Part shown: one piece after another, positions 1 through 64,000 of the stretch | How positions within the stretch are numbered: the first letter of the stretch is position 1 | Layout of the letters: every line of letters starts with the position of its first letter | DNA from: Natrinema zhouii | GTDB lineage: Archaea; Halobacteriota; Halobacteria; Halobacteriales; Natrialbaceae | Direction: 5' to 3' | Length of the DNA: 64,000 nucleotides | NCBI RefSeq assembly: GCF_013456555.2 | Contig: NZ_CP059154.1 | Span: 558,001-622,000 of the forward strand | Program-made: the position numbers and the translations under genes | The notes under the pieces: generated by a model | Told to the model about the DNA's origin: nothing | What the model saw: the letters and a program-made list of their open reading frames with translations, nothing else | Databases searched by the model: none

Positions 1-728
1 TCCGATTCCGAGACCCGGCCGGCGCAGTTCGCCGCGGCGAGTACGAGAACGGCACCGTTCACTTCGCGAACGAGAGTTACAGCCTCGAGAGCGACGAGAT
101 CGACGTTCTGCCGCCGTCGGAGCCCTCGAAGATCGTCTGTATCGGGAAGAACTACGCCGACCACGCGGCGGAATTCGACTCCGAACTCCCCGACCGACCG
201 ATGCTCTTCCTGAAGCCGCCGAACGCGCTCGCGGCCCACGGCGACACCGTTACCCTGCCCGCGGGCAAGGAGCGAATCGATCACGAGGCGGAACTCGGCG
301 TCGCCATCGGCGAGCAGTGTCGCCACGTCCCCGAAACCGACGCGATGGACGTCGTCGAGGGCTTTACCTGCGTCAACGACCTCTCGAACCGCGACGACCA
401 GAATCGGGAACAGAACTGGATCCGCGGCAAGGCCTTCGACGGTGCCGCGCCGATGGGGCCCGTCCTCGCGACTCCCGACGAAGTCCCCGCGGATGCCGCC
501 GTCCGGACTCGCGTCAACGGCGAGACGAGACAGGACGGCTCCCGCGAACAACTTGCGTTCTCGATCCCCGAACTGATCGCCGAGATCACGACCTATCTCA
601 CCCTCGAGCCCGGCGACGTGATCGCGACCGGCACGCCCGAGGGCGTCGGCCCGCTCGCTGACGGCGACGAGATCGAGATCGAAGTCGAGGGCGTCGGCAC
701 GCTCGAACACTCGGTCCGCATCCCCTGA
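1..728 (+). CDS. fumarylacetoacetate hydrolase family protein (5' truncated)
   Basis: The frame is already open at the left edge of the window (codons from base 3), so the true start lies outside and about 241 codons are visible. The C-terminal FAH domain is clear: KIVCIGKNYADHA opens it, EAELGVAIG carries the acidic metal ligands, NDLSNRDDQ and GKAFDGAAPMGP form the substrate pocket, and IATGTPEGVGPL is the family signature near the end. Such enzymes use Mg or Mn to hydrolyse or decarboxylate 2-oxo acids, for example acylpyruvate or 2-hydroxyhepta-2,4-diene-1,7-dioate derivatives in aromatic catabolism. The substrate cannot be told from this sequence. It stands alone here with no other degradative genes in view. 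Confidence 0.9.
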   Translation, partial: RFRDPAGAVRRGEYENGTVHFANESYSLESDEIDVLPPSEPSKIVCIGKNYADHAAEFDSELPDRPMLFLKPPNALAAHGDTVTLPAGKERIDHEAELGVAIGEQCRHVPETDAMDVVEGFTCVNDLSNRDDQNREQNWIRGKAFDGAAPMGPVLATPDEVPADAAVRTRVNGETRQDGSREQLAFSIPELIAEITTYLTLEPGDVIATGTPEGVGPLADGDEIEIEVEGVGTLEHSVRIP

Positions 729-828
729 GCGCTACTCCGTTCCCGGTGTCCGCCCTCGGCCCGCGATCGATCCGATCCGAGGCGATCGGAGTGGAACGCT
801 TTTCGGCCCGCTTGAGAAACGGTCTCGC

Positions 829-1533
829 ATGACCGTCCGATTCGACGCGGTGACCGCCGACTGGTTCGGCCACGCGGCCGTCCGACTCGAGGGGCAAACC
901 GGCACAGTCGTCTATCTGGATCCCGATCCCGAAGAGTACGGCGTTCTCGATGGGCTCGAGCCCCGTGACGGCGATCTGATTCTCGTCTCCCACGATCACC
1001 ACTACGATCCCGAGTCGATTCGACGCGTCGCTCGCGAGGACGCGCTGGTCGTCGTTCACGAGTCGATCGACGCGAGCGAGATCGGCCGCGTCGACGAGCG
1101 ACCGGAAGCGCTCCCGTTCGCGGTCGAACGCGTCGCCGCCGACGAGTCGTTCGTCCTCGGGCCGCTCGATCTGTTCACGACGCCGGCGTACAACGATCCG
1201 GACGGTCCACACACCGACGAAAACGGAACGCCGTCCCATCCCGAGGGGCGGGGCTGTGGCTTCGGCGTCACCATCGACGGCATCACCGCGTTCTGGCCCG
1301 GTGACACCGACGTGCTTCCGGTTCACGAGGACGTTCCGGTCGACCTCTTCCTCCCGCCGATCGACGGTACGTCAACGATGGATCGCCACGAAGCGGCGGC
1401 GCTGGCCGACCGCCTCGAGCCTGATCTCGTGCTTCCGGTTCGCTACGATCCCGCCGCGGCGACCGAAATTGACGTCGACGCGTTCGTCGTCGACGTTGCG
1501 CACCGGGGCGTTCCGGTCGTCCTCGACGAGTGA
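829..1533 (+). CDS. MBL-fold metal-dependent hydrolase
   Basis: This 234-residue protein has a metallo-beta-lactamase fold. The metal-binding motif is SHDHHYDPESI near residue 56, a further ligand region is FWPGDTDV, and a conserved C-terminal stretch DLFLPPIDGTSTMDRHEAA resembles the compact MBL hydrolases related to UPF0173 and UlaG. Members are cytosolic and hydrolyse phosphoester, lactone or amide bonds at a two-metal site; the substrate here is unknown. It is preceded by 100 bases of spacer after the FAH gene and may be transcribed alone. A T-rich element (cttttcgg) about 30 bases before the ATG could serve as a weak promoter. Confidence 0.8.
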   Translation: MTVRFDAVTADWFGHAAVRLEGQTGTVVYLDPDPEEYGVLDGLEPRDGDLILVSHDHHYDPESIRRVAREDALVVVHESIDASEIGRVDERPEALPFAVERVAADESFVLGPLDLFTTPAYNDPDGPHTDENGTPSHPEGRGCGFGVTIDGITAFWPGDTDVLPVHEDVPVDLFLPPIDGTSTMDRHEAAALADRLEPDLVLPVRYDPAAATEIDVDAFVVDVAHRGVPVVLDE

Positions 1534-1552
1534 CGGCCGGCGGCGCTGTCAG

Positions 1553-1858
1553 TCAGACGCCGACGCGCGACCAGGCGAACACGGCGATGACGACGAGAAC
1601 CAGCACTCCGAACGCGATCCACTGCCCGAAATTGGTGTCGGCGATCGGTGCGAAGACGTCGACGAGACCGGTCCCCTGCAGGAGCCCCAGCGCTAGGACG
1701 ACGACGGCCATGATCGAGATCAGACCGATCGTGACTCCCTCTTTCATCATCCACGCGGTTTCATCGGCCTCCTGCGCACCGGAGGTCGTCGGTTCGTCTA
1801 TCGCTTCCTCGTCCGGGTCGCTGTGCATCGGCCGTTCGCTGTCTTTGTCGTCCGCCAT
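1553..1858 (-). CDS. small two-helix membrane protein, function unknown
   Basis: The protein has 101 residues when started at MADDKDSERP. The open frame continues 20 codons further upstream, but that part is Arg/Ser-rich and looks non-coding. An acidic soluble N-terminus of about 40 residues is followed by two hydrophobic helices, VTIGLISIMAVVVLALGLL and WIAFGVLVLVVIAVFAW, and a short basic end. It is convergent with the MBL gene, with 19 bases between the stops. I do not recognise a family; proteins of this shape are common in haloarchaea as uncharacterised membrane proteins. Confidence 0.6.
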   Translation of the reverse strand: MADDKDSERPMHSDPDEEAIDEPTTSGAQEADETAWMMKEGVTIGLISIMAVVVLALGLLQGTGLVDVFAPIADTNFGQWIAFGVLVLVVIAVFAWSRVGV

Positions 1859-2013
1859 ATCACTGATTCTAGATGGTGACAAGCCGCGCGGACGGGAACC
1901 GGTTGCACCTGCAGACACAGGGCGTCACCGAATGGTCGTTTCAGAAACCGTCGAAAATCACCGTCAAACGAGGCCTCGAGCCGAACTTCGAGATACCACG
2001 GTTCGAAGAGTCT

Positions 2014-3105
2014 CTAGAGGATGCCCATATCGCCCAACCGCTCGGGCAGATACGTATCCGTCACGAAGTCCAGCCCGTGTGACGCCAGCGATTGCTGTTC
2101 GGACTTCTTTCCGATATCGAGTTGCAACTCGATCTGTTCCGTCCAGTAGTCGGTCTTGAAGCGCGGGTCCTCGAGTTCGCTCTCGAGAGCGTTGATGTCC
2201 GAATCCGAGAGCGGATCGGTCGGCAGTTCGTATTCGACGATGTCGCTGGGCTGGATACCGATGAAGTCAGCCTCGGGGGTCGCGAGGTACTCCGAGAGGT
2301 GAGCGGACTTGATCGAGCCGTAGGCGACGGAGCCGTAGATGCGGTACGACCACGGGTCGCCGTCAGTGAACACCACCACGGGGAGGCCGAGTTCGTCATG
2401 GAAGCGCTTCGTCAGTCGACGCGTGGCGCGCGCGGGCTGGCCCCCGAGGTGGACGACGATGGCGTTGTACTCCTCGTCGAAGCCGTTCTCGACGAGCCGG
2501 TCGCGCATGCCACCGGTCTCCACGCAGAGGACGAAATCGGCATCGTGGTCGAGGAACTCGATCGTGTCGGGGTTGTTCGGAATCTGGTATCCGCCCTGTC
2601 CCACGTCGAGCTGACAGTGGATATCGCGGTCGCCGCGGTTCGTTTGCTCGCGGATATGGAGTGGCCCCATCACCTTCGCCCCCGACTCCTCGGGGCGCAT
2701 GTGGAAGTCCTCTCGAGTGACCCCGGAGACGATCTCTAAGTCCTCGATCATGCCGTTCGACTCGTCCTGGCTCGTGAACTGGGCCTCGTCGTTGTCCCAG
2801 CTCTCCGAGAGGTAGTAGAGTTCACGCAGCGTGGACGAGCGGTCTTCATCGAGTTGCTCGGCGAGGAATTCGATGGTGTAGACGGCCTTGAGGAGCTTCC
2901 GGGCGCCCCGAACCGAGTTCGCCGACCGGGTCGACTCGCGGTCACCGTAGACCCAGACGGACAGCTCCTCGTCGTACTCGATGTTGTTCTTCGTCCGCGT
3001 CGGCACGGACATGTGGGGGATCTCGCCCAGTTCGAACTGGTCGTAAAACTGCGCCGCGAGATCGATCAACTGCTCTCGTGCCTGCTGATTGTCGTCCGTG
3101 CTCAT
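2014..3105 (-). CDS. top6A: DNA topoisomerase VI subunit A
   Basis: This is the DNA-cleaving subunit of type IIB topoisomerase, related to Spo11, with 363 residues (normal for the family). The catalytic tyrosine lies in [10 protein letters not shown] (Tyr97/Tyr98) within the winged-helix CAP domain. The Toprim domain follows, with Glu196 in VLCVETGGM and the DGDPW motif (Asp248, Asp250) binding Mg. With Top6B it forms the A2B2 enzyme that relaxes supercoils and decatenates DNA by ATP-driven strand passage. The gene lies 49 bases downstream of top6B on the same strand, so the two are probably cotranscribed. Confidence 0.97.
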
Positions 3106-3154
3106 TGTTTCACCGTAATTTCGATTCGCTCATTCCGAGCCATCATTCGCACGC

Positions 3155-5641
3155 TCATGATGACACCGTCAGCTTCTCGCTTTCGACGCCTTTGACGTCC
3201 AGATCGAACGTTGTGCCGTCCGGTACCTCGTACTCGAGCGCTGCCTCGTCGTCGCTCGAGACCTCGGGTTCCCACGTGACGAACCACTCACCGTCCATCT
3301 CGACGACGTTCGCGCCGTCGGAGAGGTTCGTCGGCTCGGCCGAAACGATGTCGGTCACCTCGAGTGACTCGTTCGTACTCGAGTTGTTCTCGACGACGAC
3401 GGAGACGGCCGTTCCGTCGCCGTTTTCCTCGGTCCGACGCTCGACGAGGACGTTGTTCATGATGCGCGCGATCGCGTCGTCAATGTCGGGTTCATCGCGA
3501 CCGGTGACCTCGGCGACCTTATCGGCCATCTCCGGGAGGATCTTCCCGAGGACGTTCTGTTTCTTCCGGCGCTTCTGCATCGACCGGCGCTTGTTGAGGA
3601 AGCTCTTGAGGTCCCGAGCCGCTTCTCGAATGGCGAGTTCGATCTCGTCTTCGATCTCGGGGACGTTCGCGACGGCGTCCTTCGATTCGCTGGTGAAGGG
3701 AACGTTCGTCGAGGCGACGTGGACCATGATCACGACCGGCCCGTTGGGCAGGCCGGAGCCGCCGGGCTGATCCAGGCCGTAGTTGCGCCAGCCGATCGAT
3801 TTGACGACGTCGGTCGTCGCACAGGCACCGCGCTGGTAGACCAGCGGGACCCGGTTCGCAAAGCGCATGACCTGCCCGGTCCCTTCGGCTGGGAGTTCGC
3901 CGCCGTAGGCGATCCCGGCCTCGACGATGAACGGATCACCGCCGGAGACGCCGGCGTCGCGCGTCGCGGACGCGTAAAAGTCGGCGTCGAACTCCTTCTC
4001 GAGGCCGGCGGTGATGAGGTCCTCGGAGATGGGCGCGAGACACCGCGTCGGCGGTGCCATGATATCGGTCGCGCGCATCGCGTCGACGAGGTTGCTGGTG
4101 GCGTCGCGGTCGCCGTTGAGTTCGCGAACCAGCGGCGGATCGTCCGGGACGGTCGCCATGACGTCCCAGATCGCCTCGATGACGTTCTCTCGTGCCGTCT
4201 CGCCGAAGGAGACGTCGTCGTACTCCTCGGTGAGATCCGCGGCCCGGTCGACGTGCGCTCGAAGTCGCTTCTGGGTGAGTCGGTGACGGACGTTTTCGTC
4301 CGCGTGTTCATCCTCGAACCTGGCCGCGAGGCGGTCGGCGAAGGCGTGAATCACCTCATCGTCCTTGCGGGTACTCGTCGCGTCGTCCGCGAGGTCGTAC
4401 AGGTCGGCGACCAGCCGCGAGTCGCCGTCGACCCCGCTCCCGTCCTCGCTGTCCTCTGCGTCCGCTGCCGTCTCATCGTCCGCTTCGACGGCGTCGATCA
4501 ACTCGAGCCAGACCGCCTCGACGGCGTTTTCGCGGACGGTATCGCCGAACGTCGAGCCGTGGTCGTCCGCGACCGCGTCAGCGGCCGATTCGACGGCCTC
4601 GCGCAGTTCGGAGTGGGCGATGCGGGGGGAGCCCTCGACGGCCTCGGTGATGGCGTCGGCGAACGCGGCCGTCGCGTCGTGGCCCTTGTTCGCGGTCGCG
4701 TCCTCGACTGCGGCGCGGAGGTCGACGGGTTCGTGTGAAGCGGGGGAACGCCACCGCATCTCGCGGCCGTAGTGGCGGTCACGAAACTCGTCGATGACCG
4801 AGTCGGCGGTCTTCTTCCCGACGCGGGTAAACTCCTCCTGCAGGAATCCCGAAACCGTCTGGGAATCCGTCGCCGTCAGCATCTTCATCACGGTGCCGAG
4901 TTCGACGCCGTGAGGGTGCGGGCGAATCTCTTCGGTCTCCTCGGGAAGCTGGTCGGTCGCCCGCTCGAACTTGAAGTGTTCCTGCGGTTCGCGCAGCTCG
5001 AGGCGGGCGTGAGGGTTGACGACCGCCGTGTGCTTGATGTAGTCGTGGAGCTGCTGGCGGGCGCGCATGTTGGCTTCCATCTCGAGTTCAATGCGCGTCC
5101 CGTGGGGTCGATCCCAGGTGGTCGTCCCCTCGACGCTGATCTCGGGCTCGTTGTCGTCGGTATTGATGATCAGCTCGAAGTACTCGGCTTCGCTCGAACC
5201 CTGGGTTCGGCTGGTGATTTTGGCGGGTTTCCCGCTCGTGAGCTGCGAGTAGAGGACGGCCGCTGAGATACCGATCCCCTGCTGGCCGCGGGACTGTTCG
5301 CGCGCATGAAAGCGAGAGCCGTAGAGGAGTTTCCCGAAAACCTTCGGGAGCGTTTCTTTCGTGAGTCCCGGTCCGTTGTCCTCGACGATCAGGCGGTAGT
5401 AGTCACCGGCTTCCTGAATCTCGACGTAGATATCCGGGAGAATGCCCGACTCTTCAGCGGCGTCCAGGGCGTTGTCGACGGCCTCCTTGACGGCCGTGAC
5501 GAGGCCTCGAGCACCGCTGTCGAAGCCGAGCATATGCTTGTTCTTCTCGAAGAACTCGGCGATGGAGATCGACTGCTGACTTTCGGCCAGCTCCTCGGCG
5601 ATCCCCGCCTCGTCACCGAGTGTCGACTGTAACGACGTCAT
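3155..5641 (-). CDS. top6B: DNA topoisomerase VI subunit B with a large internal insert
   Basis: This is the ATPase subunit of topoisomerase VI. The GHKL fold is plain: the N-box is [13 protein letters not shown] (Glu53, Asn57), followed by VEDNGPGL (88-92) and the lid [11 protein letters not shown] near 120-128. An H2TH region and the transducer domain ([19 protein letters not shown] and a basic helix with [17 protein letters not shown]) come after it. At 828 residues it is much longer than non-halophilic homologues. The extra length is an acidic helical insert at about residues 300-530 that contains two similar modules (see findings). Such inserts may be general in haloarchaea. It heads a top6B-top6A transcription unit with its own TATA-like box. 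Confidence 0.96.
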
Positions 5642-5663
5642 CGTCTTCTCTTACTAACGGGGA

Positions 5664-5673
5664 GGCTAAAAGG
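5664..5673 (-). promoter_or_regulatory. TATA-like box of top6B
   Basis: Read on the minus strand the sequence is ccttttagcc, centred about 27 bases before the top6B ATG at 5641. That spacing predicts a leaderless or nearly leaderless transcript, the usual haloarchaeal arrangement. Confidence 0.5.
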
Positions 5674-5824
5674 TGTGTGCTACCAGAGTGAAAGTGAATT
5701 CGTTGTAGCGCCGACGGTCGGTTCGACGCGTTCGAGGGACCGATCGCGGAGTAGATCCGGGGCCTCGGAGCCGAATCCGTTCGGTTTCGCTGACCGGTGA
5801 GCGACGATTACCAGTGAGCAGCGA

Positions 5825-7333
5825 TCACTGATCGTGGTCGTGATTGTGGTCGTGACCGTGATCATGGTCGTGACTGTGGCCATGATTGTGGTCGTGGCCG
5901 TGATCGTGGTCACGCGTAACTCCGTCGCCGAGCGTGAACTGCCCGGAGAACGCCCGCTGGACGACCTCCGAGAGCGCGGGATGGATGTGAACCGACTCCT
6001 GTATGTCGCGAACTGTCCCCGAGCCGGCCGTCATCGCGACGACGACCTCCTGAATCAGGTCAGAGGCCTCCGGGCCGATAATGTGACAGCCGAGGATTTG
6101 ACCCTCGAGGTCGATGATCGGCTTGACGAACCCGTCGGCCTTCATCGCGCTCCCGCGAGCCGTCTCCTCATAGCGGTAGGTGCGCTTCGCGTACTCCCGG
6201 TCTGCAGCGCGCAGTTCCTGTTCTGTCAGCCCGACGCCGGCGACCTCCGGCGAAGCGAAGACGGCGAAGGGCATCGCCGAGTAGTCGACCGGCTCGAGTT
6301 CGTCGCCGAACAGGTTGCGCGCGACTGCCTGCGCCTCGTGATTCGCATTGTGTTTCAGCAAGTATTCGCCGACGATGTCGCCAAGCGCCCAGACACCGTC
6401 GGTGGTCGTCCGCAGGTACTCGTCCGTCCGCACGAACCCGGCCTGATCGGTTTCGATACCGGCGGCTTCGACGTTCAGCGTGTCGGTGTTGGGAACCCGA
6501 CCGGCCGCGACGAGCAGTTCGTCGCCGGTGACGGAGATGGGGTCGTCCGGACTCGCGACACTGTCGCCAGCGTCGGCGAACGGACGTGCCTCGACGGTGA
6601 TCGAACCCTCGTCTCCGGAGACGGCGGTCGCTTCGTAGCCGGTGTACACGTCGAACCGGTCGGTGTAGCGCTCGGTGAATGCAGCGGCCACTTCCTCGTC
6701 GGCATCCGGAAGCAGGTTCGGCCGACGGCCGACGATCGACACGTCGCTCCCGAACGTGCCGAAGAATTGCGCCAGTTCGGCGGCGATGTAGCCGCCGCCG
6801 ACGATGACGAGGTGATCCGGCGGGGTTTCCAGCTGGAGTGCTTCGGTGCTGGTGAGGTAGTCGACGGTATCGATGCCGTCGATCGGCGGAATCGCCGGGC
6901 GCGTGCCCGCCGCGACGAGGACGGTGTCCGCGCGAATGCGTTCGCCGTCGGCCGCACCGCCCGTGAGCTCGAGCGTTCGATCGTCGACGAACCGGCCCTC
7001 AGCCTCGTACAGATCGATGGTCTCCGAGGAGCGGAGACCGCGCCGGATCGAGTCCGAGCTCCCGTGGACGTCCTCGTTGACCTCGCGCACGATGTCGGCG
7101 AACGCGACGTCGTTCACCGCGGCGTCGATCCCGAACTCGTCTGCGCGCTCGATCGTTTCCATCACGTGGGCGTGGTACAGCAGCTCCTTCGACGGGATAC
7201 ACCCGCGGTTGAGGCAGGTACCGCCGAGCCGCCCTCTCTCGACGACCGCGACGGACCATCCCTGATTCGCCGCGGCGTTCGCCACGTCGAGGCCGGAGCC
7301 GGAGCCGATGACGAGAAAGTCGTACTCCTCCAT
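5825..7333 (-). CDS. FAD-dependent dithiol-disulfide oxidoreductase with His-rich C-terminal tail
   Basis: This is a class I pyridine nucleotide-disulfide oxidoreductase of 502 residues. It shows the FAD-binding GSGSGLDVA (10-18), the redox-active pair in GGTCLNRGCIPSK (Cys40, Cys45), the NAD(P)-binding GGGYIAAELAQ, the second FAD motif VWALGDI, and the C-terminal dimer-interface base HIHPALSEVV. It would commonly be labelled dihydrolipoyl dehydrogenase or mercuric reductase. No lipoate-complex or mer genes adjoin it, so bis-gamma-glutamylcystine reductase, the haloarchaeal thiol reductase of this family, is a real alternative. The last 28 residues alternate His with Asp, Gly, Asn or Ser (13 His), a likely metal-binding tail. 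A TATA-like gatattcatt sits about 27 bases before the ATG. Confidence 0.88.
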   Translation of the reverse strand: MEEYDFLVIGSGSGLDVANAAANQGWSVAVVERGRLGGTCLNRGCIPSKELLYHAHVMETIERADEFGIDAAVNDVAFADIVREVNEDVHGSSDSIRRGLRSSETIDLYEAEGRFVDDRTLELTGGAADGERIRADTVLVAAGTRPAIPPIDGIDTVDYLTSTEALQLETPPDHLVIVGGGYIAAELAQFFGTFGSDVSIVGRRPNLLPDADEEVAAAFTERYTDRFDVYTGYEATAVSGDEGSITVEARPFADAGDSVASPDDPISVTGDELLVAAGRVPNTDTLNVEAAGIETDQAGFVRTDEYLRTTTDGVWALGDIVGEYLLKHNANHEAQAVARNLFGDELEPVDYSAMPFAVFASPEVAGVGLTEQELRAADREYAKRTYRYEETARGSAMKADGFVKPIIDLEGQILGCHIIGPEASDLIQEVVVAMTAGSGTVRDIQESVHIHPALSEVVQRAFSGQFTLGDGVTRDHDHGHDHNHGHSHDHDHGHDHNHDHDQ

Positions 7334-7457
7334 ACGGAGTGCGTGGATGCCGAGCGCAATGAATATCGAGCCTGCTCATACGGATGACTGTCCGTCGTTC
7401 CGGTGCACCCGCGACCCGCCATGCGAGTGCGCCGGTACACGGCGACGGCAGACCGTC

Positions 7458-8456
7458 TCACTCCTCGAGCGGCGGCCACTCCCACGCGTCGGCTTCGACC
7501 ACGGCGAGCAAGTGGCGGCGGCGGTCGGTTACCTCCGCGAGGGCCTCGGCGAACTCCTCGTCCGAGACGGTCGGAATGTCGTCCTCCCGGAGCCGATCGA
7601 GATCCGGCGCTCGGGGGACCGCCGGCTCGGGTTCGATAAAGGACTCGTCGAGCGTCTCGAGATAACTCTGGGCGCTCGAGCGGCCGTTTGCGATGATCGC
7701 GGGATCGAGGCTCTGTTCGTCCGGAATCCCGTACCGAAAGAGCATGAGCGCTTCGTCGAGGATGGGGACGGCGACGGCGGAGGCCTGCTCGCTCTCTTCG
7801 CTGTGATAGTAATGGAGGATCGGATAGGATTTGTGCTGTTCGGCGAGCAGGCTCAGCTCCGATGCGAGCGACTCGAGGGCCAGATCGAGGCCCTGAAAAT
7901 CCTCACCGGTCCAGCCGGTGCGGACGAGCGCTTCGCTTCGCTTTCCGAGTCCCGTGACGGTACTGGCGAAGGAGCGTTTATCGGAGACGGCCCCGAGAAC
8001 GGTGAGGATATAGGAGACGCCAAGCGTGACGAACGCCATTCCGGAGGCGGTCGTAAACGCACTGGCGATTTCCCAGACGTCGCCGAGCGGCGTGTAGTCG
8101 CCGTTGCCGTCCGTGAACATCGTGTAGGCGACGTAGTAGAACCGACCCGACCAGTCGGCCACTGCGCCGGTCCGCGTGCTGACGAGGGCGTGCGGGTGGC
8201 TGGCGAAGATGAGCGTCCATCCGAGCCAGATGAGGCCGATCCACATGACGAGCGTGAGGGTGAGAATGAGCGGACCGGCGATACTGAGTACCCTGTCGCG
8301 ATCTCCGCTAACGGTCCGAAGGCCGTGCCAGACACCGGTCGTGAGCCGACCGGAGATTGGACCCGAACCGCCGTCGACCCAGAGGGTCGTCCAGAGAATA
8401 TCCACAATCGCACCGACGAGGATGACGATGCCGGCGACGAGGTAGACGGGGTTCAT
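7458..8456 (-). CDS. ion channel-like membrane protein with a non-canonical pore loop
   Basis: The 332-residue protein has an N-terminal helix (about 4-26), a second helix (61-84), a re-entrant pore-like segment (106-121) and a third helix (about 134-157), then a soluble C-terminal half of about 170 residues. The segment RFYYVAYTMFTDGNGDYTP has the layout of the Ion_trans_2 potassium-channel pore. The usual T-V-G-Y-G-D filter is replaced by T-D-G-N-G-D (115-120). The C-terminal half is acidic with predicted helices and resembles no domain I can name. The gene overlaps the upstream SGNH gene by 4 bases, so the two are translationally coupled. It is probably a haloarchaeal channel relative; ion selectivity is unknown. 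Confidence 0.7.
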   Translation of the reverse strand: MNPVYLVAGIVILVGAIVDILWTTLWVDGGSGPISGRLTTGVWHGLRTVSGDRDRVLSIAGPLILTLTLVMWIGLIWLGWTLIFASHPHALVSTRTGAVADWSGRFYYVAYTMFTDGNGDYTPLGDVWEIASAFTTASGMAFVTLGVSYILTVLGAVSDKRSFASTVTGLGKRSEALVRTGWTGEDFQGLDLALESLASELSLLAEQHKSYPILHYYHSEESEQASAVAVPILDEALMLFRYGIPDEQSLDPAIIANGRSSAQSYLETLDESFIEPEPAVPRAPDLDRLREDDIPTVSDEEFAEALAEVTDRRRHLLAVVEADAWEWPPLEE

Positions 8457-9712
8457 TCCACGACTGCCCGCTGCTCGACGACGCCCGCCAGCACCTGCGC
8501 GATTGCCGCGTTGGTTTCGGGACTGTAGTGGCCGCCTTCTCCGCGTTCGACGTACAGCGACTCGACGTCGCCGTCGTCGGGTGAGAGGTGTGTGGCCATG
8601 TCGATCGTCGTCAGGTCGTCGTATCGCTCGTCGAGTCGATCCAGCAGGTCGCCGTAGATCGGCCCGTGTTCGGACTCGTATTTCGCGTATCGGAGCTGCT
8701 GAACCATTACGAAGGTCGGCTCGAAGTCCTGTTTGTCCGCGTAGTCGACGAACTCCTGGATGAGCGCGTCGAAGAGGTCCTCGTGGGTGTCGAACAGCCG
8801 CTCGTGGTACCGCACGCGGGGCTGCTCCAGCCGCAGCGCCGACTGGGTCTGGGCCAGATCGAAGTCGATCCCCGGAATCGACCGGCTGAGACGGCGCTCG
8901 AGTTCCTTCCCGGCCGTGTAGCCGGCGTAGCGGAGGTGTTCGTTCTTCTCGAGGAAGTCCGCCGTGTACGGCCGCGTCGCGAAGTGGGGCTTGAACCAGT
9001 GGTCGTAATGGAAGTCGTACTCCCGCAGGAAGTCGGCCTTCGACTCGAGGTCGAGCAGCTCCTCCTTTTCGTCGACGGGACTCTCGACGCGCTCGAGGTC
9101 GCCATCCTCGAGGACGTAGCGGGGTTTGACCGCGAGAATGTTGCCGAACTCTTGGTAGTGTTTCCAGACGCTGAGGATGCGCGCGATCGAGGAGGCAGTC
9201 ACGACCATGAAAACGTGATCGGTCGGGTCGTCGGGATACTGGCGTTTGAGCCGCATAAGGGCCTGATCGAGGCCGTAGTTGCCGCCGCCGTAGTTAGCGA
9301 CGTGGGTGTCGAGTTCCTGTGCGAGATAGTTCTGAAAGGTCTCGTCGTTGTCGACCTCTCGGCAGAAACAGTAGGAGTCACCGTAGGTCGAGACCCTGAT
9401 ATCGGCGTCAGGGTCGCGCTCCTTCGCGGGGCAGACCCGACTCGCGTACTCGTCGGTTGAGTACGTAACCGTTGTCCGGACCTCCTCGCCCGGGAGGTGA
9501 TCGCCCGTGTCCTTCTGTTTCTCTCGGTTGGGCTGTGGAACCCACCCGAGTTCGGGATCGAAGCTACTGAACTTCCCCAGTAACTCCCGATCGATCTCGG
9601 GGAACTCCTCGGTGGCCACCGAGGGGATCCGTTCGAGCGCTCGATACGACACGACCTCGAGAATCACCGCACTGACGACGAGAGCGAGCACTATCGCGAC
9701 GAGCGGAAGCAT
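8453..9712 (-). CDS. membrane-anchored SGNH-hydrolase-like protein
   Basis: The protein has 419 residues. An N-terminal hydrophobic helix (MLPLVAIVLALVVSAVILEV) acts as a signal anchor, placing the rest outside the membrane. SGNH-like blocks are visible: STYGDSYCFC (Asp112-Ser113), NYGGGNYGLDQ (Asn145) and GGHYSPETN (His395). The Asp normally found two residues before the catalytic His is not obvious (Gly there), so activity is uncertain. Such proteins often act as esterases or O-acyl hydrolases on surface glycans. A TATA-like cacttatccc lies about 27 bases before the ATG. It starts a two-gene unit with the overlapping channel-like gene. Confidence 0.7.
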   Translation of the reverse strand: MLPLVAIVLALVVSAVILEVVSYRALERIPSVATEEFPEIDRELLGKFSSFDPELGWVPQPNREKQKDTGDHLPGEEVRTTVTYSTDEYASRVCPAKERDPDADIRVSTYGDSYCFCREVDNDETFQNYLAQELDTHVANYGGGNYGLDQALMRLKRQYPDDPTDHVFMVVTASSIARILSVWKHYQEFGNILAVKPRYVLEDGDLERVESPVDEKEELLDLESKADFLREYDFHYDHWFKPHFATRPYTADFLEKNEHLRYAGYTAGKELERRLSRSIPGIDFDLAQTQSALRLEQPRVRYHERLFDTHEDLFDALIQEFVDYADKQDFEPTFVMVQQLRYAKYESEHGPIYGDLLDRLDERYDDLTTIDMATHLSPDDGDVESLYVERGEGGHYSPETNAAIAQVLAGVVEQRAVVE

Positions 9713-9813
9713 CGGATCACTGTACCAGAACGGGGGATAAGTGGATTTTGCCGGAGTGTGCCACTGTCATCGAAACCGACAGCAACACGAGCGTGACGTC
9801 GGTCCGCGAGAGA

Positions 9814-10335
9814 TCACGTCGCCGTTCTCCGCACGTCCACGTGGCGACGCCGATCGCGGATCACATAGGCGCTGTACGACCCGATTCCGAACGCGAGCAA
9901 CCCGACGATGATGTCGGTCCAGATGCCGAGATCGCTCGCGGTCTCGGCGATGCCCGACCCGGACCCCAGCAGGAACGGTGATGCCACGAGCCAGAGTCCG
10001 AGGAGTGCGACGAGGGACGCGACACCGATGCTCCCGAACTCCTCGTTCGACCGGCGGTAGTAGTTGTACCCACCGGCGACGAGCAGCGTCGCACCGACGA
10101 AGATATCGTTCCAGAACTGGGTCGCGACGAGCTCGAGGACGAGGGCCTGAGCGATCAACGCGAGCCCGAGCAGTCCGACGATCGCTGAAAGTTCCGTTCC
10201 TCGTTCGTCCGGGTTCGGTCCGTACGGAGTCCTGTCACCGCCGGTCAGTCCATCGTCCCCGCGATTGTCGTCTTCGGTCTCTCCATCGTCCCGCCACGGG
10301 GTTTCGGGATTCTCTGTGCCGTCGTAGTCGCTCAT
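9814..10335 (-). CDS. SPW-repeat membrane protein
   Basis: Starting at MSDYDGTEN, which I prefer to an ATG eight codons upstream, gives 173 residues. An acidic, disordered N-terminus of about 55 residues precedes four hydrophobic helices. The segments FWNDIFVGATLLVAGGYNYY, ASLVALLGLWLVASPFLLG and WTDIIVGLLAFGIGSYSAY match the SPW-repeat pattern, in which a helix pair starts at a W-x-D or SPW-like motif. It lies in the membrane; function is unknown in this family. The neighbouring universal stress protein gene runs in the same direction. Confidence 0.72.
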   Translation of the reverse strand: MSDYDGTENPETPWRDDGETEDDNRGDDGLTGGDRTPYGPNPDERGTELSAIVGLLGLALIAQALVLELVATQFWNDIFVGATLLVAGGYNYYRRSNEEFGSIGVASLVALLGLWLVASPFLLGSGSGIAETASDLGIWTDIIVGLLAFGIGSYSAYVIRDRRRHVDVRRTAT

Positions 10336-10437
10336 TGTAGCTCTCAGCTCGAGAGTCACCTCCTCGGCGCAAAGAGCACGCTGCCCGTGTGTGCAGGGTC
10401 TCGAGACGGGACTGCCGAGTCCAGTCCGCAGGAACCG

Positions 10438-10866
10438 TCACCGAACGACCGTCACGGGCACCGACGAGTGTCTGACGACGACCTCCGCAACGCTGCCGAG
10501 CAAGATCCGTGCGACGCCGGATCGACCATGGCTGCCGATGACGACGTGATCGACGGGGTCGTGTTCGGCGTACTCGAGAATCTCCTGGGCCGGCGTTCCC
10601 ATTCGCGTCCGCGCTTCGATGTCGGTTCCGTGCTCGGTAGCGATGGCGTCAGCGGCGGTCAACTGGTCGGCGGCGTCGCTCAGCAGCGCCTGCGCATCGT
10701 CGCTCATCTCGGCGTCGTCCGCGACGTTCGGAATGTACGGCACCGAGGTGGTGTCGACGACGGCCAGCACGACGAACTCGCCGTCGGGAAACAGATCGAA
10801 CGCGTACTCGAGGGCGTCGCGAGCGGGCTCGGAGTCGTCGAACGGGACGAGGATCCGCGGTGGCAT
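10438..10866 (-). CDS. universal stress protein (UspA family)
   Basis: The 142-residue protein is a single Usp domain. It begins with ILVPFDDSEPARDALEYA, whose Asp contacts the nucleotide base, and ends with the ATP-binding loop GSHGRSGVARILLGSVAE, matching G-x2-G-x9-G(S/T). These are cytosolic ATP-binding homodimers induced under stress; haloarchaea carry many copies. It stands between the SPW-repeat gene and the TauE/SafE gene, all on the minus strand. Confidence 0.92.
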   Translation of the reverse strand: MPPRILVPFDDSEPARDALEYAFDLFPDGEFVVLAVVDTTSVPYIPNVADDAEMSDDAQALLSDAADQLTAADAIATEHGTDIEARTRMGTPAQEILEYAEHDPVDHVVIGSHGRSGVARILLGSVAEVVVRHSSVPVTVVR

Positions 10867-10950
10867 GGGGATATATCGACGTCCACGCGCGTCGCCTTCA
10901 GTCTGGTTCTCCGACGTCAGGTTGATTCGTCCGACGCGCCGGTCCGCCGC

Positions 10951-11730
10951 TCACAGGGCGAGGTAGGGGCCGACGCCGAGGAGGACGACCCCCAGCGCGA
11001 CTTTCAGCTTCTCGGGATCGATGGCGTGGGCGACTCGCCAGCCGACGACGACGCCGAGCAGGAGCGGCGTGCCGATGACGACCGCGAGCGGCACGAGGAC
11101 GTTCCCCTGCAGGAAGTAGCCTGACGCCGCGAACGTCGCGATGAAGATTGACTGGACCTGCGCGACGGCGACGGCGAACAACATCGGGACGCCGACCAGT
11201 ACCAGCGCCGGCACGGCCAGCACCGGCCCGCCGATCCCCAGCAGGCCGCTGCAGACGCCGAGGACGAAGCCGAGGCCGGCGAGTACGATCCGGCCGCCTC
11301 GAGTCAGGGGTTCGAGGTCGTAGATCGGGCTGAACCCGCGGCGCTCGCGGTAAAGGATGATCCCGCCGACGGCCGTCGCGACGCCGCCGAGCAGGAGGCC
11401 GAACACCGAGCGCGGAACGAAGGTATTGACGTACGCGCCGACGAGCGCGCCGAGGATACTCGCACCGCTGAGGACGATCGCGATCGCGCGGCTCTCGCCG
11501 GTGTTCATCTCGCCGGAGTGGAGGTAGGCGGCGCTGCCGACGAGCCCGGTGACGACGAACGTGGCGTGGGCGGTGCCGGCGACCTGACTCGAGGGGAGCG
11601 ACGTCAGGGAGTAGAGCGCAATCGTGACGAAGATCCCGCCGGGACCGATGGTGGTAATGCCGATTCCCGAGAAGAAGGCGATCGAGACGAGCAACAGAAC
11701 CAGGGAGAGTTCGAAGGGCAATTCGAGCAT
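10951..11730 (-). CDS. TauE/SafE family anion exporter
   Basis: The 259-residue membrane protein has about eight hydrophobic helices arranged as two repeats. Signatures are GIGITTIGPGGIFVTIAL near the start and GVCSGLLGIGGPVLAVPAL in the second half, the G-x-G-G-P loops of TauE/SafE proteins. The family moves sulfite, organosulfonates or related anions. No sulfur-metabolism gene is adjacent, so the substrate is open. A minus-strand TATA-like element (gataact) sits just before the ATG, so the leader is short or absent. Confidence 0.88.
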   Translation of the reverse strand: MLELPFELSLVLLLVSIAFFSGIGITTIGPGGIFVTIALYSLTSLPSSQVAGTAHATFVVTGLVGSAAYLHSGEMNTGESRAIAIVLSGASILGALVGAYVNTFVPRSVFGLLLGGVATAVGGIILYRERRGFSPIYDLEPLTRGGRIVLAGLGFVLGVCSGLLGIGGPVLAVPALVLVGVPMLFAVAVAQVQSIFIATFAASGYFLQGNVLVPLAVVIGTPLLLGVVVGWRVAHAIDPEKLKVALGVVLLGVGPYLAL

Positions 11731-12006
11731 TAAATCAGAGGAGTTATCCAGTGGTCCGTGCCGATCGAACTAACTCTTCTGATTTCGAGACCCTCCGGTC
11801 AGCTACCGAGCAAACTGCGAATCACTGTCTCCCGTGAGCGAAAAAGCAGTCCGGATGGTCGCGATCATGCGACTGGTTGCGGATCAACTGACACGGCAGC
11901 GACTATCGATAGCGATCAGCCGACCCCGATTGCAGCCGTTGCGGGCGGTCGAAACGGAGAATCAGTGCACTCAGGAGACTGGTGTCGTCCGTTCGCCGGG
12001 AGATGA

Positions 12007-13275
12007 TTATAGAATTGTCACGATCGTCTCGTAGAGCGATTGGACCGTCATGAGGCTACCGACCAGCAAGACGAGTCCAGCGGCTATGAACCCGATGTTC
12101 TCGTACCATTCGATGTCGTAGTACTTGTTCACGGCTCCGATGAGCGCGAAGACAGTCAACGGAAGCCCGATCGCACCGTTGACGGCCGGCATGATGATCG
12201 CCATCTCGACGGGACCGAAGCCCGTGTAGATCAGCATCGGCAGGGCAGTCGCCGCCGAGAGGACGATCAGCGCGATGACCGTTCGCCGGAACGCAGCGTC
12301 GCCAAAGACCGTGTGTCGCCCGAGCGACTGCGGAATGATGAACCCGGCACCGAACAGCGTTCCGGTCGCCGACGTGATGGTGGCACAGAGCACCGCGACC
12401 ATGAACAGGACGAGTGCACCCTGACCGATAATCTCCGCGAGCGGGACGCCGGGCCCGGTTAGCGTCATGTCCCCCTCGGAGAGGGTGATCGCCGAGACGA
12501 TCATCACAAAGCTTCCGATGGTGAGCGTCGTCGCGATCCCGGCGGCGTTGTCCCGGCGGTAATCCCAGATGTCCGTCCACTCTTTCGTCGGCTGGATGCT
12601 CGACTGGATGAAGAAGTTCGGCCAGTAGACCGTCGTCCCCAGCAGGGCGATGACTGCCGTGAGGTAACCGATCTCGGTCGCCAGTGCCGGTTTGAGTCCG
12701 GCTGCAACCGATTGCCACGGAACGTCGAGCCCCGCGAGGAGCAGGCCGTACGAACCGAATACGGAGAACACCATAACGGCGATCACCGCTTCGATCCGAT
12801 CGTAGACCTTCATCTGCACGATGGCGATGCCGAATCCGGCCGCGAGTACGATGCCGACGAGCACGTTGTCGAAGAACGGAACGAGCCAGGCGAGTGCCGC
12901 CCCGGCGACGGCGTAATTCGAGACGGCCCACAGCGCGGACATCAGCGAAACCCCGACGAGGAGCGGCTGTCCCCCGATCGGAAGTATATCGACGATATAG
13001 TCGGCGAGGGGTTCGTCGGCGACGGCAAGTCGCGCACTCATGTCGTGCAGTGCGATATCGATAAGGAACGCCAGCGGGAGCACCCACAGCAGGGAGAACG
13101 CGAAGTTCGCGCCCGTGTCGGCGAGGATGTACACCGACCCCGCACCGAACACGTTCGCAGCGAACATGATACCCAGCCCGTACCTGTAGAGCGCACCGTG
13201 GATTGCTTCCCCGCCGGGAACGATGTCGACGACCGTCGATGTCGACGTCGATGCCGACGCTGACTGTTCGCTCAC
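12007..13275 (-). CDS. Nramp-fold transporter lacking the canonical metal ligands
   Basis: The 422-residue, roughly 11-helix protein follows the Nramp pattern: RYGLGIMFAANVFGAGSVY in helix 1, LLWVLPLAFLIDIALHDMSARLAVA in helices 2-3, and LLGTTVYWPNFFIQSSIQPT in helix 6. In Mn/Fe transporters helix 1 has D-P-G-N and helix 6 has M-P-H. Here ungapped alignment puts G-A-G-S (44-47) and Y-W-P (217-219) at those places, so the ligands Asp, Asn and Met are all gone. It probably carries something other than Mn/Fe, perhaps Mg-like ions or an organic substrate. The start is GTG, with GAGGTGA (13282-13288, minus strand) six bases upstream. Confidence 0.75.
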   Translation of the reverse strand: MSEQSASASTSTSTVVDIVPGGEAIHGALYRYGLGIMFAANVFGAGSVYILADTGANFAFSLLWVLPLAFLIDIALHDMSARLAVADEPLADYIVDILPIGGQPLLVGVSLMSALWAVSNYAVAGAALAWLVPFFDNVLVGIVLAAGFGIAIVQMKVYDRIEAVIAVMVFSVFGSYGLLLAGLDVPWQSVAAGLKPALATEIGYLTAVIALLGTTVYWPNFFIQSSIQPTKEWTDIWDYRRDNAAGIATTLTIGSFVMIVSAITLSEGDMTLTGPGVPLAEIIGQGALVLFMVAVLCATITSATGTLFGAGFIIPQSLGRHTVFGDAAFRRTVIALIVLSAATALPMLIYTGFGPVEMAIIMPAVNGAIGLPLTVFALIGAVNKYYDIEWYENIGFIAAGLVLLVGSLMTVQSLYETIVTIL

Positions 13276-13500
13276 GCTCGCTCACCTCGAGCAGCGAATT
13301 GGGTGTCGTTCGCGTCGGGACTCGAAGCCCACTCGGATCGCAACTCGAGGTCAGTACTCGATTCAGGCGGAATGGTGGCGGACTCGGCTCTGAAACCGTT
13401 CGATAGCTGAGAGAGCGCGAGTCCGTCTCGGTGAATGGTTTTTATTTTCGTTTCGATAGGAACGCCGACTACGGTGCTGTATTTATACATGGATATTTAT
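13276..13500 (-). promoter_or_regulatory. promoter and long leader of the Nramp-like gene
   Basis: On the minus strand the box gtataaata (13480-13488) predicts a transcript start near 13457. That leaves a leader of about 180 bases before the GTG at 13275, unusually long for a haloarchaeal gene. A second AT-rich element (cgaaaataaa, 13441-13450) is nearer. A 72-codon ORF crosses this stretch, but its ATG lies inside the TATA box, so I do not call it. Confidence 0.4.
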
Positions 13501-13960
13501 TTCCCGAAAATGTACAGGTTTGCTAACGCCTCGAGCCCACGGGTGGTTGGGTGCTCGGAGGGCCTCGACCGGTCCGCTGTCACCTGTTTACTGTAGTGCG
13601 GAATGCTGTACCGAAACCAACGGCAGTGATTCGTTTGAGTGGAAAGCTTGAGATGGCAGTCAACCTTTCATGTAGCTGGTTTGGGTAATACCGTATTTAC
13701 TCGAGTACGATACACAAATCACGAGCGAAAACCCGCGTATCAGGTATGTACGACGGACCAACGAGAGTCGCAACCGAACTGAACCGTCGGACCGTCGAAC
13801 TGTCGGCAACCGTTGAGCACTCCCCTTCGTGAACGGCGGCTCACTGTCGACCACGAACTCTCGTTCTGCCGAGGTTTCACATCTTCAGAAGCGTGTCGGC
13901 ACCACATTCTTGAAAGTTCGGGCCGAACGACAGCGTACAGATGAAGTTGCCTTCAGACAA
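13501..13960. other. AT-richer intergenic stretch without a convincing gene
   Basis: This divergent spacer lies between the Nramp-like gene and psmA. It is less GC-rich than its surroundings and contains no frame with haloarchaeal coding character; the short ORFs on both strands lack acidic composition. Three near-identical 8-mers (accgtcgg, accgtcga, actgtcgg) stand in tandem at 13783-13806. They may be a protein-binding site or chance. Confidence 0.4.
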
Positions 13961-13965
13961 AGCCC

Positions 13966-13994
13966 TATATATTTCTATCCCTTACCAGAGGTGA
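13966..13994 (+). promoter_or_regulatory. psmA promoter and Shine-Dalgarno site
   Basis: A clear TATA box, tatatatt (13966-13973), is followed by GAGGTGA (13988-13994) seven bases before the psmA ATG at 14002. The start about 27 bases after TATA would leave only a few leader bases, so the Shine-Dalgarno-like motif may fall at or just before the 5' end. Confidence 0.6.
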
Positions 13995-14001
13995 AGACTC
14001 A

Positions 14002-14740
14002 ATGCAAGGACAATCCAACCAGCAGGCGTACGACCGGGGGATCACAATCTTCTCCCCGGACGGACGTCTCTACCAGGTCGAGTACGCCCGCGAGGCCGTC
14101 AAACGCGGAACCGCAAGCGTCGGTCTCCGCACGCCCGACGGTGTCGTCCTCGCCGCAAATCGACAGGTCAGCTCGCCGCTCATGGAACGCGAGAGCGTCG
14201 AAAAGATCCACAAGGCCGACGAGCACATCGGCGTCGCGAGCGCCGGCCACGTCGCCGACGCGCGACAGCTCGTCGACCTCGCCCGCCGCCGTGCACAGGG
14301 CGAACAGCTCCGCTACGGGCAGCAAATCGGCGTCGAGACGCTGACGCGAGCGGTCACGGATCACATTCAGGAGTACACCCAAACGGGCGGTGCTCGCCCG
14401 TTCGGCGTCGCCCTCCTCGTCGGCGGAATCGACGCCGGCGAGCCGAAACTGTTCGAGACCGACCCCTCGGGGACGGACTACGAGTGGAAGGCGGCCGCCA
14501 TCGGTGGCGACCGCGATACCATCCAAGGCCATCTCGAGGAGAACTACCGCGACGATCTCGACGTCGACGGCGGCATCGAAGTCGCACTGAGCGCGCTGAG
14601 CGCTCCCGAAGACGAGGTCGTCGACGCCGAGGACGTCGACGTCGCGACGATCACGACCGAGGACGAGTCGTTCCACTCGGTCGAGACCGACCACCTCGAG
14701 TCGATCATCGCGGAGATCGATCACCCGGAGGAGGAGACCG

Positions 14741-14748
<8 letters not shown>
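14002..14748 (+). CDS. psmA: proteasome subunit alpha
   Basis: This is the 20S proteasome alpha subunit, 248 residues. It carries the gate-forming N-terminus AYDRGITIFSPDGRLYQVEYAREAV and the typical alpha core SVGLRTPDGVVLAANR, followed by GGARPFGVALLVGG and a long acidic C-terminal tail from about residue 200. The alpha ring gates the chamber and docks the PAN or Cdc48 ATPases. The start is fixed by the TATA box and GAGGTGA upstream. Its last 8 bases overlap psmB. In the haloarchaea I know, alpha and beta genes lie apart, so this overlapping pair is noteworthy. Confidence 0.97.
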
Positions 14749-17501
<2,753 letters not shown>

Positions 17502-17520
17502 AGACGAACTTTTGCTCTGC

Positions 17521-17700
17521 GGGCGCGGCGTAGCCGCGCCCTCGGCAAAATCTTCAAAAGAGCGCTTTGCGCTCTTTTGGACATCGCGGGATCTTCGATC
17601 CCGCTCAGCTTCGATGAAAAGCACTCCTCCCTCCCCTCGCGCGGCAAGCCGCGCTCCGGGTCGGTCGTCGCCCGTTCGAGCGTCCGCAGAGCGGACGCTC
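17521..17700. repeat. array of five perfect mini-hairpins between gyrB and gyrA
   Basis: Five perfect inverted repeats with 2-3 base loops follow one another: 17521-17541 (9-bp arms, loop gta), 17555-17579 (11-bp, loop ttt), 17586-17604 (8-bp, loop ttc), 17639-17654 (7-bp, loop aa) and 17678-17700 (10-bp, loop aga). Arm sequences differ from one another, so this is a repeated structure rather than a repeated sequence. The second ends in a short T run and could help terminate gyrB transcription. Confidence 0.85.
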
Positions 17701-17723
17701 TCACGGATGCAGTGCTGGTCACA

Positions 17724-17732
17724 GATATAATG
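17724..17732 (+). promoter_or_regulatory. TATA box of gyrA
   Basis: The element gatataatg is centred 26 bases before the gyrA ATG at 17753, exactly the spacing of a leaderless haloarchaeal transcript. It follows the hairpin array and suggests that gyrA is transcribed on its own, at least in part. Confidence 0.6.
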
Positions 17733-17752
17733 GAAGCAACTGAAATGAAGAC

Positions 17753-20305
17753 ATGAGTTCAGAAGTACCCGATCCGACGGACGTCGAGGCACGGTCAGTC
17801 GAAAACGTCCGCATCGAAAACGAGATGGAGCAGAGTTACATCGACTACGCGATGAGCGTCATTGCCGGGCGCGCCCTCCCCGACGTCCGCGACGGGCTCA
17901 AGCCCGTCCACCGGCGCATCCTCTACGCGATGCACGAGATGGGCGTCTCCTCCGGGAGCAGCCACCGAAAGTCCTCCTCGATCGTCGGGGAGACGATGGG
18001 TGACTACCACCCCCACGGCGACAGCGCGATCTACGACACCCTGGTCCGGTTGGCCCAGGACTTCTCGATGCGCTATCCGCTGGTCGACGGCCAGGGGAAC
18101 TTCGGCTCGATGGACGGCGACCCGGCCGCCGCGCCCCGATACACTGAGGCGCGGATGGCCCCCGTCGCCGAGGAGTTGCTCGAGGATATCGACAAGGACA
18201 CGGTCGACTTCTCGCCGAACTACGACGACCGCCTCCGGGAACCCGACGTGTTGCCGGCGGCGTTCCCGAATCTCCTCGTGAACGGCTCCTCGGGGATCGC
18301 AGTTGGGATGTCGACGAACATCCCACCCCACAATCTGGGCGAAATCATCGACGCGACGATCGAGTTGATCGATAACCCCGATTCGACCGTCGATGACCTG
18401 ATGAATCACGTGAAGGGGCCGGACTTCCCGACGGGCGCGAACATCGTCGGCCGGGACGCCATCTACTCGGCGTACAAGACCGGCCGCGGTCGCATCCGGG
18501 TCCGCGCCGAGTTCGAGGTCGAGGAGTGGAAGAACAATCGCGAGCGGATCGTCATCACCGAACTCCCCTATCAGGCCAACAAGGCCCGCCTCGTCGAGCG
18601 CATCGCCGAGGACGTCAACGAGGGCGAGATCGAGGGCATCTCCGACCTGCGCGACGAGTCCGACCGTAACGGCGTCCGCGTCGTTGTCGAACTCAAACGC
18701 GGCGCGAACGCGGAGGTCGTCGAGAACAAACTGCTCGAGAATCACCTCGAGCGAACCTTCGGCGTCATCAACCTCGCGCTGGTCGACGGCCAGCCTCGCG
18801 TGCTCTCGCTCAAGGAGACCCTGGCGGAGTACATCTCCCACCGACGCGAGGTCGTCCGGCGGCGCAGCGAGTACGATCTCGAGGAGGCCGAGGACCGAGC
18901 GCACATCCTCGAGGGTCGGCTAACGGCCGTCGAGAACGCCGAGAACGTCGTCGAACTGATCCGGAACAGCGAGGACCGATCGGCCGCGAAAGCGGCGCTG
19001 CAGGAGGCCTACGACTTCTCCGAGGAGCAGGCGACCCACATCGTCCGGATGCAACTCGGCAGCCTCACCTCGATGGAGGCCGCCGAGATCGAAGACGAGT
19101 ACGAGGAGGTTCAGGCCGAAATCGAACGCCTGACCGCGATCCTCGAGAGCGAGTCGGAACTGCTCTCGGTCATTAAAGAAGAACTCCGCGAGATCAAAGA
19201 CGAGTACGACGACGACCGCCGCACCTCGATCGTCGAGGACCAGGGCACGGTCACGCACGAGGATCTCATCCCGGAAGAGGAGGTGTTCGTCGTCATGACC
19301 GAGGACGATTACGTCAAGCGGATGCCGATCGACGGCTTCGACCCCCAGGGTCGAGGCGGCAAGGGCATCATCGGTGCGGACGTCAAGGAGGACGACCGCG
19401 TCACGACGGTCTTCCGGGCCAACACCCACGACTACCTGCTCTGCTTTACGAATCAGGGCGAAGTCTACCGGCTCAAGACCTACGAGATTCCGGAGATGGG
19501 CCGGACCGCGCGTGGGAAATCGGCGGTCAACATCCTCGATCTCGACCCCGGCGAGGACATCACGGCCATCGTCGACACCGACGCCTTCGGCGACGACGAG
19601 TTCGTGACGATGGTCACCAGACACGGCTACGTCAAGCGCACCGCCGGCGAGGAGTTCGATAACATCCTTTCGACGGGGATCATCGCCGCCGACCTCGAGG
19701 ACGGCGACGAACTCGTCGACGTCGACGTGACGGACGGCTCGAAGGATCTCGTGATCGCGACCGAGGGCGGCATGACGATCCGCTTCGACGAAAACGAGGT
19801 GCGCGCGATGGGGCGGAACGCCCGCGGTGTCAACGGCATCAAACTCCAGGCGGACGACGCCGTTGCGGGTCTGGTCGCGACCGACGAACGCGACGAACAG
19901 GCGCTGCTGACGGTCACGGAGAACGGGTACGGCAAACGAACGCTGCTCTCCGAGTACCGCACGCAGTCCCGGTACGGCAAGGGGTTGATTGACATTAAGA
20001 CGGGCGAGCGCAACGGACCCGTCACGGCCGTCAAGGCGGTCGACGCGGACGATCAGCTCGTGATGATGAGCGAGCGCGGCCAGATCGTCCGGACGCGAGT
20101 CGACGAAATCTCGAGCGTCGGGCGAAACACGATGGGCGTGATCGTGATGGAAGTCGAGGACGGCGACGCGGTCGCCAGCGTCGACGTGATCCCGGCATCG
20201 GCGGCCGCCGACGCGGACGATGCGGACGAAACGATCGATGCTGCTGACGCAACCGACACTGCTGACGCAGCTGACACCGGCGACGCAGCGGACGAATCGA
20301 ACTGA
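17753..20305 (+). CDS. gyrA: DNA gyrase subunit A
   Basis: This is the DNA-cleaving subunit of gyrase, 850 residues. The catalytic tyrosine is Tyr130 in [10 protein letters not shown]. The region equivalent to the quinolone-resistance determinant, [10 protein letters not shown], has Ser91 and Asp95 at the sensitive positions. Six beta-pinwheel repeats form the C-terminal half; the GyrA box reads QGRGGKG (532-538) instead of the bacterial QRRGGKG. The last 35 residues are a low-complexity Ala/Asp/Thr tail. The gene follows gyrB but is separated from it by 251 bases holding five hairpins and its own TATA box. With GyrB it controls genome supercoiling. Confidence 0.98.
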
Positions 20306-20409
20306 GCGCTCGAGCCCCGGTTCGACAGCGATTATCGACCGTTTTCGTCGGTATTGCCGAAACAGAGAGCAAACGCTGGGAGGAGTAGAGAATGCGGCCG
20401 CCGTCCGAG

Positions 20410-20943
20410 TCAGTGTTCCGGCTCTTCGGCGGGTGCAACCATGTCGTCGATCTGCAGGATGAGGATGTTGTTCGTGTCGTCTTTCCCGTCGACGGTTCCC
20501 TCGATGAGGAGTTTCGAGAGCGGCGTCGGCCCGACGGTGACGGAATCGTTTTCGTGAATGTTGCTGAGGGTGCCCTGAATGTGGATCTCCGCACGGCAGA
20601 GCTCCGGATGGTGCACGCTCGAGAGATCGATCTCCTCGATGATGGTGTCCTCAACGGGTTCGCCCTCGTGTTGCATCGGGACCGCTGCTGGCTCGTCCAT
20701 CTGCTGGATCTCGAGCGCCTCGTAGGCGGCGGCGGTGGGCTTGTAGCCGCCTTTCGGCCCCGGTACGCCCTCTACCAGTTGGAGCGCTTTGAGACTCTGC
20801 ATCTGGTTGCGGATCGTCCCCGGGTTGCGGTCGACCTGTTCGGCAATGTCTTCCCCTTTGATGGCGTCTTCGGTCACCTTGTGGAGGTTCGTCAGTGCGC
20901 GAAGGATTTTCTTCTGGCTGGGGGTGAGTTCGATGGATGACAT
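20410..20943 (-). CDS. winged-helix transcriptional regulator
   Basis: The 177-residue protein begins with a winged-helix DNA-binding domain: LTPSQKKILRALTNLHK, then GEDIAEQVDRNPGTIRNQMQSLKALQLVEGVPGPKGGY (recognition helix and wing), resembling Rrf2- or MarR-type domains. The C-terminal half (about 85-177) is a beta-rich domain with AEIHIQGTLSNIHENDSVTVGP and may be an effector or dimerisation module. I cannot name the family. It is convergent with gyrA, 104 bases away. An AT-rich promoter (tatatattcg region) lies directly before its ATG. Confidence 0.75.
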   Translation of the reverse strand: MSSIELTPSQKKILRALTNLHKVTEDAIKGEDIAEQVDRNPGTIRNQMQSLKALQLVEGVPGPKGGYKPTAAAYEALEIQQMDEPAAVPMQHEGEPVEDTIIEEIDLSSVHHPELCRAEIHIQGTLSNIHENDSVTVGPTPLSKLLIEGTVDGKDDTNNILILQIDDMVAPAEEPEH

Positions 20944-21122
20944 AGTTATATATTCGTATTTGGATTCCTTAAACCCGGCGGGTGAGCCGAGCGTTTCATC
21001 GATATTGTGACGGTTGAACCGGGGCTACGAAGGAGTTTCGGCTCGTTCTCTCGGGAGAGATTCGCAACCGTTTGGTCGAACACTACCGTCTCGGACCGAA
21101 CCGATCGGGGCTGTGCTGTCGG

Positions 21123-21806
21123 TTACGACGGTGTGGGCTCCGCCGGCGTCGCAACTCGGACGTGGTGGGCGACGGATTCGGGCAGTGAAACGGGTTCGTC
21201 GGCCTCGCTCGAGCGGGCCGTCACCATCCCGAACGGCGCGATTTCGAGAATCTCGAGTTCGACACCCGGTTGGACGCCGTGGTCGGCGAGATACGACAAT
21301 ACGTCGGGATCCTGATCGGCGACCTCGGCGACGGTCACGACGGTCCCCGCCTCGAACTCGGTGATGGCCTCGCCGTCGGGTCGCTCCGGCGGCTCGAGGT
21401 CGGCACCGGGAATCGGCGACCCGTGGGGGTCGACCGTCGGTTCGCCGAGCGCGTCGGCGACGCGGGCCTCGAAGTTCTCGCTGATGTGGTGTTCGAGCCG
21501 GTCGGCTTCCGCGTGGACTTCCGACCAGTCGTAATCGAGGTGCTCCGTGAGGTAGGCCTCGAGCAGCCGGTGGTGGCGAACGACCTCGAGGGCGACGGTT
21601 TCCCCCTCGTCGGTCAGGGTCACCCCTCGGTACTTCTCGCGGTCGACGAGTTCGCGCTCCTCGAGTTTGTCGAGCATACTCGTGACCGTCGGCGACGTGA
21701 CGTCCAGCTCCGACGCGATCTCGGAGGTCTTGATCCGCTCGTCGGTCTCGCGCTGGAGCTGGTAGATCGCTTTGAGGTAGTCTTCCATCACGTCGCTCAG
21801 CATCAT
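21123..21806 (-). CDS. DtxR-family metal-dependent transcriptional repressor
   Basis: This 227-residue protein starts with the DtxR winged helix (LSDVMEDYLKAIYQLQ, IKTSEIASELDVTSPTVTSML, YRGVTLTDEG). The metal-binding and dimerisation domain follows (VVRHHRLLEAYLTEHLDY, ADRLEHHISENFE, DPHGSPIPG), and the end is an SH3-like FeoA domain (DPDVLSYLADHGVQPGVELEI). Members bind Fe or Mn and repress metal-uptake genes; haloarchaeal relatives include SirR and Idr proteins. A 14-bp palindrome lies 12 bases before its ATG, so it probably represses itself. It is divergent from an arginase gene, whose product uses Mn. Confidence 0.93.
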   Translation of the reverse strand: MMLSDVMEDYLKAIYQLQRETDERIKTSEIASELDVTSPTVTSMLDKLEERELVDREKYRGVTLTDEGETVALEVVRHHRLLEAYLTEHLDYDWSEVHAEADRLEHHISENFEARVADALGEPTVDPHGSPIPGADLEPPERPDGEAITEFEAGTVVTVAEVADQDPDVLSYLADHGVQPGVELEILEIAPFGMVTARSSEADEPVSLPESVAHHVRVATPAEPTPS

Positions 21807-21818
21807 GCTGTCCCCGGT

Positions 21819-21832
21819 TTAGACGCGTCTAA
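21819..21832. promoter_or_regulatory. palindromic operator before the DtxR-family gene
   Basis: TTAGACGCGTCTAA is a perfect 14-bp palindrome. The flanks GG and CC extend the symmetry after one mismatched pair, making GGtTTAG...CTAAcCC. The TTAG/CTAA ends match the general form of DtxR operators. A TATA-like gctttaggg for the minus-strand gene sits immediately upstream (21832-21840), so a bound repressor would cover the transcription start. Confidence 0.6.
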
Positions 21833-21961
21833 CCCTAAAGCTATCGCCAGCGTCGTGTCGGACCGCCCACTGTCGAATCGAGTCGTTAGTACCACTGGAT
21901 CACCGCAACACCTAATCGGCGATATCGCCACGACCAAACCCATCGACGGCGTAGCGCACGT

Positions 21962-22882
21962 ATGGGACGAACAGTCAGAATCATCGGCGCGCCGATGGAC
22001 TACGGAGCGAACCGGCGCGGCGTCGACATGGGGCCCTCGGCGATCCGGTACGCGGATCTGGCTGACGGCCTCGAGGGCGCGGGCGTCGACCCGGTCGACG
22101 ACGGCGACGTGTCGATGCCCCGCGCGGAGGAACGCGATCCGGACGCCGACCAGCCGAGTCACGGGAACGCGAAGTTCCTCCGGGAGGTCGAGGACGTCTG
22201 TACGCGGGTGGGCGATCGGGTCGCGGCGACGCTCGCGGACGGCGAGTTCCCGCTCGTGCTGGGCGGCGACCACTCCGTCGCAATCGGCTCGCTCAACGGC
22301 TCCGCCCGCGGGGCCGACCTCGGTGCGGTCTGGTTCGACGCTCACGCCGATCTCAACACGCCGGAAACGTCGCCCAGTGGCAACGTTCACGGGATGCCAC
22401 TGGCCGCAGCACTCGGCCGCGGGGCGTTCGGCGAGATGGCGTGGACACAGGCGCCCGGGCTCCGGGAATCATCGGTCGCCTACGTCGGTCTTCGAAGTAT
22501 CGACGACCGCGAGCGCGAACTGATCCGAGCGAGCGAGATGACGGCGTTTACGATGTCCGATATCGACCAGCGGGGGGTCTCCGCAGTCGTCGACGACGCG
22601 CTCGCGGTCGCGACCGACGGGACCGACGGCGTCCACGTCAGCCTCGACCTCGACTGGCTCGACCCCAAGGCGGCGCCCGGGGTCGGCACCCCCGTCCGCG
22701 GCGGCGTCACCTACCGGGAAGCCCACGCCGCCCTCGAGGCGATCTCTCGACGCGACGAGGCCGATCGGATGCTCAGATCGATGGACGTCGTCGAGGTGAA
22801 TCCGATTCTGGACGAGGCGAACGAGACGGCCACCCTCGCAGCCGAACTGACTGCGAGCGCGTTCGGGAAACGCATTCTCTGA
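21962..22882 (+). CDS. rocF: arginase
   Basis: This is a ureohydrolase of 306 residues that converts arginine to ornithine and urea at a two-Mn site. Metal ligands appear in order: GGDHSVAIGS, WFDAHADLNTPETSPSGNVHG (the D-A-H-A-D block with the arginase-type NTPETSPSGNVHG loop) and VSLDLDWLDP. That loop and the early MGPSAIRYADL favour arginase over agmatinase. It takes part in arginine breakdown or the urea cycle in the cytosol. It is divergent from the DtxR-like gene, which shares the 155-base spacer, but whether that regulator also controls arginase is not shown. Confidence 0.92.
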   Translation: MGRTVRIIGAPMDYGANRRGVDMGPSAIRYADLADGLEGAGVDPVDDGDVSMPRAEERDPDADQPSHGNAKFLREVEDVCTRVGDRVAATLADGEFPLVLGGDHSVAIGSLNGSARGADLGAVWFDAHADLNTPETSPSGNVHGMPLAAALGRGAFGEMAWTQAPGLRESSVAYVGLRSIDDRERELIRASEMTAFTMSDIDQRGVSAVVDDALAVATDGTDGVHVSLDLDWLDPKAAPGVGTPVRGGVTYREAHAALEAISRRDEADRMLRSMDVVEVNPILDEANETATLAAELTASAFGKRIL

Positions 22883-22998
22883 GCGGTTCGCCGACGGCTG
22901 TCGAACCGCCCCCACGACCGAATCGATCGCATGAGAACTGAAGGCACACTGATTCTCGTTTCAACACCTTTGTATCATAGTGTTTCGCAGTATTGCGT

Positions 22999-24168
22999 AT
23001 GACTGAGAACGTCGTCGTACTCGGTGCCGGATACGCCGGTACCGGTGCGGTCAACAAGCTCCAGTCGGAGCTCGAGGACAACGCTCGGTTGACCTGGATC
23101 GCCGACGTCGACTATCACCTCGTTCTACACGAATCTCATCGCGTGATCCGAGACCCGACCGTCCGCTCGGACATCACGTTCCCGGTCGATCGGATCGCGG
23201 ACCCATCGACCCAGTTCATTCAGGACGAAGTCACCGGTCTCGACGTCGACGAACAGACCGTCGAACTCGCAGACGGCGACGATGTCGAATACGATTACGT
23301 CCTCGTCGGCCTCGGCAGCCAGACCGCCTATTACGGCATCCCCGGCCTCGAGGACCACTCCCTGACGCTGAAGAGCCTCGACGACGCTCTGGAGATCCAC
23401 GAGGCCGTCAACGACGCGAGCCAGGCGGCGACCCGCGGCGACCCCGCACAGGTCGTCATCGGCGGTGCTGGCCTCTCCGGGATCCAGACCGCCGGCGAGA
23501 TCGCCGAGTTCCGCGACGAGCACCGCGCGCCGCTCGAGATCCACCTCGTCGAAGCGCTCGAGGAGATCTTCCCCGGCAACGATCCGGAGGTCCAGCAGGC
23601 GCTTCGCGACCTGCTCGAGGAGGCCGGCGTCCAGATCCACACGGACGATCCGATCACCGAGGCCACCGAGGACCACATCGAGTTCGACGAGGGCGAGCCC
23701 CTCGATCACGATGTCCTCGTCTGGACCGGCGGGATCACGGGTCGCGACGCGATGGACGACGTCGACCTCGAGAACGAACACAACCGGGTGACCACCGGAG
23801 CGAACTTCCAGACCTCCGACGAGCGCGTGTTCGCGATCGGCGACTCGGCGATCATCGATCAGGGCGACCAGCCCGCGCCGCCGACGGCCCAGGCCGCCTG
23901 GCAGGCCGCGGACGTCGCCGGCGAGAACATCGCTCGCGCGATCGAGAACCGCCCGCTCAAAACCTGGGAGTTCGAGGACAAGGGGACCGTCATCTCCGTC
24001 GGCGAGAAGGCCGTCGCCCACGGCGTCAAGCCCGCCTTCGGCATCTCGCTTCCCGTCGACACCTTCGGCGGCTACCCGGCGAAGAACCTGAAGAAGATGA
24101 TTGCCGCCCGCTGGATCGCGGACATCACCTCCTGGAACGTCGCCCGCAGATCCTGGTCGTCTCTCTAA
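22999..24168 (+). CDS. FAD-dependent NAD(P)H dehydrogenase, NDH-2 type
   Basis: This 389-residue flavoprotein has two Rossmann motifs, VVLGAGYAGTGAVNKL (5-20) for FAD and VVIGGAGLSGIQTAGEIAEF (about 154) for NAD(P)H. FAIGDSAIIDQ and PPTAQAAWQAADVAGENIARAI follow in the C-terminal half, the signature of NDH-2 and sulfide:quinone reductase relatives. It probably passes electrons from NADH to menaquinone at the membrane face without pumping protons. The start is the ATG of MTENVVV; an in-frame TTG two codons upstream is less likely. A TATA-like cctttgtat lies about 27 bases ahead. Confidence 0.88.
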   Translation: MTENVVVLGAGYAGTGAVNKLQSELEDNARLTWIADVDYHLVLHESHRVIRDPTVRSDITFPVDRIADPSTQFIQDEVTGLDVDEQTVELADGDDVEYDYVLVGLGSQTAYYGIPGLEDHSLTLKSLDDALEIHEAVNDASQAATRGDPAQVVIGGAGLSGIQTAGEIAEFRDEHRAPLEIHLVEALEEIFPGNDPEVQQALRDLLEEAGVQIHTDDPITEATEDHIEFDEGEPLDHDVLVWTGGITGRDAMDDVDLENEHNRVTTGANFQTSDERVFAIGDSAIIDQGDQPAPPTAQAAWQAADVAGENIARAIENRPLKTWEFEDKGTVISVGEKAVAHGVKPAFGISLPVDTFGGYPAKNLKKMIAARWIADITSWNVARRSWSSL

Positions 24169-24352
24169 GCCTGTTTTGGCTATTCCGTTTGCGCAGTAGC
24201 GGTCGTTTTGTCTTCGACTGTCAGTGGACGGAGTGTCGAATCGTCACTCACCGAGAGCCCGCTATCAGCCGATAAATCCGTAGATCGAGGCGCTCGAGGT
24301 CGATCACTGCCGAGCAGCGCTGCACTGGAATGCTGCGCTCGAGGCCGACTGT

Positions 24353-24898
24353 TCAGTCCCGATCCTCGGCGGCCGTCTCGCCAGCAGTCGACCCACCCAT
24401 CGTTTCCGCTGGCACACCGGCAACCGTCGCCCCGGGCGGGACGTCGCGGGTGACGAGCGAGTTCGCCGCGATCCGGGCCTCCTCGCCGATCTCGACGCCG
24501 GGCAAGACGATCGCGCCGGCCCCGATCATCGCTCGTTCGCCGACGACGACCTCGCCGGTCCGATACTCGTCCTGAAGGAACTCGTGGCAGAGGATCGTCG
24601 CGTCGTAGCCGACAATCGCGTCCGCTTCGACGGTGATCAGCTCCGGCCAGAAGACGTCCGGCGTGGCCTCGAGGCCCCACGAGACGCCCTCGCCGACCGT
24701 GACGCCGAGCCGCTCCAGGAGCCAGCGTTTGAGCCGGAGGCTGGGCGAAATTCGGACGAGCCAGACGACGAGATAGTTGATCGCGACCCGGAGGGGGCTG
24801 CGGGCGGTGGTCCAGTGAGCGAGCGAGTTGCGCGGCCCGGGCGTCGCGTGGCGCTCGACGCGCTCGTGTCGCGGCGTCGTATCGTCGGAAGTCGTCAC
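24353..24898 (-). CDS. hexapeptide-repeat acyltransferase
   Basis: The 181-residue protein has a left-handed beta-helix built from hexapeptide repeats (VEADAIVGYDATI, VVGERAMIGAGAIVLPGVEIGEEARIAANSLVTRDVPPGATVAGVPAETM). It ends in the classical VPPGATVAGVPA motif of maltose O-acetyltransferase-like enzymes. An N-terminal hydrophobic stretch (VAINYLVVWLVRI) suggests membrane contact. It would use acetyl- or acyl-CoA; the acceptor, possibly a sugar or lipid head group, is unknown. The start is GTG. It stands alone, convergent with the NDH-2 gene. Confidence 0.82.
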   Translation of the reverse strand: MTTSDDTTPRHERVERHATPGPRNSLAHWTTARSPLRVAINYLVVWLVRISPSLRLKRWLLERLGVTVGEGVSWGLEATPDVFWPELITVEADAIVGYDATILCHEFLQDEYRTGEVVVGERAMIGAGAIVLPGVEIGEEARIAANSLVTRDVPPGATVAGVPAETMGGSTAGETAAEDRD

Positions 24899-25010
24899 TG
24901 CCCCACCCTTTGACGTATCGCTACATGAAACTGACCACTGTGGACTGTGGAACCGTGAGACGACGGAATCGGACCGACGAACCGACCCTAACTAAGGAGG
25001 GAATATCGCT

Positions 25011-25376
25011 GTGTCCGTTCGCGAGGACGCATACAGTATGTCCCACTCTCAATCGAAGTCCCTCGAGGCGGAGACGATCTGGACGCTCTGTTCGAACCCA
25101 ACGCGCCAGTCCGTGCTCGACGTGCTTCGGACGGTCGAGCGGGCGACGCCCGAGGAACTGGCCCATCGTCTCGTCCGGTCGGATCGCGATCTCGAAAGTG
25201 ACGATTCCGGGCCCACCGCGAAACGAACGATCACTATCGCACTGATCCACAGCCACCTCCCACAACTCGACGCACACGACGTGGTCGACTACCAGGGTCC
25301 CGAAACGGCGGTAACGCCGGGGGAACACTTCGACGACCTCGTCTCGGTTCTCGACCGCCTCGAGGACCGGCCGTGA
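25011..25376 (+). CDS. small winged-helix protein (DUF7344-like)
   Basis: The 121-residue protein has a winged-helix core: AETIWTLCSNPTRQSVLDVLR, TPEELAHRLV, a short disordered insert, then TIALIHSHLPQLDAHDVVDY. This is the layout of haloarchaeal DUF7344/ArsR-like single-domain regulators. A perfect AAGGAGG (24994-25000) lies ten bases before the GTG at 25011 and decides that start. The internal ATG at 25038 (MSHSQSK) is the alternative and would give 112 residues. Target genes are unknown. Confidence 0.75.
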   Translation: MSVREDAYSMSHSQSKSLEAETIWTLCSNPTRQSVLDVLRTVERATPEELAHRLVRSDRDLESDDSGPTAKRTITIALIHSHLPQLDAHDVVDYQGPETAVTPGEHFDDLVSVLDRLEDRP

Positions 25377-25446
25377 CGAGAGCGAGTGGAACCAATCGCG
25401 GCACTCTGCCGCCGCTCGGCCGACAGCGATAATCACATACCCATCC

Positions 25447-26256
25447 TCACTCGCTATCGGGCTGCTCGACTGCACGTCCTCCCGGAAGTCCGACCAGATC
25501 CCGAAATTCAGGCCCCGAGAGTTCACAGCGGTAAGCCGGCTTGAACATCATGTTCGATCCGCCGGCCCGGACGTTCCACTCGGATTCGATTTCGTCGCGC
25601 AGGTAGTACTGCGGCCGTTCGTTGCCCGCTGCAACGTAGTAGTCGCTGAGTCGAATCGGCTCCCGATCGAAGAGCCCGCCGGGGGTCCGGCCGTCGACGA
25701 TTACGACCGGCTTCTCGAGGTAGAGATCGTCCCCTTGGGCGCGTTTCGCGTGCGCGTTTTCCGGGTGGGCCGCGAGGATAGCCTCGCGCTCGGCCGGCGG
25801 TGTCTCCGGGCCGACGACAGCTACGTCGTCGACGGTGAAGTAGCCGATCAGATAGCGGTGGGCGCGGTCGCCGCCCGGTCGGCGCAGTCCGGCGTAGAAG
25901 CCGACGACGTCGCCCGGCTCGAGCGCGCGCAGCCGAGAGACGTACCCGCTGGTCCGGTGTTCGCCGTACGTCAGCGCCTCGAAGTTCGGATCCCGGTGGA
26001 GCGGCCAGGCCTCGAGGGCGTCGCCGGTGACGGTTTCGGTGCCGTCGTGGACCGGCTGCGGGGTGATTCGGGTCGTCAGATCGGCGGCGGTCCCGTCACC
26101 GGCTCGGAGCGCCCACGAGCCGAGGGTTTCCGACTCTGCCGTCTTGCGAGTCTTCTCTATAATCGGAACGTACTCGAAGCGGCCGTCGTCGTAGAGCGGC
26201 GCCAGCGCGCCGACGTTCGTGCTGTCAGCGCCGACGCCGGCGAGAACGACTGTCAT
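25447..26256 (-). CDS. uncharacterised protein, possibly Nmad3 family
   Basis: The 269-residue soluble protein opens with VVLAGVGADSTNVGALAPLYDDGRFEYVPI and continues with LEPGDVVGFYAGLRRP, HRYLIGYFTVDD, EKPVVIVDG and ERPQYYLRDE. This order (an R/G-x-x-x-D-S/T-N start, a product-type D-G-R-F-E-Y-x-P-I and a later phosphate-like GFYAG loop) resembles the Nucleotide modification associated domain 3 family, which I recall from computational work on DNA base modification. I am only moderately sure. It has no modification enzyme beside it. Its 3' end is 70 bases from the winged-helix gene, to which it is convergent. Confidence 0.5.
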   Translation of the reverse strand: MTVVLAGVGADSTNVGALAPLYDDGRFEYVPIIEKTRKTAESETLGSWALRAGDGTAADLTTRITPQPVHDGTETVTGDALEAWPLHRDPNFEALTYGEHRTSGYVSRLRALEPGDVVGFYAGLRRPGGDRAHRYLIGYFTVDDVAVVGPETPPAEREAILAAHPENAHAKRAQGDDLYLEKPVVIVDGRTPGGLFDREPIRLSDYYVAAGNERPQYYLRDEIESEWNVRAGGSNMMFKPAYRCELSGPEFRDLVGLPGGRAVEQPDSE

Positions 26257-26361
26257 TGAGCGATTCCTACTCGTCGATCGGAGCGACGCAGCGATAAGTC
26301 CGCCGAAAGATCGGTGCAGTCGGCCGGCCGAGTGCCGGCGGTGAGTCGGTGACCGATCCGA

Positions 26362-26622
26362 TCAGGGATACGTCCCGCGAGCGACGTAATAGAGGGGGAC
26401 GAGAAGGATGAGGAAGAGCACGCCGGTCGCGGCGACGCCGAGCCAGACCGTCGACAGCCAGCGCCCGGGAAGCATCCCGGCGACTTCCAGAATCCACAGG
26501 AGGCTGTAGACGCCGACGATCAGCAGGCTGGCGACGTACACCTGCAGGAGCCGGTCGACGACCCGGTACAGTGACGTTTTCGTGACCGCCGGCGGAAACG
26601 AGTCCTCGAAACGGCCGATCAT
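26362..26622 (-). CDS. small two-helix membrane protein
   Basis: The 86-residue protein has a short soluble N-terminus and two hydrophobic helices, VYVASLLIVGVYSLLWILEV and WLGVAATGVLFLILLVPLYYV, ending in ARGTYP. I recognise no family. It lies 105 bases upstream of the Nmad3-like gene on the same strand, so the two could be cotranscribed. Confidence 0.6.
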   Translation of the reverse strand: MIGRFEDSFPPAVTKTSLYRVVDRLLQVYVASLLIVGVYSLLWILEVAGMLPGRWLSTVWLGVAATGVLFLILLVPLYYVARGTYP

Positions 26623-26958
26623 CGACTCACCGGCCGGTCAGTGCAGCGACCGAGACCGTCGGTATCTGCGGAACGCACGTCGCTCGAGTGCTGGCAGCCG
26701 CGGATCGTCGATATCGAGACCATCGAACCGATACTCCACAGTGGTCAGTCAAATCGCTTGAATCTTTGTGCCGTTCGCGGCTCCTCGAGCGCACTCCGAT
26801 CGACCGTCTGGACCGAGGACAAGTCGGGGCCAGGGTCAGCCTCGAGTCCTGACACAGAGCGGGCCGCCGTCGAACCGCGCCGCCCGTCCCGGCAGACGAG
26901 CGGCAGAGTGACGACGGCGAAAGGTACCCTTATCGGGCAGGGCGTGCCACTCTCGCCT
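26623..26958. other. spacer before the MBL gene, holding its promoter
   Basis: The stretch contains no convincing gene; the open frame joined to the downstream MBL gene lacks acidic coding character before MRVTFLG. The sequence cccttatcg (26928-26936) lies about 27 bases before the ATG at 26959 and is the likely TATA element. Confidence 0.45.
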
Positions 26959-27693
26959 ATGCGTGTCACCTTTCTCGGCACGGGCAGCGCCATGCCCACG
27001 GGCGAACGCTTTCAGACAGGAATTCTCGTTCAGGCCGACGGCAGGACGCTGCTGATCGACTGCGGTGCCGGCTCGCTCCAGCGGCTCCAGCAGTCCGGCG
27101 TCGGCTACGAGAACGTCTCGACGGTCCTCCTGACGCACCATCATCTCGACCACGTCGCCGACCTGCTCCCGCTGATGAAAGCCCGCTGGCTCGCCGGCGA
27201 GGAGTACCTCGAGATCGTCGGTCCGCAGGGAACCAAGGCGCTGGTCGACGAACTGCTCGAGGTCTACGAGTACATGCAGGACAAACTCGAGCTACAGGTT
27301 CGCGAGATCGTCCCCGGCGAGTTCTCCGTCGCGGGATTCGACGTCTCGGCCTACGAGACCCGCCACTCGCTCCCGTGTCTCGCCTACCGCTTCGGTGATC
27401 TCTTCACGTTCAGCGGCGACAGCGAGGCCTTCGCGGGGCTGGCGAACTTCGCTGAGGGGTCGGCGATCCTCGCCCACGATTGTTCCTTTCCCGACGACGT
27501 CGACGTTTCGAATCATCCCACACCCGACTCCCTCGGGCGGGAACTGGCCGACCGTGAGATCGGCCGGGTCTATCTGACCCACCTCTACCCCCACACTGAC
27601 GAGCGTCACGACGAGATGCTCGAGTCGATCGGCGCTCACTACGACGGCGACGTTCGGTTCGCCGAGGATCTCAAAACGGTCTCGATCGAGTAG
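26959..27693 (+). CDS. RNase Z-like MBL-fold hydrolase
   Basis: This 244-residue protein begins with MRVTFLGTGSAMPTGERFQ and has LIDCGAGSLQRL, LLTHHHLDHVADLLPLMKARWL (the H-x-H-x-D-H motif), FTFSGDSEAF and HLYPHTDERHDEM, all in the order of the RNase Z / ElaC branch of MBL proteins. It is shorter than true tRNase Z enzymes and lacks an obvious exosite arm, so a general phosphodiesterase is as likely as tRNA 3' processing. The start is set by a TATA-like element 27 bases before this ATG; the longer upstream frame is not coding-like. Confidence 0.82.
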   Translation: MRVTFLGTGSAMPTGERFQTGILVQADGRTLLIDCGAGSLQRLQQSGVGYENVSTVLLTHHHLDHVADLLPLMKARWLAGEEYLEIVGPQGTKALVDELLEVYEYMQDKLELQVREIVPGEFSVAGFDVSAYETRHSLPCLAYRFGDLFTFSGDSEAFAGLANFAEGSAILAHDCSFPDDVDVSNHPTPDSLGRELADREIGRVYLTHLYPHTDERHDEMLESIGAHYDGDVRFAEDLKTVSIE

Positions 27694-27831
27694 TCATCAC
27701 AGCGACAACCGCGTCATTGTCTCAGTTCCACGACCGCGTCGGCCCGCATTTTGCTCCGTCCGAACCCTGTCTCCAGTCTCTTGTGTAGCGTTTGTGCCAG
27801 TTCAGCGACGTGATTGCAACTTCCAAACACG

Positions 27832-27838
27832 TATATAT
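27832..27838 (+). promoter_or_regulatory. TATA box of the RND/TrmB unit
   Basis: The sequence tatatat within acgtatatatgg stands 74 bases before the ATG at 27912, giving a leader of roughly 50 bases. AGAGAGG in that leader lies close to the start and can act as the ribosome-binding site. Confidence 0.45.
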
Positions 27839-27911
27839 GGCCGAGTTTGTAGGATCATAACAACAGAATGGTTCCCACCGAATTCTCACACACGAACAGA
27901 GAGGCGATCGA

Positions 27912-30608
27912 ATGAGCGTGCCCGAACGACTCGCGGACGCCATCACTGCACACACACGGGTCGTACTCGTCGTCCTCTTGCTCCTGACGGCGCTCGTCGG
28001 AGCCGGAATGCCGATGGTCGACGACGACTCCTCCCTCTCACAGTTCGAGGGCGAATCCGACGAAGCGAAGGCCCTCGAGCGAATCGACGAGAACTTCACG
28101 AGTGATCAACGGGAAAATACGACCAGCGTCCAGCTGATCGTCCGCGGCGATAACGTCCTCGAGAAGGAATCCCTGATTTCGTCGCTCGAGTTCCAGCAGG
28201 AGATACGAGCCGACGAATCGATCAACTCGACGCTCGCCGAGAACCAGTCGATTACCGGCGTCGAGAACATCGTCGCGATCAGTGCGATCAGGAGCAACCA
28301 AGCCGCGGAACCGAACGAGTCCGGTGCGCAACGCCAGCAGCGCCAGGCAGCAGGGAACAACACGACCGAAGCGTCCGGAAACGGTGTCAGCCAAGCGCAG
28401 CCGTCGCTCGAGGCGCAGATCGAGGCACTCGAGGACCTGAGCGACGAGGAGTACGAGCAACTCCTCGAGCGGACATTGTCGGGAGAGAGCGCGGAGGACA
28501 ACGTCGCGATCGCGTTCATGCCGACGTCCTACGAGCCAGGCAGTACGCAGGCCGACACCCGAATGACGTCGATCACCCAGTCGACCGCCGGCGACGGTGC
28601 GAACGGTATGGGTGGCGGCGCGATCAGCGACGAGATCATCGACAGTCAACTCGAGATCCGAGAGCTGGCTGAGACGCAAGAACAGGACTACCTCGTCTTC
28701 GGTGGCGGCATCATCACCGACGAGATCAACCGATCGATGGGCGACAGCCTCGCTATCGTCGGTCCGCTCGCGATGCTGTTCGTCGTCGTCGCGCTGTTGG
28801 TCGCGTACCGCGACCCGCTGGATATCGTCCTCGGGGTCGCCGGCATCGTCGCCGTTCTCGTCTGGACGTTCGGCTTTATGGGCTGGGCGGATATCGCGTT
28901 CAACCAGATGTTCGTCGCGGTGCCGGTCCTCCTGATCGGCCTGTCGATTGACTACGCGATCCACGTCTTCATGCGCCATCGCGAACAACGCGAGTCCGAC
29001 GGGACTAGCGGGACCGTCCGCGGTTCGATGACGACTGCGCTGGGCGGCGTGGGTGCCGCCCTCGTCTGGGTGACGGCCACGACCGTCATCGGCTTCCTCT
29101 CGAATCTCGTTAGTCCGATCGGACCCATCCGTGAGTTCGGGATCGTCAGCTCGGTCGGCATCGTCGCCGCGCTGATCGTTTTCGGCGCGCTGATCCCGGC
29201 ACTCAAGATCGAGATCGACGAGTTCCTCGAGTCTCGCGGCTACGATCGCCGCAAACGTGCGTTCGGGACCGGCGGCGGTCGCTTCAGCGAAATCCTGACG
29301 GTCGGCTCGAGCGCGGCCCGACGGATTCCGATCGTCGTCCTCCTCCTCGTCGTCCTGCTCACCGCGGGCGGCGCCTACGGCGCGACGCAGGTCGACACCA
29401 GCTTCCAGCAGGAGGACTTCCTCGCGGAGAGTCCTCCGGCGTGGACCCAGAATCTGCCCGGCGGGATGGCTCCCGGCGAGTACCACGCCAAGGACGACCT
29501 CGAGTTCGTCAACCAGCACTTCCAGCGCGAGGACAGCCAGGCACAGATACTCGTCGAGGGTGATGTCGACGACGACGAGTTCCTCACGGAGATTAACGAG
29601 ACGCGGACCGACGCCGCCAGCGACGACGGCATCGCGTACACGTTAGCGACCGGCGAAGCCGACATCCAGGACCCGCTCTCGACGATGGAACGGGCCGCCA
29701 GACAGAACGAATCGTTCAACGAGTCGTTCACCGCGGCCGACACCGACGGTGACGGCGTCCCCGACGAGAACGTCTCGGCACTGTACGATCAGCTCTACGA
29801 GGTCGACGGGGAAGCCGCGAGCCAGGTCCTCCACCGGACCGACGGCGGCGAGTACCAGTCGGCTCGGATGATCGTCGCCGTCCAGGGGGACGCAACTGCC
29901 AGCGAGACGACCAGTGAGATGCGGACGATCGCCAGCGACCTCGAGGACGGGAGCGACGGGAGCTGGAGTGCAATCGCCACCGGCGATCCGATCGTGAGCT
30001 ACATCGTCGAACAGGACCTGCTGGACACCGTCCTCGAGAGTCTCGTGATCACGCTCGTTGCGGTGTTCCTGTTCCTCACCGCGGCCTACTGGCTGACCGG
30101 AGCCAGCGCCTCGCTGGGTGCCATCACCCTGCTTCCGGTCGCGTTCTCCGTCAGCTGGATCCTGGGGACGATGTACCTCATCGGGATGCCGTTCAACGTG
30201 TTGACGGGGATGATCACGAGCCTCACCGTCGGGCTCGGGGTCGCCTACAGCATCCACGTCAGCGAACGCTACAGGCTCGAACTCGAGCGCCAGGGCAATG
30301 TCTGGTCGGCACTGCGGACGACCGTCACCGGCACCGGTGGGGCACTGCTCGGCAGTGCCGCGACCACCGTCGGCGGCTTCGGGACGCTCGCCTTCGCGAT
30401 CCTCCCTGCCCTCCGGCAGTTCGGGATCATCACCGGGCTGACGATCACGTACGCGTTCCTCGCCAGCGTCGTCGTCCTCCCAACGCTGCTGGTGCTGTGG
30501 ACTCGGTACTTCGGTCCGGACGTCTCGTTCGACACGTCGGGTGCGCGATCGGGAACGGCAACCGCGAGCGACGGTGGAACCGTCTCCGAGCAGGGTGACG
30601 AGGAGTGA
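27912..30608 (+). CDS. RND superfamily (MMPL-type) exporter
   Basis: The 898-residue protein is a duplicated membrane transporter. Helix 1 (about 18-40) is followed by a large outer domain rich in acidic residues, then five helices (about 270-430). The second half repeats the plan: one helix (IVVLLLVVLLTAGGAYGAT), another outer domain and five helices up to about 880. Typical blocks are FVAVPVLLIGLSIDYAIHVFMRHRE and the matching MITSLTVGLGVAYSIHVSERYR, the proton-relay helices of MMPL proteins. It would export lipids or amphiphiles, driven by the proton or sodium gradient. A TrmB-type regulator follows with a 4-base overlap, so the pair forms one unit. Confidence 0.92.
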   Translation: MSVPERLADAITAHTRVVLVVLLLLTALVGAGMPMVDDDSSLSQFEGESDEAKALERIDENFTSDQRENTTSVQLIVRGDNVLEKESLISSLEFQQEIRADESINSTLAENQSITGVENIVAISAIRSNQAAEPNESGAQRQQRQAAGNNTTEASGNGVSQAQPSLEAQIEALEDLSDEEYEQLLERTLSGESAEDNVAIAFMPTSYEPGSTQADTRMTSITQSTAGDGANGMGGGAISDEIIDSQLEIRELAETQEQDYLVFGGGIITDEINRSMGDSLAIVGPLAMLFVVVALLVAYRDPLDIVLGVAGIVAVLVWTFGFMGWADIAFNQMFVAVPVLLIGLSIDYAIHVFMRHREQRESDGTSGTVRGSMTTALGGVGAALVWVTATTVIGFLSNLVSPIGPIREFGIVSSVGIVAALIVFGALIPALKIEIDEFLESRGYDRRKRAFGTGGGRFSEILTVGSSAARRIPIVVLLLVVLLTAGGAYGATQVDTSFQQEDFLAESPPAWTQNLPGGMAPGEYHAKDDLEFVNQHFQREDSQAQILVEGDVDDDEFLTEINETRTDAASDDGIAYTLATGEADIQDPLSTMERAARQNESFNESFTAADTDGDGVPDENVSALYDQLYEVDGEAASQVLHRTDGGEYQSARMIVAVQGDATASETTSEMRTIASDLEDGSDGSWSAIATGDPIVSYIVEQDLLDTVLESLVITLVAVFLFLTAAYWLTGASASLGAITLLPVAFSVSWILGTMYLIGMPFNVLTGMITSLTVGLGVAYSIHVSERYRLELERQGNVWSALRTTVTGTGGALLGSAATTVGGFGTLAFAILPALRQFGIITGLTITYAFLASVVVLPTLLVLWTRYFGPDVSFDTSGARSGTATASDGGTVSEQGDEE

Positions 30609-31357
30609 GCGGCGATCGAAACGAGGCCGTCGAGGCCTTCGAACAGCTCGGTCTCACCAGCTACGAGGCCAAAGTGTTCATCGCGCTCCACCGACTCGGC
30701 GCAGGGACAGCCAGAGACGTCGCCGAAATCACGGACGTCCCGCGATCACAGGTCTACAGCGTCGCTGAGAGCCTGGAGGATCGCGGCCTGCTCGAGGTCC
30801 AGCAGTCGAACCCGATCCGGTACCGGCCGGTCAGCGTCGACGAGGCGCGGGACACCCTCCGGACCCAGTTCGAGCGCGAACGGGATCGGGCCTTCGAGTA
30901 CGTTGAAACCGTCAAGAACGAGCCGACCGGCGAGGAGACGCAGGAGGACATCTGGACGGTTCGCGGTCGCGACCGGGTCGACGATCGAACCGCCGATATC
31001 CTCTCACAGGCGGAGGATCGGATCGTCTTCGGGACCCGTCTCCCCGAGCTCGTCACCGACTCGGTCGAACGGGCCATCGCGGAGCGCGCGGCGGCCGGCG
31101 TCGCGGTACTCGTCGTCAGTCGAACGGAAGCGGTTCACGACCGCTTCGCCGACATCGAAAACGTCGTCGTGGAACGGCCGCCACCACACCGGTCGGACGA
31201 CGAGCGATCGGGACGGATCGCTATCGTCGACGACGATAGCATCCTCCTGAGCGTGATCGGCGACGGCAGCGAGACCGCGTTCTGGAGTTCGGGCTCGCTG
31301 TTCGCCACCGTGCTGATTCAGTTGATCGAGGCCAGCGACGAAGTACAAGTCGGGTAG
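30605..31357 (+). CDS. TrmB-family transcriptional regulator
   Basis: The 250-residue protein starts with a TrmB winged helix: FEQLGLTSYEAKVFIALHRLGAGTARDVAEITDVPRSQVYSVAESLEDRGLLEV. A coiled linker (DTLRTQFERERDRAFEYVETV) and a C-terminal sensor-like domain (RIVFGTRLPELV, AVLVVSRT, FWSSGSLFATVLIQLIEA) follow. The sugar-binding loop of classical TrmB is not evident. The GTG start overlaps the exporter stop (GTGA) and is preceded by GAGGA. The coupling suggests that it controls the exporter, probably by direct repression, with an unknown ligand. Confidence 0.9.
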   Translation: MSGDRNEAVEAFEQLGLTSYEAKVFIALHRLGAGTARDVAEITDVPRSQVYSVAESLEDRGLLEVQQSNPIRYRPVSVDEARDTLRTQFERERDRAFEYVETVKNEPTGEETQEDIWTVRGRDRVDDRTADILSQAEDRIVFGTRLPELVTDSVERAIAERAAAGVAVLVVSRTEAVHDRFADIENVVVERPPPHRSDDERSGRIAIVDDDSILLSVIGDGSETAFWSSGSLFATVLIQLIEASDEVQVG

Positions 31358-31381
31358 CTGAAACGGTCCGCCGTCGCACAG

Positions 31382-32449
31382 CTACTCGAGGCGATACCGC
31401 AACAGCGCCGCGATCCCGCCGAGATTGGAGAGCTGCTGGCCGGGCGGAAACTCGCTCGAGAAGACCGTCACGTCGCCGCCTTTCTGTTCCGTCGTGCGAA
31501 CGATTTCGTCGACGCTGATCGCCCACTCGCCGTCGGGACCGCGTTCTTTCTGTAACCGGTCGTCGAGGACGAGCAACCGTTCGATCGCGCCGAACTCGGC
31601 GGCCTGCTGGACCTGCTCGGGACCGTACGCCGCCTTCGCACCCTCGGCCATCCGCCGGGTGAGTTCGTCGATGTACTCGGCTTCGCTCTCGATGCGGGTC
31701 TCCTCCTGAACGTCGGCAACGGCACCGCGCTTGAGCACCTCGTGGACGCCGCGGTCGCCGACGGCCGCCGTGTCGACCATCGTGATCAGGTCGGCGACCT
31801 CGGGCTCGTTCTCCTCGAGGTACTTGTAGGCGTCCTGTTTCGTGAATCCAGGGCCCGCGAGGATGATCGCGTCGACCTCGAGTCGCTTGAGGACCGTCGC
31901 GAGCTCTTCGAACAGCTCCGATCGCCCGCGGGCGTACTCGCCTTTGCCGGTCGTCCCGGTGATCGTCGCCCGCTCCTCGGTGCCGTACTGGGCGACCAAG
32001 TGGACGTGGGCCTGTCCCTCCTCGACGGTCGCGATGGCGACGTCGGGGTTTTCCGTGGCCTCCTCGGCCTCCTCGAGGCGGGCCTCCTGATCCGGTTTGA
32101 ACCGCTTCTCGATCGAGAGTTCGTCGCGCGCCTCGACGTTGAGCGTATGGTGAAAGCCGAGCTGATCCTCGCGCGAGCAGGCGACGATCTCGCCGCCGAC
32201 CCGCAATCGATTGGCAAACTTGTGAAACTCGACGGTCTCGACGGCGATGGCGACCCACATGTGTTCGCGCTCGCCGCCCGTGTCCCGCATCTGGTCGTCG
32301 TTGCGCTGGATCCGCCGGGTCGTGTCGCCCGCGACGCGGTCGCCGGGCTCGAGGACGTACTGCAGGTGCCAGAGATCGTCCACGCTCTCCGGGACGACGG
32401 TGACTCGTTCGCGGCCACCCTCGACCTGCTCCCGGTCTTTGATCTGCAT
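31382..32449 (-). CDS. pelA: mRNA surveillance protein pelota
   Basis: This is archaeal pelota (Dom34), 355 residues with the three usual domains. An Sm-like N-terminal domain ([12 protein letters not shown] to about 130) includes [22 protein letters not shown]. The central domain has [21 protein letters not shown], and the C-terminal eRF1-like domain ends [25 protein letters not shown]. The protein enters the A site of stalled ribosomes and, with aEF1A and ABCE1, splits them. The G-G-Q motif of release factors is absent, as expected. It is convergent with the TrmB gene, 24 bases apart. Confidence 0.96.
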
Positions 32450-32719
32450 GGGCGTGGGTTTGCGGGGTGGCGGTAAGTGGACTGCGATCCCGCACTCGCG
32501 CGCTCGAGTCCGTTACCGAACGAGTGCGATACCCGCCGCTCGCCGTAGCGCCGATGAAAGCCGCTCGTCCATACCGGAAAACGCGGCCGCTATCCCGGTC
32601 CCGAGTCACGGTAGCGAGTCGCTTCCCTCGCGGGGTTTTCACCCGCCCCGTCGTCGGCATACGCCGGTAAGCATTGCCCGGGGCGACGGATGAAGGGCCG
32701 CGGGCGACGAACCGGTCGT

Positions 32720-33043
32720 ATGACGATCGCAGTTCGAACGCTGGACGACGCCGCGTGGATCAGCGTCAACGACAGCCGTCAGGTAAGCGTCAGCGACGTC
32801 TGGACCCTCTCTCGCGGCGTCTTTTGCGACTGTGAACCCGCGTACGTCCTCCTGAAAGCCTTCGTTGACGTCGGCGTCGACGGCCCGATCGTGGTCGCGG
32901 ACGCGATCGGACAGTGTCTCGACTGCGGCACCCGCGACTCGATCGACCGGCTGCCCGTCGGACGCATCGTCGACGGCGACTTCCGGCCGTACGACCCCGA
33001 GGGTGTCCAGTGGCGCGTGGAGCCAGATACCGAGAACCCGTGA
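32720..33043 (+). CDS. small protein with two cysteine pairs
   Basis: The 107-residue protein starts at MTIAVRTLDD, ten codons after the first ATG of the frame. It carries CDC (FCDCEP) and CLDC (QCLDCG) 40 residues apart, the spacing of a possible zinc or iron-sulfur site. The rest is acidic and globular. I recognise no family. It lies 95 bases before the nitrite/sulfite reductase gene on the same strand, but that gene has its own TATA-like box. Confidence 0.6.
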   Translation: MTIAVRTLDDAAWISVNDSRQVSVSDVWTLSRGVFCDCEPAYVLLKAFVDVGVDGPIVVADAIGQCLDCGTRDSIDRLPVGRIVDGDFRPYDPEGVQWRVEPDTENP

Positions 33044-33138
33044 GTCGATGGTGGCGAATGTGTCCGGGACCGGCGAGTACCGGGGAGAACTGACGGCAGA
33101 CGGAGAGGCTTATACGTTCCCGCCATAAAGCGGATTCA

Positions 33139-34914
33139 ATGGCTAGCGACGTCGAGCAGTGGAAGGACGAACTCTACGGGACAGATATTCGCGACGAGAT
33201 CGAACGCTTCGCCGAGGAGGGTTGGGAGTCGATCCCCGAAGACGAGCGGGACGCCTGGTTCGAGCGCTTCAAGTGGTACGGACTGTACCACCAGCGGGCC
33301 GGCCAGGAGTCGTACTTCATGATGCGGATCGGTCCGCCGGGGGGCGTCCTCGAGCCCGGGCAGTTCCGATGCATCGTCGAAATCGCGGACGAGTTCTCCC
33401 GCGGGCCCGCCGCGAACCCGGAGTTCGGCAACGGCTGGCTCGACGTGACGACCCGCCAGGCGATCCAGCTTCACTGGATCCGCCTCGAGGACGTCCCCGA
33501 GATCTTCGAGCGACTCGAGGACGCCGGTCTCTCGACGGTGCAGGCCTGCGGCGACTCGTGGCGGAACATCGTCGGCTGTCCCGTCGCCGGCAAGGACAAA
33601 CACGAGCACATCGACGCCGACGCACTCGCGAACGAACTCCACGACACGTTCAAGCAAAACGAGGCCCACTCGAACCTCCCGCGCAAGTGGAAGGTGTCGG
33701 TGACCGGCTGTGACGAGGGCTGTGGCCAGGGCGACATCAACGACCTCGCGTTCGAGCCCGCCGCAAAGGAGATCGACGGCGAATCGGTTACGGGCTACAA
33801 CGTCCGCGTCGGCGGCGGCCTCTCGCGAAACGAACCGCGCTTTGCGCGCAACGTCGATATCTTCGTCACGCACGACCAGGCCGTCGAAGTCGCTGGCGGG
33901 CTCTCGGCGCTGTTTCGCGACCACGGCGACCGCGAGGATCGGTACAACGCGCGTATCAAGTTCCTCGTCGACGAGTGGGGGCCCGACAAGGTTCGGGACA
34001 CCCTCCAGGCGGACTACGTCGACTTCGAACTCGAGACCGCGGGCGAGGACCTCCGCGAGTCGTACTCGTACAACGCAGGCGAGGCCGACGGTAAACACGA
34101 CCACGTCGGCGTCCACGAGCAGGTCGACGGTAACCACTACGTCGGCCTGAACGTCCTCGTGGGCCGAATCGGCGTCGACGCGGGCTACGAACTCGCCGAC
34201 GCGGCCGAGGAGCACGGCTCGGGCGAGGTGCGACTGACCCAGCGCCAGAACATCATCCTCACGGACGTTCCAACGGAGAATGTCGACGACCTGCGCGCGG
34301 AATCGGTGCTCGAGGAGTACAGTCCCGATCCCCACCCCTTCCAGCGCGGGTCGATCGCCTGTACCGGGACCGAGTTCTGTTCGCTCTCGATCGTCGAGAC
34401 CAAGAACCGGCAGGTCCGGTTCGCCCGCTGGCTCAAGAGCAACGTCGAACTCCCCGAGGGCGTCGAGGACTTCCACATCCACCTCTCCGGCTGCACCGCG
34501 TCCTGTGCCCAGCCCCAGATCGCCGACGTCTCCCTGCGCGGCATGAAGACCCGCAAGGACGGCGAGCCGGTCGAGGCGCTCGACATCGGCCTCGGCGGCG
34601 GCCTCGGCGAGGAGCCGCAGTTCGCCTCGTGGGTCACCGAGCGCGTTCCCGCCGACGAGGTGCCGGGCGCGATCGCGAACCTGCTCGAGAACTTCGACGA
34701 GGCGCGCGACGGCGAGGAGAGTTTCCGCGAGTTCGTCGCAGCGCGCGACGACGAGGAACTCGCCGCCCTCATCGAACCCGAGGAGACGAGCTACGACGAT
34801 CCGTACATGCACAACACGAAGCGCACCTGGTATCCCTACGCCGAGGACGACGACCTCGACGCGAGTCCCGCGCCGGCTCGCGCCGACGGGACGCCGATCA
34901 CCTCTGACGACTGA
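33139..34914 (+). CDS. ferredoxin-type nitrite/sulfite reductase
   Basis: The 591-residue protein is a siroheme/4Fe-4S assimilatory reductase. It has two half-repeats, each with a ferredoxin-like region (FRCIVEIADEFS; VGLNVLVGRIG) and a catalytic region. The iron-sulfur and siroheme cysteines are Cys408 and Cys414 (CTGTEFCS) and Cys452 and Cys456 (GCTASCAQ). It reduces nitrite to ammonia or sulfite to sulfide with six electrons from ferredoxin. No nitrate transporter or reductase is next to it, so the sulfite role cannot be excluded; I therefore leave the symbol empty. A TATA-like gcttatac lies about 27 bases before the ATG. Confidence 0.92.
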   Translation: MASDVEQWKDELYGTDIRDEIERFAEEGWESIPEDERDAWFERFKWYGLYHQRAGQESYFMMRIGPPGGVLEPGQFRCIVEIADEFSRGPAANPEFGNGWLDVTTRQAIQLHWIRLEDVPEIFERLEDAGLSTVQACGDSWRNIVGCPVAGKDKHEHIDADALANELHDTFKQNEAHSNLPRKWKVSVTGCDEGCGQGDINDLAFEPAAKEIDGESVTGYNVRVGGGLSRNEPRFARNVDIFVTHDQAVEVAGGLSALFRDHGDREDRYNARIKFLVDEWGPDKVRDTLQADYVDFELETAGEDLRESYSYNAGEADGKHDHVGVHEQVDGNHYVGLNVLVGRIGVDAGYELADAAEEHGSGEVRLTQRQNIILTDVPTENVDDLRAESVLEEYSPDPHPFQRGSIACTGTEFCSLSIVETKNRQVRFARWLKSNVELPEGVEDFHIHLSGCTASCAQPQIADVSLRGMKTRKDGEPVEALDIGLGGGLGEEPQFASWVTERVPADEVPGAIANLLENFDEARDGEESFREFVAARDDEELAALIEPEETSYDDPYMHNTKRTWYPYAEDDDLDASPAPARADGTPITSDD

Positions 34915-35027
34915 CACCAACCCGGTAGTCCGGATCTGCGGACCTCGGTGCTGACTGTTCTGCAACGGTCGTTTCGACGGTTCCGGCTGTCGGGCGGCCT
35001 AAGTGCGTTCGCCCGCTCTACGGAGAC

Positions 35028-35315
35028 ATGACCGATCGACTGATGAAAGTCAACGCGTACACGACGCTCGATCTCGTCGACGCCGTCGCGAAAGGGAAAG
35101 CGTTCGAGAGCGAGGCGTTCGCCGTCGCGAACGCGACCTCGGACAAGGAGAACCCCGACCGCGTTCGACTACAGTTCGAACTCGACAACATGACCGAAGA
35201 GTACCTGCCCGCGCACATGGAGGAACTCGAGTTGACGCCCGAGCAGGCCCGAACCCTCGCGGCGGACCTCGAGAAACACGCGACGCGTGTCGAGGAGGCG
35301 AGCGTCGACGAGTAA
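35028..35315 (+). CDS. DUF6360 family protein
   Basis: The 95-residue acidic protein reads MTDRLMKVNAYTTLDLVDAV at the start and ELTPEQARTLAADLEKHA near the end, the pattern of the haloarchaeal DUF6360 family. It has no signal peptide or helix long enough to cross a membrane. It follows the nitrite/sulfite reductase at 113 bases, behind a TATA-like gcctaagtg. The repeated proximity suggests a link to that enzyme, but no role is known. Confidence 0.8.
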   Translation: MTDRLMKVNAYTTLDLVDAVAKGKAFESEAFAVANATSDKENPDRVRLQFELDNMTEEYLPAHMEELELTPEQARTLAADLEKHATRVEEASVDE

Positions 35316-35536
35316 GACCACTGAGACCGGGGCCATTCGGGCTCACGCTCTCGACGGAGAACCCGCTCGGACGGAGCGCCGCGATCGGTGCCACCGGTGT
35401 TTGCCGCCCGATCGGAACCGCCAACTACCGATCGAACACGAGAGATACGTCCCACGTAGCCGAAATTCGTGCTAATTGACCTCATTTGACATAGGTAGGG
35501 AGCGACGCTATCCTCGTTGCGCGCCTTCGTTCTGGT

Positions 35537-36154
35537 ATGAACCTGGGATACATAACTCAGTTAGAAGACTTCGGTGCCCGTTCGCTCGTGACCCACGCCA
35601 TCATGGCACTGACGTTCGCGGGTACGATCGTGACCGGACTGTTCGTCGGTGGCGAGCTGGGACTCGTCTCGTTCGTCGCGTTTCTCAACTTCACCGCCGG
35701 GGTGTGGATCGCGCAATCGATCCACTCCCTCGGGAACGCACGGACCGACGATTCGTACAACGGGGTCCTGGCGGTGTTGTTCGACACGACCGGCGAAAAG
35801 AGCTACCACGGACTCGATACCGGTCGACTGGCTCGACTGCTCACGTTGATCGCGGCCGTGACGGCGAGCTCGCTACTGGTGTCCGGGGAGGTCCTCTCCG
35901 GTGCGGCAGCCTCGATCGGTGCCGTCGCGATCGGCGTCGTCGCGCTCGTGACCGCGATGGTCGGCTTCCTGATCGCGATGGGGTCATCGTACGACGCGTC
36001 CGAGCGAGCGGTGACTCGCAGCGCCGAACGCGACAGGGAGGGCGCCGAGTCGGGACAGTCCGTTCCCTCGACGACCGAGTTCGATGACGACTCCGACGTC
36101 CGGATCTCGATCCACGAGATACACATGGAGGACTCCTCCGCCGACCGTCGGTAG
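35537..36154 (+). CDS. four-helix membrane protein, function unknown
   Basis: The 205-residue protein has about four hydrophobic helices: LVTHAIMALTFAGTIVTGLFVG, LVSFVAFLNFTAGVWIAQ, LARLLTLIAAVTASSLLVSG and VAIGVVALVTAMVGFLIAMG. An acidic C-terminal tail of about 50 residues follows. The conserved-looking motif HSLGNARTDDSYNG lies in the loop between helices 2 and 3. I recognise no family. It stands alone, 221 bases after the DUF6360 gene. Confidence 0.65.
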   Translation: MNLGYITQLEDFGARSLVTHAIMALTFAGTIVTGLFVGGELGLVSFVAFLNFTAGVWIAQSIHSLGNARTDDSYNGVLAVLFDTTGEKSYHGLDTGRLARLLTLIAAVTASSLLVSGEVLSGAAASIGAVAIGVVALVTAMVGFLIAMGSSYDASERAVTRSAERDREGAESGQSVPSTTEFDDDSDVRISIHEIHMEDSSADRR

Positions 36155-36336
36155 TCTCACTCCGCGGAATCGGTCCTCGCCCGTGCTATCCCTTCGACCA
36201 GCGATCCGTCGGACACGAACGGACGGACATCGACCGTGTCGAGAACCACGCCGACGCGGAAAAACTAGGTAGCGACGCGACCGAAACCCGACGGCTCGGT
36301 ATCGGTACGGACGACGGCAGTCAGTCAGCTACCGTC

Positions 36337-36630
36337 TCAGTCCCGGAGTTCCTCGAGTTTCCCTTTCGCCTTCTCGAGGCCGGACTCGAACGTTTCCTCG
36401 ATCTCCTCGACGGAGCGTTCGACGTAGTGGACGCGTTCTTTGGGGACCCGCCGAACGATGTCATTTCCGTCGTCGTCGGTCCCGTACGCGAAGAGCCAGT
36501 GATCTTGGAAGTAGGCGATTCGGTCGTTGTCGACGGTGGCCCGCTCGTCGTTCTCGCCGGGTGTCTCGTAGACGATCGTCGCGGTGCCCAGCTCCGGCTC
36601 CGTGTCGGTGTCTGTATCGATATCTACCAT
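36337..36630 (-). CDS. small acidic protein, function unknown
   Basis: The 97-residue protein starts at MVDIDTDTDTE; upstream the frame is Arg/Ser/Thr-rich and not coding-like. It reads as a small beta domain (TATIVYETPGENDERATVDNDRIAYFQDHWLFAY) followed by a charged helix (VEEIEETFESGLEKAKGKLEEL). It is soluble and very acidic. I know no family for it. It is followed on the same strand, upstream in transcription order, by a one-helix membrane protein gene. Confidence 0.6.
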   Translation of the reverse strand: MVDIDTDTDTEPELGTATIVYETPGENDERATVDNDRIAYFQDHWLFAYGTDDDGNDIVRRVPKERVHYVERSVEEIEETFESGLEKAKGKLEELRD

Positions 36631-36733
36631 GGTCGTCACGTCCACCGTCGGCCGTGTAGTCGTGGACCCGGCAGGTGCAGCCCGTTCGAACCCCGAAAAC
36701 GCGAACGCGTCCCAGCGAATCGCGTCCACACAG

Positions 36734-36982
36734 TCAATCGGACCCGGACTCGGTCGAGGAGTTCGAGTGCTCCTCCGCGTTCGTGTCGCGAACGCCGCTG
36801 TCATCTGTCGGCGTCGGTTCGGCGTGCTCCGCCTGATACGGTTGAGTGCCGGGGCCGAGCGCCAGGAACACCACGAACCCGATTGCGATTACCATCGCGG
36901 CGATGATGACCCAGCCGATGACGACCGGCCCGTCGAATCCGCCGAGCACCGCGGGGACAAGCGCCTCGAGTAGTGGCATCAT
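36734..36982 (-). CDS. single-helix membrane protein, function unknown
   Basis: The product has 82 residues when started at MMPLLEALVP. One helix, VVIGWVIIAAMVIAIGFVVFLAL, is followed by an acidic disordered tail. A TATA-like gatataga (37025-37032, minus strand) would place the transcript start just ahead of this ATG. Further upstream the frame is Arg-rich and not coding-like; an ATG at 37063 is possible but would lie before that TATA box. Confidence 0.5.
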   Translation of the reverse strand: MMPLLEALVPAVLGGFDGPVVIGWVIIAAMVIAIGFVVFLALGPGTQPYQAEHAEPTPTDDSGVRDTNAEEHSNSSTESGSD

Positions 36983-37116
36983 CGGCTGCGCTAGTTCGGG
37001 ACCACCAATCAGTGTTGAGCCGTCTATATCGGGGTCGCGGTCCGACCTCGAGCCACGCGGCATGAGGGAGTTACGCAGCCGTCGTCGATCCGACCAGTTC
37101 GCCGCGGATCCGTGTC

Positions 37117-39294
37117 TTACTCCTCGCTGATTCGACTGCCGCCCGGCGGCATGAAGTGCTGGATCCGGTCGGGGCTCGCGATTTTGCGGACGAACGTCTC
37201 GTCCTCGAATCGTTCCCGGAACGTGCGGTAGAGCCGCTTCGCCGTGTCGGCCTGTGCGTACCGACCGGGCTCGAGTTCGATCGTCGTCACCGCCCGATCC
37301 TCGATGGCCGACGACGGCCCGCCGATCACTCGCGTGTACGGCTCGCACTGAATGCCGACCGCCACGTCGACCGGCGTATCGCGGTAATACGTTCGATCGC
37401 CGCGGATCGCGAACCCGCCCTTCTCGAGGTACTCGCCGCTCTCGGGGGTCTTCGTGACCTGATCGGAGTCGACGGCGTAGACGTCGCCCGCGTAGCGGCC
37501 GTCCTTCCAGACCGACGAGTAGGAGACGGCGAACCGGGCGGCCTCCTCGATGCTCGATTCGGGGAGTTCGATATCGCTCGAGGAGGCTTCGCTGGGATCG
37601 GTCGCCTTCAATACGGTGACCGGAGCGCCGTGGGCCTGCGTGTGGAAGACTTTGTCACCGGGCTCGAGGTACTTCTTGACGAGTTCCTCGTTCTGGTCGG
37701 CGTTGCGCCCGCCGATCACGAGGAAGTCGTCGCTCGTCTTGAACCAGCGGAACCGATCGAACCACGGTTCGTTCTCGCGGATCGGCACCGACGGCTCCGC
37801 GAGCCAGTCGCGTTGTGTTTCCTCCTCGTCGGACTCGTCTTCGTCCGCGCTCTCGCCGTCGTCGGCTTCCCACTCGTCGCGGCGGCGCTTGGCGTCCTCG
37901 AGATCCTCGCGGGTGTTCTCGATGGCCGCGAGCGCGCCCTCCTTTTTCTCCTCGACGCGCTTGGCCTCGGTGTAGAGCCGGTCGGCATTCTGCTCGACGC
38001 CCTGCTGGGTGACGAGTTCGATTCGCTCGCCGCCGATATCGACGGTGACCGTCCCGTCGCTGCCGTCGACGTCGACGACCGCCTCGGCGGCCTCGATACC
38101 GCGGTCGGCTCCCGCCTCGAACCGCTCCCTGATCTCGTCCCACGGGCGGTCCTGCTGCCGGGCGTTCTGGATCGTCGAGAGGATCTCGTCGACCAGTCCG
38201 TACTCGGCGTAGAGCAGTTCGGCCTGCTCGCGCAGCGAATCGGCCTCCTGTTCGAACCCCTCGATCGCTCCCTGCTGTTGTTCGATGATGCGCTCGTGTT
38301 TGGCGATCTCCGACCCGAAATCCGGCTTCTGGTCAGTCGGGTTCGACTCCTCCTCGTCGTCCAGCTCGAGCCGGAAGAAGTAGTCGTCCAGCGCGGTCAG
38401 GAACGAATCGTACGGCTCCGCGGCCAACTCGGCCCGTTCCTCGAGCGGGAACGGGGTCACGTCGACGACGTGGGCGTCAGCGGCGTCGGCTTCGTCGGTC
38501 GCAGCGTCGTCAGCGTCGCCGTCCGCCCCGCTCTCGTCCTCGCCGCCCTCGAGATAGAGCCGCGGGTCGAAGTTTCCGTTCCGGATGTCGAGCGCGAGCC
38601 GCTCGATCGCCGCGTAGAGCCGATCGTAGACGTCCTCGTCGGCGTCCGGAATGTCCAGTCCCTTCTCGACGCCGGCGCGGGTACACAGCTCCTCGGCGTA
38701 GAAGCCGCCGAAGTTGAGCTGCGTCGCCAGCGTCCGGACGACGTCCGTATCGGAGTCGTTCATCTCGTGATCGAACGCCTCGCGGGAAATCGTCAGCGGG
38801 TTCGTCCGGGAGTCGGGGAACTCGTAGCGCGACCCCGGAACGACGGTGCGGGATTTGAGTCGGACGGTCTCGAGGCAGTCGATTACCTCGTACTCGCCGT
38901 CGGTGACGGCGACGTTGCCCTGTCCGAACAGTTCGACGATGAGCCGGGTCGTGCCGTCCTCGCGCTCGAACGTGAACTCGAGGATGCGGTCGAACTCGTA
39001 CTGCTCGACGCCGGCGAAGTCCGCGCCGGAGAGTCGATTGCGGAGCATCATCGCGAACTGGGGCGGTCGGCCGGGGGCGTCGGGAACGCGCTCGGGGGCG
39101 ACCGTGTGGGCTCGCTTGACCTCGCCGACCTCGAGAATCAGCTCCATGCGGCCGCGGTCGAAGTCCCGCATCTTGAGCCGGACGAGGTCGTCGCCGTAGC
39201 GATAGGCTTTGTCCACCTTCGCCCCCTCGTAGGCCCCGAGTTCGCCGACGAGGGCCGCGAGGTCGACGCTGGTGAGTTCCCGCTTTGGATCCAT
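37117..39294 (-). CDS. rqcH: ribosome rescue protein RqcH (NFACT/NEMF family)
   Basis: This is the archaeal Rqc2/NEMF homologue, 725 residues. The NFACT-N domain has the family DR motif in EQYEFDRILEF (Asp102-Arg103), needed for tRNA binding. A helix-hairpin region, then a long charged coiled coil (SEIAKHERIIEQQQGAIEGF onward, about 330-395) and a second coil near 440-480 form the M domain. The NFACT-R domain reads PWFDRFRWFKTSDDFLVIGGRNADQNEELV. It binds the 50S subunit obstructed by peptidyl-tRNA after splitting and directs C-terminal Ala or similar tailing. Pelota, which acts one step earlier, is also encoded in this window. Confidence 0.93.
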   Translation of the reverse strand: MDPKRELTSVDLAALVGELGAYEGAKVDKAYRYGDDLVRLKMRDFDRGRMELILEVGEVKRAHTVAPERVPDAPGRPPQFAMMLRNRLSGADFAGVEQYEFDRILEFTFEREDGTTRLIVELFGQGNVAVTDGEYEVIDCLETVRLKSRTVVPGSRYEFPDSRTNPLTISREAFDHEMNDSDTDVVRTLATQLNFGGFYAEELCTRAGVEKGLDIPDADEDVYDRLYAAIERLALDIRNGNFDPRLYLEGGEDESGADGDADDAATDEADAADAHVVDVTPFPLEERAELAAEPYDSFLTALDDYFFRLELDDEEESNPTDQKPDFGSEIAKHERIIEQQQGAIEGFEQEADSLREQAELLYAEYGLVDEILSTIQNARQQDRPWDEIRERFEAGADRGIEAAEAVVDVDGSDGTVTVDIGGERIELVTQQGVEQNADRLYTEAKRVEEKKEGALAAIENTREDLEDAKRRRDEWEADDGESADEDESDEEETQRDWLAEPSVPIRENEPWFDRFRWFKTSDDFLVIGGRNADQNEELVKKYLEPGDKVFHTQAHGAPVTVLKATDPSEASSSDIELPESSIEEAARFAVSYSSVWKDGRYAGDVYAVDSDQVTKTPESGEYLEKGGFAIRGDRTYYRDTPVDVAVGIQCEPYTRVIGGPSSAIEDRAVTTIELEPGRYAQADTAKRLYRTFRERFEDETFVRKIASPDRIQHFMPPGGSRISEE

Positions 39295-39551
39295 ACCTCA
39301 CACTGCCCGTCCCGGTCAAAAAGACGTGTCGCTCCGACGCCAGCGCCCAATTCCAGTCGACCGCATAGTGAGGAGCGGATCATCCCTCCCGGCGATCGCT
39401 GGCTGTTGTCGGATCGGTTCGGAGAATTCGAGGACGTTCAGCGGATGGTCGGTCGCGAAATAGCTGTTACCGAGTTGGGAGCCTTGTTCAGACCGGATAT
39501 CATCGGTAGAACGTCCAAAATGTTATGTTATATGGTCATCCGTATCTCACT

Positions 39552-39974
39552 ATGGCCCCCTCCAAAACTCGTCGAGAACTCCTCACGGCGGGCGGAACAG
39601 CTTCGATTAGTGTACTCGCAGGGTGTGCGGGCGTACTCGGTTCGAGAGAACTCGCACACGAGGTAGAAGTCTACAATAGGGAAAAGATAGCACGTACGCT
39701 TTCCGTGACGGTTACGGATGACGGTGGAGACGAACTCTACCAACGGGAATTCACCCTAGAGGGCGAACGCGCCGAGGAGGACACTGAACCATTTACCGGC
39801 TCCCCGACGACGATCACCATGGCAGTGGATAACGGCAGTCCGTCGGAGCAGTCCTGGCCGGAGACGAACTGTGAGGACCGGGGCAAGAAGTCGGCCGGCG
39901 GTATCGGCGTCTATCTGACAGCCGAAAGCGGAGTACAGATTGAATCCACATGTGCGACGGTTTACGCGGAATAG
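39552..39974 (+). CDS. Tat-exported lipoprotein, function unknown
   Basis: The 140-residue protein starts at MAPSKTRRELL. A twin-arginine signal (TRREL, then TAGGTASISVLAGC) ends in the lipobox L-A-G-C, so the mature protein would be lipid-anchored outside the membrane. The mature part is a beta-rich domain (VEVYNREKIARTLSVTVTDD) with Cys at three further places. The gene is AT-richer than its neighbours, and TATA-like ttatgttatatgg is just upstream. It may be a recent arrival; I know no family. Confidence 0.7.
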   Translation: MAPSKTRRELLTAGGTASISVLAGCAGVLGSRELAHEVEVYNREKIARTLSVTVTDDGGDELYQREFTLEGERAEEDTEPFTGSPTTITMAVDNGSPSEQSWPETNCEDRGKKSAGGIGVYLTAESGVQIESTCATVYAE

Positions 39975-40156
39975 AGACTCCATCAGCGCCAACTCGAGAA
40001 GCAGCCGCCGTCGGAGGTCGGAAAGCCTAATCCTCGCCGTCCCCCAGCACCAGATATGCACAACGCTGTCGGCGGCACCACGCACGATCCGGCCGGGACG
40101 TTTCCGCGTCGCGGGCATCGAGACCAAGCAGCCGATCCCCCCGGAGGTCGTCACGC

Positions 40157-40801
40157 ATGAGCGCGGACGACGATCTCCCGTGGCCGGACGTCTCCCGGTT
40201 TCCCGACTTCCTCGAGCACCTCCACGCGGAGGACGGGGCCACGGTCCAGGGAATCATCGATCGGGTCGACGCCGACATCGACATGGACGGGATGGCGTAC
40301 CACGACCGGGGCATCCGCGTACCGGGCTACGACGCCACCTTCGTTCCGGAACCCGAAGGATCGCGGATGGTCCCCGCGTTCAGCGTCGAGGTTCACACCA
40401 TCGGTCCCCGGAGCGTCTGGGCGGTGTTCGACGCGACGCTCTCGTGGGACTTCTACCTCCTCCAGTCCGAGGATATCGCTGCGATCGCCTGGGTGAGCGA
40501 CGAGGAGTACAACGCCGAAGAGGCGGGGCTATTCATGTCGAAACACGACGCCCTCGCCGCGGGTCGGTTCTCCTTCGGCACGTTCGTCTACGCCGGCGAG
40601 GAGTGGGCGGAACAGCGCGACCTGATCGAAGGGACTGACGCGCCGGCGTTCCTCCGTCGCGACGACGGCAGCACTCTCGTACCGACTGATCAGGCCGATT
40701 TCTACGATGTCGTCAATTCGACGCCCGAGGACTTCCGCACGAACGGCGGGAACGCACCCTCCCACCTCGGATTGCTCGAGCTCGAGGTCACGATCGACTG
40801 A
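40157..40801 (+). CDS. uncharacterised soluble protein
   Basis: The 214-residue acidic protein has no signal peptide or membrane segment. It reads as a single globular domain with alternating strands: FSVEVHTIGPRSVWAVFDATLSWDFYLLQSEDIAAIAWV and LFMSKHDALAAGRFSFGTFVYAGEEWAEQRDLIEG. I recognise no family. The coding frame is supported by acidic composition and GC-rich third positions. It precedes the ZIP gene by 123 bases in the same direction. Confidence 0.6.
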   Translation: MSADDDLPWPDVSRFPDFLEHLHAEDGATVQGIIDRVDADIDMDGMAYHDRGIRVPGYDATFVPEPEGSRMVPAFSVEVHTIGPRSVWAVFDATLSWDFYLLQSEDIAAIAWVSDEEYNAEEAGLFMSKHDALAAGRFSFGTFVYAGEEWAEQRDLIEGTDAPAFLRRDDGSTLVPTDQADFYDVVNSTPEDFRTNGGNAPSHLGLLELEVTID

Positions 40802-40924
40802 CGAGCCGCGACCATCCATACCCAGCGGATCGGCAGCGACGCAGTGTCCGACCTCGACGCAATCGCGAACGGCAGTGTGTCCCTCGATCGCAAGCGTTTT
40901 CGACGCGGCAACGAACCGACTCGT

Positions 40925-41761
40925 ATGTCACCGATGGGTGAGGTCGTCCTCATCGCGACGATCGCGGGCTGTACGACCGGGATTGGGGCGCTCCCGCTCT
41001 TGCTTACCGATCGGATCAGTCATCGCGTCTACGACGGCTCGCTCGGTCTCGCGTCCGGTATCATGGTCGGTGCCGCCGTCTTCGCCCTCATTCTTCCCGG
41101 TCTCGAACTCGGTTCGCCCCTCGAGGTCGTCGCCGGAATCCTCGCGGGCGGCGGGTTCTTGCTCGCGGTCAACGCCATCGTCCCGCACCTGCATCTCCTG
41201 TTCCGCGGCGAGCAGGTCGAAGGCACGTCGACGCTGCGCGATCCCGCGGGCGAATTGCCATCGGTCGAAGCGGAATCCGACGGCGGACCCGTCACCGACG
41301 GGGACGGCGACGACCTGCGTCGGGCCGCGCTGGTCGGCGGAGCGGTCACCATCCACAACGTTCCGGAAGGGCTGGCGGTCGGAATCGCCTTCGCCAGCGG
41401 TGAAACCGCACTCGGGCTCGCCATCGCGACGGCGATCGCCGTTCAGAACGTTCCCGACGGATTCGCGATGGCGGTCCCCGCAGTCAGAGCCGGCGTTTCC
41501 GCGCCCAAGACGCTCCTCTACACCACGCTCTCGGGCGGGGTGCCGGAACCGATTGCCGCGGCCATCGGCTTCTCGCTGGTCGCCGTCGTCTCCGGCATCT
41601 TCCCTGTCGCCGCCGGCTTCGCCGCGGGTGCGATGATCGCCGTCGTCTTCCGGGAACTCATCCCCTCGAGTCACGGCCACGGCTATGCTGACACCGCAAC
41701 GGGCGCCTTCGTGCTCGGGTTCTCGATCATGCTGATCGTCGACACTGTCCTCGCCGTCTAA
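40925..41761 (+). CDS. ZIP-family divalent metal transporter
   Basis: The 278-residue protein has about eight helices. The paired metal-binding motifs are HNVPEGLAVGIAF (helix 4) and QNVPDGFAMAVP (helix 5), typical of ZIP proteins of the GufA/ZupT type. A cytosolic loop with VPHLHLLFRGE, and HGHGY near the end, may bind metal as well. It imports Zn, Fe or Mn. I start at MSPMGEV; a GTG 27 codons upstream gives an unlikely polar extension. No DtxR-type site is visible before it. Confidence 0.9.
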   Translation: MSPMGEVVLIATIAGCTTGIGALPLLLTDRISHRVYDGSLGLASGIMVGAAVFALILPGLELGSPLEVVAGILAGGGFLLAVNAIVPHLHLLFRGEQVEGTSTLRDPAGELPSVEAESDGGPVTDGDGDDLRRAALVGGAVTIHNVPEGLAVGIAFASGETALGLAIATAIAVQNVPDGFAMAVPAVRAGVSAPKTLLYTTLSGGVPEPIAAAIGFSLVAVVSGIFPVAAGFAAGAMIAVVFRELIPSSHGHGYADTATGAFVLGFSIMLIVDTVLAV

Positions 41762-41850
41762 TCGACAGGTTCTCGTCTGCCACTACGTTAGCCATCGCTC
41801 GACTGTCATCGTTCCGAAACATATTTCAGTTTATTTTCATAATCTCGAGT

Positions 41851-42039
41851 ATGGCTTCTCGAGAGAACAAGGTCATCGCCGCCGCGTTCGTCCTCTTCGT
41901 TGCCGCCTTCGGTATCGGCGGAGCCCTCGGGCTCGAGGGGCCGATTTTCGGTGCACTGGTCCTCGTCGCGATTCCGATTCTCGGACCGCAGCTCTATCTC
42001 GCCACCACCGGCGACGACGGGGTCGCGCCCGAAACCTGA
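41851..42039 (+). CDS. small membrane protein, function unknown
   Basis: The 62-residue protein has two hydrophobic stretches, VIAAAFVLFVAAFGIGGALGL and FGALVLVAIPILGPQLYLA, joined by a Gly-Pro turn. A TATA-like gtttatttt (41828-41836) is placed for a nearly leaderless transcript, which supports it as a real gene. It is followed after 6 bases by a second tiny membrane ORF, so both may form a unit. Confidence 0.55.
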   Translation: MASRENKVIAAAFVLFVAAFGIGGALGLEGPIFGALVLVAIPILGPQLYLATTGDDGVAPET

Positions 42040-42045
42040 ATCCGC

Positions 42046-42201
42046 GTGAGCGTACTGCTCAGTCTCCTCCTGCTCGGGCCGATTGCTATCACCGGGTCTG
42101 GCCGCGAGCGAACGGTCATCGGGGCGATCCTCCTCGTCTTGATCGTCGGACTCCTCGCGTACGAGTTCTACGGATATCGGAGTCGAGCAGCCGATCGCTG
42201 A
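42046..42201 (+). CDS. 51-residue membrane ORF downstream of the small membrane gene
   Basis: A GTG start six bases after the preceding stop opens a frame of 51 codons. It gives MSVLLSLLLLGPIAIT, a short charged turn (SGRERT) and a second helix VIGAILLVLIVGLLAYEFYG, ending in a basic tail. Two-helix shape and close coupling to the 62-residue membrane gene argue for a real pair. No homologue is known to me. Confidence 0.5.
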   Translation: MSVLLSLLLLGPIAITGSGRERTVIGAILLVLIVGLLAYEFYGYRSRAADR

Positions 42202-42581
42202 CGCCACCCGAGACGCTGACGGCGGTGCGTCGAACGACAGGGACAGGACGAGCGAACCGCGTCGAACTGAACGAACGCGGCAAAAGGGATGGCCGACGAG
42301 CGCGCCGCCGCGGTCGCTCCATGGGGGCCGAGCGACGGGGTGGGTCCGGCGCACTCGAGCGGGTGCAAGTGCAGTGTGCCGCTGTCGGGGTGGGGAGCTG
42401 ACAACGGTGCCGATAGTTGCCGGCACGCGACACTATCACACTCGACACCATAAATTTTCCCCTATAGTTCATAATCACAAAGTGCTCTCAGTGAAATTGT
42501 TTTCACTCCGATCGGGTCACTGGGTCGAGTTTTCACAGAGAAACTCGAGGCGAACGATTGTGGCTATCGCCGGAGAAACAG
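42202..42581. other. spacer with an AT-rich segment and a hairpin
   Basis: No gene is visible. The first half is GC-rich with no coding pattern. The second half (about 42445-42510) is AT-rich, and contains agtgaaa-ttgt-tttcact, a perfect 7-bp hairpin at 42490-42507. This could be a terminator for the convergent elp3 gene or the remnant of a promoter. Confidence 0.4.
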
Positions 42582-44243
42582 TCAGAGCCGTTTGCTGACG
42601 TACGGTCCGTCCTGGTGATAGCCGAGTTTATTTCGATAGTACTCTCGAGCGCCGATGCCGGAGATCACGCTCAGTTTGTCGTAGCCGGCGTCGGCGGCGA
42701 GTTCTTCGGCGTGATCCATCAGACGGCGGCCGTAGCCCCGATGCTGGTGCTGGTCCGTCTCGCCCTCGCTTCCGACCGTCACTTCCGAGCCGTAGACGTG
42801 GAGTTCCCGGATCAGGGCCGTGTTCTCGAGTTCCGGTCGAACGGGATCGTTCGGGAACCGGAGCCGACAGAAGCCGACGAGGAGGTCCTTCTCGAAGTCC
42901 TCGAAGGAAATGAAGTGCTCGGTACCGCCACAGGCCTCGTAGCTCATCACGTCGAGTTCGACGTCGTCCGGTTCGTCGTCGTGCATCCCGGCCTCTCGAC
43001 AGCGGATGCACTCGCACTCCCAGCCGTGCTCGTCCATGCGCTTGCGGGCGAGCTGCCGGAGGTTCGACTTCCAGACGCCGGCGTCGATGAAGTCCGCCGG
43101 AATGTCGCGCTGGACGCGCTGGAGTCGGGTGTAGCGGGGGATCATGTCCTTGATCTCCGCGACCAGGTCGGCGGCCTCCTCGTTCCCCAGGGGCTCGTAC
43201 TCGTCTTTGTGCCACCAGTCGTAGGTCGCGGTGCCCCGCACCACGAGCGTCGGATAGATCTTCAGGTAATCTGGCTTCCACTGCTCCTGTTCGAAGAGCC
43301 GCCGGAAGTCCTCGAGACACATCTCCTTGCTCATCCCGGGCTGGCCCGGCATCATGTGGAAGCCGACCTTGAACGCCGAGTCCCGCAGCCGCTGGTTGGC
43401 GTCGATCGACTCCTGGACGCCGTGACCGCGGTGCATATCCCTGTTGACGCGCTCGTAGGTGGTCTGGACGCCGACCTCGACCTTCGTCCCGCCGAGATCG
43501 AGCATCCGATCGATCTGCTCGGGGTCACACCAGTCGGGCTTCGTCTCGAACGTCGTTCCGATGTTACGGATATCTGCGGTCTCGTTTTCCGCGATGACGT
43601 CCTCGAGATATTTGAATTCGTATTCTTCGGGGTCCTTGGCGAAGCTGACGCCCTGGGCCGGTTCGGGCTCCTTGTCGACGTCGTAGTCGTTCATCGCCTC
43701 GAGTGCGCGCTTGACGAACCACTCCTGGTAGTCGTGGCTGCGGGCGGTCATCGTCCCGCCCATCAGGATCAGTTCGACCTTGTCGACTGGGTGGCCGATC
43801 TGACGCAGTTGCTCGAGTCGCAGCGTCACCTGTCCGTAGGGGTCGTAGTCGTTCTGCACCCCGCGGGCGGCGGCGGGCTCTTCGCCCGTGTAGCTCTGCG
43901 ACGACGAGAACTCGGAGTCGGGGCCGCCGGGGCAGTAGAGACACTTGCCGTGGGGACACCGCTCGGGCGAGGTCATGATCGCGACCGGCGAGACGCCCGA
44001 CGCCGTGCGGACCGGCTTGCGCTGGAGCACGGGCTCTAAGTCCTCGCGGTGCTCCTCGGGCGCGTAGTCCAGCAGTTCGGAGTTCTTGGGCACCTTGGGT
44101 GCCGAGTGCTCCGAACAGGCCTCGAGTTTGGCCTTCTCGACCTCGTCGCGCTCGACGTCGCCGGCGAGGATCCGTTCGACGAGCGTCTTACAGACCCGCT
44201 CGAACGCTTCGGTTTCGGTCGGTTCTGGCGTCTCGGTACTCAC
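42582..44243 (-). CDS. elp3: tRNA uridine-34 carboxymethyl-modifying enzyme Elp3
   Basis: This is archaeal Elp3, 553 residues. The radical SAM cluster is Cys96, Cys101 and Cys104 in RCPHGKCLYCPGG, followed by SQSYTGEEPAA and LRLEQLRQIGHPVDK. A GNAT acetyltransferase domain ends the protein (HQHRGYGRRLMDHAEELAADAGYDKL, GIGAREYYRNKLGY). It uses acetyl-CoA and SAM to place a cm5-type group on wobble uridine 34 of tRNAs. It stands alone, divergent from the Mrp operon across 184 bases. Confidence 0.97.
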   Translation of the reverse strand: MSTETPEPTETEAFERVCKTLVERILAGDVERDEVEKAKLEACSEHSAPKVPKNSELLDYAPEEHREDLEPVLQRKPVRTASGVSPVAIMTSPERCPHGKCLYCPGGPDSEFSSSQSYTGEEPAAARGVQNDYDPYGQVTLRLEQLRQIGHPVDKVELILMGGTMTARSHDYQEWFVKRALEAMNDYDVDKEPEPAQGVSFAKDPEEYEFKYLEDVIAENETADIRNIGTTFETKPDWCDPEQIDRMLDLGGTKVEVGVQTTYERVNRDMHRGHGVQESIDANQRLRDSAFKVGFHMMPGQPGMSKEMCLEDFRRLFEQEQWKPDYLKIYPTLVVRGTATYDWWHKDEYEPLGNEEAADLVAEIKDMIPRYTRLQRVQRDIPADFIDAGVWKSNLRQLARKRMDEHGWECECIRCREAGMHDDEPDDVELDVMSYEACGGTEHFISFEDFEKDLLVGFCRLRFPNDPVRPELENTALIRELHVYGSEVTVGSEGETDQHQHRGYGRRLMDHAEELAADAGYDKLSVISGIGAREYYRNKLGYHQDGPYVSKRL

Positions 44244-44389
44244 TAGGGGTGATTCGTCGCCGTTCGCGAATAAGCGTGTCGGACTCGCCGATCGGAAACG
44301 GTCGGATTGGCTTGTGAGTGAATGAGTGAGTGAGTGTCATCCCCTGCCGTACGCGATTCCCGCAACCGGTCCGCCGACCGAAAGGTAAC

Positions 44390-44398
44390 CGTTTAAGG
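44390..44398 (+). promoter_or_regulatory. TATA-like box of the Mrp operon
   Basis: The element cgtttaagg lies about 34 bases before the mnhA ATG at 44428, giving a leader of only a few bases. A tract of tandem GAGT-type 4-mers (44314-44337) precedes it in the elp3-mnhA spacer. Confidence 0.5.
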
Positions 44399-44427
44399 GC
44401 GGTCTCGCCCTACCCCCGGCGTACTGA

Positions 44428-46896
44428 ATGTCTCCCGACCTGGCGATGGTCGTCGCCGCGGTCGCGCTGCCGTTCATTGCCGCAGCACTGACGCCGCTGT
44501 TCTTTCGCGTCCTCGGTGAGGGAACCGGGTTCGCGGGAACCGTCGTTGCACTGGCGTCGTTCGGCCTCCTCGCGACCCAGTACGGAAGCGAGGGAAGCGT
44601 CGCCCTCGAGTGGATCCCAGCGCTGAATATCGCGCTCCGATTCCACGTGGACGGCTGGGCACTGTTGTTCGCGCTGCTGGCCTGTGGGATCGGCGCGCTC
44701 ATCTTCACTTACTCGCCCGCGTACATGCACGGACAGGCGGGACTCGTCAGGTACTACGCCGCCCTGCTCGCCTTCATGGGTTCGATTGTCGGCGTCGCAC
44801 TCGCAGCCGACCTGATCTCGATCTTCCTCTTCTGGGAACTCACCAGCCTCGCGTCGTTCGTCCTGATCGGCTACTACACCGCCGACGACTCCTCGCAGTA
44901 CGCCGCCCGGATGGCCATGTTCATCACCGTCGGCGGCGGCCTCTTCTTGCTCGTCGGGTTCCTCTTCCTCTCGATCGTCGCCGGCGACGTCCTCGGTCCC
45001 GGAGCCGCGTTCGATCTCGCCGCGATGCTCGAGGAGTCCGACGCGATGGCGGCGGCCCTCCGAGAACGGGGCCTGTTCCTGCCGGTGCTCGGGCTGCTCG
45101 CGATCGGCGCTGGGACCAAGTCCGCGCAGGTCCCGCTGCACTTCTGGCTGCCCAACGCGATGGCGGCACCCACGCCCGTCTCGGCCTTCCTCCACTCCGC
45201 GACGATGGTCAAGGTCGGCGTCTACTTCATCGGTCGCGTCCGTCCGATGCTCGTCGGCCCCGAGTGGCTCTTCCTGTTCGCGACGCTCGGCCTGACGACG
45301 ATGACCGTCTGTGCGATCATGGCCGTCGCGTCGACGGACATCAAGGAACTGCTCGCCTACTCGACGGCGAGTCATCTCGGGCTGATGGTCGCCGGTTTCG
45401 GCTTCACCTCCGTCTACGGCGCGGAGACCGGCGTCTTCCACCTGCTCAACCACGCCCTGTTCAAGGCCGCCCTGTTCTTGGTGGCCGGCATCGTCGCCCA
45501 CGAGGCCGGGACCCGCGAGATCACCAAGCTCGGCGGGCTCCGCCACGATCTGCCGGTAACGGCGGTGATCACCACGGTCGTCGCGCTCAGCATGGCCGGT
45601 ATCCCCCCGTTCAACGGATTCTACTCCAAGGAACTGCTCTTCGAGGCCGCCGTCGAGGCGAGCCACCACCACGACATCGGGATTCTGGGCTGGCTCTTCC
45701 CCGCCGTCGCCGTCTTCGGTAGCATCTTCACCGTCCTCTACTCGCTGCGATTCCTCTCGCTCTTCTTCGGCGAGCGACCCGAGGCGCTGGGCCACGTCCA
45801 CCGCCCGCCCGTCACTCTGCTCGTTCCGCCGACAGTGCTGGCGCTGCTCGCCGCGGTCGTCAGCGTCGACCCCCAGCTCGCCGTGGACGCGATCGTTCAA
45901 TCCGGCCTCGAGGCGACGGCGGTCGATCCCCAGGAGATGCACGTCGGCATCCCGACATCGTACTCGACGCCGGTGGGGATGAGTGCGGTCACGATCGGCG
46001 TCGGTCTGGTCGCGTACCCGTTCTACGGGCGACTCCACGACGGCATCCGCGGATTCGTGGGTTCGACACCGCCGATCCGTCCGAACTGGTGGTACGACAC
46101 GATCGTCGAGGGGCTCTCCGACGAGGGCCGGTCGTTCGCCGAATACGTCCACGACGGCCACCTCCGGACCTACGCGTCGTGGACGCTGTGCGCGACCTGC
46201 GCGCTGGCCCTCACGGGGTTCGTCGCAGCCGGGGCCATCGCACCGGCCGAGTTCGGCCTCGAGGCGACCCCGTCGATCACGCTCGTGTTGCTCGTCGCGG
46301 TCGTCGGCGCGCTCGCCGTCGTGCTCTCCGATACGCACGTCGCGGGCGTCCTCACGCTCTCGATCCTCGGCTTCATGATCGCGATCTTCTACATCCTCGC
46401 GAGCGCGCCCGATCTCGCGCTGACTCAGCTCGTCGTCGAGACGCTCGTGCTCGTTATCTTCTTGCTCGTCATCGAGGAGATTCCGTCGTCCGACCGAATC
46501 GAAATCGGAGCGCCCGTCCGCGACGTCGTCCTCTCGCTCGCGGTCGGTGCGACCGCGTTCGTCACGGTGCTCGTTACGACCGGCGCGCGCCCGGACGGCT
46601 CGAGCGACATCGCCCGCTACTACGCCGAACGGGCCGTTCCCGAGGGCGGCGGCACCAACATCGTCAACGTGACCCTCGTCGACTTCCGCGGCTTCGACAC
46701 GCTCGGCGAGCTCGCCGTGGTCGCGCTGGCCGCGATTTCGATCCTGACGCTGATCGTCATGCGGGGTCGCAGCGAGGGCGACGCACTCACTGATATGCCG
46801 AACGGGAACAACGAACTGACCGACGACGAACTACCGGACGACGAACCGGCCGGAACCCGTCGCGACGGCGGCAGTTCCGGAGGTGACGACGAATGA
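44428..46896 (+). CDS. mnhA: Mrp Na+/H+ antiporter subunit A
   Basis: This is the largest Mrp subunit, 822 residues. The NuoL-like part (about 1-500) carries the antiporter helices: IFLFWELTSLASFVLIGYYT, the Lys-containing GAGTKSAQVPLHFWLPNAMAAPTPVSAFLHSATMVKVGVY, and NHALFKAALFLVAGIVAHEAG. The C-terminal part (about 590-780) matches DUF4040/MrpA (TLSILGFMIAIFYILASAPDLALTQLVVETLVLVIFLLVIEEIP). The last 50 residues are an acidic tail. It exchanges Na for H across the cytoplasmic membrane together with the other six subunits, which follow in canonical order A to G with overlaps. Confidence 0.96.
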   Translation: MSPDLAMVVAAVALPFIAAALTPLFFRVLGEGTGFAGTVVALASFGLLATQYGSEGSVALEWIPALNIALRFHVDGWALLFALLACGIGALIFTYSPAYMHGQAGLVRYYAALLAFMGSIVGVALAADLISIFLFWELTSLASFVLIGYYTADDSSQYAARMAMFITVGGGLFLLVGFLFLSIVAGDVLGPGAAFDLAAMLEESDAMAAALRERGLFLPVLGLLAIGAGTKSAQVPLHFWLPNAMAAPTPVSAFLHSATMVKVGVYFIGRVRPMLVGPEWLFLFATLGLTTMTVCAIMAVASTDIKELLAYSTASHLGLMVAGFGFTSVYGAETGVFHLLNHALFKAALFLVAGIVAHEAGTREITKLGGLRHDLPVTAVITTVVALSMAGIPPFNGFYSKELLFEAAVEASHHHDIGILGWLFPAVAVFGSIFTVLYSLRFLSLFFGERPEALGHVHRPPVTLLVPPTVLALLAAVVSVDPQLAVDAIVQSGLEATAVDPQEMHVGIPTSYSTPVGMSAVTIGVGLVAYPFYGRLHDGIRGFVGSTPPIRPNWWYDTIVEGLSDEGRSFAEYVHDGHLRTYASWTLCATCALALTGFVAAGAIAPAEFGLEATPSITLVLLVAVVGALAVVLSDTHVAGVLTLSILGFMIAIFYILASAPDLALTQLVVETLVLVIFLLVIEEIPSSDRIEIGAPVRDVVLSLAVGATAFVTVLVTTGARPDGSSDIARYYAERAVPEGGGTNIVNVTLVDFRGFDTLGELAVVALAAISILTLIVMRGRSEGDALTDMPNGNNELTDDELPDDEPAGTRRDGGSSGGDDE

Positions 46897-47357
46897 CGAC
46901 GGTCATCATGCGCACGACCGCTCGAGCGATCGTCCCGATCATCCTGGTCGTCGCGATCTCGCTGTTCTTCGAGGGACACAACCTCCCCGGCGGCGGGTTC
47001 ATCGGCGGCGTCCTCACGGTGACGGCCTTCGCGATCGTCTACATGGCCTTCGGGCTGGACTTCCTCGAGCGGGGAATCCTGGGTCGCGACGTCGATCCGG
47101 GCAAGGAGCCCTCGCGGGACCGCGTCGTCGTCGCCTACCGCCGGCTCTTCGCCTACGGCTTCGCGATCGCGGTCGCCAGCGGACTCGCACCGTTGCTGTT
47201 CGGTCGCAGCTTCCTCACGCAGACGTTCGTCATGCTCGAGGGAGTCCCGATCTACGATCACCTCGAGGTCGCGAGCGCGCTGGCGTTCGACTTCGGCGTC
47301 TACTGCGTGGTCGTCGGTGGACTGCTCACGATCCTCTCGGTGGTGGGTGCGGAATGA
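46893..47357 (+). CDS. mnhB: Mrp antiporter subunit B
   Basis: The 154-residue MnhB protein has four helices and the family motif FFEGHNLPGGGFIGGVLTVTAFAI. It overlaps mnhA by 4 bases (ATGA) and mnhC by 4 bases, so translation is coupled. It forms part of the membrane complex that pairs with the MrpA C-terminal domain. Confidence 0.95.
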   Translation: MTTVIMRTTARAIVPIILVVAISLFFEGHNLPGGGFIGGVLTVTAFAIVYMAFGLDFLERGILGRDVDPGKEPSRDRVVVAYRRLFAYGFAIAVASGLAPLLFGRSFLTQTFVMLEGVPIYDHLEVASALAFDFGVYCVVVGGLLTILSVVGAE

Positions 47358-47707
47358 CGGCGATCGTCCTCGCGGCCGCAGTCGGCGCGCTGTTCGCCCT
47401 CGGGACCTTCCTCCTCCTGCGGCGGGACCTGATCCGCGTCGTCTGGGGACTCGCGATCATCAGCCAGGCCGCGAACCTCTACCTGCTGTCGATGGGCGGG
47501 ATCGCGCCGGCGGTCGCCGACTCGGTCCCGATCCTCGCCGGCCACGGCGAGCACGTCCCGGAGACGGCCGATCCGCTGGTCCAGGCGCTCGTGTTGACCG
47601 CCATCGTCATCGGCTTCGGGATGACCGCGTTCGCGCTCGTCCTGTCGTATCGGGTGTACGAGGAACACGACACGCTGGACGTGACGAAACTCGGTGATCG
47701 CGAATGA
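47354..47707 (+). CDS. mnhC: Mrp antiporter subunit C
   Basis: The 117-residue protein is NuoK-like, with three helices and the motifs WGLAIISQAANLYLLSMGG and DPLVQALVLTAIVIGFGMTAFALVLSYRVYE. It starts inside the mnhB stop and ends overlapping a 34-codon ORF. In Mrp it lies between the A and D antiporter modules. Confidence 0.95.
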   Translation: MTAIVLAAAVGALFALGTFLLLRRDLIRVVWGLAIISQAANLYLLSMGGIAPAVADSVPILAGHGEHVPETADPLVQALVLTAIVIGFGMTAFALVLSYRVYEEHDTLDVTKLGDRE

Positions 47708-47808
47708 CGGCGATCGAGACGGTGACGACAGCGATGATGACGACGCTGACGGTGATAATGACTGATCGAAAACGGACGCTGACGGCACCGACGGGTGATC
47801 GCCGATGA
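47704..47808 (+). CDS. 34-codon coupled mini-ORF between mnhC and mnhD
   Basis: The ORF begins with an ATG that overlaps the mnhC stop (ATGA) and ends with a TGA that overlaps the mnhD ATG (ATGA). It encodes MTAIETVTTAMMTTLTVIM and a basic end (TDRKRTLTAPTGDRR). Its first four codons (MTAI) repeat the opening of mnhC. It may be a real micropeptide or only a relay that carries ribosomes from mnhC to mnhD. Composition is Thr/Met-rich, unlike its neighbours. Confidence 0.4.
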   Translation: MTAIETVTTAMMTTLTVIMTDRKRTLTAPTGDRR

Positions 47809-49454
47809 CGACGACGCCCGTCGGCACGGAATCGACGCTCGTGATCGCACCGATGCTGGTCGTACTCGTCGCGGCCGTCGGGACGCTGTTACTCGGCCAA
47901 CGTCCGCGGGCTCGAGCGGTCGTGAGCCTCGCCGGCGGGGCAGGCTACGCGATCGCGGTCGCGGCGATCGACTGGTATATCGTCCTCGCACCGGACGCGC
48001 CGGGGATCGCGACCTACCAGGTCGGCGACTGGCCGGCGCCCTTCGGCATCACGCTCGTCGCCGACGGCCTCTCGGCGTTCATGCTGACGATGGTCGCGAT
48101 TCTCGGCATCGCATCGCTCGTCTTCTCGACTCGCCACCTCCCCGGCGGCGAGGGACGCAGTTACTACTTCCCGCTCTTTCACTTCCTCGCGCTGGGGGTT
48201 ACCGGTGCCTTCCTCACGGGCGATCTGTTCAACCTCTTCGTCTGGTTCGAAGTAATGTTGATGGCCAGTTACGTCTTCGTCGCCTACAGCGGCGGCCCCC
48301 AGCACACCCGTGCCGCGTTCTGGTACGTCACGCTCAACCTGCTCGCCAGCGCCATTTTCCTGCTCGGCGTCGGCGGGATTTACGCGACGACGGGGACGCT
48401 CAACATGGCCGATCTCGCCCAGCGCCTCGCCGAGCCGGCGGCCTACGGCCTCGATCCGATTCCGGTCGTCGGCCTCCTCGGCTTGCTCCTGTCCGTCTTC
48501 GCGATCAAGGCCGGGCTCGTCCCCTTCCAGTTCTGGATCCCGACAGCCTACCGGGCCGCGCCGCCACAGATCACCGCACTGCTGGCCGGCGCGACCAAGA
48601 AGGTCGGCATCTACGCCATCATCCGGCTCTCCTTTACCGTGTTCGCCGGCGCGGAGGTCGCCGTCGACCTGCCGCTCCCGCTGGTAGACGTGGCCATCGC
48701 GGGCGACTCGCCGCTGCCGTTCGTCGGCGCGGCGCTGTTCGTCATGGCCACCGGCAGCATCCTCGTCGGCGGCATCGGGGCCGTCGGCCGCGACTCCATG
48801 GAGGGCGTCTTCGCCTACTCGAGCATCGGCCAGGTCGGCTTCATCGCGATCCCGGTCGCCATCGCGGCGACGACGACCGGTCCGGCGCTCCGAGAGTTCG
48901 CCATCGTCGCGGCGCTGGTGTTCGCCCTCAACCACACGCTGGCGAAGGGACTGCTCTTCCTCGCAGTCGGCACGGTCCGGTCGGCAACCGGGACGAGCCG
49001 CTTCGCCGACCTCGGCGGACTGGCCGGCCGATCGCCGCCGCTGGCGATTGCGGTGTTCGTCGCCTCGCTCGCGCTCGTCGGGATCCCGCCGCTCTCGGGC
49101 TTTTTCGGCAAGTTCCTCGTCTTCGACGCCGCCGCTCGAGCGGGGGCCGGTCCCGTCCTCGTGCTCTTGCTCGTCGGGTCGCTGTTGACGATCGCTTACG
49201 CGACCCGGATGTGGAATCAGAGCTTCTGGGGCGCGCGGACGCCGGCCGTGGAAGCCGCGACAGTGGATTCCGTCCAGGTAGCCGTGCTCGTCGTCCTCGC
49301 GGTGGCTATCGTCGCGGTCGGCGTCGGCTTCGAACCGGTCTACGAGTTCGCGGAAACGGCCGCCGAGGCCGCGCTCGACACCGAGGGATACGTCGACGCC
49401 GTCGATCCACAGGACGTGAGCGAACTGGGCGACTCGGGCGGGGGTGAGCACTGA
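47805..49454 (+). CDS. mnhD: Mrp antiporter subunit D
   Basis: The 549-residue protein is NuoN/NuoM-like with about 14 helices. Motifs are NLFVWFEVMLMASYVFVAYSG (Glu), KAGLVPFQFWIPTAYRAAPPQITALLAGATKKVGIY (key Lys residues), SIGQVGFI, NHTLAKGLLFLAVGTV and GIPPLSGFFGKFLVFDAA. It is an antiporter-like proton or sodium channel module of the complex. Its ATG overlaps the mini-ORF stop, and its stop shares one base with the mnhE start. Confidence 0.96.
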   Translation: MTTTPVGTESTLVIAPMLVVLVAAVGTLLLGQRPRARAVVSLAGGAGYAIAVAAIDWYIVLAPDAPGIATYQVGDWPAPFGITLVADGLSAFMLTMVAILGIASLVFSTRHLPGGEGRSYYFPLFHFLALGVTGAFLTGDLFNLFVWFEVMLMASYVFVAYSGGPQHTRAAFWYVTLNLLASAIFLLGVGGIYATTGTLNMADLAQRLAEPAAYGLDPIPVVGLLGLLLSVFAIKAGLVPFQFWIPTAYRAAPPQITALLAGATKKVGIYAIIRLSFTVFAGAEVAVDLPLPLVDVAIAGDSPLPFVGAALFVMATGSILVGGIGAVGRDSMEGVFAYSSIGQVGFIAIPVAIAATTTGPALREFAIVAALVFALNHTLAKGLLFLAVGTVRSATGTSRFADLGGLAGRSPPLAIAVFVASLALVGIPPLSGFFGKFLVFDAAARAGAGPVLVLLLVGSLLTIAYATRMWNQSFWGARTPAVEAATVDSVQVAVLVVLAVAIVAVGVGFEPVYEFAETAAEAALDTEGYVDAVDPQDVSELGDSGGGEH

Positions 49455-50059
49455 TGCGAGTGCGAACCTGGCCAGTCGCCGGTGTCGTCTTCGCGGTTCT
49501 GTGGGTGTTCGTCGTCGGACAGTCGCTCACTCCGATCTCGCTCCTCCGGGGCTTCCTCTCGGGACTCGTCGTCGGCCTCCCGGTCGCGTACGTCTTCCGG
49601 CGGCTGTACGGCAAGTACGTCGATCTCGGCCGCGGGGCTCGAGCGCTCCCCTACGCCGGGCTCTATCTCGGTACGTTCACCTGGGAGCTCCTGCGGGCGA
49701 ACCTCGACGTCGCCTATCGAGTGCTCTCGCCCGGCATGCCGATCGAGCCCGAGGTGATCCTGGTGCCGCTCCGGGTCGAATCCGATATCGCGATCACCGT
49801 CATCGCCAACAGCATCACGATCACGCCCGGGACGGTGACGCTGGACTACGACGACGAGACGAATTCCCTCTACGTTCACGGCGTCAACGGCCGCGATCCC
49901 GAAGCGATCGCCGAGCCGATCCGGACCTGGGAGAACTACGCCCTCGAGCTGTTCGACGAGGACGCGTCGCCGTCGGACCCGCCGCCCGAAATCGTCGTCT
50001 CCGGCGGGGAAAGAGACAGTACCACGGGTCCCAAAGGCGGAGGTGTCGACGATGACTGA
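49454..50059 (+). CDS. mnhE: Mrp antiporter subunit E
   Basis: The 201-residue MnhE protein has two or three N-terminal helices and the motif LYLGTFTWELLRANLDVAYRVLSP, followed by SITITPGTVTLDYDDETNSLYVH. The acidic C-terminal tail is longer than in bacterial MnhE. It starts at the last base of mnhD and overlaps mnhF by 8 bases. MnhE is needed for complex assembly and function, but has no known catalytic role. Confidence 0.94.
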   Translation: MRVRTWPVAGVVFAVLWVFVVGQSLTPISLLRGFLSGLVVGLPVAYVFRRLYGKYVDLGRGARALPYAGLYLGTFTWELLRANLDVAYRVLSPGMPIEPEVILVPLRVESDIAITVIANSITITPGTVTLDYDDETNSLYVHGVNGRDPEAIAEPIRTWENYALELFDEDASPSDPPPEIVVSGGERDSTTGPKGGGVDDD

Positions 50060-50342
50060 GAGCGATCCAGCCGCCCTCGAGATGGCAATCCGGGCCGCGT
50101 TAGTCCTCGTTAGCGGGCTCTGTGTGCTCTGTGGCTACCGCGTGATCCGCGGGCCGACGAACCCCGACCGCGTGGTCGCGCTCGACGCCATCGCGACGAA
50201 CGTCGTCGCGATCGCGGTCCTGTTCGCCCTCCTGACCGACCGGGGACTCTTCATCACCGTGAGCCTCGTGCTCGCGATCATCGGCTTCATCGCGACCGTC
50301 GCGGTCGCCAAGTTCGTCACCGAAGGCGAGGTGATCGAATGA
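50052..50342 (+). CDS. mnhF: Mrp antiporter subunit F
   Basis: The 96-residue protein has three helices and the motif GPTNPDRVVALDAIATNVVAIAVLFALLTD, typical of MnhF. The ATG at 50052 gives MTESDPAALEM; a GTG at 50043 is the alternative. It overlaps mnhE by 8 bases and mnhG by 4. Confidence 0.93.
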   Translation: MTESDPAALEMAIRAALVLVSGLCVLCGYRVIRGPTNPDRVVALDAIATNVVAIAVLFALLTDRGLFITVSLVLAIIGFIATVAVAKFVTEGEVIE

Positions 50343-50740
50343 TTCATACCGCCGTCATCATCGCGCTGATCGTCGTCGGCGTCTTCTTCCTGACCGTCGG
50401 CACGGTCGGCCTCTTGCGCCTGCCAAACGTCTACAACCGGATGCACGCCACGAGTAAGCCGACGACGCTCGGCACTGCCGCGATCTTCCTCGCCGGCTTC
50501 GTCGAGTTCGGGCCCGGCTCGGAAGGCCTGACTGCGCTCATCGGGATCGTCTTCCTCTTCCTGACGGTGCCGACGGGCGCGCATATGATCGCCCGCGCCG
50601 CCGAGCGGATCGGGATCCCCTTCCTCGGGAGCGTTACCTGGCCCGACCCGAACGCGGTCGAACGGTCGGAGCGATCCGAGCGTGTCGATCGGCCCGACCG
50701 CGCCGAACGATCGGACGAGACAGAACCGACCGACGACTGA
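50339..50740 (+). CDS. mnhG: Mrp antiporter subunit G
   Basis: The 133-residue MnhG protein has three helices and the motif LLRLPNVYNRMHATSKPTTLGTAAIF, followed by FLFLTVPTGAHMIARAAERIG. The last 30 residues are a charged tail rich in Arg, Ser and Asp. It ends the operon. The convergent SHOCT gene is eight bases away. Confidence 0.95.
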   Translation: MIHTAVIIALIVVGVFFLTVGTVGLLRLPNVYNRMHATSKPTTLGTAAIFLAGFVEFGPGSEGLTALIGIVFLFLTVPTGAHMIARAAERIGIPFLGSVTWPDPNAVERSERSERVDRPDRAERSDETEPTDD

Positions 50741-50748
50741 AATTTCCG

Positions 50749-51261
50749 TCAGCGTTCGTACTCGAGGTCTCGATCTTCGTCCCGCTCTCGGTCATCGTTC
50801 CGATCCCGCTCTCGGTTACGCTCCCGCCCTCGAGCCCACTCCTGTGCCCCCTCGAGCGTCTCGGTATCCAGTAGCTGCTCGAGTTTGCGCTCGAACTGCT
50901 CGTCGGTCAACTCGCCGGCGGCGTAGCGTTCGCGAAGCGTCTCGAGGGCGTCACGTGTGTTCGTTCCGGAGTCGGTCGCCGTCGTCTCGGGTTCCGAAAC
51001 CGTCTCCGATTCGTCCGTGCCCACGTAGTCGTCGGCCCATTCCCGCTGATCCTCCTCGTCGCCGAACAGGATCGCAACTAACGGCACGACGGCGACGTAG
51101 CCGACGAGCAACGCGGCGAGCCACCACGACTGGCCCGTGAACATCGCACCGAGCCAAAACGCCGTCACGAGCAGCGACGCGATTCCGGTCGCGTTCTCAC
51201 GGAGGCGGGTTACCGGGGTATCCGCGTCGCGCTCGCGATCGGGCCTCTCGATCGCATCCAT
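50749..51261 (-). CDS. SHOCT-domain membrane protein
   Basis: The 170-residue protein has two hydrophobic helices (IASLLVTAFWLGAMF and WWLAALLVGYVAVVPLVAILF). An acidic linker leads to a SHOCT domain at about 102-132 (ALETLRERYAAGELTDEQFERKLEQLLDTE). The C-terminus is an Arg/Asp/Glu repeat tail (about 145-170). SHOCT domains bind nucleic acids or other proteins in some cases; this one is uncharacterised. It resembles a second SHOCT protein at 61675-62154. Confidence 0.82.
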   Translation of the reverse strand: MDAIERPDRERDADTPVTRLRENATGIASLLVTAFWLGAMFTGQSWWLAALLVGYVAVVPLVAILFGDEEDQREWADDYVGTDESETVSEPETTATDSGTNTRDALETLRERYAAGELTDEQFERKLEQLLDTETLEGAQEWARGRERNRERDRNDDRERDEDRDLEYER

Positions 51262-51339
51262 AGGGAATCCATCGTTCGGCTACCGGAAATACGTTATCGG
51301 CTCGAGGTGTTACTAAATCAGTCGCCAGCACTCCATTAC

Positions 51340-51589
51340 TCAGACACAGTCGTAGAGGACGAGCAGTCCAGTGAACGCTATCCGTATCGGCCGTCGCCAC
51401 TCCGTAAGCGCGTCGGTTCCGTGGAACCACACCAGAATCACGAGGAACGACCCGACGCCAGTCAGCGCGAATGCGCTGCCGACATAGAACGACGCGACCG
51501 GAGAACCGTCGGAATCGCCACGCTGAGTTCGACGGCAATTCGAGAGCGCCGTCGCTAGTGGACTGTGGACGACAGAGGAGAGCGAAGCG
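51340..51589 (-). pseudogene. possible relic of a small two-helix membrane gene
   Basis: Downstream of the RecJ-like gene a frame reads GDSDGSPVASFYVG, SAFALTGVGSFLVILVWF, HGTDALTEWRRPIRIAFTGLLVLYDCV. This looks like two membrane helices with a polar turn. No ATG, GTG or TTG stands in a sensible place ahead of it (the nearest start in frame lies inside the upstream gene). It may be a gene that has lost its start, or chance. The rest of the 328-base spacer holds nothing. Confidence 0.3.
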
Positions 51590-53875
51590 TTACGCGAGCG
51601 TCTCGCCGAGCGCCTCGAGTGCGGCCTCGCGGACCGCATCGCGTGCGCCGGGCAGGAACTCGACGTGACCGTCGCGGCCGCCGACGACGCTGACACCGCC
51701 GTTCGGTACTGCTTCGGCGATCGCATCGCCGAGATCGCGCACGTTCACGGGTTCGGTCGCGCGGACGTGCAGTTCGTCGTCGCCGACGCCCAGCGTGACG
51801 TACGGCGGATCGGCTCGATCGCGCTCGCTGCGGTGGAGCGCGTCCAGCAGCAGGATCGTCGTCGGGAAGTTGTATCGGTGCGTGAACGCGTCCGTGTCGA
51901 GCACGGAGACGGTCACACCGTCGAGCCCGCGAACCGTGAGGTTCTCGCGGGCCGTCTCGAGTTCGGTCTCGAGCTTGTCGCGGAACTGCTCGGAGACGTG
52001 GGCGGCCAGATCGCCGTCTCGAGGTCGCGCCGACTCGTCGTCGCCGAACAGCAGGTCGATCACGAGTTCGCGCTTGTCCTTGTAGGACTGGTAGTAGGCC
52101 TCGAGCGCGATGGCTTCGCGCCGTTCGGAGACGCCGGTCTCGTCGTAGCCGGCCTCGGTCGCGAGTTCGAGGTAGTCCTCGGGCGTGTTCTCCCAGTAGC
52201 TGACCGCGGGGAGGTGCTCGAGGTCGTCGCGAACGTCGTCGTTGACGTGTGCGGCGACATTGGTCGCCAGCGCGGTTGAGGTGACGTCGGTGACATCGGC
52301 ACCGGCCAGCGACGGCGCGACGGCGACATCGACGGCGTCGCCGACCTCGTCGTCCGCTCGGCTGTCGTCGATGACGACCGAGTCGGCGTCGTACAGCGAG
52401 AGCAGTTCGTAGCCATCGGTGGACTCGATCGTCGAGCCGGCGTCGACCAGAACGACGAGCGGGAGTTGCTCGCCGTGACGGTCACGAGCCTCGAGCATCG
52501 AGGTGACGTCGCTCGTCGCGGCGTCCATGTCGTAGACGCGGCCGTCGAGCGGACGGCGCTCGAAGTAGTGGTACTCCGCGTCCTCGCGGGTGTGTTTCTC
52601 GCGGATCAGCGGGAGGACGGCGCGCTCGATGGCGGCACCGGCGACGTAGCCGTCGGCGGTCGCGCCGTGGCGAACGACGACCGGTCGCGCCTCCATGACG
52701 GCGCGGCGAATCGCGGTCGCCGCGTCGGCGACCTCGTCTTCGACGGCCGCTACTGCCTCGTGATCGGCCAGCAGCGCGACATCGGCTGGACGCGCCTCGC
52801 GTTCGATCGCGCTCTCGAGGCGGTCGACGATGGTCTGTTCGTCCTCACCCTCGAGAATATCGAGGGATTCGGTCTCGACCTGCAGGTCGCCGTGGTGACG
52901 TTCGACCTCGCCTTCCAGCGCGACGACGTCCTCGAGTTCGACGTCCGGGTAGGCGCGAACGCCGGCCTCCTCGAACGCCGCACACTCGACGGTTCCCGTC
53001 TCGTCGCGCAGTTCGAAGACCGTCGGACCGCTGGTCTGGCGAACGCCGGTGATCTCGCCCTCGAGGCGGACAACGCTGCCGACCTTGTTCTCGATCGACT
53101 CGATGGTCGTTCGCTTGAGCGCTGGCTCCGACTCGGACTCGGGTTCGGCGTCGGCCGCGTCGTCGGTCGCCGGCGTCGATGCGGCGGCGGACTCCGTCGC
53201 GACGGAACCGCCGCTCGTGACGGTGCCGGCCGCTTCCGCGGCCGCGGGTTGCCCGTCGTCGACTGACTCCGTCTCGGGTTCCGATTCGGGCTCGGTGTCC
53301 TCGGGGGCCGCCTGCAACTCGCCCGCCTTCGCCGCTCGGTCGTCGGTGAGCTCCTGGTCGCTCCCGTCGCTCGTCGCGGCGGGCGACTCGTCAGGCGTCT
53401 CGGTGGACGACTCCGACTCGTCGGTCGTCTCGGTCGTCGTCTCAGCGGACGACTCATTGGCGTCAGCGGACGCCCCGTCGGCGTCGTCCTCGAGCTCCTC
53501 GGGACGGTATTCGTCGTCAGCAGTTTCGATCAGTTTGCCGCGGAACTCGCGTTCGCGCTGGCGGATCGACCAGCCGAGGTCGACGTTGCCGTTGTCTCGA
53601 ACGTCGAGCACCTGGACGAAGACATCGTCCCCTGGTTCCCAGTCGAGACTTTCGAGTCGTTGGTCGAGTTCGCTTCTATGCAACAGGCCGGTGACGTGGT
53701 CTCCGATGTCGACGAAGACACCGAAGTCGGCGTAGCCGTCGACGGTTCCCCGATAGTAGCGATCGGGGGTGAGCTGTGAGGCGGTCGTGCCGCGAAATTC
53801 GAAAACAGCATCCTCCTCGTGGCTCTGACAGATCTCGCCGTCAACGGGTGTGCCGCAGATGATACAGTTACCCAT
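51590..53875 (-). CDS. RecJ-like DHH-superfamily protein with S1 and OB domains
   Basis: The 761-residue protein fits the archaeal RecJ-like group with an N-terminal zinc finger (COG1107). It has C-x2-C...C-x2-H (Cys4, Cys7, Cys16, His19) and an S1 RNA-binding domain at about 38-105. A long acidic low-complexity linker (about 115-255) and an OB domain (about 262-340) follow, then the DHH domain from about 395. The DHH motifs are altered: RHGATADGY (402-410) instead of H-x-D-A-D-G, DAG at 478-480, and VIDDSRAD (501-508) instead of the DHH sequence. Nuclease activity is doubtful. It could be a nucleic-acid binding factor in DNA repair or replication. Confidence 0.83.
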   Translation of the reverse strand: MGNCIICGTPVDGEICQSHEEDAVFEFRGTTASQLTPDRYYRGTVDGYADFGVFVDIGDHVTGLLHRSELDQRLESLDWEPGDDVFVQVLDVRDNGNVDLGWSIRQREREFRGKLIETADDEYRPEELEDDADGASADANESSAETTTETTDESESSTETPDESPAATSDGSDQELTDDRAAKAGELQAAPEDTEPESEPETESVDDGQPAAAEAAGTVTSGGSVATESAAASTPATDDAADAEPESESEPALKRTTIESIENKVGSVVRLEGEITGVRQTSGPTVFELRDETGTVECAAFEEAGVRAYPDVELEDVVALEGEVERHHGDLQVETESLDILEGEDEQTIVDRLESAIEREARPADVALLADHEAVAAVEDEVADAATAIRRAVMEARPVVVRHGATADGYVAGAAIERAVLPLIREKHTREDAEYHYFERRPLDGRVYDMDAATSDVTSMLEARDRHGEQLPLVVLVDAGSTIESTDGYELLSLYDADSVVIDDSRADDEVGDAVDVAVAPSLAGADVTDVTSTALATNVAAHVNDDVRDDLEHLPAVSYWENTPEDYLELATEAGYDETGVSERREAIALEAYYQSYKDKRELVIDLLFGDDESARPRDGDLAAHVSEQFRDKLETELETARENLTVRGLDGVTVSVLDTDAFTHRYNFPTTILLLDALHRSERDRADPPYVTLGVGDDELHVRATEPVNVRDLGDAIAEAVPNGGVSVVGGRDGHVEFLPGARDAVREAALEALGETLA

Positions 53876-53965
53876 CTACTCGAACCAAGCAGTTTCGCCC
53901 TAAAACGGTTGTCGGAATGCGTTCGCGAGACGAGTCGCGATCGTGATCGGGATATCGGGCCGCCG

Positions 53966-54229
53966 TCAGTCGAAAACCGGCGAATCCTCCTCGAGCGCCT
54001 CGATATCGTCGACGATTTTCCGAACGTCCTCCGGGAACAGCGAGACCTGAATCTCGTTGTCGTCCTCGTCCTCGAAGACGAGTTTGACGCGCTTGTCGCC
54101 GAACTCCCTCGCTTCAGCGGAGTCGACGTCGAATAGTTTGACCGTCGCCGCCTTGTTGTTCGGACCGACGTTCTTGATCGCGCCGTCGTTCAGCTCTACC
54201 ATGAACTCCTCGAGCGTGAGTGCGAGCAT
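53966..54229 (-). CDS. small acidic protein, function unknown
   Basis: The 87-residue protein starts at MLALTLEEFMVELND. A minus-strand tttttta tract (about 54250-54258) lies 25 bases ahead and fits a leaderless transcript, which favours this start over MVELNDGA nine codons later. The sequence has a beta-alpha core with VKLVFEDEDDNEIQVSLFPED and ends VDDIEALEEDSPVF. It follows the RecJ-like gene upstream at 90 bases on the same strand. I do not recognise the family. Confidence 0.65.
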   Translation of the reverse strand: MLALTLEEFMVELNDGAIKNVGPNNKAATVKLFDVDSAEAREFGDKRVKLVFEDEDDNEIQVSLFPEDVRKIVDDIEALEEDSPVFD

Positions 54230-54672
54230 AGCTCGAGTACGGGCCAGGGGTAAAAAACGACACGGCATTGCCGGTCACGACGTGCTGACAGCGAGCCGGC
54301 GTTGTCGTCCGTCGTGATAGGTCGCCGACCAGTGGTCTCAAACCGCCTGGAAATCGCAGCAGGGTCGTCGACCGCAACGGACGGGCAATCGACCGGACCG
54401 CGATCCCAGACCGCATGCGTGGTGTGTCAATTCGCGTGCGGCCTTCAATCGTTGCGATAGAGCCCGTATAAGGGTTGGTGATCGTATACGTCTCTTGCAG
54501 GCCGTCGAACGGTCATTGACGTTCGACCCACCGAAGCGGGACACCCGATCCGCCGAGGTACCGACTCCCGAAACGGGACCCGATTCACCGGACGCGGACC
54601 GAGTCGCGGCGAACGACGGATCGTTCGCCTCGGCCACTTTTAAGTCGCCATCGCACGAACGCCTCGAGTGGT
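54230..54672. other. divergent spacer with promoters and no gene
   Basis: Both flanking genes have TATA-like elements here: the minus-strand tttttta and the plus-strand cttttaag (54637-54644) about 30 bases before the ATG at 54673. A further TATA-like cgtataagg near 54465 has no gene behind it. Open frames across the stretch lack acidic coding character. Confidence 0.45.
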
Positions 54673-55401
54673 ATGGAACTTACCTGGCACGGCCACTCGA
54701 CGTGGTACGTCACCGTTGGGGAAACGACGCTACTGATCGACCCGTTCTTCGACAACCCGAAGACGGACCTCGAGCCGGCCGACGTCGACACGCCGGAGTA
54801 CGTGCTGTTGACCCACGGCCACGCGGACCACATCGCCCACGCGGGCGAGTTCTCGGACGCGACGCTGGTCGCGACGCCGGAACTGACCGCCTACTGCCAG
54901 GAGGAGTTCGGCTTCGAGGACGCCGTCGGCGGGATGGGAATGAACCTCGGCGGCACCGTCGAGTGCGGCGACGCGTACGTCACGATGGTTCGCGCCGACC
55001 ACACGAACGGGATCATGACCGAGAACGACGCGAGCGGTGGGATGCCCGCCGGCTTCGTCGTCTCGGATACGAAGCCGACACAGGTCAGCGACGAAGAGTC
55101 GACGGCGTTCTATCACGCCGGCGATACCAGCCTGATGAGCGAGATGCGGGAGGTCGTCGGCCCGTATCTCGAGCCCGATGCCGCCGCGGTGCCGATCGGT
55201 GATCACTTCACGATGGGGCCGTGGCAGGCCGCCGTCGCCGTCGACTGGCTCGACGTCGACCACGCGTTCCCGCAACACTACGACACCTTCCCGCCGATCG
55301 AGCAGGACCCTGAGGACTTCGCCAGGGAAGTTAAAGCGACGGGTAGCGATACGGAAGTCCACGCCCTTGAGGCCGACGAGCCGTTCGAACTCGAGCCCTG
55401 A
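54673..55401 (+). CDS. UPF0173 family metal-dependent hydrolase
   Basis: This is an MBL-fold protein of 242 residues and matches UPF0173: [42 protein letters not shown] (H-x-H-x-D-H), [29 protein letters not shown] and [16 protein letters not shown], in that order. Homologues are cytosolic hydrolases of unknown substrate. It begins behind a TATA-like cttttaag and is probably leaderless. Confidence 0.9.
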
Positions 55402-55566
55402 TCGCGACTGTCAACCGTTGCCGCTTTTCGGTAGCGATCACCGCTATTTCTGTCGACTGCTCGCCGTCAGTTCCGTCAGCTGTCCGCCGCGATTTCGTCA
55501 ACCGACCGGATCGTCGCGCTCGCGAGAACAATATTTACAGCGCCGCCCGTGGACGACTCGACTGCC

Positions 55567-55962
55567 ATGGCGAAAGAAGTCACCACCGTCTCCGAGGAAG
55601 GGTACAGCGCGACGAACGAGATCCGCGACTTCGAGACCACGATCGACGCGAACGGCGAGGAGGCTCCCGACACGCTCGAGACCGTGCTCGCGGCCTACGG
55701 CTCGTGTTACGTCCCGGCGCTGCGCGTCGGCGGCCAACAGCGCGGGGCCGACGACCTCGGACGGATCGAGATCGAGACCAGCGGCGAACTCAACGACGAC
55801 GACAAACTCGAGTCGGTCCAGTTCGATATCAGCGTCGAGGCCGACGTCGACGACGACACCGGCGAGGAGATCATCGAACGCGCCTTCGAACTCTGCAAGG
55901 TCCACGACGCGCTGAAGGAGAGTCTGCACGCCGACACGAGCTTCGAGGGGAACGCGTTCTGA
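55567..55962 (+). CDS. OsmC-family peroxiredoxin-like protein
   Basis: The 131-residue protein starts at MAKEVTTV; a TATA-like caatatttac (55530-55539) fits this ATG rather than one six codons upstream. The two active cysteines of OsmC proteins are in AAYGSCYVPALRVGG and FELCKVHDAL, spaced as expected. The family reduces organic hydroperoxides or binds thiols in the cytosol. It stands alone. Confidence 0.88.
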   Translation: MAKEVTTVSEEGYSATNEIRDFETTIDANGEEAPDTLETVLAAYGSCYVPALRVGGQQRGADDLGRIEIETSGELNDDDKLESVQFDISVEADVDDDTGEEIIERAFELCKVHDALKESLHADTSFEGNAF

Positions 55963-56162
55963 GAGCAGCCTGAAGCCCTCGATCCACAACACTCGTCGCA
56001 CGCGTTCCACGTTTCGAGGGAGGTGGACCGTCGCTCGAGGGCTCCAAGATGAGTGCTCACTCGATCGCCGGTCGCCGGTCGCTCGAGTTCGAACAGCCGG
56101 CCATCGCGACCGACCTGCCGTCGGTTGATGGTGCTGCCGCTCCTACTGCATGGTGAAACGAC

Positions 56163-56444
56163 ATGCCTGAAACCTACACTACGGTCCTCGATCGGATCGT
56201 CGACGGGACGACGGCAGTACTCCTGCTCGAGGCCGACGAGACCGTCGTCGACGAACTCACAGTCGCCGTCGAGGAACTGCCCGATGACGGCCGGCACGAG
56301 GGTGCCGTCTTCGACGCGACTGTCGACCGAGACGCGGGGGAGTTACTCGAGGCGACCTACCGCGAGGAGGTCGAACGAGACCGGCGGGAATCGGTACGGA
56401 AACGATTCGATCGACTCTCCGAGCGATTGTCCGACGAGGAATGA
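56163..56444 (+). CDS. DUF3006 domain protein
   Basis: The 93-residue protein reads VLDRIVDGTTAVLLLEADETVVDELTVAVEELP and then GAVFDATV followed by a charged helix, which is the DUF3006 pattern. Elsewhere DUF3006 genes often lie next to ComEC-like or MBL proteins; here the next gene is a carbonic anhydrase. It has no export signal. Function is unknown. Confidence 0.78.
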   Translation: MPETYTTVLDRIVDGTTAVLLLEADETVVDELTVAVEELPDDGRHEGAVFDATVDRDAGELLEATYREEVERDRRESVRKRFDRLSERLSDEE

Positions 56445-56853
56445 GAGCGGCGGGGAGTGGCTGTCGGGTACGAAAGGGGATACCGAACTGTGGGTGGTTC
56501 GGGGGGATGACATGGCGTCACGACGCGATCCAAACGGATAGTTCCGTGTCGCCACGTCTCGGGTTTCACGGACGCCGTATTAGCCATGATGCCAACGTGT
56601 ATTGGTATCGTGACGAAATTCCGTTCCACCAACAGGATAGAGACTGGAACCGAACAAGGAGGGACGTTACTGTCGGTGAGCCGATTCAACCGTTCAACCA
56701 TCTGTGGCCGATCACCCGTAGCCCGTCCGCACGATCGACCACTAACACAACGAAGGCTGCCGCCACACAGCCTCCGCGGTTCGCACAGCCTGCAACGGGC
56801 GTCGCGTCGGACCCGATGGTCACCTTCAAGACCGTTCTCGAGACAGAACGGGT
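56445..56853. other. spacer without a recognised gene
   Basis: No frame here has haloarchaeal coding character. An AAGGAGG motif near 56656-56662 precedes a GTG by 13 bases, but the resulting frame is Arg/Ser-rich. I see no clear TATA box for the carbonic anhydrase gene that follows. Confidence 0.35.
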
Positions 56854-57357
56854 ATGCTCAGATCGTTCGACGGCACGGAACCGCAGGTCGCCGACTCCGC
56901 GTACGTTGACGAGGCCGCAGTCGTCATCGGCGACGTCATCATCGAGGACGAGGCCAGCGTCTGGCCGAACACCACGCTCCGCGGCGATCACGGCACGATC
57001 GTCGTCGGCGAAGGGGCCAACGTCCAGGACAACGCCGTTCTCCACGAGACGGCCGAACTCGAGCCCCACTCGACCGTCGGTCACAGCGCAATCGTCCACG
57101 ACGCGACTGTCGCCGAACGCGCGCTGGTCGGGATGAATGCGGTCGTCCTCGACGGCGCCCACGTCGGTGAGGGAGCGGTCGTCGCCGCCGGCAGCGTCGT
57201 CACGGAGGGCACCGAGATCCCGCCGTCGACGCTCGTCGCCGGTGCGCCCGCGGAACCGAAAACCGAGATCGACGATCCGGGCCTCGAGGCGACGGCCGAT
57301 CGATACGTCGAACTCGCGAAAGAACACGCGGAGACGTCCGAACGACTCGACGACTGA
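56854..57357 (+). CDS. gamma-carbonic anhydrase-like protein
   Basis: The 167-residue protein is a left-handed beta-helix with hexapeptide repeats. The zinc ligands of the gamma class are in place: LRGDHGTIVVGEGANVQDNAVLHE, VGHSAIVH (three His in all). The Arg and Asp of LRGD complete the pattern. Members either interconvert CO2 and bicarbonate or act as carrier-like proteins. The product is probably a cytosolic trimer. Homologues are common in archaea. Confidence 0.88.
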   Translation: MLRSFDGTEPQVADSAYVDEAAVVIGDVIIEDEASVWPNTTLRGDHGTIVVGEGANVQDNAVLHETAELEPHSTVGHSAIVHDATVAERALVGMNAVVLDGAHVGEGAVVAAGSVVTEGTEIPPSTLVAGAPAEPKTEIDDPGLEATADRYVELAKEHAETSERLDD

Positions 57358-57367
57358 GGCAGTCGGC

Positions 57368-58423
57368 TTAGCTGAATTGACCGCTACTCTCGTCGTCAGC
57401 GCCCGAGCCGTAGACGACCTCCCGAACGTCGTCGACGCCCGCACGCCGGACCACGGCCCGGACCGGCTCCCGCGCGCCGGCGAGGTTGTCCGAGTCGCCG
57501 TCGAGAACCAGCAGCCGAGCCTCTCGGCGGGGTTCGAGCAGGCCATAGTCGAGGCCGGCGATCTCGGCACCGTTGATCGTAGCCATTCGGAGGATCTCGT
57601 CGGCCGGTAGCTCGGAGAGCTTGGCGAGGAACTCCATCTCGCGGAACATCGACGGCGAGTTGAGCATCACGTTGTCCGTCCCGAGCGCGAGCGTCGTCCG
57701 CTCGTTCAGGTCCGCGTAGGGCGACAGTCCGACATCGGTGACGAGGTTCGAACGGGGACAGACGACGATCGGAATCTCGCTGTCCGCGACCCGGTCCAGA
57801 TGGACCGGCTTCGGGTGAACCATGTGGACCAGAAAGTCCGGCTCGAGGTCCAGCGCCGGGTTGATGTCGCTCTCGTCGACCTCGCCGGCGTGGATCCCGA
57901 AGGGCTTGCCCGCCTCCCGGGTCGCCGTCCGTTCCCGGTCGAAGCTGTCGTCGTTCGCCCCGCTCGCGCCGAAGCCGTCGCCTGCGCGCATCGCATCGAC
58001 GGAGCCGCGCGCGAACGAGAGCGCGTCGATCTCGCGGCCGTCCGCGGCCGCCTCGAGCATCCGAACGCCCTCGACGCCGCCCTCGCGGAAGTCCAGACAG
58101 GCCGCCGTCCCGGCCCGTTGCATGAACCCCAGCGACCGCTCCATCGCGCTCACGAGCTCGTCGCGGGAGGCCGCCCGGAGCAGCCGGTGTTTCAGCCCGT
58201 CCGGCGGGGCGACGAGTTCCTCGAGCGAGAGGCCGCCGCCGGCCTCCTTGGCGATCGAATCGCCAATGTGGGTGTGGGCGTTGACGAACGCTGGGAGGAT
58301 GATATCGTCGCTTTCGACCGCCGTTTCCTCGATGGCCTCGATGCGGCCGTCGTCGTCGATGACCACCCGTCCCTCGACGGGGTCGAACTCGCGGCCGCGG
58401 AGAATCGTTCCCGTTCGTTCCAT
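57368..58423 (-). CDS. amidohydrolase family protein
   Basis: The 351-residue protein has a TIM-barrel amidohydrolase core. The metal ligands are in AFVNAHTHIGD, FGIHAGEVDES, FLVHMVHPKPVHL and LALGTDNVMLNSP (Asp). It is close in pattern to the chlorohydrolase/guanine-deaminase branch (TRZ/ATZ). It probably deaminates a purine- or pyrimidine-like compound; the substrate is not known. It is convergent with the carbonic anhydrase gene, ten bases between the stops. Confidence 0.85.
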   Translation of the reverse strand: MERTGTILRGREFDPVEGRVVIDDDGRIEAIEETAVESDDIILPAFVNAHTHIGDSIAKEAGGGLSLEELVAPPDGLKHRLLRAASRDELVSAMERSLGFMQRAGTAACLDFREGGVEGVRMLEAAADGREIDALSFARGSVDAMRAGDGFGASGANDDSFDRERTATREAGKPFGIHAGEVDESDINPALDLEPDFLVHMVHPKPVHLDRVADSEIPIVVCPRSNLVTDVGLSPYADLNERTTLALGTDNVMLNSPSMFREMEFLAKLSELPADEILRMATINGAEIAGLDYGLLEPRREARLLVLDGDSDNLAGAREPVRAVVRRAGVDDVREVVYGSGADDESSGQFS

Positions 58424-58484
58424 ACGAGTCAGTTCGCGGCCAGTGCCTTCAACGGCAACGGTTTCGTGGAGCGGGAGTCGAAAA

Positions 58485-58694
58485 TCAGGTTGACTCGTCG
58501 TCGATCTCGAGGGGTTCGAACAACACGGCGATCAGGCCTGACAGGGCGAGCAGGAGCAGTCCGACGACCGGGCCAGAGACTGATCGGTCGACGGCTTCGA
58601 TTCCGATAAAACCGCTCGCCCAGCCGACCAGTGCGACGGCGATCACAGTCGCTGCAACGAGCAGTGTCAGGATCCTGAAGACAAATTTACTCAT
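58485..58694 (-). CDS. small two-helix membrane protein
   Basis: The 69-residue protein starts at MSKFVFRIL; a GTG one codon earlier is possible. Two helices, LTLLVAATVIAVALVGWASGF and VVGLLLLALSGLIAVLF, are joined by a short polar turn, and the end is acidic. A minus-strand gcttatccc about 30 bases ahead is a plausible TATA element. The gene is 61 bases from the amidohydrolase, on the same strand. Function is unknown. Confidence 0.55.
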   Translation of the reverse strand: MSKFVFRILTLLVAATVIAVALVGWASGFIGIEAVDRSVSGPVVGLLLLALSGLIAVLFEPLEIDDEST

Positions 58695-58879
58695 CACGTA
58701 GTTCTCGTCATCGACAGGGGATAAGCCGCGAGCCTGAATTGGCTACCCCGATCCGCCCACGCTCGAGCGGTCGGCAGCTACCGAAGTGGCCCGCCTCATA
58801 CGGTCTGCTGTAACGATTTCTCGGCGCTAATCGCAGGGTAGTTCGCGGTTGCGCCGGAACTGACTGACAGTAGGCTGCC

Positions 58880-60112
58880 TCAATCGACGAACTGATCCAG
58901 CGTCGCATCCATTCCGTTCCGGACTTCGCTGACCAGCGCGCCGTCGATGTCCAGCCCGAGGACGTCGACGGCGACCCTGCCGACGCGATCGCGGAGCTCC
59001 GGCGGCGAGTAGATCCCGAGTCGCCACTGGGAGTACTGGGCCGCCCGCAGCGCCTCGACCAGCGGCGACTGCTGTCCTAGCTGACGGATCTCACCGTTGA
59101 CCATCACGCGCGTCGTCGACTCCGTCATCGAGGGACGACTCGGGACGTCGAGAATGACGTGTGCCGGATCGAGATCCGCCCGATCGGCTATCTCGCGTTC
59201 GAACTCTCGAATCGTCTCGTGGTCAGCCTCGATGATCCCGCCCGGGACGTCGTCGATCTCGGCCCACACCGCCCGCTTGAACAGGTCGCGCTGATCCAGC
59301 CGCCGGGAGAACTCACCGGTCGCCTCGCACGAGCGCAGTGCGGCGATCAGGTCGTGATCGTCCATCCGCTGGAGCGTCTCGGCGTCGACGTCAGTCGCGG
59401 GTGCGTCCAGCAGCCGTTCGCCGGCCCGCCGAAGCATCGCCTTGCTGATCCGGGCGACGCTGTGGCTGTAGACGGTCGGGTTCATCAGCGCCCGAGCTAC
59501 CAGCAGGCTCTCGGCGGTCTGGACGTTCCCCTCGGCGAGGACGAGTTCGCCGTCCGCAAAGGTCAACTCCCGAACGAGGCGGCCGTGATCGATCGTCCCG
59601 TAGGGCACCCCCGTGTGGTGGGCGTCCCGCACCAGGTAATCCATCCGATCGACGTCGAGTTCGCCCGAAACCAGCTGGCCGAACCGGCCCTCGCCGGCGA
59701 CCAGGTCCGCGACTCTGGCCGGCTCGAGATCGTGCGCTCGTAACACCTCGCCGACTGCCCCCTCCGAAAGCAGTTCGTGAACGTCGTCGTGGTATCGGCC
59801 CGTCCGGCGGTGGGTCAGCGCCTCGAGGTTGTGGCTGAAGGGACTGTGACCCACGTCGTGGAGCAGGGCCGCGGCGTGGATTCGCTCGGCTTGCTGCCCG
59901 TCGACGTTGAGTTGCTCGAGCGCTTCGCAAGCGAGATGGTAGACGCCGAGGCTGTGTTCGAAGCGAGTGTGATTGGCCGACGGATAGACCAGCGAAACGG
60001 TCCCGAGCTGGCTGATGTTCCGGAGTCGCTGCACCGCGGGCGTATCGAGCAGGTCGCGAGCGACGCCGTCGATCTGAATGTGATCGTGGACGCTGTCCTT
60101 GATGACCTTCAT
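58880..60112 (-). CDS. HD-domain phosphohydrolase (SAMHD1/dNTPase-like)
   Basis: The 410-residue protein opens with KVIKDSVHDHIQIDGVARDLLDTPAVQRLRNISQLG and has the HD metal site in TRFEHSLGVYHLA and AALLHDVGHSPFSHNLE; the last Asp is in VSGELDVDRMDYLVRDAHHTG. This is the pattern of dNTP triphosphohydrolases and SAMHD1-type enzymes. It may control nucleotide pools or act in antiviral defence; no defence genes are near it. A TATA-like gtttttgta lies about 27 bases before the ATG. Confidence 0.9.
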   Translation of the reverse strand: MKVIKDSVHDHIQIDGVARDLLDTPAVQRLRNISQLGTVSLVYPSANHTRFEHSLGVYHLACEALEQLNVDGQQAERIHAAALLHDVGHSPFSHNLEALTHRRTGRYHDDVHELLSEGAVGEVLRAHDLEPARVADLVAGEGRFGQLVSGELDVDRMDYLVRDAHHTGVPYGTIDHGRLVRELTFADGELVLAEGNVQTAESLLVARALMNPTVYSHSVARISKAMLRRAGERLLDAPATDVDAETLQRMDDHDLIAALRSCEATGEFSRRLDQRDLFKRAVWAEIDDVPGGIIEADHETIREFEREIADRADLDPAHVILDVPSRPSMTESTTRVMVNGEIRQLGQQSPLVEALRAAQYSQWRLGIYSPPELRDRVGRVAVDVLGLDIDGALVSEVRNGMDATLDQFVD

Positions 60113-60223
60113 TAGTTGCTATTGGGCGGGTTCGTACAAAAACGGTCGTCCGAGTGACGGCTCTCGAGTTGCGTATCCCGGCTCAAATACTACCGGTGTG
60201 GCGGTACTACGTTTGAGCGAATA

Positions 60224-60472
60224 ATGACTGACCTGACGATTCCCCCCGACGCCGACACGGACCGGATCAAAGCGCTCGTTCAGGATCACGTCGAGATCGG
60301 CGATACCGTCGAGGTTCGCAGCGAAGAGCGAACGGAAGACCACCAGACGGCCGTCACCGGAGAGGTAACGGGCATCGAGCCGGGGCACCTCGAGATCGAC
60401 GGCCAATCACTCAACAACGGCAGCGTTCGGTACGACGAGATTCACACGGTGTCCACAATCGAGTCGACGTAG
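60224..60472 (+). CDS. small acidic protein, function unknown
   Basis: The 82-residue protein reads as a single beta-barrel-like domain: VEIGDTVEVRSEERT, TAVTGEVTGIEPGHLEIDGQ and SVRYDEIHTV. The layout resembles small Sm- or SH3-like domains, but I cannot name it. It is divergent from the HD gene, and both have TATA-like elements in the 111-base spacer. Confidence 0.6.
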   Translation: MTDLTIPPDADTDRIKALVQDHVEIGDTVEVRSEERTEDHQTAVTGEVTGIEPGHLEIDGQSLNNGSVRYDEIHTVSTIEST

Positions 60473-60579
60473 GCGAGCGCGTCGGATCCGATCGGTCTCG
60501 AGCGCGTAGCCAAATCGGGCTCAAGCGCGCGTAGTCGAATCGCGCTCGACCAGCGATGTGCGCTCCGCCCGCAGCACGC

Positions 60580-61584
60580 TCACTCGTTGACGAGCAACAG
60601 CTTTCCGCGGAAGTCCCCGTTCTCGCCGCGTCGGTGTGCGTCGGCGGCCTCGTCAAAGGCGAAGCGCTCGTCGATATGTGGCGCGACCGCGCCGTCGTCG
60701 ACGAGGCTCGCAATCTCGGTGAGTTCCTCGCCGATGCGCTCCTGTCGATCGCCGAGGAGGACCGGCAGGATAACGAGTACGACGCCGAGTTCGAGGGAGT
60801 TGGCGTGCATGGGCGCGAGATCCAGTCCCTCGGCCGCGCTCGATTCGGTCGTCACGACGCTGCCGTAGGGCCGGACCGCCTCGAACGCCGTCTCGAGGTG
60901 GTCGTCTCCGACCGGATCGACGACGACGTCGAAGCCGGCACCGCCGGCGTGCTCGTCGACGTACGTCTCGACGTCCGTGTCGGTGTAGTCGACCGTCGCG
61001 TCGGCACCGAGTCGCTCGGCGAACTCGCGCTTGTCCTCGCTCGAGCCGGTCGCGGTCACGGTCGCGCCGAACGCATCGGCCAACTGGACGGCGATGTGCC
61101 CGACGCCGCCGCTGCCGCCGTAGACGAGCACGTCCTCGCCGCCGTCCACGCTCGCCTTGTCGGTGAGCAGTTCCCACGCGGTGAGCGCGACGACCGGGAG
61201 GGCGGCGGCCTCCTCGAGCGGGATCGACTCCGGTGCGTGCGCGAAGGTTCCGGCGTGGCCGACGACGTAGTCGGCGAGCGAGCCCTGTCGGCCCGCGCCG
61301 CCGGGCATGCCGTACACCTCGTCGCCCTCCGCGAACGCCTCGACGTTCTCCCCGACCGCGTCGACGACGCCCGACACGTCACAGTGGAGCGTCGCCGGGA
61401 GTTCGGGAGCGAAGTCGGGCAGCGCGCCCTGTCGGATCTTGTAATCTACGGGATTGAGACTGGACGCGTCGACCGCGACGCGGATCTCGTCCGGTCCGGG
61501 TTCGGGGACCTCGAGGGTCGTCTCAGTGAAGACGTCCGGATCGCCGTACTCCTCGATAACGTAGGCGGTCATCTCCGAAGCCAT
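60580..61584 (-). CDS. NAD(P)H:quinone oxidoreductase-like MDR protein
   Basis: The 334-residue protein is a zinc-free member of the medium-chain dehydrogenase/reductase group. Motifs are SSLNPVDYKIRQG, HCDVSGVVDAVGENVEAFAEGDEVYG, AALPVVALTAWELL and the nucleotide-binding VYGGSGGVGHIAVQLADAFGA. The C-terminus FRGKLLLVNE is typical. It would reduce quinones or enones with NADPH in the cytosol. No partner gene is evident. The ATG of MASEMTAYV is used; MTAYV four codons later is possible. Confidence 0.88.
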   Translation of the reverse strand: MASEMTAYVIEEYGDPDVFTETTLEVPEPGPDEIRVAVDASSLNPVDYKIRQGALPDFAPELPATLHCDVSGVVDAVGENVEAFAEGDEVYGMPGGAGRQGSLADYVVGHAGTFAHAPESIPLEEAAALPVVALTAWELLTDKASVDGGEDVLVYGGSGGVGHIAVQLADAFGATVTATGSSEDKREFAERLGADATVDYTDTDVETYVDEHAGGAGFDVVVDPVGDDHLETAFEAVRPYGSVVTTESSAAEGLDLAPMHANSLELGVVLVILPVLLGDRQERIGEELTEIASLVDDGAVAPHIDERFAFDEAADAHRRGENGDFRGKLLLVNE

Positions 61585-61674
61585 AGCGAGTCGTCGTTGG
61601 GTGGCCAGCCGGGAATACTCGACGCCTCCGGCGATCGGCGAGCGCGAGTGGTGTCGTCGCTGAGGGTCCCGCAG

Positions 61675-62154
61675 TTAGCGATCCTGTTCCCGTTCCCGTT
61701 CGTAATCACGTTCGAGCGGTTCGGTCCGAGTCGCGTCGTCCCGCGTCTCATCGACTATCGCAGCGTCCGTCGTCATCTCGTCGACTGACCCGGAACCGAT
61801 CACATCGTCCGGAATCTCGTCGACCGCCACGAGTCGCTCGAGTCGGCGTTCGAACTCCGCGTCGTCGATCTCCCCCGCCGCGTAGCGGCGTTTCAGTTCC
61901 TCGAGCGGATCCGATTCGGCGTCGGTCTCGCCGTTGCGCGTCGCGTCCGTCGCCTCGTCGTTCTCGAGCAGTAACGCGACCTCCTCGCCCCAGAACAGCA
62001 GGATCGGCGTCAGCAGGAACCACCCGACGATCGAGATCGCGCTCGCGAGCGCTCCGAGGCCGGCGGCTCCGGTAATACTCGCCAGTGCGAACGTCAGGAT
62101 CGCCACCAGTAGCCAGCTCTCGTTGGCGATGAATCCCCGAATCCTGTCGTCCAT
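61675..62154 (-). CDS. second SHOCT-domain membrane protein
   Basis: Started at MDDRIRGFIANE, the protein has 159 residues. Two helices (WLLVAILTFALASITGAAGL and AISIVGWFLLTPILLFW) are followed by an acidic linker and a SHOCT domain (PLEELKRRYAAGEIDDAEFERRLERLV). The tail is charged (RDYEREREQDR). TATA-like ttttttgtag (about 62182-62191, minus strand) supports this ATG. It shares layout with the SHOCT protein at 50749-51261. Function is unknown. Confidence 0.8.
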   Translation of the reverse strand: MDDRIRGFIANESWLLVAILTFALASITGAAGLGALASAISIVGWFLLTPILLFWGEEVALLLENDEATDATRNGETDAESDPLEELKRRYAAGEIDDAEFERRLERLVAVDEIPDDVIGSGSVDEMTTDAAIVDETRDDATRTEPLERDYEREREQDR

Positions 62155-62237
62155 TCCCACCGTGCTATTCTTAGCGGAGCTACAAAAAATCCTGTCAAGC
62201 GCTGAGTGTCGGTTGGGCGTCGGAACGCGATCTCGGC

Positions 62238-63362
62238 CTACTCGAGGCTGACCCACTCGCCCCGCTCGTCGCTTCGTTCGATCGCGTCGAGCACCTGCTG
62301 GGCGGCGAGTCCGTCCTCGAAGTTCGGTTCGAACTCGTCGCCGCTTTCGACCGCGCTGAGGAACTCGTAGTTCTCGTGGACGAAGGTGTGCTCCCAGCCC
62401 AGCACGTGGCCCGGCGGCCACCAGTGATCGACGTAGGGGTCGTCCTCGTCGGTGACCAGGATCGTCTCGTAGCCGCGGTCTCCCTCGCGGAGTACCTCGA
62501 GTTCGTTCAGCCGCTCGAGCGAGAATTTCAAGCTCCCCTCGGTGCCGTGGATTTCAATCGTGTGGTCGTTCTTGTGGCCCGCCGCGACTCGCGTCCCCTC
62601 GAGCGATCCGACGGCACCGTTTTCGAACTCGAGTTGCGCGGTGTAGGCGTCGTCGACGGTGACGGGACGGGTTTCGCTGCCGTCTTCAACTGGCCGCTCG
62701 TCGACGAACGTCTGCAGGTGACCGCTGACCCGTTCGATCCCGCCCGAGAGGTCGTCGGACCCGACGAGGAATCGCAGGAGGTCGACCGTGTGCGAGCCGA
62801 GATCGCCGAGCGCGCCCGAGCCGGCCATCTCCTCGTCGTTGCGCCACGACCACGGGGCCTCGGGATCGACCAGCCAGTCCTGCAGGTAGCGCCCGCGGAC
62901 GTGACGGATCTCGCCGAGTTCGCCCGCCTCGAGCAACCCCTTCGCGTACCGAATCGCGGGCACGAACCGGTAGTTGAACGCGCAGCCGGCGGGCACGTCG
63001 TCACCCGCCTCGCGCGCCGTCTCGGCCATCACGTCGGCGGCCTCGAGCGTCGGCGCGAGCGGTTTTTCACAGAAGACCGGCGTCCCCGCCTCGAGCGCAG
63101 CGACCGACGGCTCGCGGTGGACGTGGTTCGGCCCGAGGTTGTAGAAGACGTCTACGTCGTCGACGACGTCTCTCCACTCCGTCGATATCGAGTCGAAGCC
63201 GAGCCGTTCGGCGGCGTCCGACAGCGCCGATTCGTCGCGGCCGACGAGAACGCTGCGTTCGATTTCCGGTGCGTCCGGGAAGAACATCGGAAGCCGCGCC
63301 ATCGCGTTCGCGTGTGCTTTGCCCATGAATCGATAGCCGAGTACGCCGACCTCGAGTGTCAT
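62238..63362 (-). CDS. Gfo/Idh/MocA family oxidoreductase
   Basis: The 374-residue protein starts at MTLEVGVLGYRFMGKAHANAM, the Rossmann NAD(P) site; the frame upstream is not coding-like. The family motif EKPLAPTL (the E-K-P catalytic Lys block), GCAFNYRFVPAIRYAKGLLEAGELG and GSGALGDLGSHTVDLLRFL (with D-x3-H) follow. The C-terminal domain closes with FEPNFEDGLAAQQVLDAIERSDERGEWV. It oxidises a sugar or inositol-type substrate with NAD(P); which one cannot be told. It may begin a carbohydrate-related locus that continues outside the window. Confidence 0.92.
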   Translation of the reverse strand: MTLEVGVLGYRFMGKAHANAMARLPMFFPDAPEIERSVLVGRDESALSDAAERLGFDSISTEWRDVVDDVDVFYNLGPNHVHREPSVAALEAGTPVFCEKPLAPTLEAADVMAETAREAGDDVPAGCAFNYRFVPAIRYAKGLLEAGELGEIRHVRGRYLQDWLVDPEAPWSWRNDEEMAGSGALGDLGSHTVDLLRFLVGSDDLSGGIERVSGHLQTFVDERPVEDGSETRPVTVDDAYTAQLEFENGAVGSLEGTRVAAGHKNDHTIEIHGTEGSLKFSLERLNELEVLREGDRGYETILVTDEDDPYVDHWWPPGHVLGWEHTFVHENYEFLSAVESGDEFEPNFEDGLAAQQVLDAIERSDERGEWVSLE

Positions 63363-63496
63363 GGCCGGTCGTTCATCGGCCCGGTAGTTAGCGCTTTGGC
63401 GTGATCGTCGATCGGTTCCGATCACATTGATCAGTTTCGCGGCATACGATAGCGTTTCACACCTGTGGACCCTCACGACGTACCGGTGGGAAACCG

Positions 63497-64000
63497 ATGA
63501 CCGTCACAATCGATCTCGACGAAGCGGACAGTATTCATCTGACTGAGACCCTCGAGCGACGGCCGCCCGATCAGCTCGAATTCGCCATCGAGGGAACGCT
63601 CACAGTGACCGAGGCGCTGCTCGCCGAGTTCGAGGGCGCGACTCTGGATCCCGTCCGAATCACGGTGTCGACCGACGACTCGGACCCCGTCGAAATCGAC
63701 CTGACGGGACCCGCGACGCTCCGCCTCGAGAACGCCGACGTCGGCGTCGCGACTCCGGATGCGGACGACGTTCCCACCAGTCTCGACGCGCTTCGCACGT
63801 CGGCGGGCGACGACTTCGAATCGATCAAATCGCCACCCGACGTGATCGCGTTTACCATCGAGGGCGTGATCCAGGACGTGCCGACTGCGACGCTCGAGGT
63901 GATCGCGGACGAGACCCCCGAGATCGAGTCGGTGACGTTCGCCGTCGAAGAGTCAGTCAGAAGCGACGGCGGGTCGGGCAATGACGTGATCTTCGAACTC
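63497..64000 (+). CDS. uncharacterised protein with internal duplication (3' truncated)
   Basis: An uninterrupted frame of 168 codons runs to the window edge. The predicted protein is acidic and soluble (MTVTIDLDEADSIHLTETL). Two similar modules are visible, PPDQLEFAIEGTLTVTEALL at about 23-42 and PPDVIAFTIEGVIQDVPTAT at about 112-131; both are followed by a beta-rich V-x-F/V-T-V stretch. I know no family for it. The gene is divergent from the oxidoreductase, with 134 bases between them. Confidence 0.55.
   Translation, partial: MTVTIDLDEADSIHLTETLERRPPDQLEFAIEGTLTVTEALLAEFEGATLDPVRITVSTDDSDPVEIDLTGPATLRLENADVGVATPDADDVPTSLDALRTSAGDDFESIKSPPDVIAFTIEGVIQDVPTATLEVIADETPEIESVTFAVEESVRSDGGSGNDVIFEL

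Follow-up and report, generated by a model that had tools for sequence, protein, structure and literature searches.

The analysed window, a stretch of 64,000 nucleotides from Natrinema zhouii, contains a minus-strand gene for a channel-like protein that belongs to an unnamed family of pore proteins in which the aromatic residue of the selectivity filter is absent. As judged from its sequences the family is real, and the window protein would, on balance, form a tetrameric, weakly selective or non-selective monovalent cation channel of the potassium-channel superfamily, with T-D-G-N-G-D as its filter. The hexamer, to which an earlier note on this DNA had drawn attention, is present at window positions 8097–8114, where the minus strand reads as residues 115–120 of the 332-residue open reading frame (Table 1).

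Table 1. Coordinates in the window of the channel-like gene, its parts and the two adjacent genes.
Feature	Position	Strand	Basis or remark
Channel-like protein, 332 aa	7458..8456 (stop codon included)	minus	ORF with ATG start
Filter T-D-G-N-G-D, residues 115–120	8097..8114	minus	codons ACG GAC GGC AAC GGC GAC
Asp116, variable second filter position	8109..8111	minus	family alignment
Asn118 at filter position 4, where K+ channels have Tyr/Phe	8103..8105	minus	Asn 163/196, aromatic 0/196
Tyr108, covarying with polar 116	8133..8135	minus	covariation count
Ser132, covarying with polar 116	8061..8063	minus	covariation count
Extra N-terminal helix, residues 3–25, presumed transmembrane	8382..8450	minus	predicted model
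Signature D19..WTTLWVDGG, residues 19–30	8367..8402	minus	D19 194/196, T23 194/196, W22 and W26 187/196
Helix, residues 33–50, probably interfacial	8307..8360	minus	model and superposition
Outer helix, residues 60–85	8202..8279	minus	model
Pore helix, residues 102–115	8112..8153	minus	AlphaFold2 model, DSSP
Long inner helix, residues 126–170	7947..8081	minus	model
All-helical C-terminal domain, residues 171–332, without recognised family	7461..7946	minus	model, Pfam and structure searches
Upstream GDS-motif gene (GDSY and N-terminal hydrophobic stretch)	8453..9712	minus	stop overlaps channel start as ATGA
Downstream dihydrolipoyl-dehydrogenase-type flavoprotein, long His/Asp-rich tail	5825..7333	minus	ORF and Pfam

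Four copies of the family occur in the Natrinema zhouii genome, with the filters TDGNGD, TLGIGD, TLGIGD and TLGNGD. The window copy is on contig 1; contig 4 has a second copy (48% identity) and contig 5 two more (46% and 47%). Two other Ion_trans_2 genes, found by a six-frame genome search, both have TVGYGD. The fourth genomic copy (L004; contig 5, 44300–45280, 47% identity) contains two in-frame stops, adjoins a copper-type ATPase and is probably a decaying gene.

Profile similarity and the predicted succession of outer helix, pore helix, filter and inner helix place the window protein in the P-loop cation channel superfamily (Ion_trans_2 type). Pfam Ion_trans_2 (PF07885) matched residues 76–154 with an E-value of 4.9e-4 and a score of 20.4 bits, which for the whole protein is below the gathering score of 22.5 bits (the score was the same without the first Met); in the six-frame genome search the same segment exceeded the cut-off with 25.0 bits. 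An Ion_trans_2 match at E ≤ 1 was obtained for 53 of 56 aligned family representatives, the window protein included (best E-value 8.3e-9; representatives at <88% identity, L087, L107 and L113 excluded), and a profile of these 56 sequences matched Kv1.2-type chains, that is, a voltage-gated K+ channel, in the PDB (E 2e-4), with the TxGNGD of the family paired with TVGYGD. The Pfam match, the PDB profile match and the conservation in the family described below rule out a chance hexamer.

An AlphaFold2 monomer of the window protein (mean pLDDT 89.6, pTM 0.82) showed the pore elements in the order listed in Table 1. In a structural comparison with VIA-align 2, residues 31–154 superposed on the KirBac3.1-type chain 2wli_B (Z 9.8, rmsd 2.0 Å, 92 residues) and residues 63–154 on the NaK D66N mutant 2q69_A (Z 8.3, 2.2 Å, 82 residues), Z values under about 13 being ones that may reflect a common arrangement among helical proteins. 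All 50 matches listed by VIA-align were channels by title, and several KirBac superpositions started at model residues 26–31, ahead of the outer helix. Foldseek with the whole model gave no significant match (best E 0.25) and also listed non-channel helical proteins; the fold is claimed from the VIA-align comparison and the sequence profile, not from Foldseek E-values. The reading of the earlier note, a pore loop between helices, is thus supported, as a re-entrant segment between two membrane helices, by the sequence profile, the monomer model and the channel superpositions.

The C-terminal domain was all-helical in both predicted models. For this domain Foldseek found nothing at E ≤ 0.001 (the best hit had 1.1), VIA-align reached a best Z of 6.6 and a comparison with PDB sequences gave none at E ≤ 10, an absence of matches that does not prove a new fold. 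A separate search against viral structures also found nothing at E ≤ 0.001 (the best was an 82-residue protein, E 0.099). The domain search of the window protein at E ≤ 1 returned Ion_trans_2 alone and no TrkA_N/RCK domain of the kind found on the chain of RCK-gated channels, and no NCBIfam model matched three family members (the window protein and the L231 and L214 copies).

The search for related loci kept 80 loci of 83, 54 of them haloarchaeal by title and the others mostly from Planococcus, Alkalibacterium and Marinilactibacillus, plus single records from other bacteria; this set is biased to the motif, because MFTDGNGD was one of six search words. Matches were present in 135 of the 391 genomes of the class. 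Among 133 class copies (L001–L033 and 100 regions from among the matches listed, with some rows skipped), the filters were TDGNGD (37), TNGNGD (35), TMGNGD (29), TLGNGD (11), TLGIGD (10), TSGNGD (5), TAGNGD (2) and, once each, TEGNGD, TLGTGD, TLGNGE and TLGNGG. GNG filters also occur in bacteria, for example in Planococcus and Pontibacter. An Indioceanicola query against Alphaproteobacteria (E ≤ 1e-20) matched 1 of 385 genomes, the query's own, so that family members are rare in this group. Literature searches for the filter strings of the family gave no match.

Conservation was counted over 196 distinct sequences from 233 collected, bacterial plasmid relatives included; ORFs had to reach 280 aa, or 250 aa in annotated records, and L087 and L107, in which the gene is in two pieces, were left out, as was L113, in which the ORF ends after 47 aa. 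Gly117 was found in all 196 sequences, Gly119 in 194 and Thr115 in 193, and position 120 was Asp in 181 and Glu in 12. Position 118 was Asn in 163, Ile in 17, Val in 7, Thr in 4, Gly in 2 and Ser, Ala or Leu in one each, and in no case Tyr or Phe. As a control, 30 Ion_trans_2 loci were read of 33 matches in 13 genomes of the order; three belonged to this family, and the other 27 gave 24 readable filters, 23 with Tyr or Phe and one with SLGDGD. Since an aromatic residue is found in 0/196 family sequences and in 23/24 control filters, its absence is a trait of the family and not an oddity of the window gene. The SLGDGD locus (L275) is an Ion_trans_2 gene apparently outside the family. Across homologues, then, the G-N-G-D part of the T-D-G-N-G-D hexamer singled out in the earlier note is conserved, but Asp116 is variable, with Asp in 40 of 196 sequences.

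Several residues outside the filter were retained to a similar extent, namely Pro123 (193/196), the pore-helix aromatics at positions 107 (194/196), 108 (193/196) and 111 (191/196), and, in the C-terminal domain, Tyr211 (192/196), Pro212 (196/196), His215 (191/196), Arg313 (190/196) and Trp327 (194/196). The conservation of the N-terminal D19..WTTLWVDGG motif is about equal to that of the filter. Degenerate filters (TLGSVD, TLGGGT and IVGASD) occurred once each among the 196 sequences. A few individual records deserve mention: the relative on an Enterococcus faecium plasmid (L215, CP142861.1) is divided between two hypothetical proteins and flanked by IS1216- and IS30-family transposase genes; L087 and L107, on the chromosome and a plasmid of Natronorubrum bangense, both have a topoisomerase VI B-like match beside their divided channel match; and L226 (CP031304.1), on a record labelled as a plasmid, may belong to a chromosomal piece, because that record carries proteasome and topoisomerase VI genes.

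Residue 116 was Leu in 58 of the 196 sequences, Asn in 43, Asp in 40, Met in 35, Ser in 11, Val in 4, Ala in 3 and Glu in 2. On a FastTree tree rooted with two alphaproteobacterial sequences, several deep nodes of which are poorly supported, a polar residue 116 was by parsimony gained twice (in clades of 92 and 6) and reverted once to Ala, and an acidic one was gained five times and lost once; rather than a family-wide feature, Asp116 is lineage-specific and recurrent. Every one of the 96 sequences in which residue 116 is polar had both Tyr108 and Ser132; of the 100 in which it is non-polar, 25 had Tyr108 and 6 had Ser132. Position 108, aligned via Thr115, presumably corresponds to Trp68 in the pore helix of KcsA. 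The variability of residue 116, together with its coupling to positions 108 and 132, suggests that Asp116 packs behind the filter instead of lining it, probably forming a polar cluster there with these two residues.

These observations bear on the suggestion of the earlier note of a filter lined by the Asp116 and Asn118 side chains and tuned for extreme salt, which we consider extremely improbable. Although Asp, Glu, Asn and Ser at position 116 were confined to haloarchaeal sequences among those collected, and the five gains of an acidic residue on the tree would suit such tuning, an acidic residue 116 was found in only 38 of the 133 class copies, the rest having Asn, Met, Leu, Ser or Ala. Haloarchaea also use TMGNGD, TLGNGD, TLGIGD, TNGNGD and TSGNGD, bacteria have GNG filters as well, and an acidic residue 116 is dispensable for high-salt life, as the haloarchaeal copies with Met, Leu, Asn or Ser at this position show. 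Residue 116 covaries with residues outside the filter and, according to extracts of PMC8689586, backbone carbonyls together with the Thr hydroxyl make up the ion sites of K+ channels, so that canonical filters do not use this side chain as an ion ligand.

Relatives of the window protein are annotated in public records as 'Two pore domain potassium channel family protein', 'potassium channel family protein' or 'ion channel'. Despite these automatic names, the window protein is neither a K2P channel nor an ordinary K+ channel: the 332 residues contain one matched stretch with one pore helix and filter, and not the two pore loops per chain of K2P channels, and Asn118 departs from the K+-selective signature T-x-G-[YF]-G. 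Channels of the Kir/KirBac type are marked by an immunoglobulin-like, beta-rich cytoplasmic domain. KirBac3.1 was the best structural match for the pore module, but the window protein has an all-helical cytoplasmic part in its models and a filter without Tyr.

We propose that the window gene supplies one subunit of a cation channel; with one pore loop per chain, the assembly is presumed to be a homotetramer. TDGNGD would be its re-entrant filter, with mainly backbone carbonyls and the Thr115 hydroxyl as ligands and with Asp116 probably tucked away behind it, and the long inner helix and the helical C-terminal domain would probably gate the pore. The Tyr or Phe of the K+ filter is generally regarded as very important for selectivity. 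With Asn118 in its place, the outer ion sites would probably be lost or loosened and discrimination between K+ and Na+ would probably be weak or absent, by analogy with NaK (TVGDGN) and NaKTs (PMGNGP); selectivity itself is not readable from sequence. Extracts of PMC8689586 and PMC9822992 describe NaK as a non-selective channel with two ion sites that becomes K+-selective when its filter is swapped to TVGYGD or TVGFGD. In NaK, as in its D66N mutant (PDB 2q69), the fourth filter position is also non-aromatic and the model superposes; the TDGNGD of the window protein differs from TVGDGN in having Asn at position 4 and Asp as the final residue, and the protein has extra domains. A literature search on NaK with D66N gave no match. 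NaKTs of Tsukamurella paurometabola, with the filter LPMGNGPLSP, is likewise presented as non-selective in extracts of PMC5052707. It belongs to the same 2TM pore superfamily, shares the aromatic-free G-N-G core and has M-G-N-G in common with the TMGNGD variants of the family, but the analogy is partial because, in those extracts, prolines take the place of Thr115 and Asp120, which the window protein retains. NaKTs is described there as a simple 2-TM subunit, whereas the window protein has an extra helix and a C-terminal domain. The proline-rich NaKTs filter also has Ca2+ bound in it.

A truly K+-selective channel, which would keep four ion sites despite Asn118 and hold its filter by other contacts behind it in place of the Tyr, is an unlikely alternative to the weakly selective channel. 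It would fit the retention of Thr, both Gly and Asp in most of the 196 sequences and the persistence of aromatics at positions 107, 108 and 111; against it, position 118 accepts eight different residues and never Tyr or Phe, Natrinema zhouii already has two canonical TVGYGD channels, and in NaK it was the change to TVGYGD or TVGFGD that brought K+ selectivity (extracts of PMC8689586 and PMC9822992). That the family has kept a channel fold as a non-conducting sensor or assembly scaffold seems very improbable, even though the N-terminal motif and the C-terminal residues Tyr211, Pro212, His215, Arg313 and Trp327 are conserved about as well as the filter and degenerate filters turn up occasionally, for the strong retention of Thr, both Gly, Asp and Pro123 across several phyla fits a working filter.

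The sister branch of the family (44–53% identity to the window protein), which includes the three further Natrinema zhouii copies, was frequently found next to copper genes. Among its 56 copies (50 genomes), 29 were located ≤5 kb from a CopA-type ATPase or DUF326 gene, compared to 0.53 expected with positions spread over the whole genome, and in a same-contig control, restricted to the 43 of 56 copies on contigs of known size (three sizes via plasmid records with matching coordinates), 24 were observed and 2.33 expected, with 17 of 28 genera involved; all these statistics treat copies as independent and ignore shared ancestry. CopA was ≤1 kb away for 17 of the 56 copies, and neither marker was within 5 kb for 27. 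The count took in ATPase matches of ≥66% identity and omitted some CopA pieces; merging the pieces left it at 29. Annotated haloarchaeal plasmid records of the sister branch (L230–L238 and L248–L250; the annotated H18 and the unannotated H11, H12, H14 and H16 were left out) had a copper-annotated gene ≤8 kb away in 12 of 12 cases, coding for a heavy-metal/copper P-type ATPase, a plastocyanin-type protein, a multicopper oxidase or a four-helix copper protein. In L231, L232 and L237 the channel gene begins 31–51 bases past the ATPase gene, and the L232 ATPase passes the NCBIfam copper-translocating cut-off (614.8 vs 397 bits) as well as that of the cadmium-type model (396.8 vs 313.5). On bacterial plasmids, copper genes adjoin the relative in 5 of 11 annotated records, in which the flanks were mostly 1–3 kb; these come from Bacteroidota, Cyanobacteria and Alphaproteobacteria (Pontibacter actiniarum, P. 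akesuensis, Stanieria, Gloeocapsa and Indioceanicola), and Planococcus lenghuensis, with a DUF305 gene alone, was not counted. The other three Natrinema zhouii copies have SHOCT, DUF326-type and copper-ATPase matches ≤1.5 kb away. As a separate observation, the Pontibacter actiniarum plasmid (L247) contains one copper cluster with two 'potassium channel family' genes, both matching family queries. The aromatic-free filter and the copper neighbourhood of the sister branch together suggest a distinct kind of putative cation channel.

Copper linkage hardly extended to the window's own branch (≥55% identity): of its 28 copies in genomes also carrying a sister-branch copy, 2 were ≤5 kb from a copper ATPase or DUF326 gene and 0 were ≤1 kb away; among annotated records of this branch, 0 of 4 were near copper genes. 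With flanks of at most 6 kb on either side, 10 of the 47 loci L034–L080 gave a P-type ATPase match (E<1e-8), the nearest 1.2 kb away, and the sole SHOCT match was at L075. A plastocyanin-type match lies at a distance of about 0.9 kb in L083 (55% identity) and a four-helix copper-protein match immediately upstream in L084 (51% identity), and the sought copper genes were found at 0 of 22 loci of Planococcus, Alkalibacterium and Marinilactibacillus. In the window itself, the upstream gene gave no Pfam match at E ≤ 1 and is, from its motif, taken to be SGNH/GDSL-hydrolase-like; 21 of the 80 loci have a counterpart of it at a distance of up to about 6 kb. The downstream flavoprotein has a longer tail than the orthologues whose ends were read, and a match to it occurred at 17 of the 80 loci, although in four cases a distant one only (24–28% identity). 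One flavoprotein of a Halopiger copper island is 73% identical to it, which gives no more than a hint of a copper link for the window gene.

This neighbourhood evidence bears on a role of the family, or of its plasmid branch, in copper handling, by conducting Cu(I), by being gated by copper or by providing a K+/Na+ counter-current to the P-type ATPase, with the window copy as a chromosomal relative of the same or a relaxed role. We judge this distinctly improbable: the sister-branch linkage in both controls, the plasmid records, the neighbours of the other three Natrinema zhouii copies and the Halopiger-like flavoprotein argue for it, but the near absence of linkage in the window branch, the sister-branch copies with neither marker, the 22 bacterial loci and expected values that ignore shared ancestry weigh against it, as does a filter without Cys or His, in which Met occurs at position 116 alone and only in some members. 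A more specific proposal, that the TxG[N/I/V]GD channel family is a copper-island module (Cu(I)-gated, Cu(I)-conducting or carrying the ATPase counter-current) and the window gene a chromosomal offshoot with a repacked Asp116–Tyr108–Ser132 cluster, is speculative and quite unlikely. Copper handling would be compatible with the weakly selective cation channel that we favour.

Automatic names aside, the sequences mark the family as a variant of the potassium-channel-type pore in which the filter aromatic is absent. A natural, widespread family in which the aromatic is missing while the rest of the signature is retained, and in which eight different residues occupy position 118, provides a ready-made test of the role of the aromatic. 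Among the matches listed, and in the extracts, the literature on copper-linked channels contained no report of a K+-channel-type pore; should the copper-ATPase link of the sister branch prove functional, copper resistance would gain a pore of this type.

Follow-up and report, generated by a model that had tools for sequence, protein, structure and literature searches.

The five perfect hairpins that lie in a row between gyrB and gyrA are one copy of a dispersed haloarchaeal repeat, for which a search of the literature found no account and which is apparently undescribed so far. We put at about 0.6 the probability that the array is a copy of an element marking gene ends, perhaps a bidirectional T-tract terminator or an insulator, whose minihairpins would turn over at the DNA level; this reading is drawn from comparison of sequences.

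The hairpin array in the gyrB-gyrA spacer

Positions are those of the window, the 64,000-nt stretch of Natrinema zhouii DNA that was analysed, and all features described lie on its forward strand. The spacer between the gyrB stop (17501) and the gyrA start (17753) is 251 nt long (17502-17752), and the five perfect inverted repeats that the initial annotation had placed in it (arm length 7-11 bp, loop length 2-3 nt) were all recovered where it had located them. Its statement that this symmetry far exceeds expectation also held, as 4763 of 5000 dinucleotide shuffles of the spacer contained no such hairpin, 233 contained one, 4 contained two, and none contained three or more. Away from the gyr cluster, at most two occur in any 251 nt of the window, and the window-wide count of 21, with 16 outside the array, compares with 12-25 in shuffles, so that the remainder of the 64 kb is at chance level. 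Folding of the spacer RNA, one of the checks proposed at the outset, gave z = -5.4 relative to shuffles with RNA parameters and z = -5.7 with DNA parameters.

The whole element, a gyr-type copy, extends from 17505 to 17716 and begins 3 nt past the gyrB stop codon. Stem P1 has as its left arm TTTTGC (17510-17515), almost invariant in P1 alignments and with its T-tract 8 nt past the stop, which pairs with the right arm GCAAAA (17545-17550), assigned from this pairing and the P1 alignment. Hairpin 1 (GGGCGCGGC-GTA-GCCGCGCCC, 17521-17541, 9 bp) is the tip of P1, is supported by P1 covariation and has a loop of the C-GNA-G type. Within the outer P1 stem lies an inserted block (17551-17608) comprising hairpin 2 (CAAAAGAGCGC-TTT-GCGCTCTTTTG, 17555-17579, 11 bp) and hairpin 3 (GCGGGATC-TTC-GATCCCGC, 17586-17604, 8 bp), whose loop reads GAA on the opposite strand, and CGAA at 17505-17508 pairs with TTCG at 17610-17613 around it. 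The block is evident from minimal copies that lack it and from several others that share its frame; further copies carry extra hairpins nested inside it. Downstream follow the conserved core AAAAGCACTCCTCCCTCCCC (17617-17636), hairpin 4 or P3 (GCGCGGC-AA-GCCGCGC, 17639-17654, 7 bp), and a conserved GGTCGGTCGTCG(G)CCCG stretch (17659-17674) in which the window copy is one G short when compared with other copies. Hairpin 5 or P4 (GAGCGTCCGC-AGA-GCGGACGCTC, 17678-17700, 10 bp) is common to several gyr-type copies, and GGATGCAGTGCT (17705-17716) forms the 3' end of the gyr-type copy, where AGTGCT (17711-17716) can pair with AGCACT (17620-17625); in one other copy (L102) this closing stem, GCACT/AGTGC, is replaced by GCGCT/AGCGC.

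The array is therefore a portion of a larger structure in which the TTTTGC/GCAAAA, CGAA/TTCG and AGCACT/AGTGCT pairings enclose the hairpins. All five hairpins have a C-G closing pair, and two have a GNA loop on one strand. The array had been described as repeated structure without repeated sequence, which is accurate for the hairpin arms, all different, but not for the unpaired stretches between them, which are repeated sequence common to other copies of the element. A TATA-like ATATAA is present about 27 nt upstream of the gyrA start (window 17724-17753); as it is missing from the other element-bearing gyr spacers that we read, a gyrA promoter of its own behind the element is not claimed.

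A dispersed repeat behind stop codons

With the spacer as query, a DNA search identified 17 places in the own genome, and the best partial match to the whole window element was 84% identical over query positions 3-177. We recovered 24 matches in this genome with a covariance model composed of P1 and the core (cut-off E<0.01), 23 of them on the main chromosome contig, which holds 71% of the assembled sequence (binomial probability about 0.003, or 0.002 when calculated for 24 of 25), and 32 matches in a genome of another family (G058), in which the copies within each of two pairs, 173106/173475 and 2059030/2059459, are oriented towards one another. The R1 model matched the window copy at 17505-17570 with 44 bits. 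The own genome contains 22 core motifs and no instance of the control pattern; with one mismatch tolerated, the core AAAAGCACTCCTCCYTCC was detected in 122 of 391 haloarchaeal genomes, representing 36 of 86 genera, and the reversed control pattern in none. The frame shared across copies is CGAA.TTTTGC-NCTGC-[hairpin]-TCGGCAAAA-..TTCGATNAAAAGCACTCCTCCCTCC-[hairpin]-TCGGTCGTCGGCCCGCTCG-[hairpin]-, with the TTTT..AAAA stem of P1, AAAAGCACTCCTC and GTCGTCGGCC as its conserved parts and with hairpins that vary from copy to copy. Most copies outside the gyr locus (L119-L139) have a second conserved part, GCCTGCCCTYCCCCGGGTCGCG-[hairpin]-CGCTCCCGGCCAC, about 100-150 nt past the core.

Placement was assessed for the 87 copies preceded, at a distance of no more than 150 nt, by the end of an ORF of 100 codons or more. 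In 78 of these the TTTT of P1 starts 3-12 nt past the stop codon, mostly at 5 or 8 nt, a spacing common to this genome, its genus and family f2, and the element has the orientation of the upstream gene. These upstream genes, named by eye from sequence, include gyrB, two thermosome subunits, TFS, an AAA ATPase and others, and three copies outside the family, read by eye, follow tRNA genes (L158, L175, L176). Two megaplasmid copies (L398 and L399) are flanked by divergent genes instead of following a stop codon; the two (1450-1620 in each) are similar minimal copies from two genera with a nearly identical right flank, GCACACTTCTCCGCCTGTACTGATCG. The initial annotation had held similar arrays at many random spacers without conservation of the arms to speak against its reading, which applies in half: arrays are indeed many and their arm sequences unconserved, but the sites are not random.

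We then surveyed the orthologous genes of eight own copies in six relatives, 48 sites in all. Read by eye, 37 of these carry the element, 4 a second subtype, 1 a hybrid and 2 a degenerate copy, and 4 have none; a clean empty site was sought at the element-less sites and not found, the downstream sequence there being unrelated. The second subtype (CCGACCTTTTTT..GCGCAAAAAATCTCGACCAAAAAAGGCCGCTCGCTC, without the AAAAGCAC core) follows the stop codon in L273, L274, L279 and L291, which are sites of the first subtype in other species, and in L285 an inverted P1 tip (TTTTGCCGAG..GCAGAGCAAAA) is located after the stop codon beside a subtype-2 element.

This distribution bears on the possibility that the repeat is a non-autonomous mobile family, similar to PATEs or REPs, that inserts behind stop codons by chance and has no host function. 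Its copies are dispersed and patchy at gyrB-gyrA, some contain nested cassettes with terminal inverted repeats, and megaplasmid copies exist. We nevertheless regard this as an improbable explanation, given that 37 of the 48 orthologous sites are shared rather than strain-specific, that the genome's secondary replicons are nearly without copies (23 of 24 on the main chromosome), that no clean empty site was found, and that phage records searched with the element returned no match. Among plasmid records, haloarchaeal megaplasmids matched in part, and many of these matches covered nothing but a neighbouring amidohydrolase gene within the query. No useful similarity to the genome's own IS605-type transposons was seen: the six loci compared by BLAST with element copies gave only matches of 21-37 nt (E 0.003). 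PATEs and SMR-A of Haloquadratum are, like the window element, haloarchaeal, non-coding and palindrome-rich (PMC3119063). The window element differs from both in its constant position after stop codons, its occurrence at orthologous genes and its hypervariable internal hairpins, and from the IS605-derived PATEs (PMC3119063) in having no useful similarity to the local IS605-type loci. Bacterial REPs and BIMEs, extragenic palindromes of which a part lies near stop codons, also resemble the gene-end element (PMC3733652, PMC12306157); REPs, however, are 20-40 bp long with a conserved sequence, mostly with a GTAG or CGTC tag (PMC3733652, PMC12306157), whereas the palindromes of the gene-end element differ in every copy and the frame alone is conserved. 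No conserved 20-40 bp palindrome in high copy was present in the own genome, where all 20 readable P1 tips are distinct.

Exchange and pairing of the hairpins

Between species, the perfect minihairpins that lie between the frame parts have been swapped as blocks. The P1 tip was identical in 2 of the 106 ortholog pairs with a readable tip, and the 300 nt of coding DNA beside these pairs were >80% identical, mostly 88-97%; hairpin 1 differs even next to coding DNA with 94-98% identity. At the L120 gene, for which the coding DNA of two genomes (G019 and G020) is 98% identical, P3 and the right-hand hairpins are the same, and the P1 tip differs together with its supporting base pair, as does P4. 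A repeat whose position after a given gene persists, yet whose hairpins are exchanged between species with neighbour genes approximately 95% identical, is unusual. Concerted evolution within genomes was considered and rejected, since identity of P1 tips was as rare within genomes (2/401) as between them (4/824).

Some copies also contain a small cassette, of which we identified 16 distinct units of 58-64 bp with the ends TCGTTCG..CGAACCA and with GTGATGACGA between two variable hairpins (L126, L129, L134, L193, L300, L403, L413, L417 and others); the window copy is without it. Both orientations of the cassette occur. Every unit sits at G^C and, where it lies outside P1, usually follows C-GNA-G immediately; target duplication is absent. 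These insertion sites point to an activity recognising such hairpins, and suggest that minihairpins of the element type may serve the cassette as targets. SMR-A of Haloquadratum likewise has inverted terminal repeats, no target duplication and insertion into palindromes (PMC3119063), and, as judged from the description of SMR-A, the cassette is about half as long (approximately 110 bp for SMR-A). At the centre of L416, a relative of the cassette lies in frame inside an ORF read as NAD-dependent DNA ligase.

Compensatory changes in the arms, for which the initial annotation had proposed to look, are abundant: 21 aligned P1 stems (420 cells) contain 37 both-side changes and 1 one-side change, a covariation above all 500 shuffles and all slid controls, and the coordinated double changes include flips from G-C to C-G. 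Mismatched pairs within hairpins numbered 39 G.T, 54 A.C and 179 others, with no excess of G.T (P=0.95), in a count of 470 hairpins from 196 copies that pools some chance hairpins and in which the copies are not independent. When P1 tips were counted more crudely, without regard to length and with imperfect tips mis-registered, the result was 30 G.T and 11 A.C; a tRNA control, too small to carry weight by itself, gave 3 G.T and 0 A.C in 120 pairs. Distinct triloop hairpins with arms of 7 bp or longer numbered 214. Of these, 207 (97%) have a C-G closing pair, compared with 17 of 43 in a coding control from the gyrA region, and 146 (68%) have a GNA loop or the complementary TNC, compared with 9 of 43. 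The loops are strand-symmetric (GAA 32/TTC 30, GGA 12/TCC 14, GTA 11/TAC 10). GNA loops on G-C stems form extraordinarily stable DNA minihairpins (PMC4686876), with which the haloarchaeal hairpins have the C-GNA-G triloop in common; those minihairpins are known from synthetic DNA and aptamers (PMC4686876), while the enrichment reported here is in a natural repeat family. Because wobble pairs are not in excess, the loops are strand-symmetric and the loop type is that of GNA minihairpins, it is strongly suggested that DNA, single-stranded or extruded, is the form in which the hairpins fold and undergo copying or flipping.

The same measurements speak to whether the element acts as a structured RNA in the 3' untranslated region, through processing, stability or an influence on the termination of translation like that of REPs. 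The constant position just past stop codons, the directional frame and the strong fold are what such an RNA would show, and E. coli REPs within 15 nt of a stop codon are reported to stall ribosomes (PMC12306157). The P1 covariation is also of the kind expected for structured RNA, but the transcribed strand shows no tolerance of G-U pairs: there is no wobble excess on the gene strand, one-side changes are almost nil, and the strand-symmetric loops are DNA-type triloops rather than RNA tetraloops. An Rfam search with the window region and 14 other copies also returned nothing useful. We consider an RNA of this type unlikely, and the wobble count likewise disfavours the earlier suggestion of sense-RNA processing or gyrase sensing.

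The initial annotation had also raised template-switch mutation, which would leave the hairpins as a neutral scar of an event repeatedly producing perfect palindromes. The perfect arms, the coordinated double changes with their G-C to C-G flips, the reverse-complement loops and the inverted P1 tip of L285 agree with this, and the strand-symmetric loops, the missing wobble pairs and the block swaps favour a DNA-level process of some kind. Template switching alone gives no account of the conserved frame, the fixed spacing from the stop codon or the occurrence behind the same genes in several species, and as a full explanation we find it quite unlikely.

Candidate role and the gyrase locus

A bidirectional terminator or insulator appears the most likely role of the element, based on its placement at gene ends, the T-tracts on both strands and the use of T-stretches as an intergenic termination signal in Haloferax volcanii (PMC7237163). 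The T-stretch terminators of that species consist of a T-tract in the intergenic region past a gene, sometimes with a hairpin (PMC7237163), and the arrangement here is similar. The T-tract of the element, a candidate terminator, differs in its place a few nucleotides past the stop and in being one arm, the left, of a stem. It is possible that the element ends transcription of gyrB. A scan of 17000-18200 for terminators of the bacterial type (a stem followed by a T-run) gave no hits, and an essential terminator is argued against by the element's absence from gyrB-gyrA in most relatives and by copy numbers that range from 0 to 27 within one genus.

The frame sits immediately past stop codons, or past tRNA genes in a few copies, and is oriented with the gene. 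In the mechanism that we propose, the hairpins between its parts would form, and be copied or flipped, as DNA, with the minihairpins serving as targets for the 58-64 bp hairpin-carrying cassette. The element would punctuate gene ends, most likely through its T-tracts on both strands, which would provide termination in both directions, and the hairpins may be either a topological insulator or tolerated passengers. A broader and distinctly tentative proposal is that haloarchaeal gene ends could be punctuated by hypervariable DNA minihairpins that are extruded or single-stranded, selected for the GNA fold and not for sequence, and continually renewed by flipping and through a mini-cassette that seeks out hairpins, with the frame and the stop distance fixed. 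Integron attC sites, DNA hairpins that keep their structure but not their sequence and that follow a stop codon closely, resemble the gene-end element in both respects, although the genes that precede the element are core chromosomal genes. The copies of the repeat provide many natural replicates for the question of whether DNA hairpins form in living archaea, for which the enrichment of GNA loops would be a sequence signature of folding in vivo. Should the element prove to terminate or insulate transcription, current T-tract models would leave out a widespread archaeal gene-end device.

Bacterial BIMEs have a known connection with gyrase and with supercoiling. A supercoiling-sensitive regulatory design between the two gyrase genes had seemed attractive in the initial annotation. 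The comparison with relatives that it had called for does not bear this out, since just 10 of the 28 other members of the genus have the element between gyrB and gyrA, the remainder having a spacer of 7-21 nt, and the same element follows thermosome, TFS and AAA-ATPase genes. On a GyrA tree its presence requires 13 changes, at least 9 of them forced by well supported branches, and is no better clustered than shuffled labels. A gyrase- or supercoiling-sensing device specific to gyrBA is thus very unlikely, despite the position of the array between both gyrase genes and a 3' hairpin and AGCACT/AGTGCT closing stem common to gyr-type copies of several genera, given this patchy presence and the many unrelated genes followed by the element. 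The gyrB-gyrA element is instead a spacer allele that comes and goes. Element-bearing and short gyr spacers differ over their entire length, even between near neighbours (L010 and L092), which suggests that the alleles may have been exchanged through the flanking genes.
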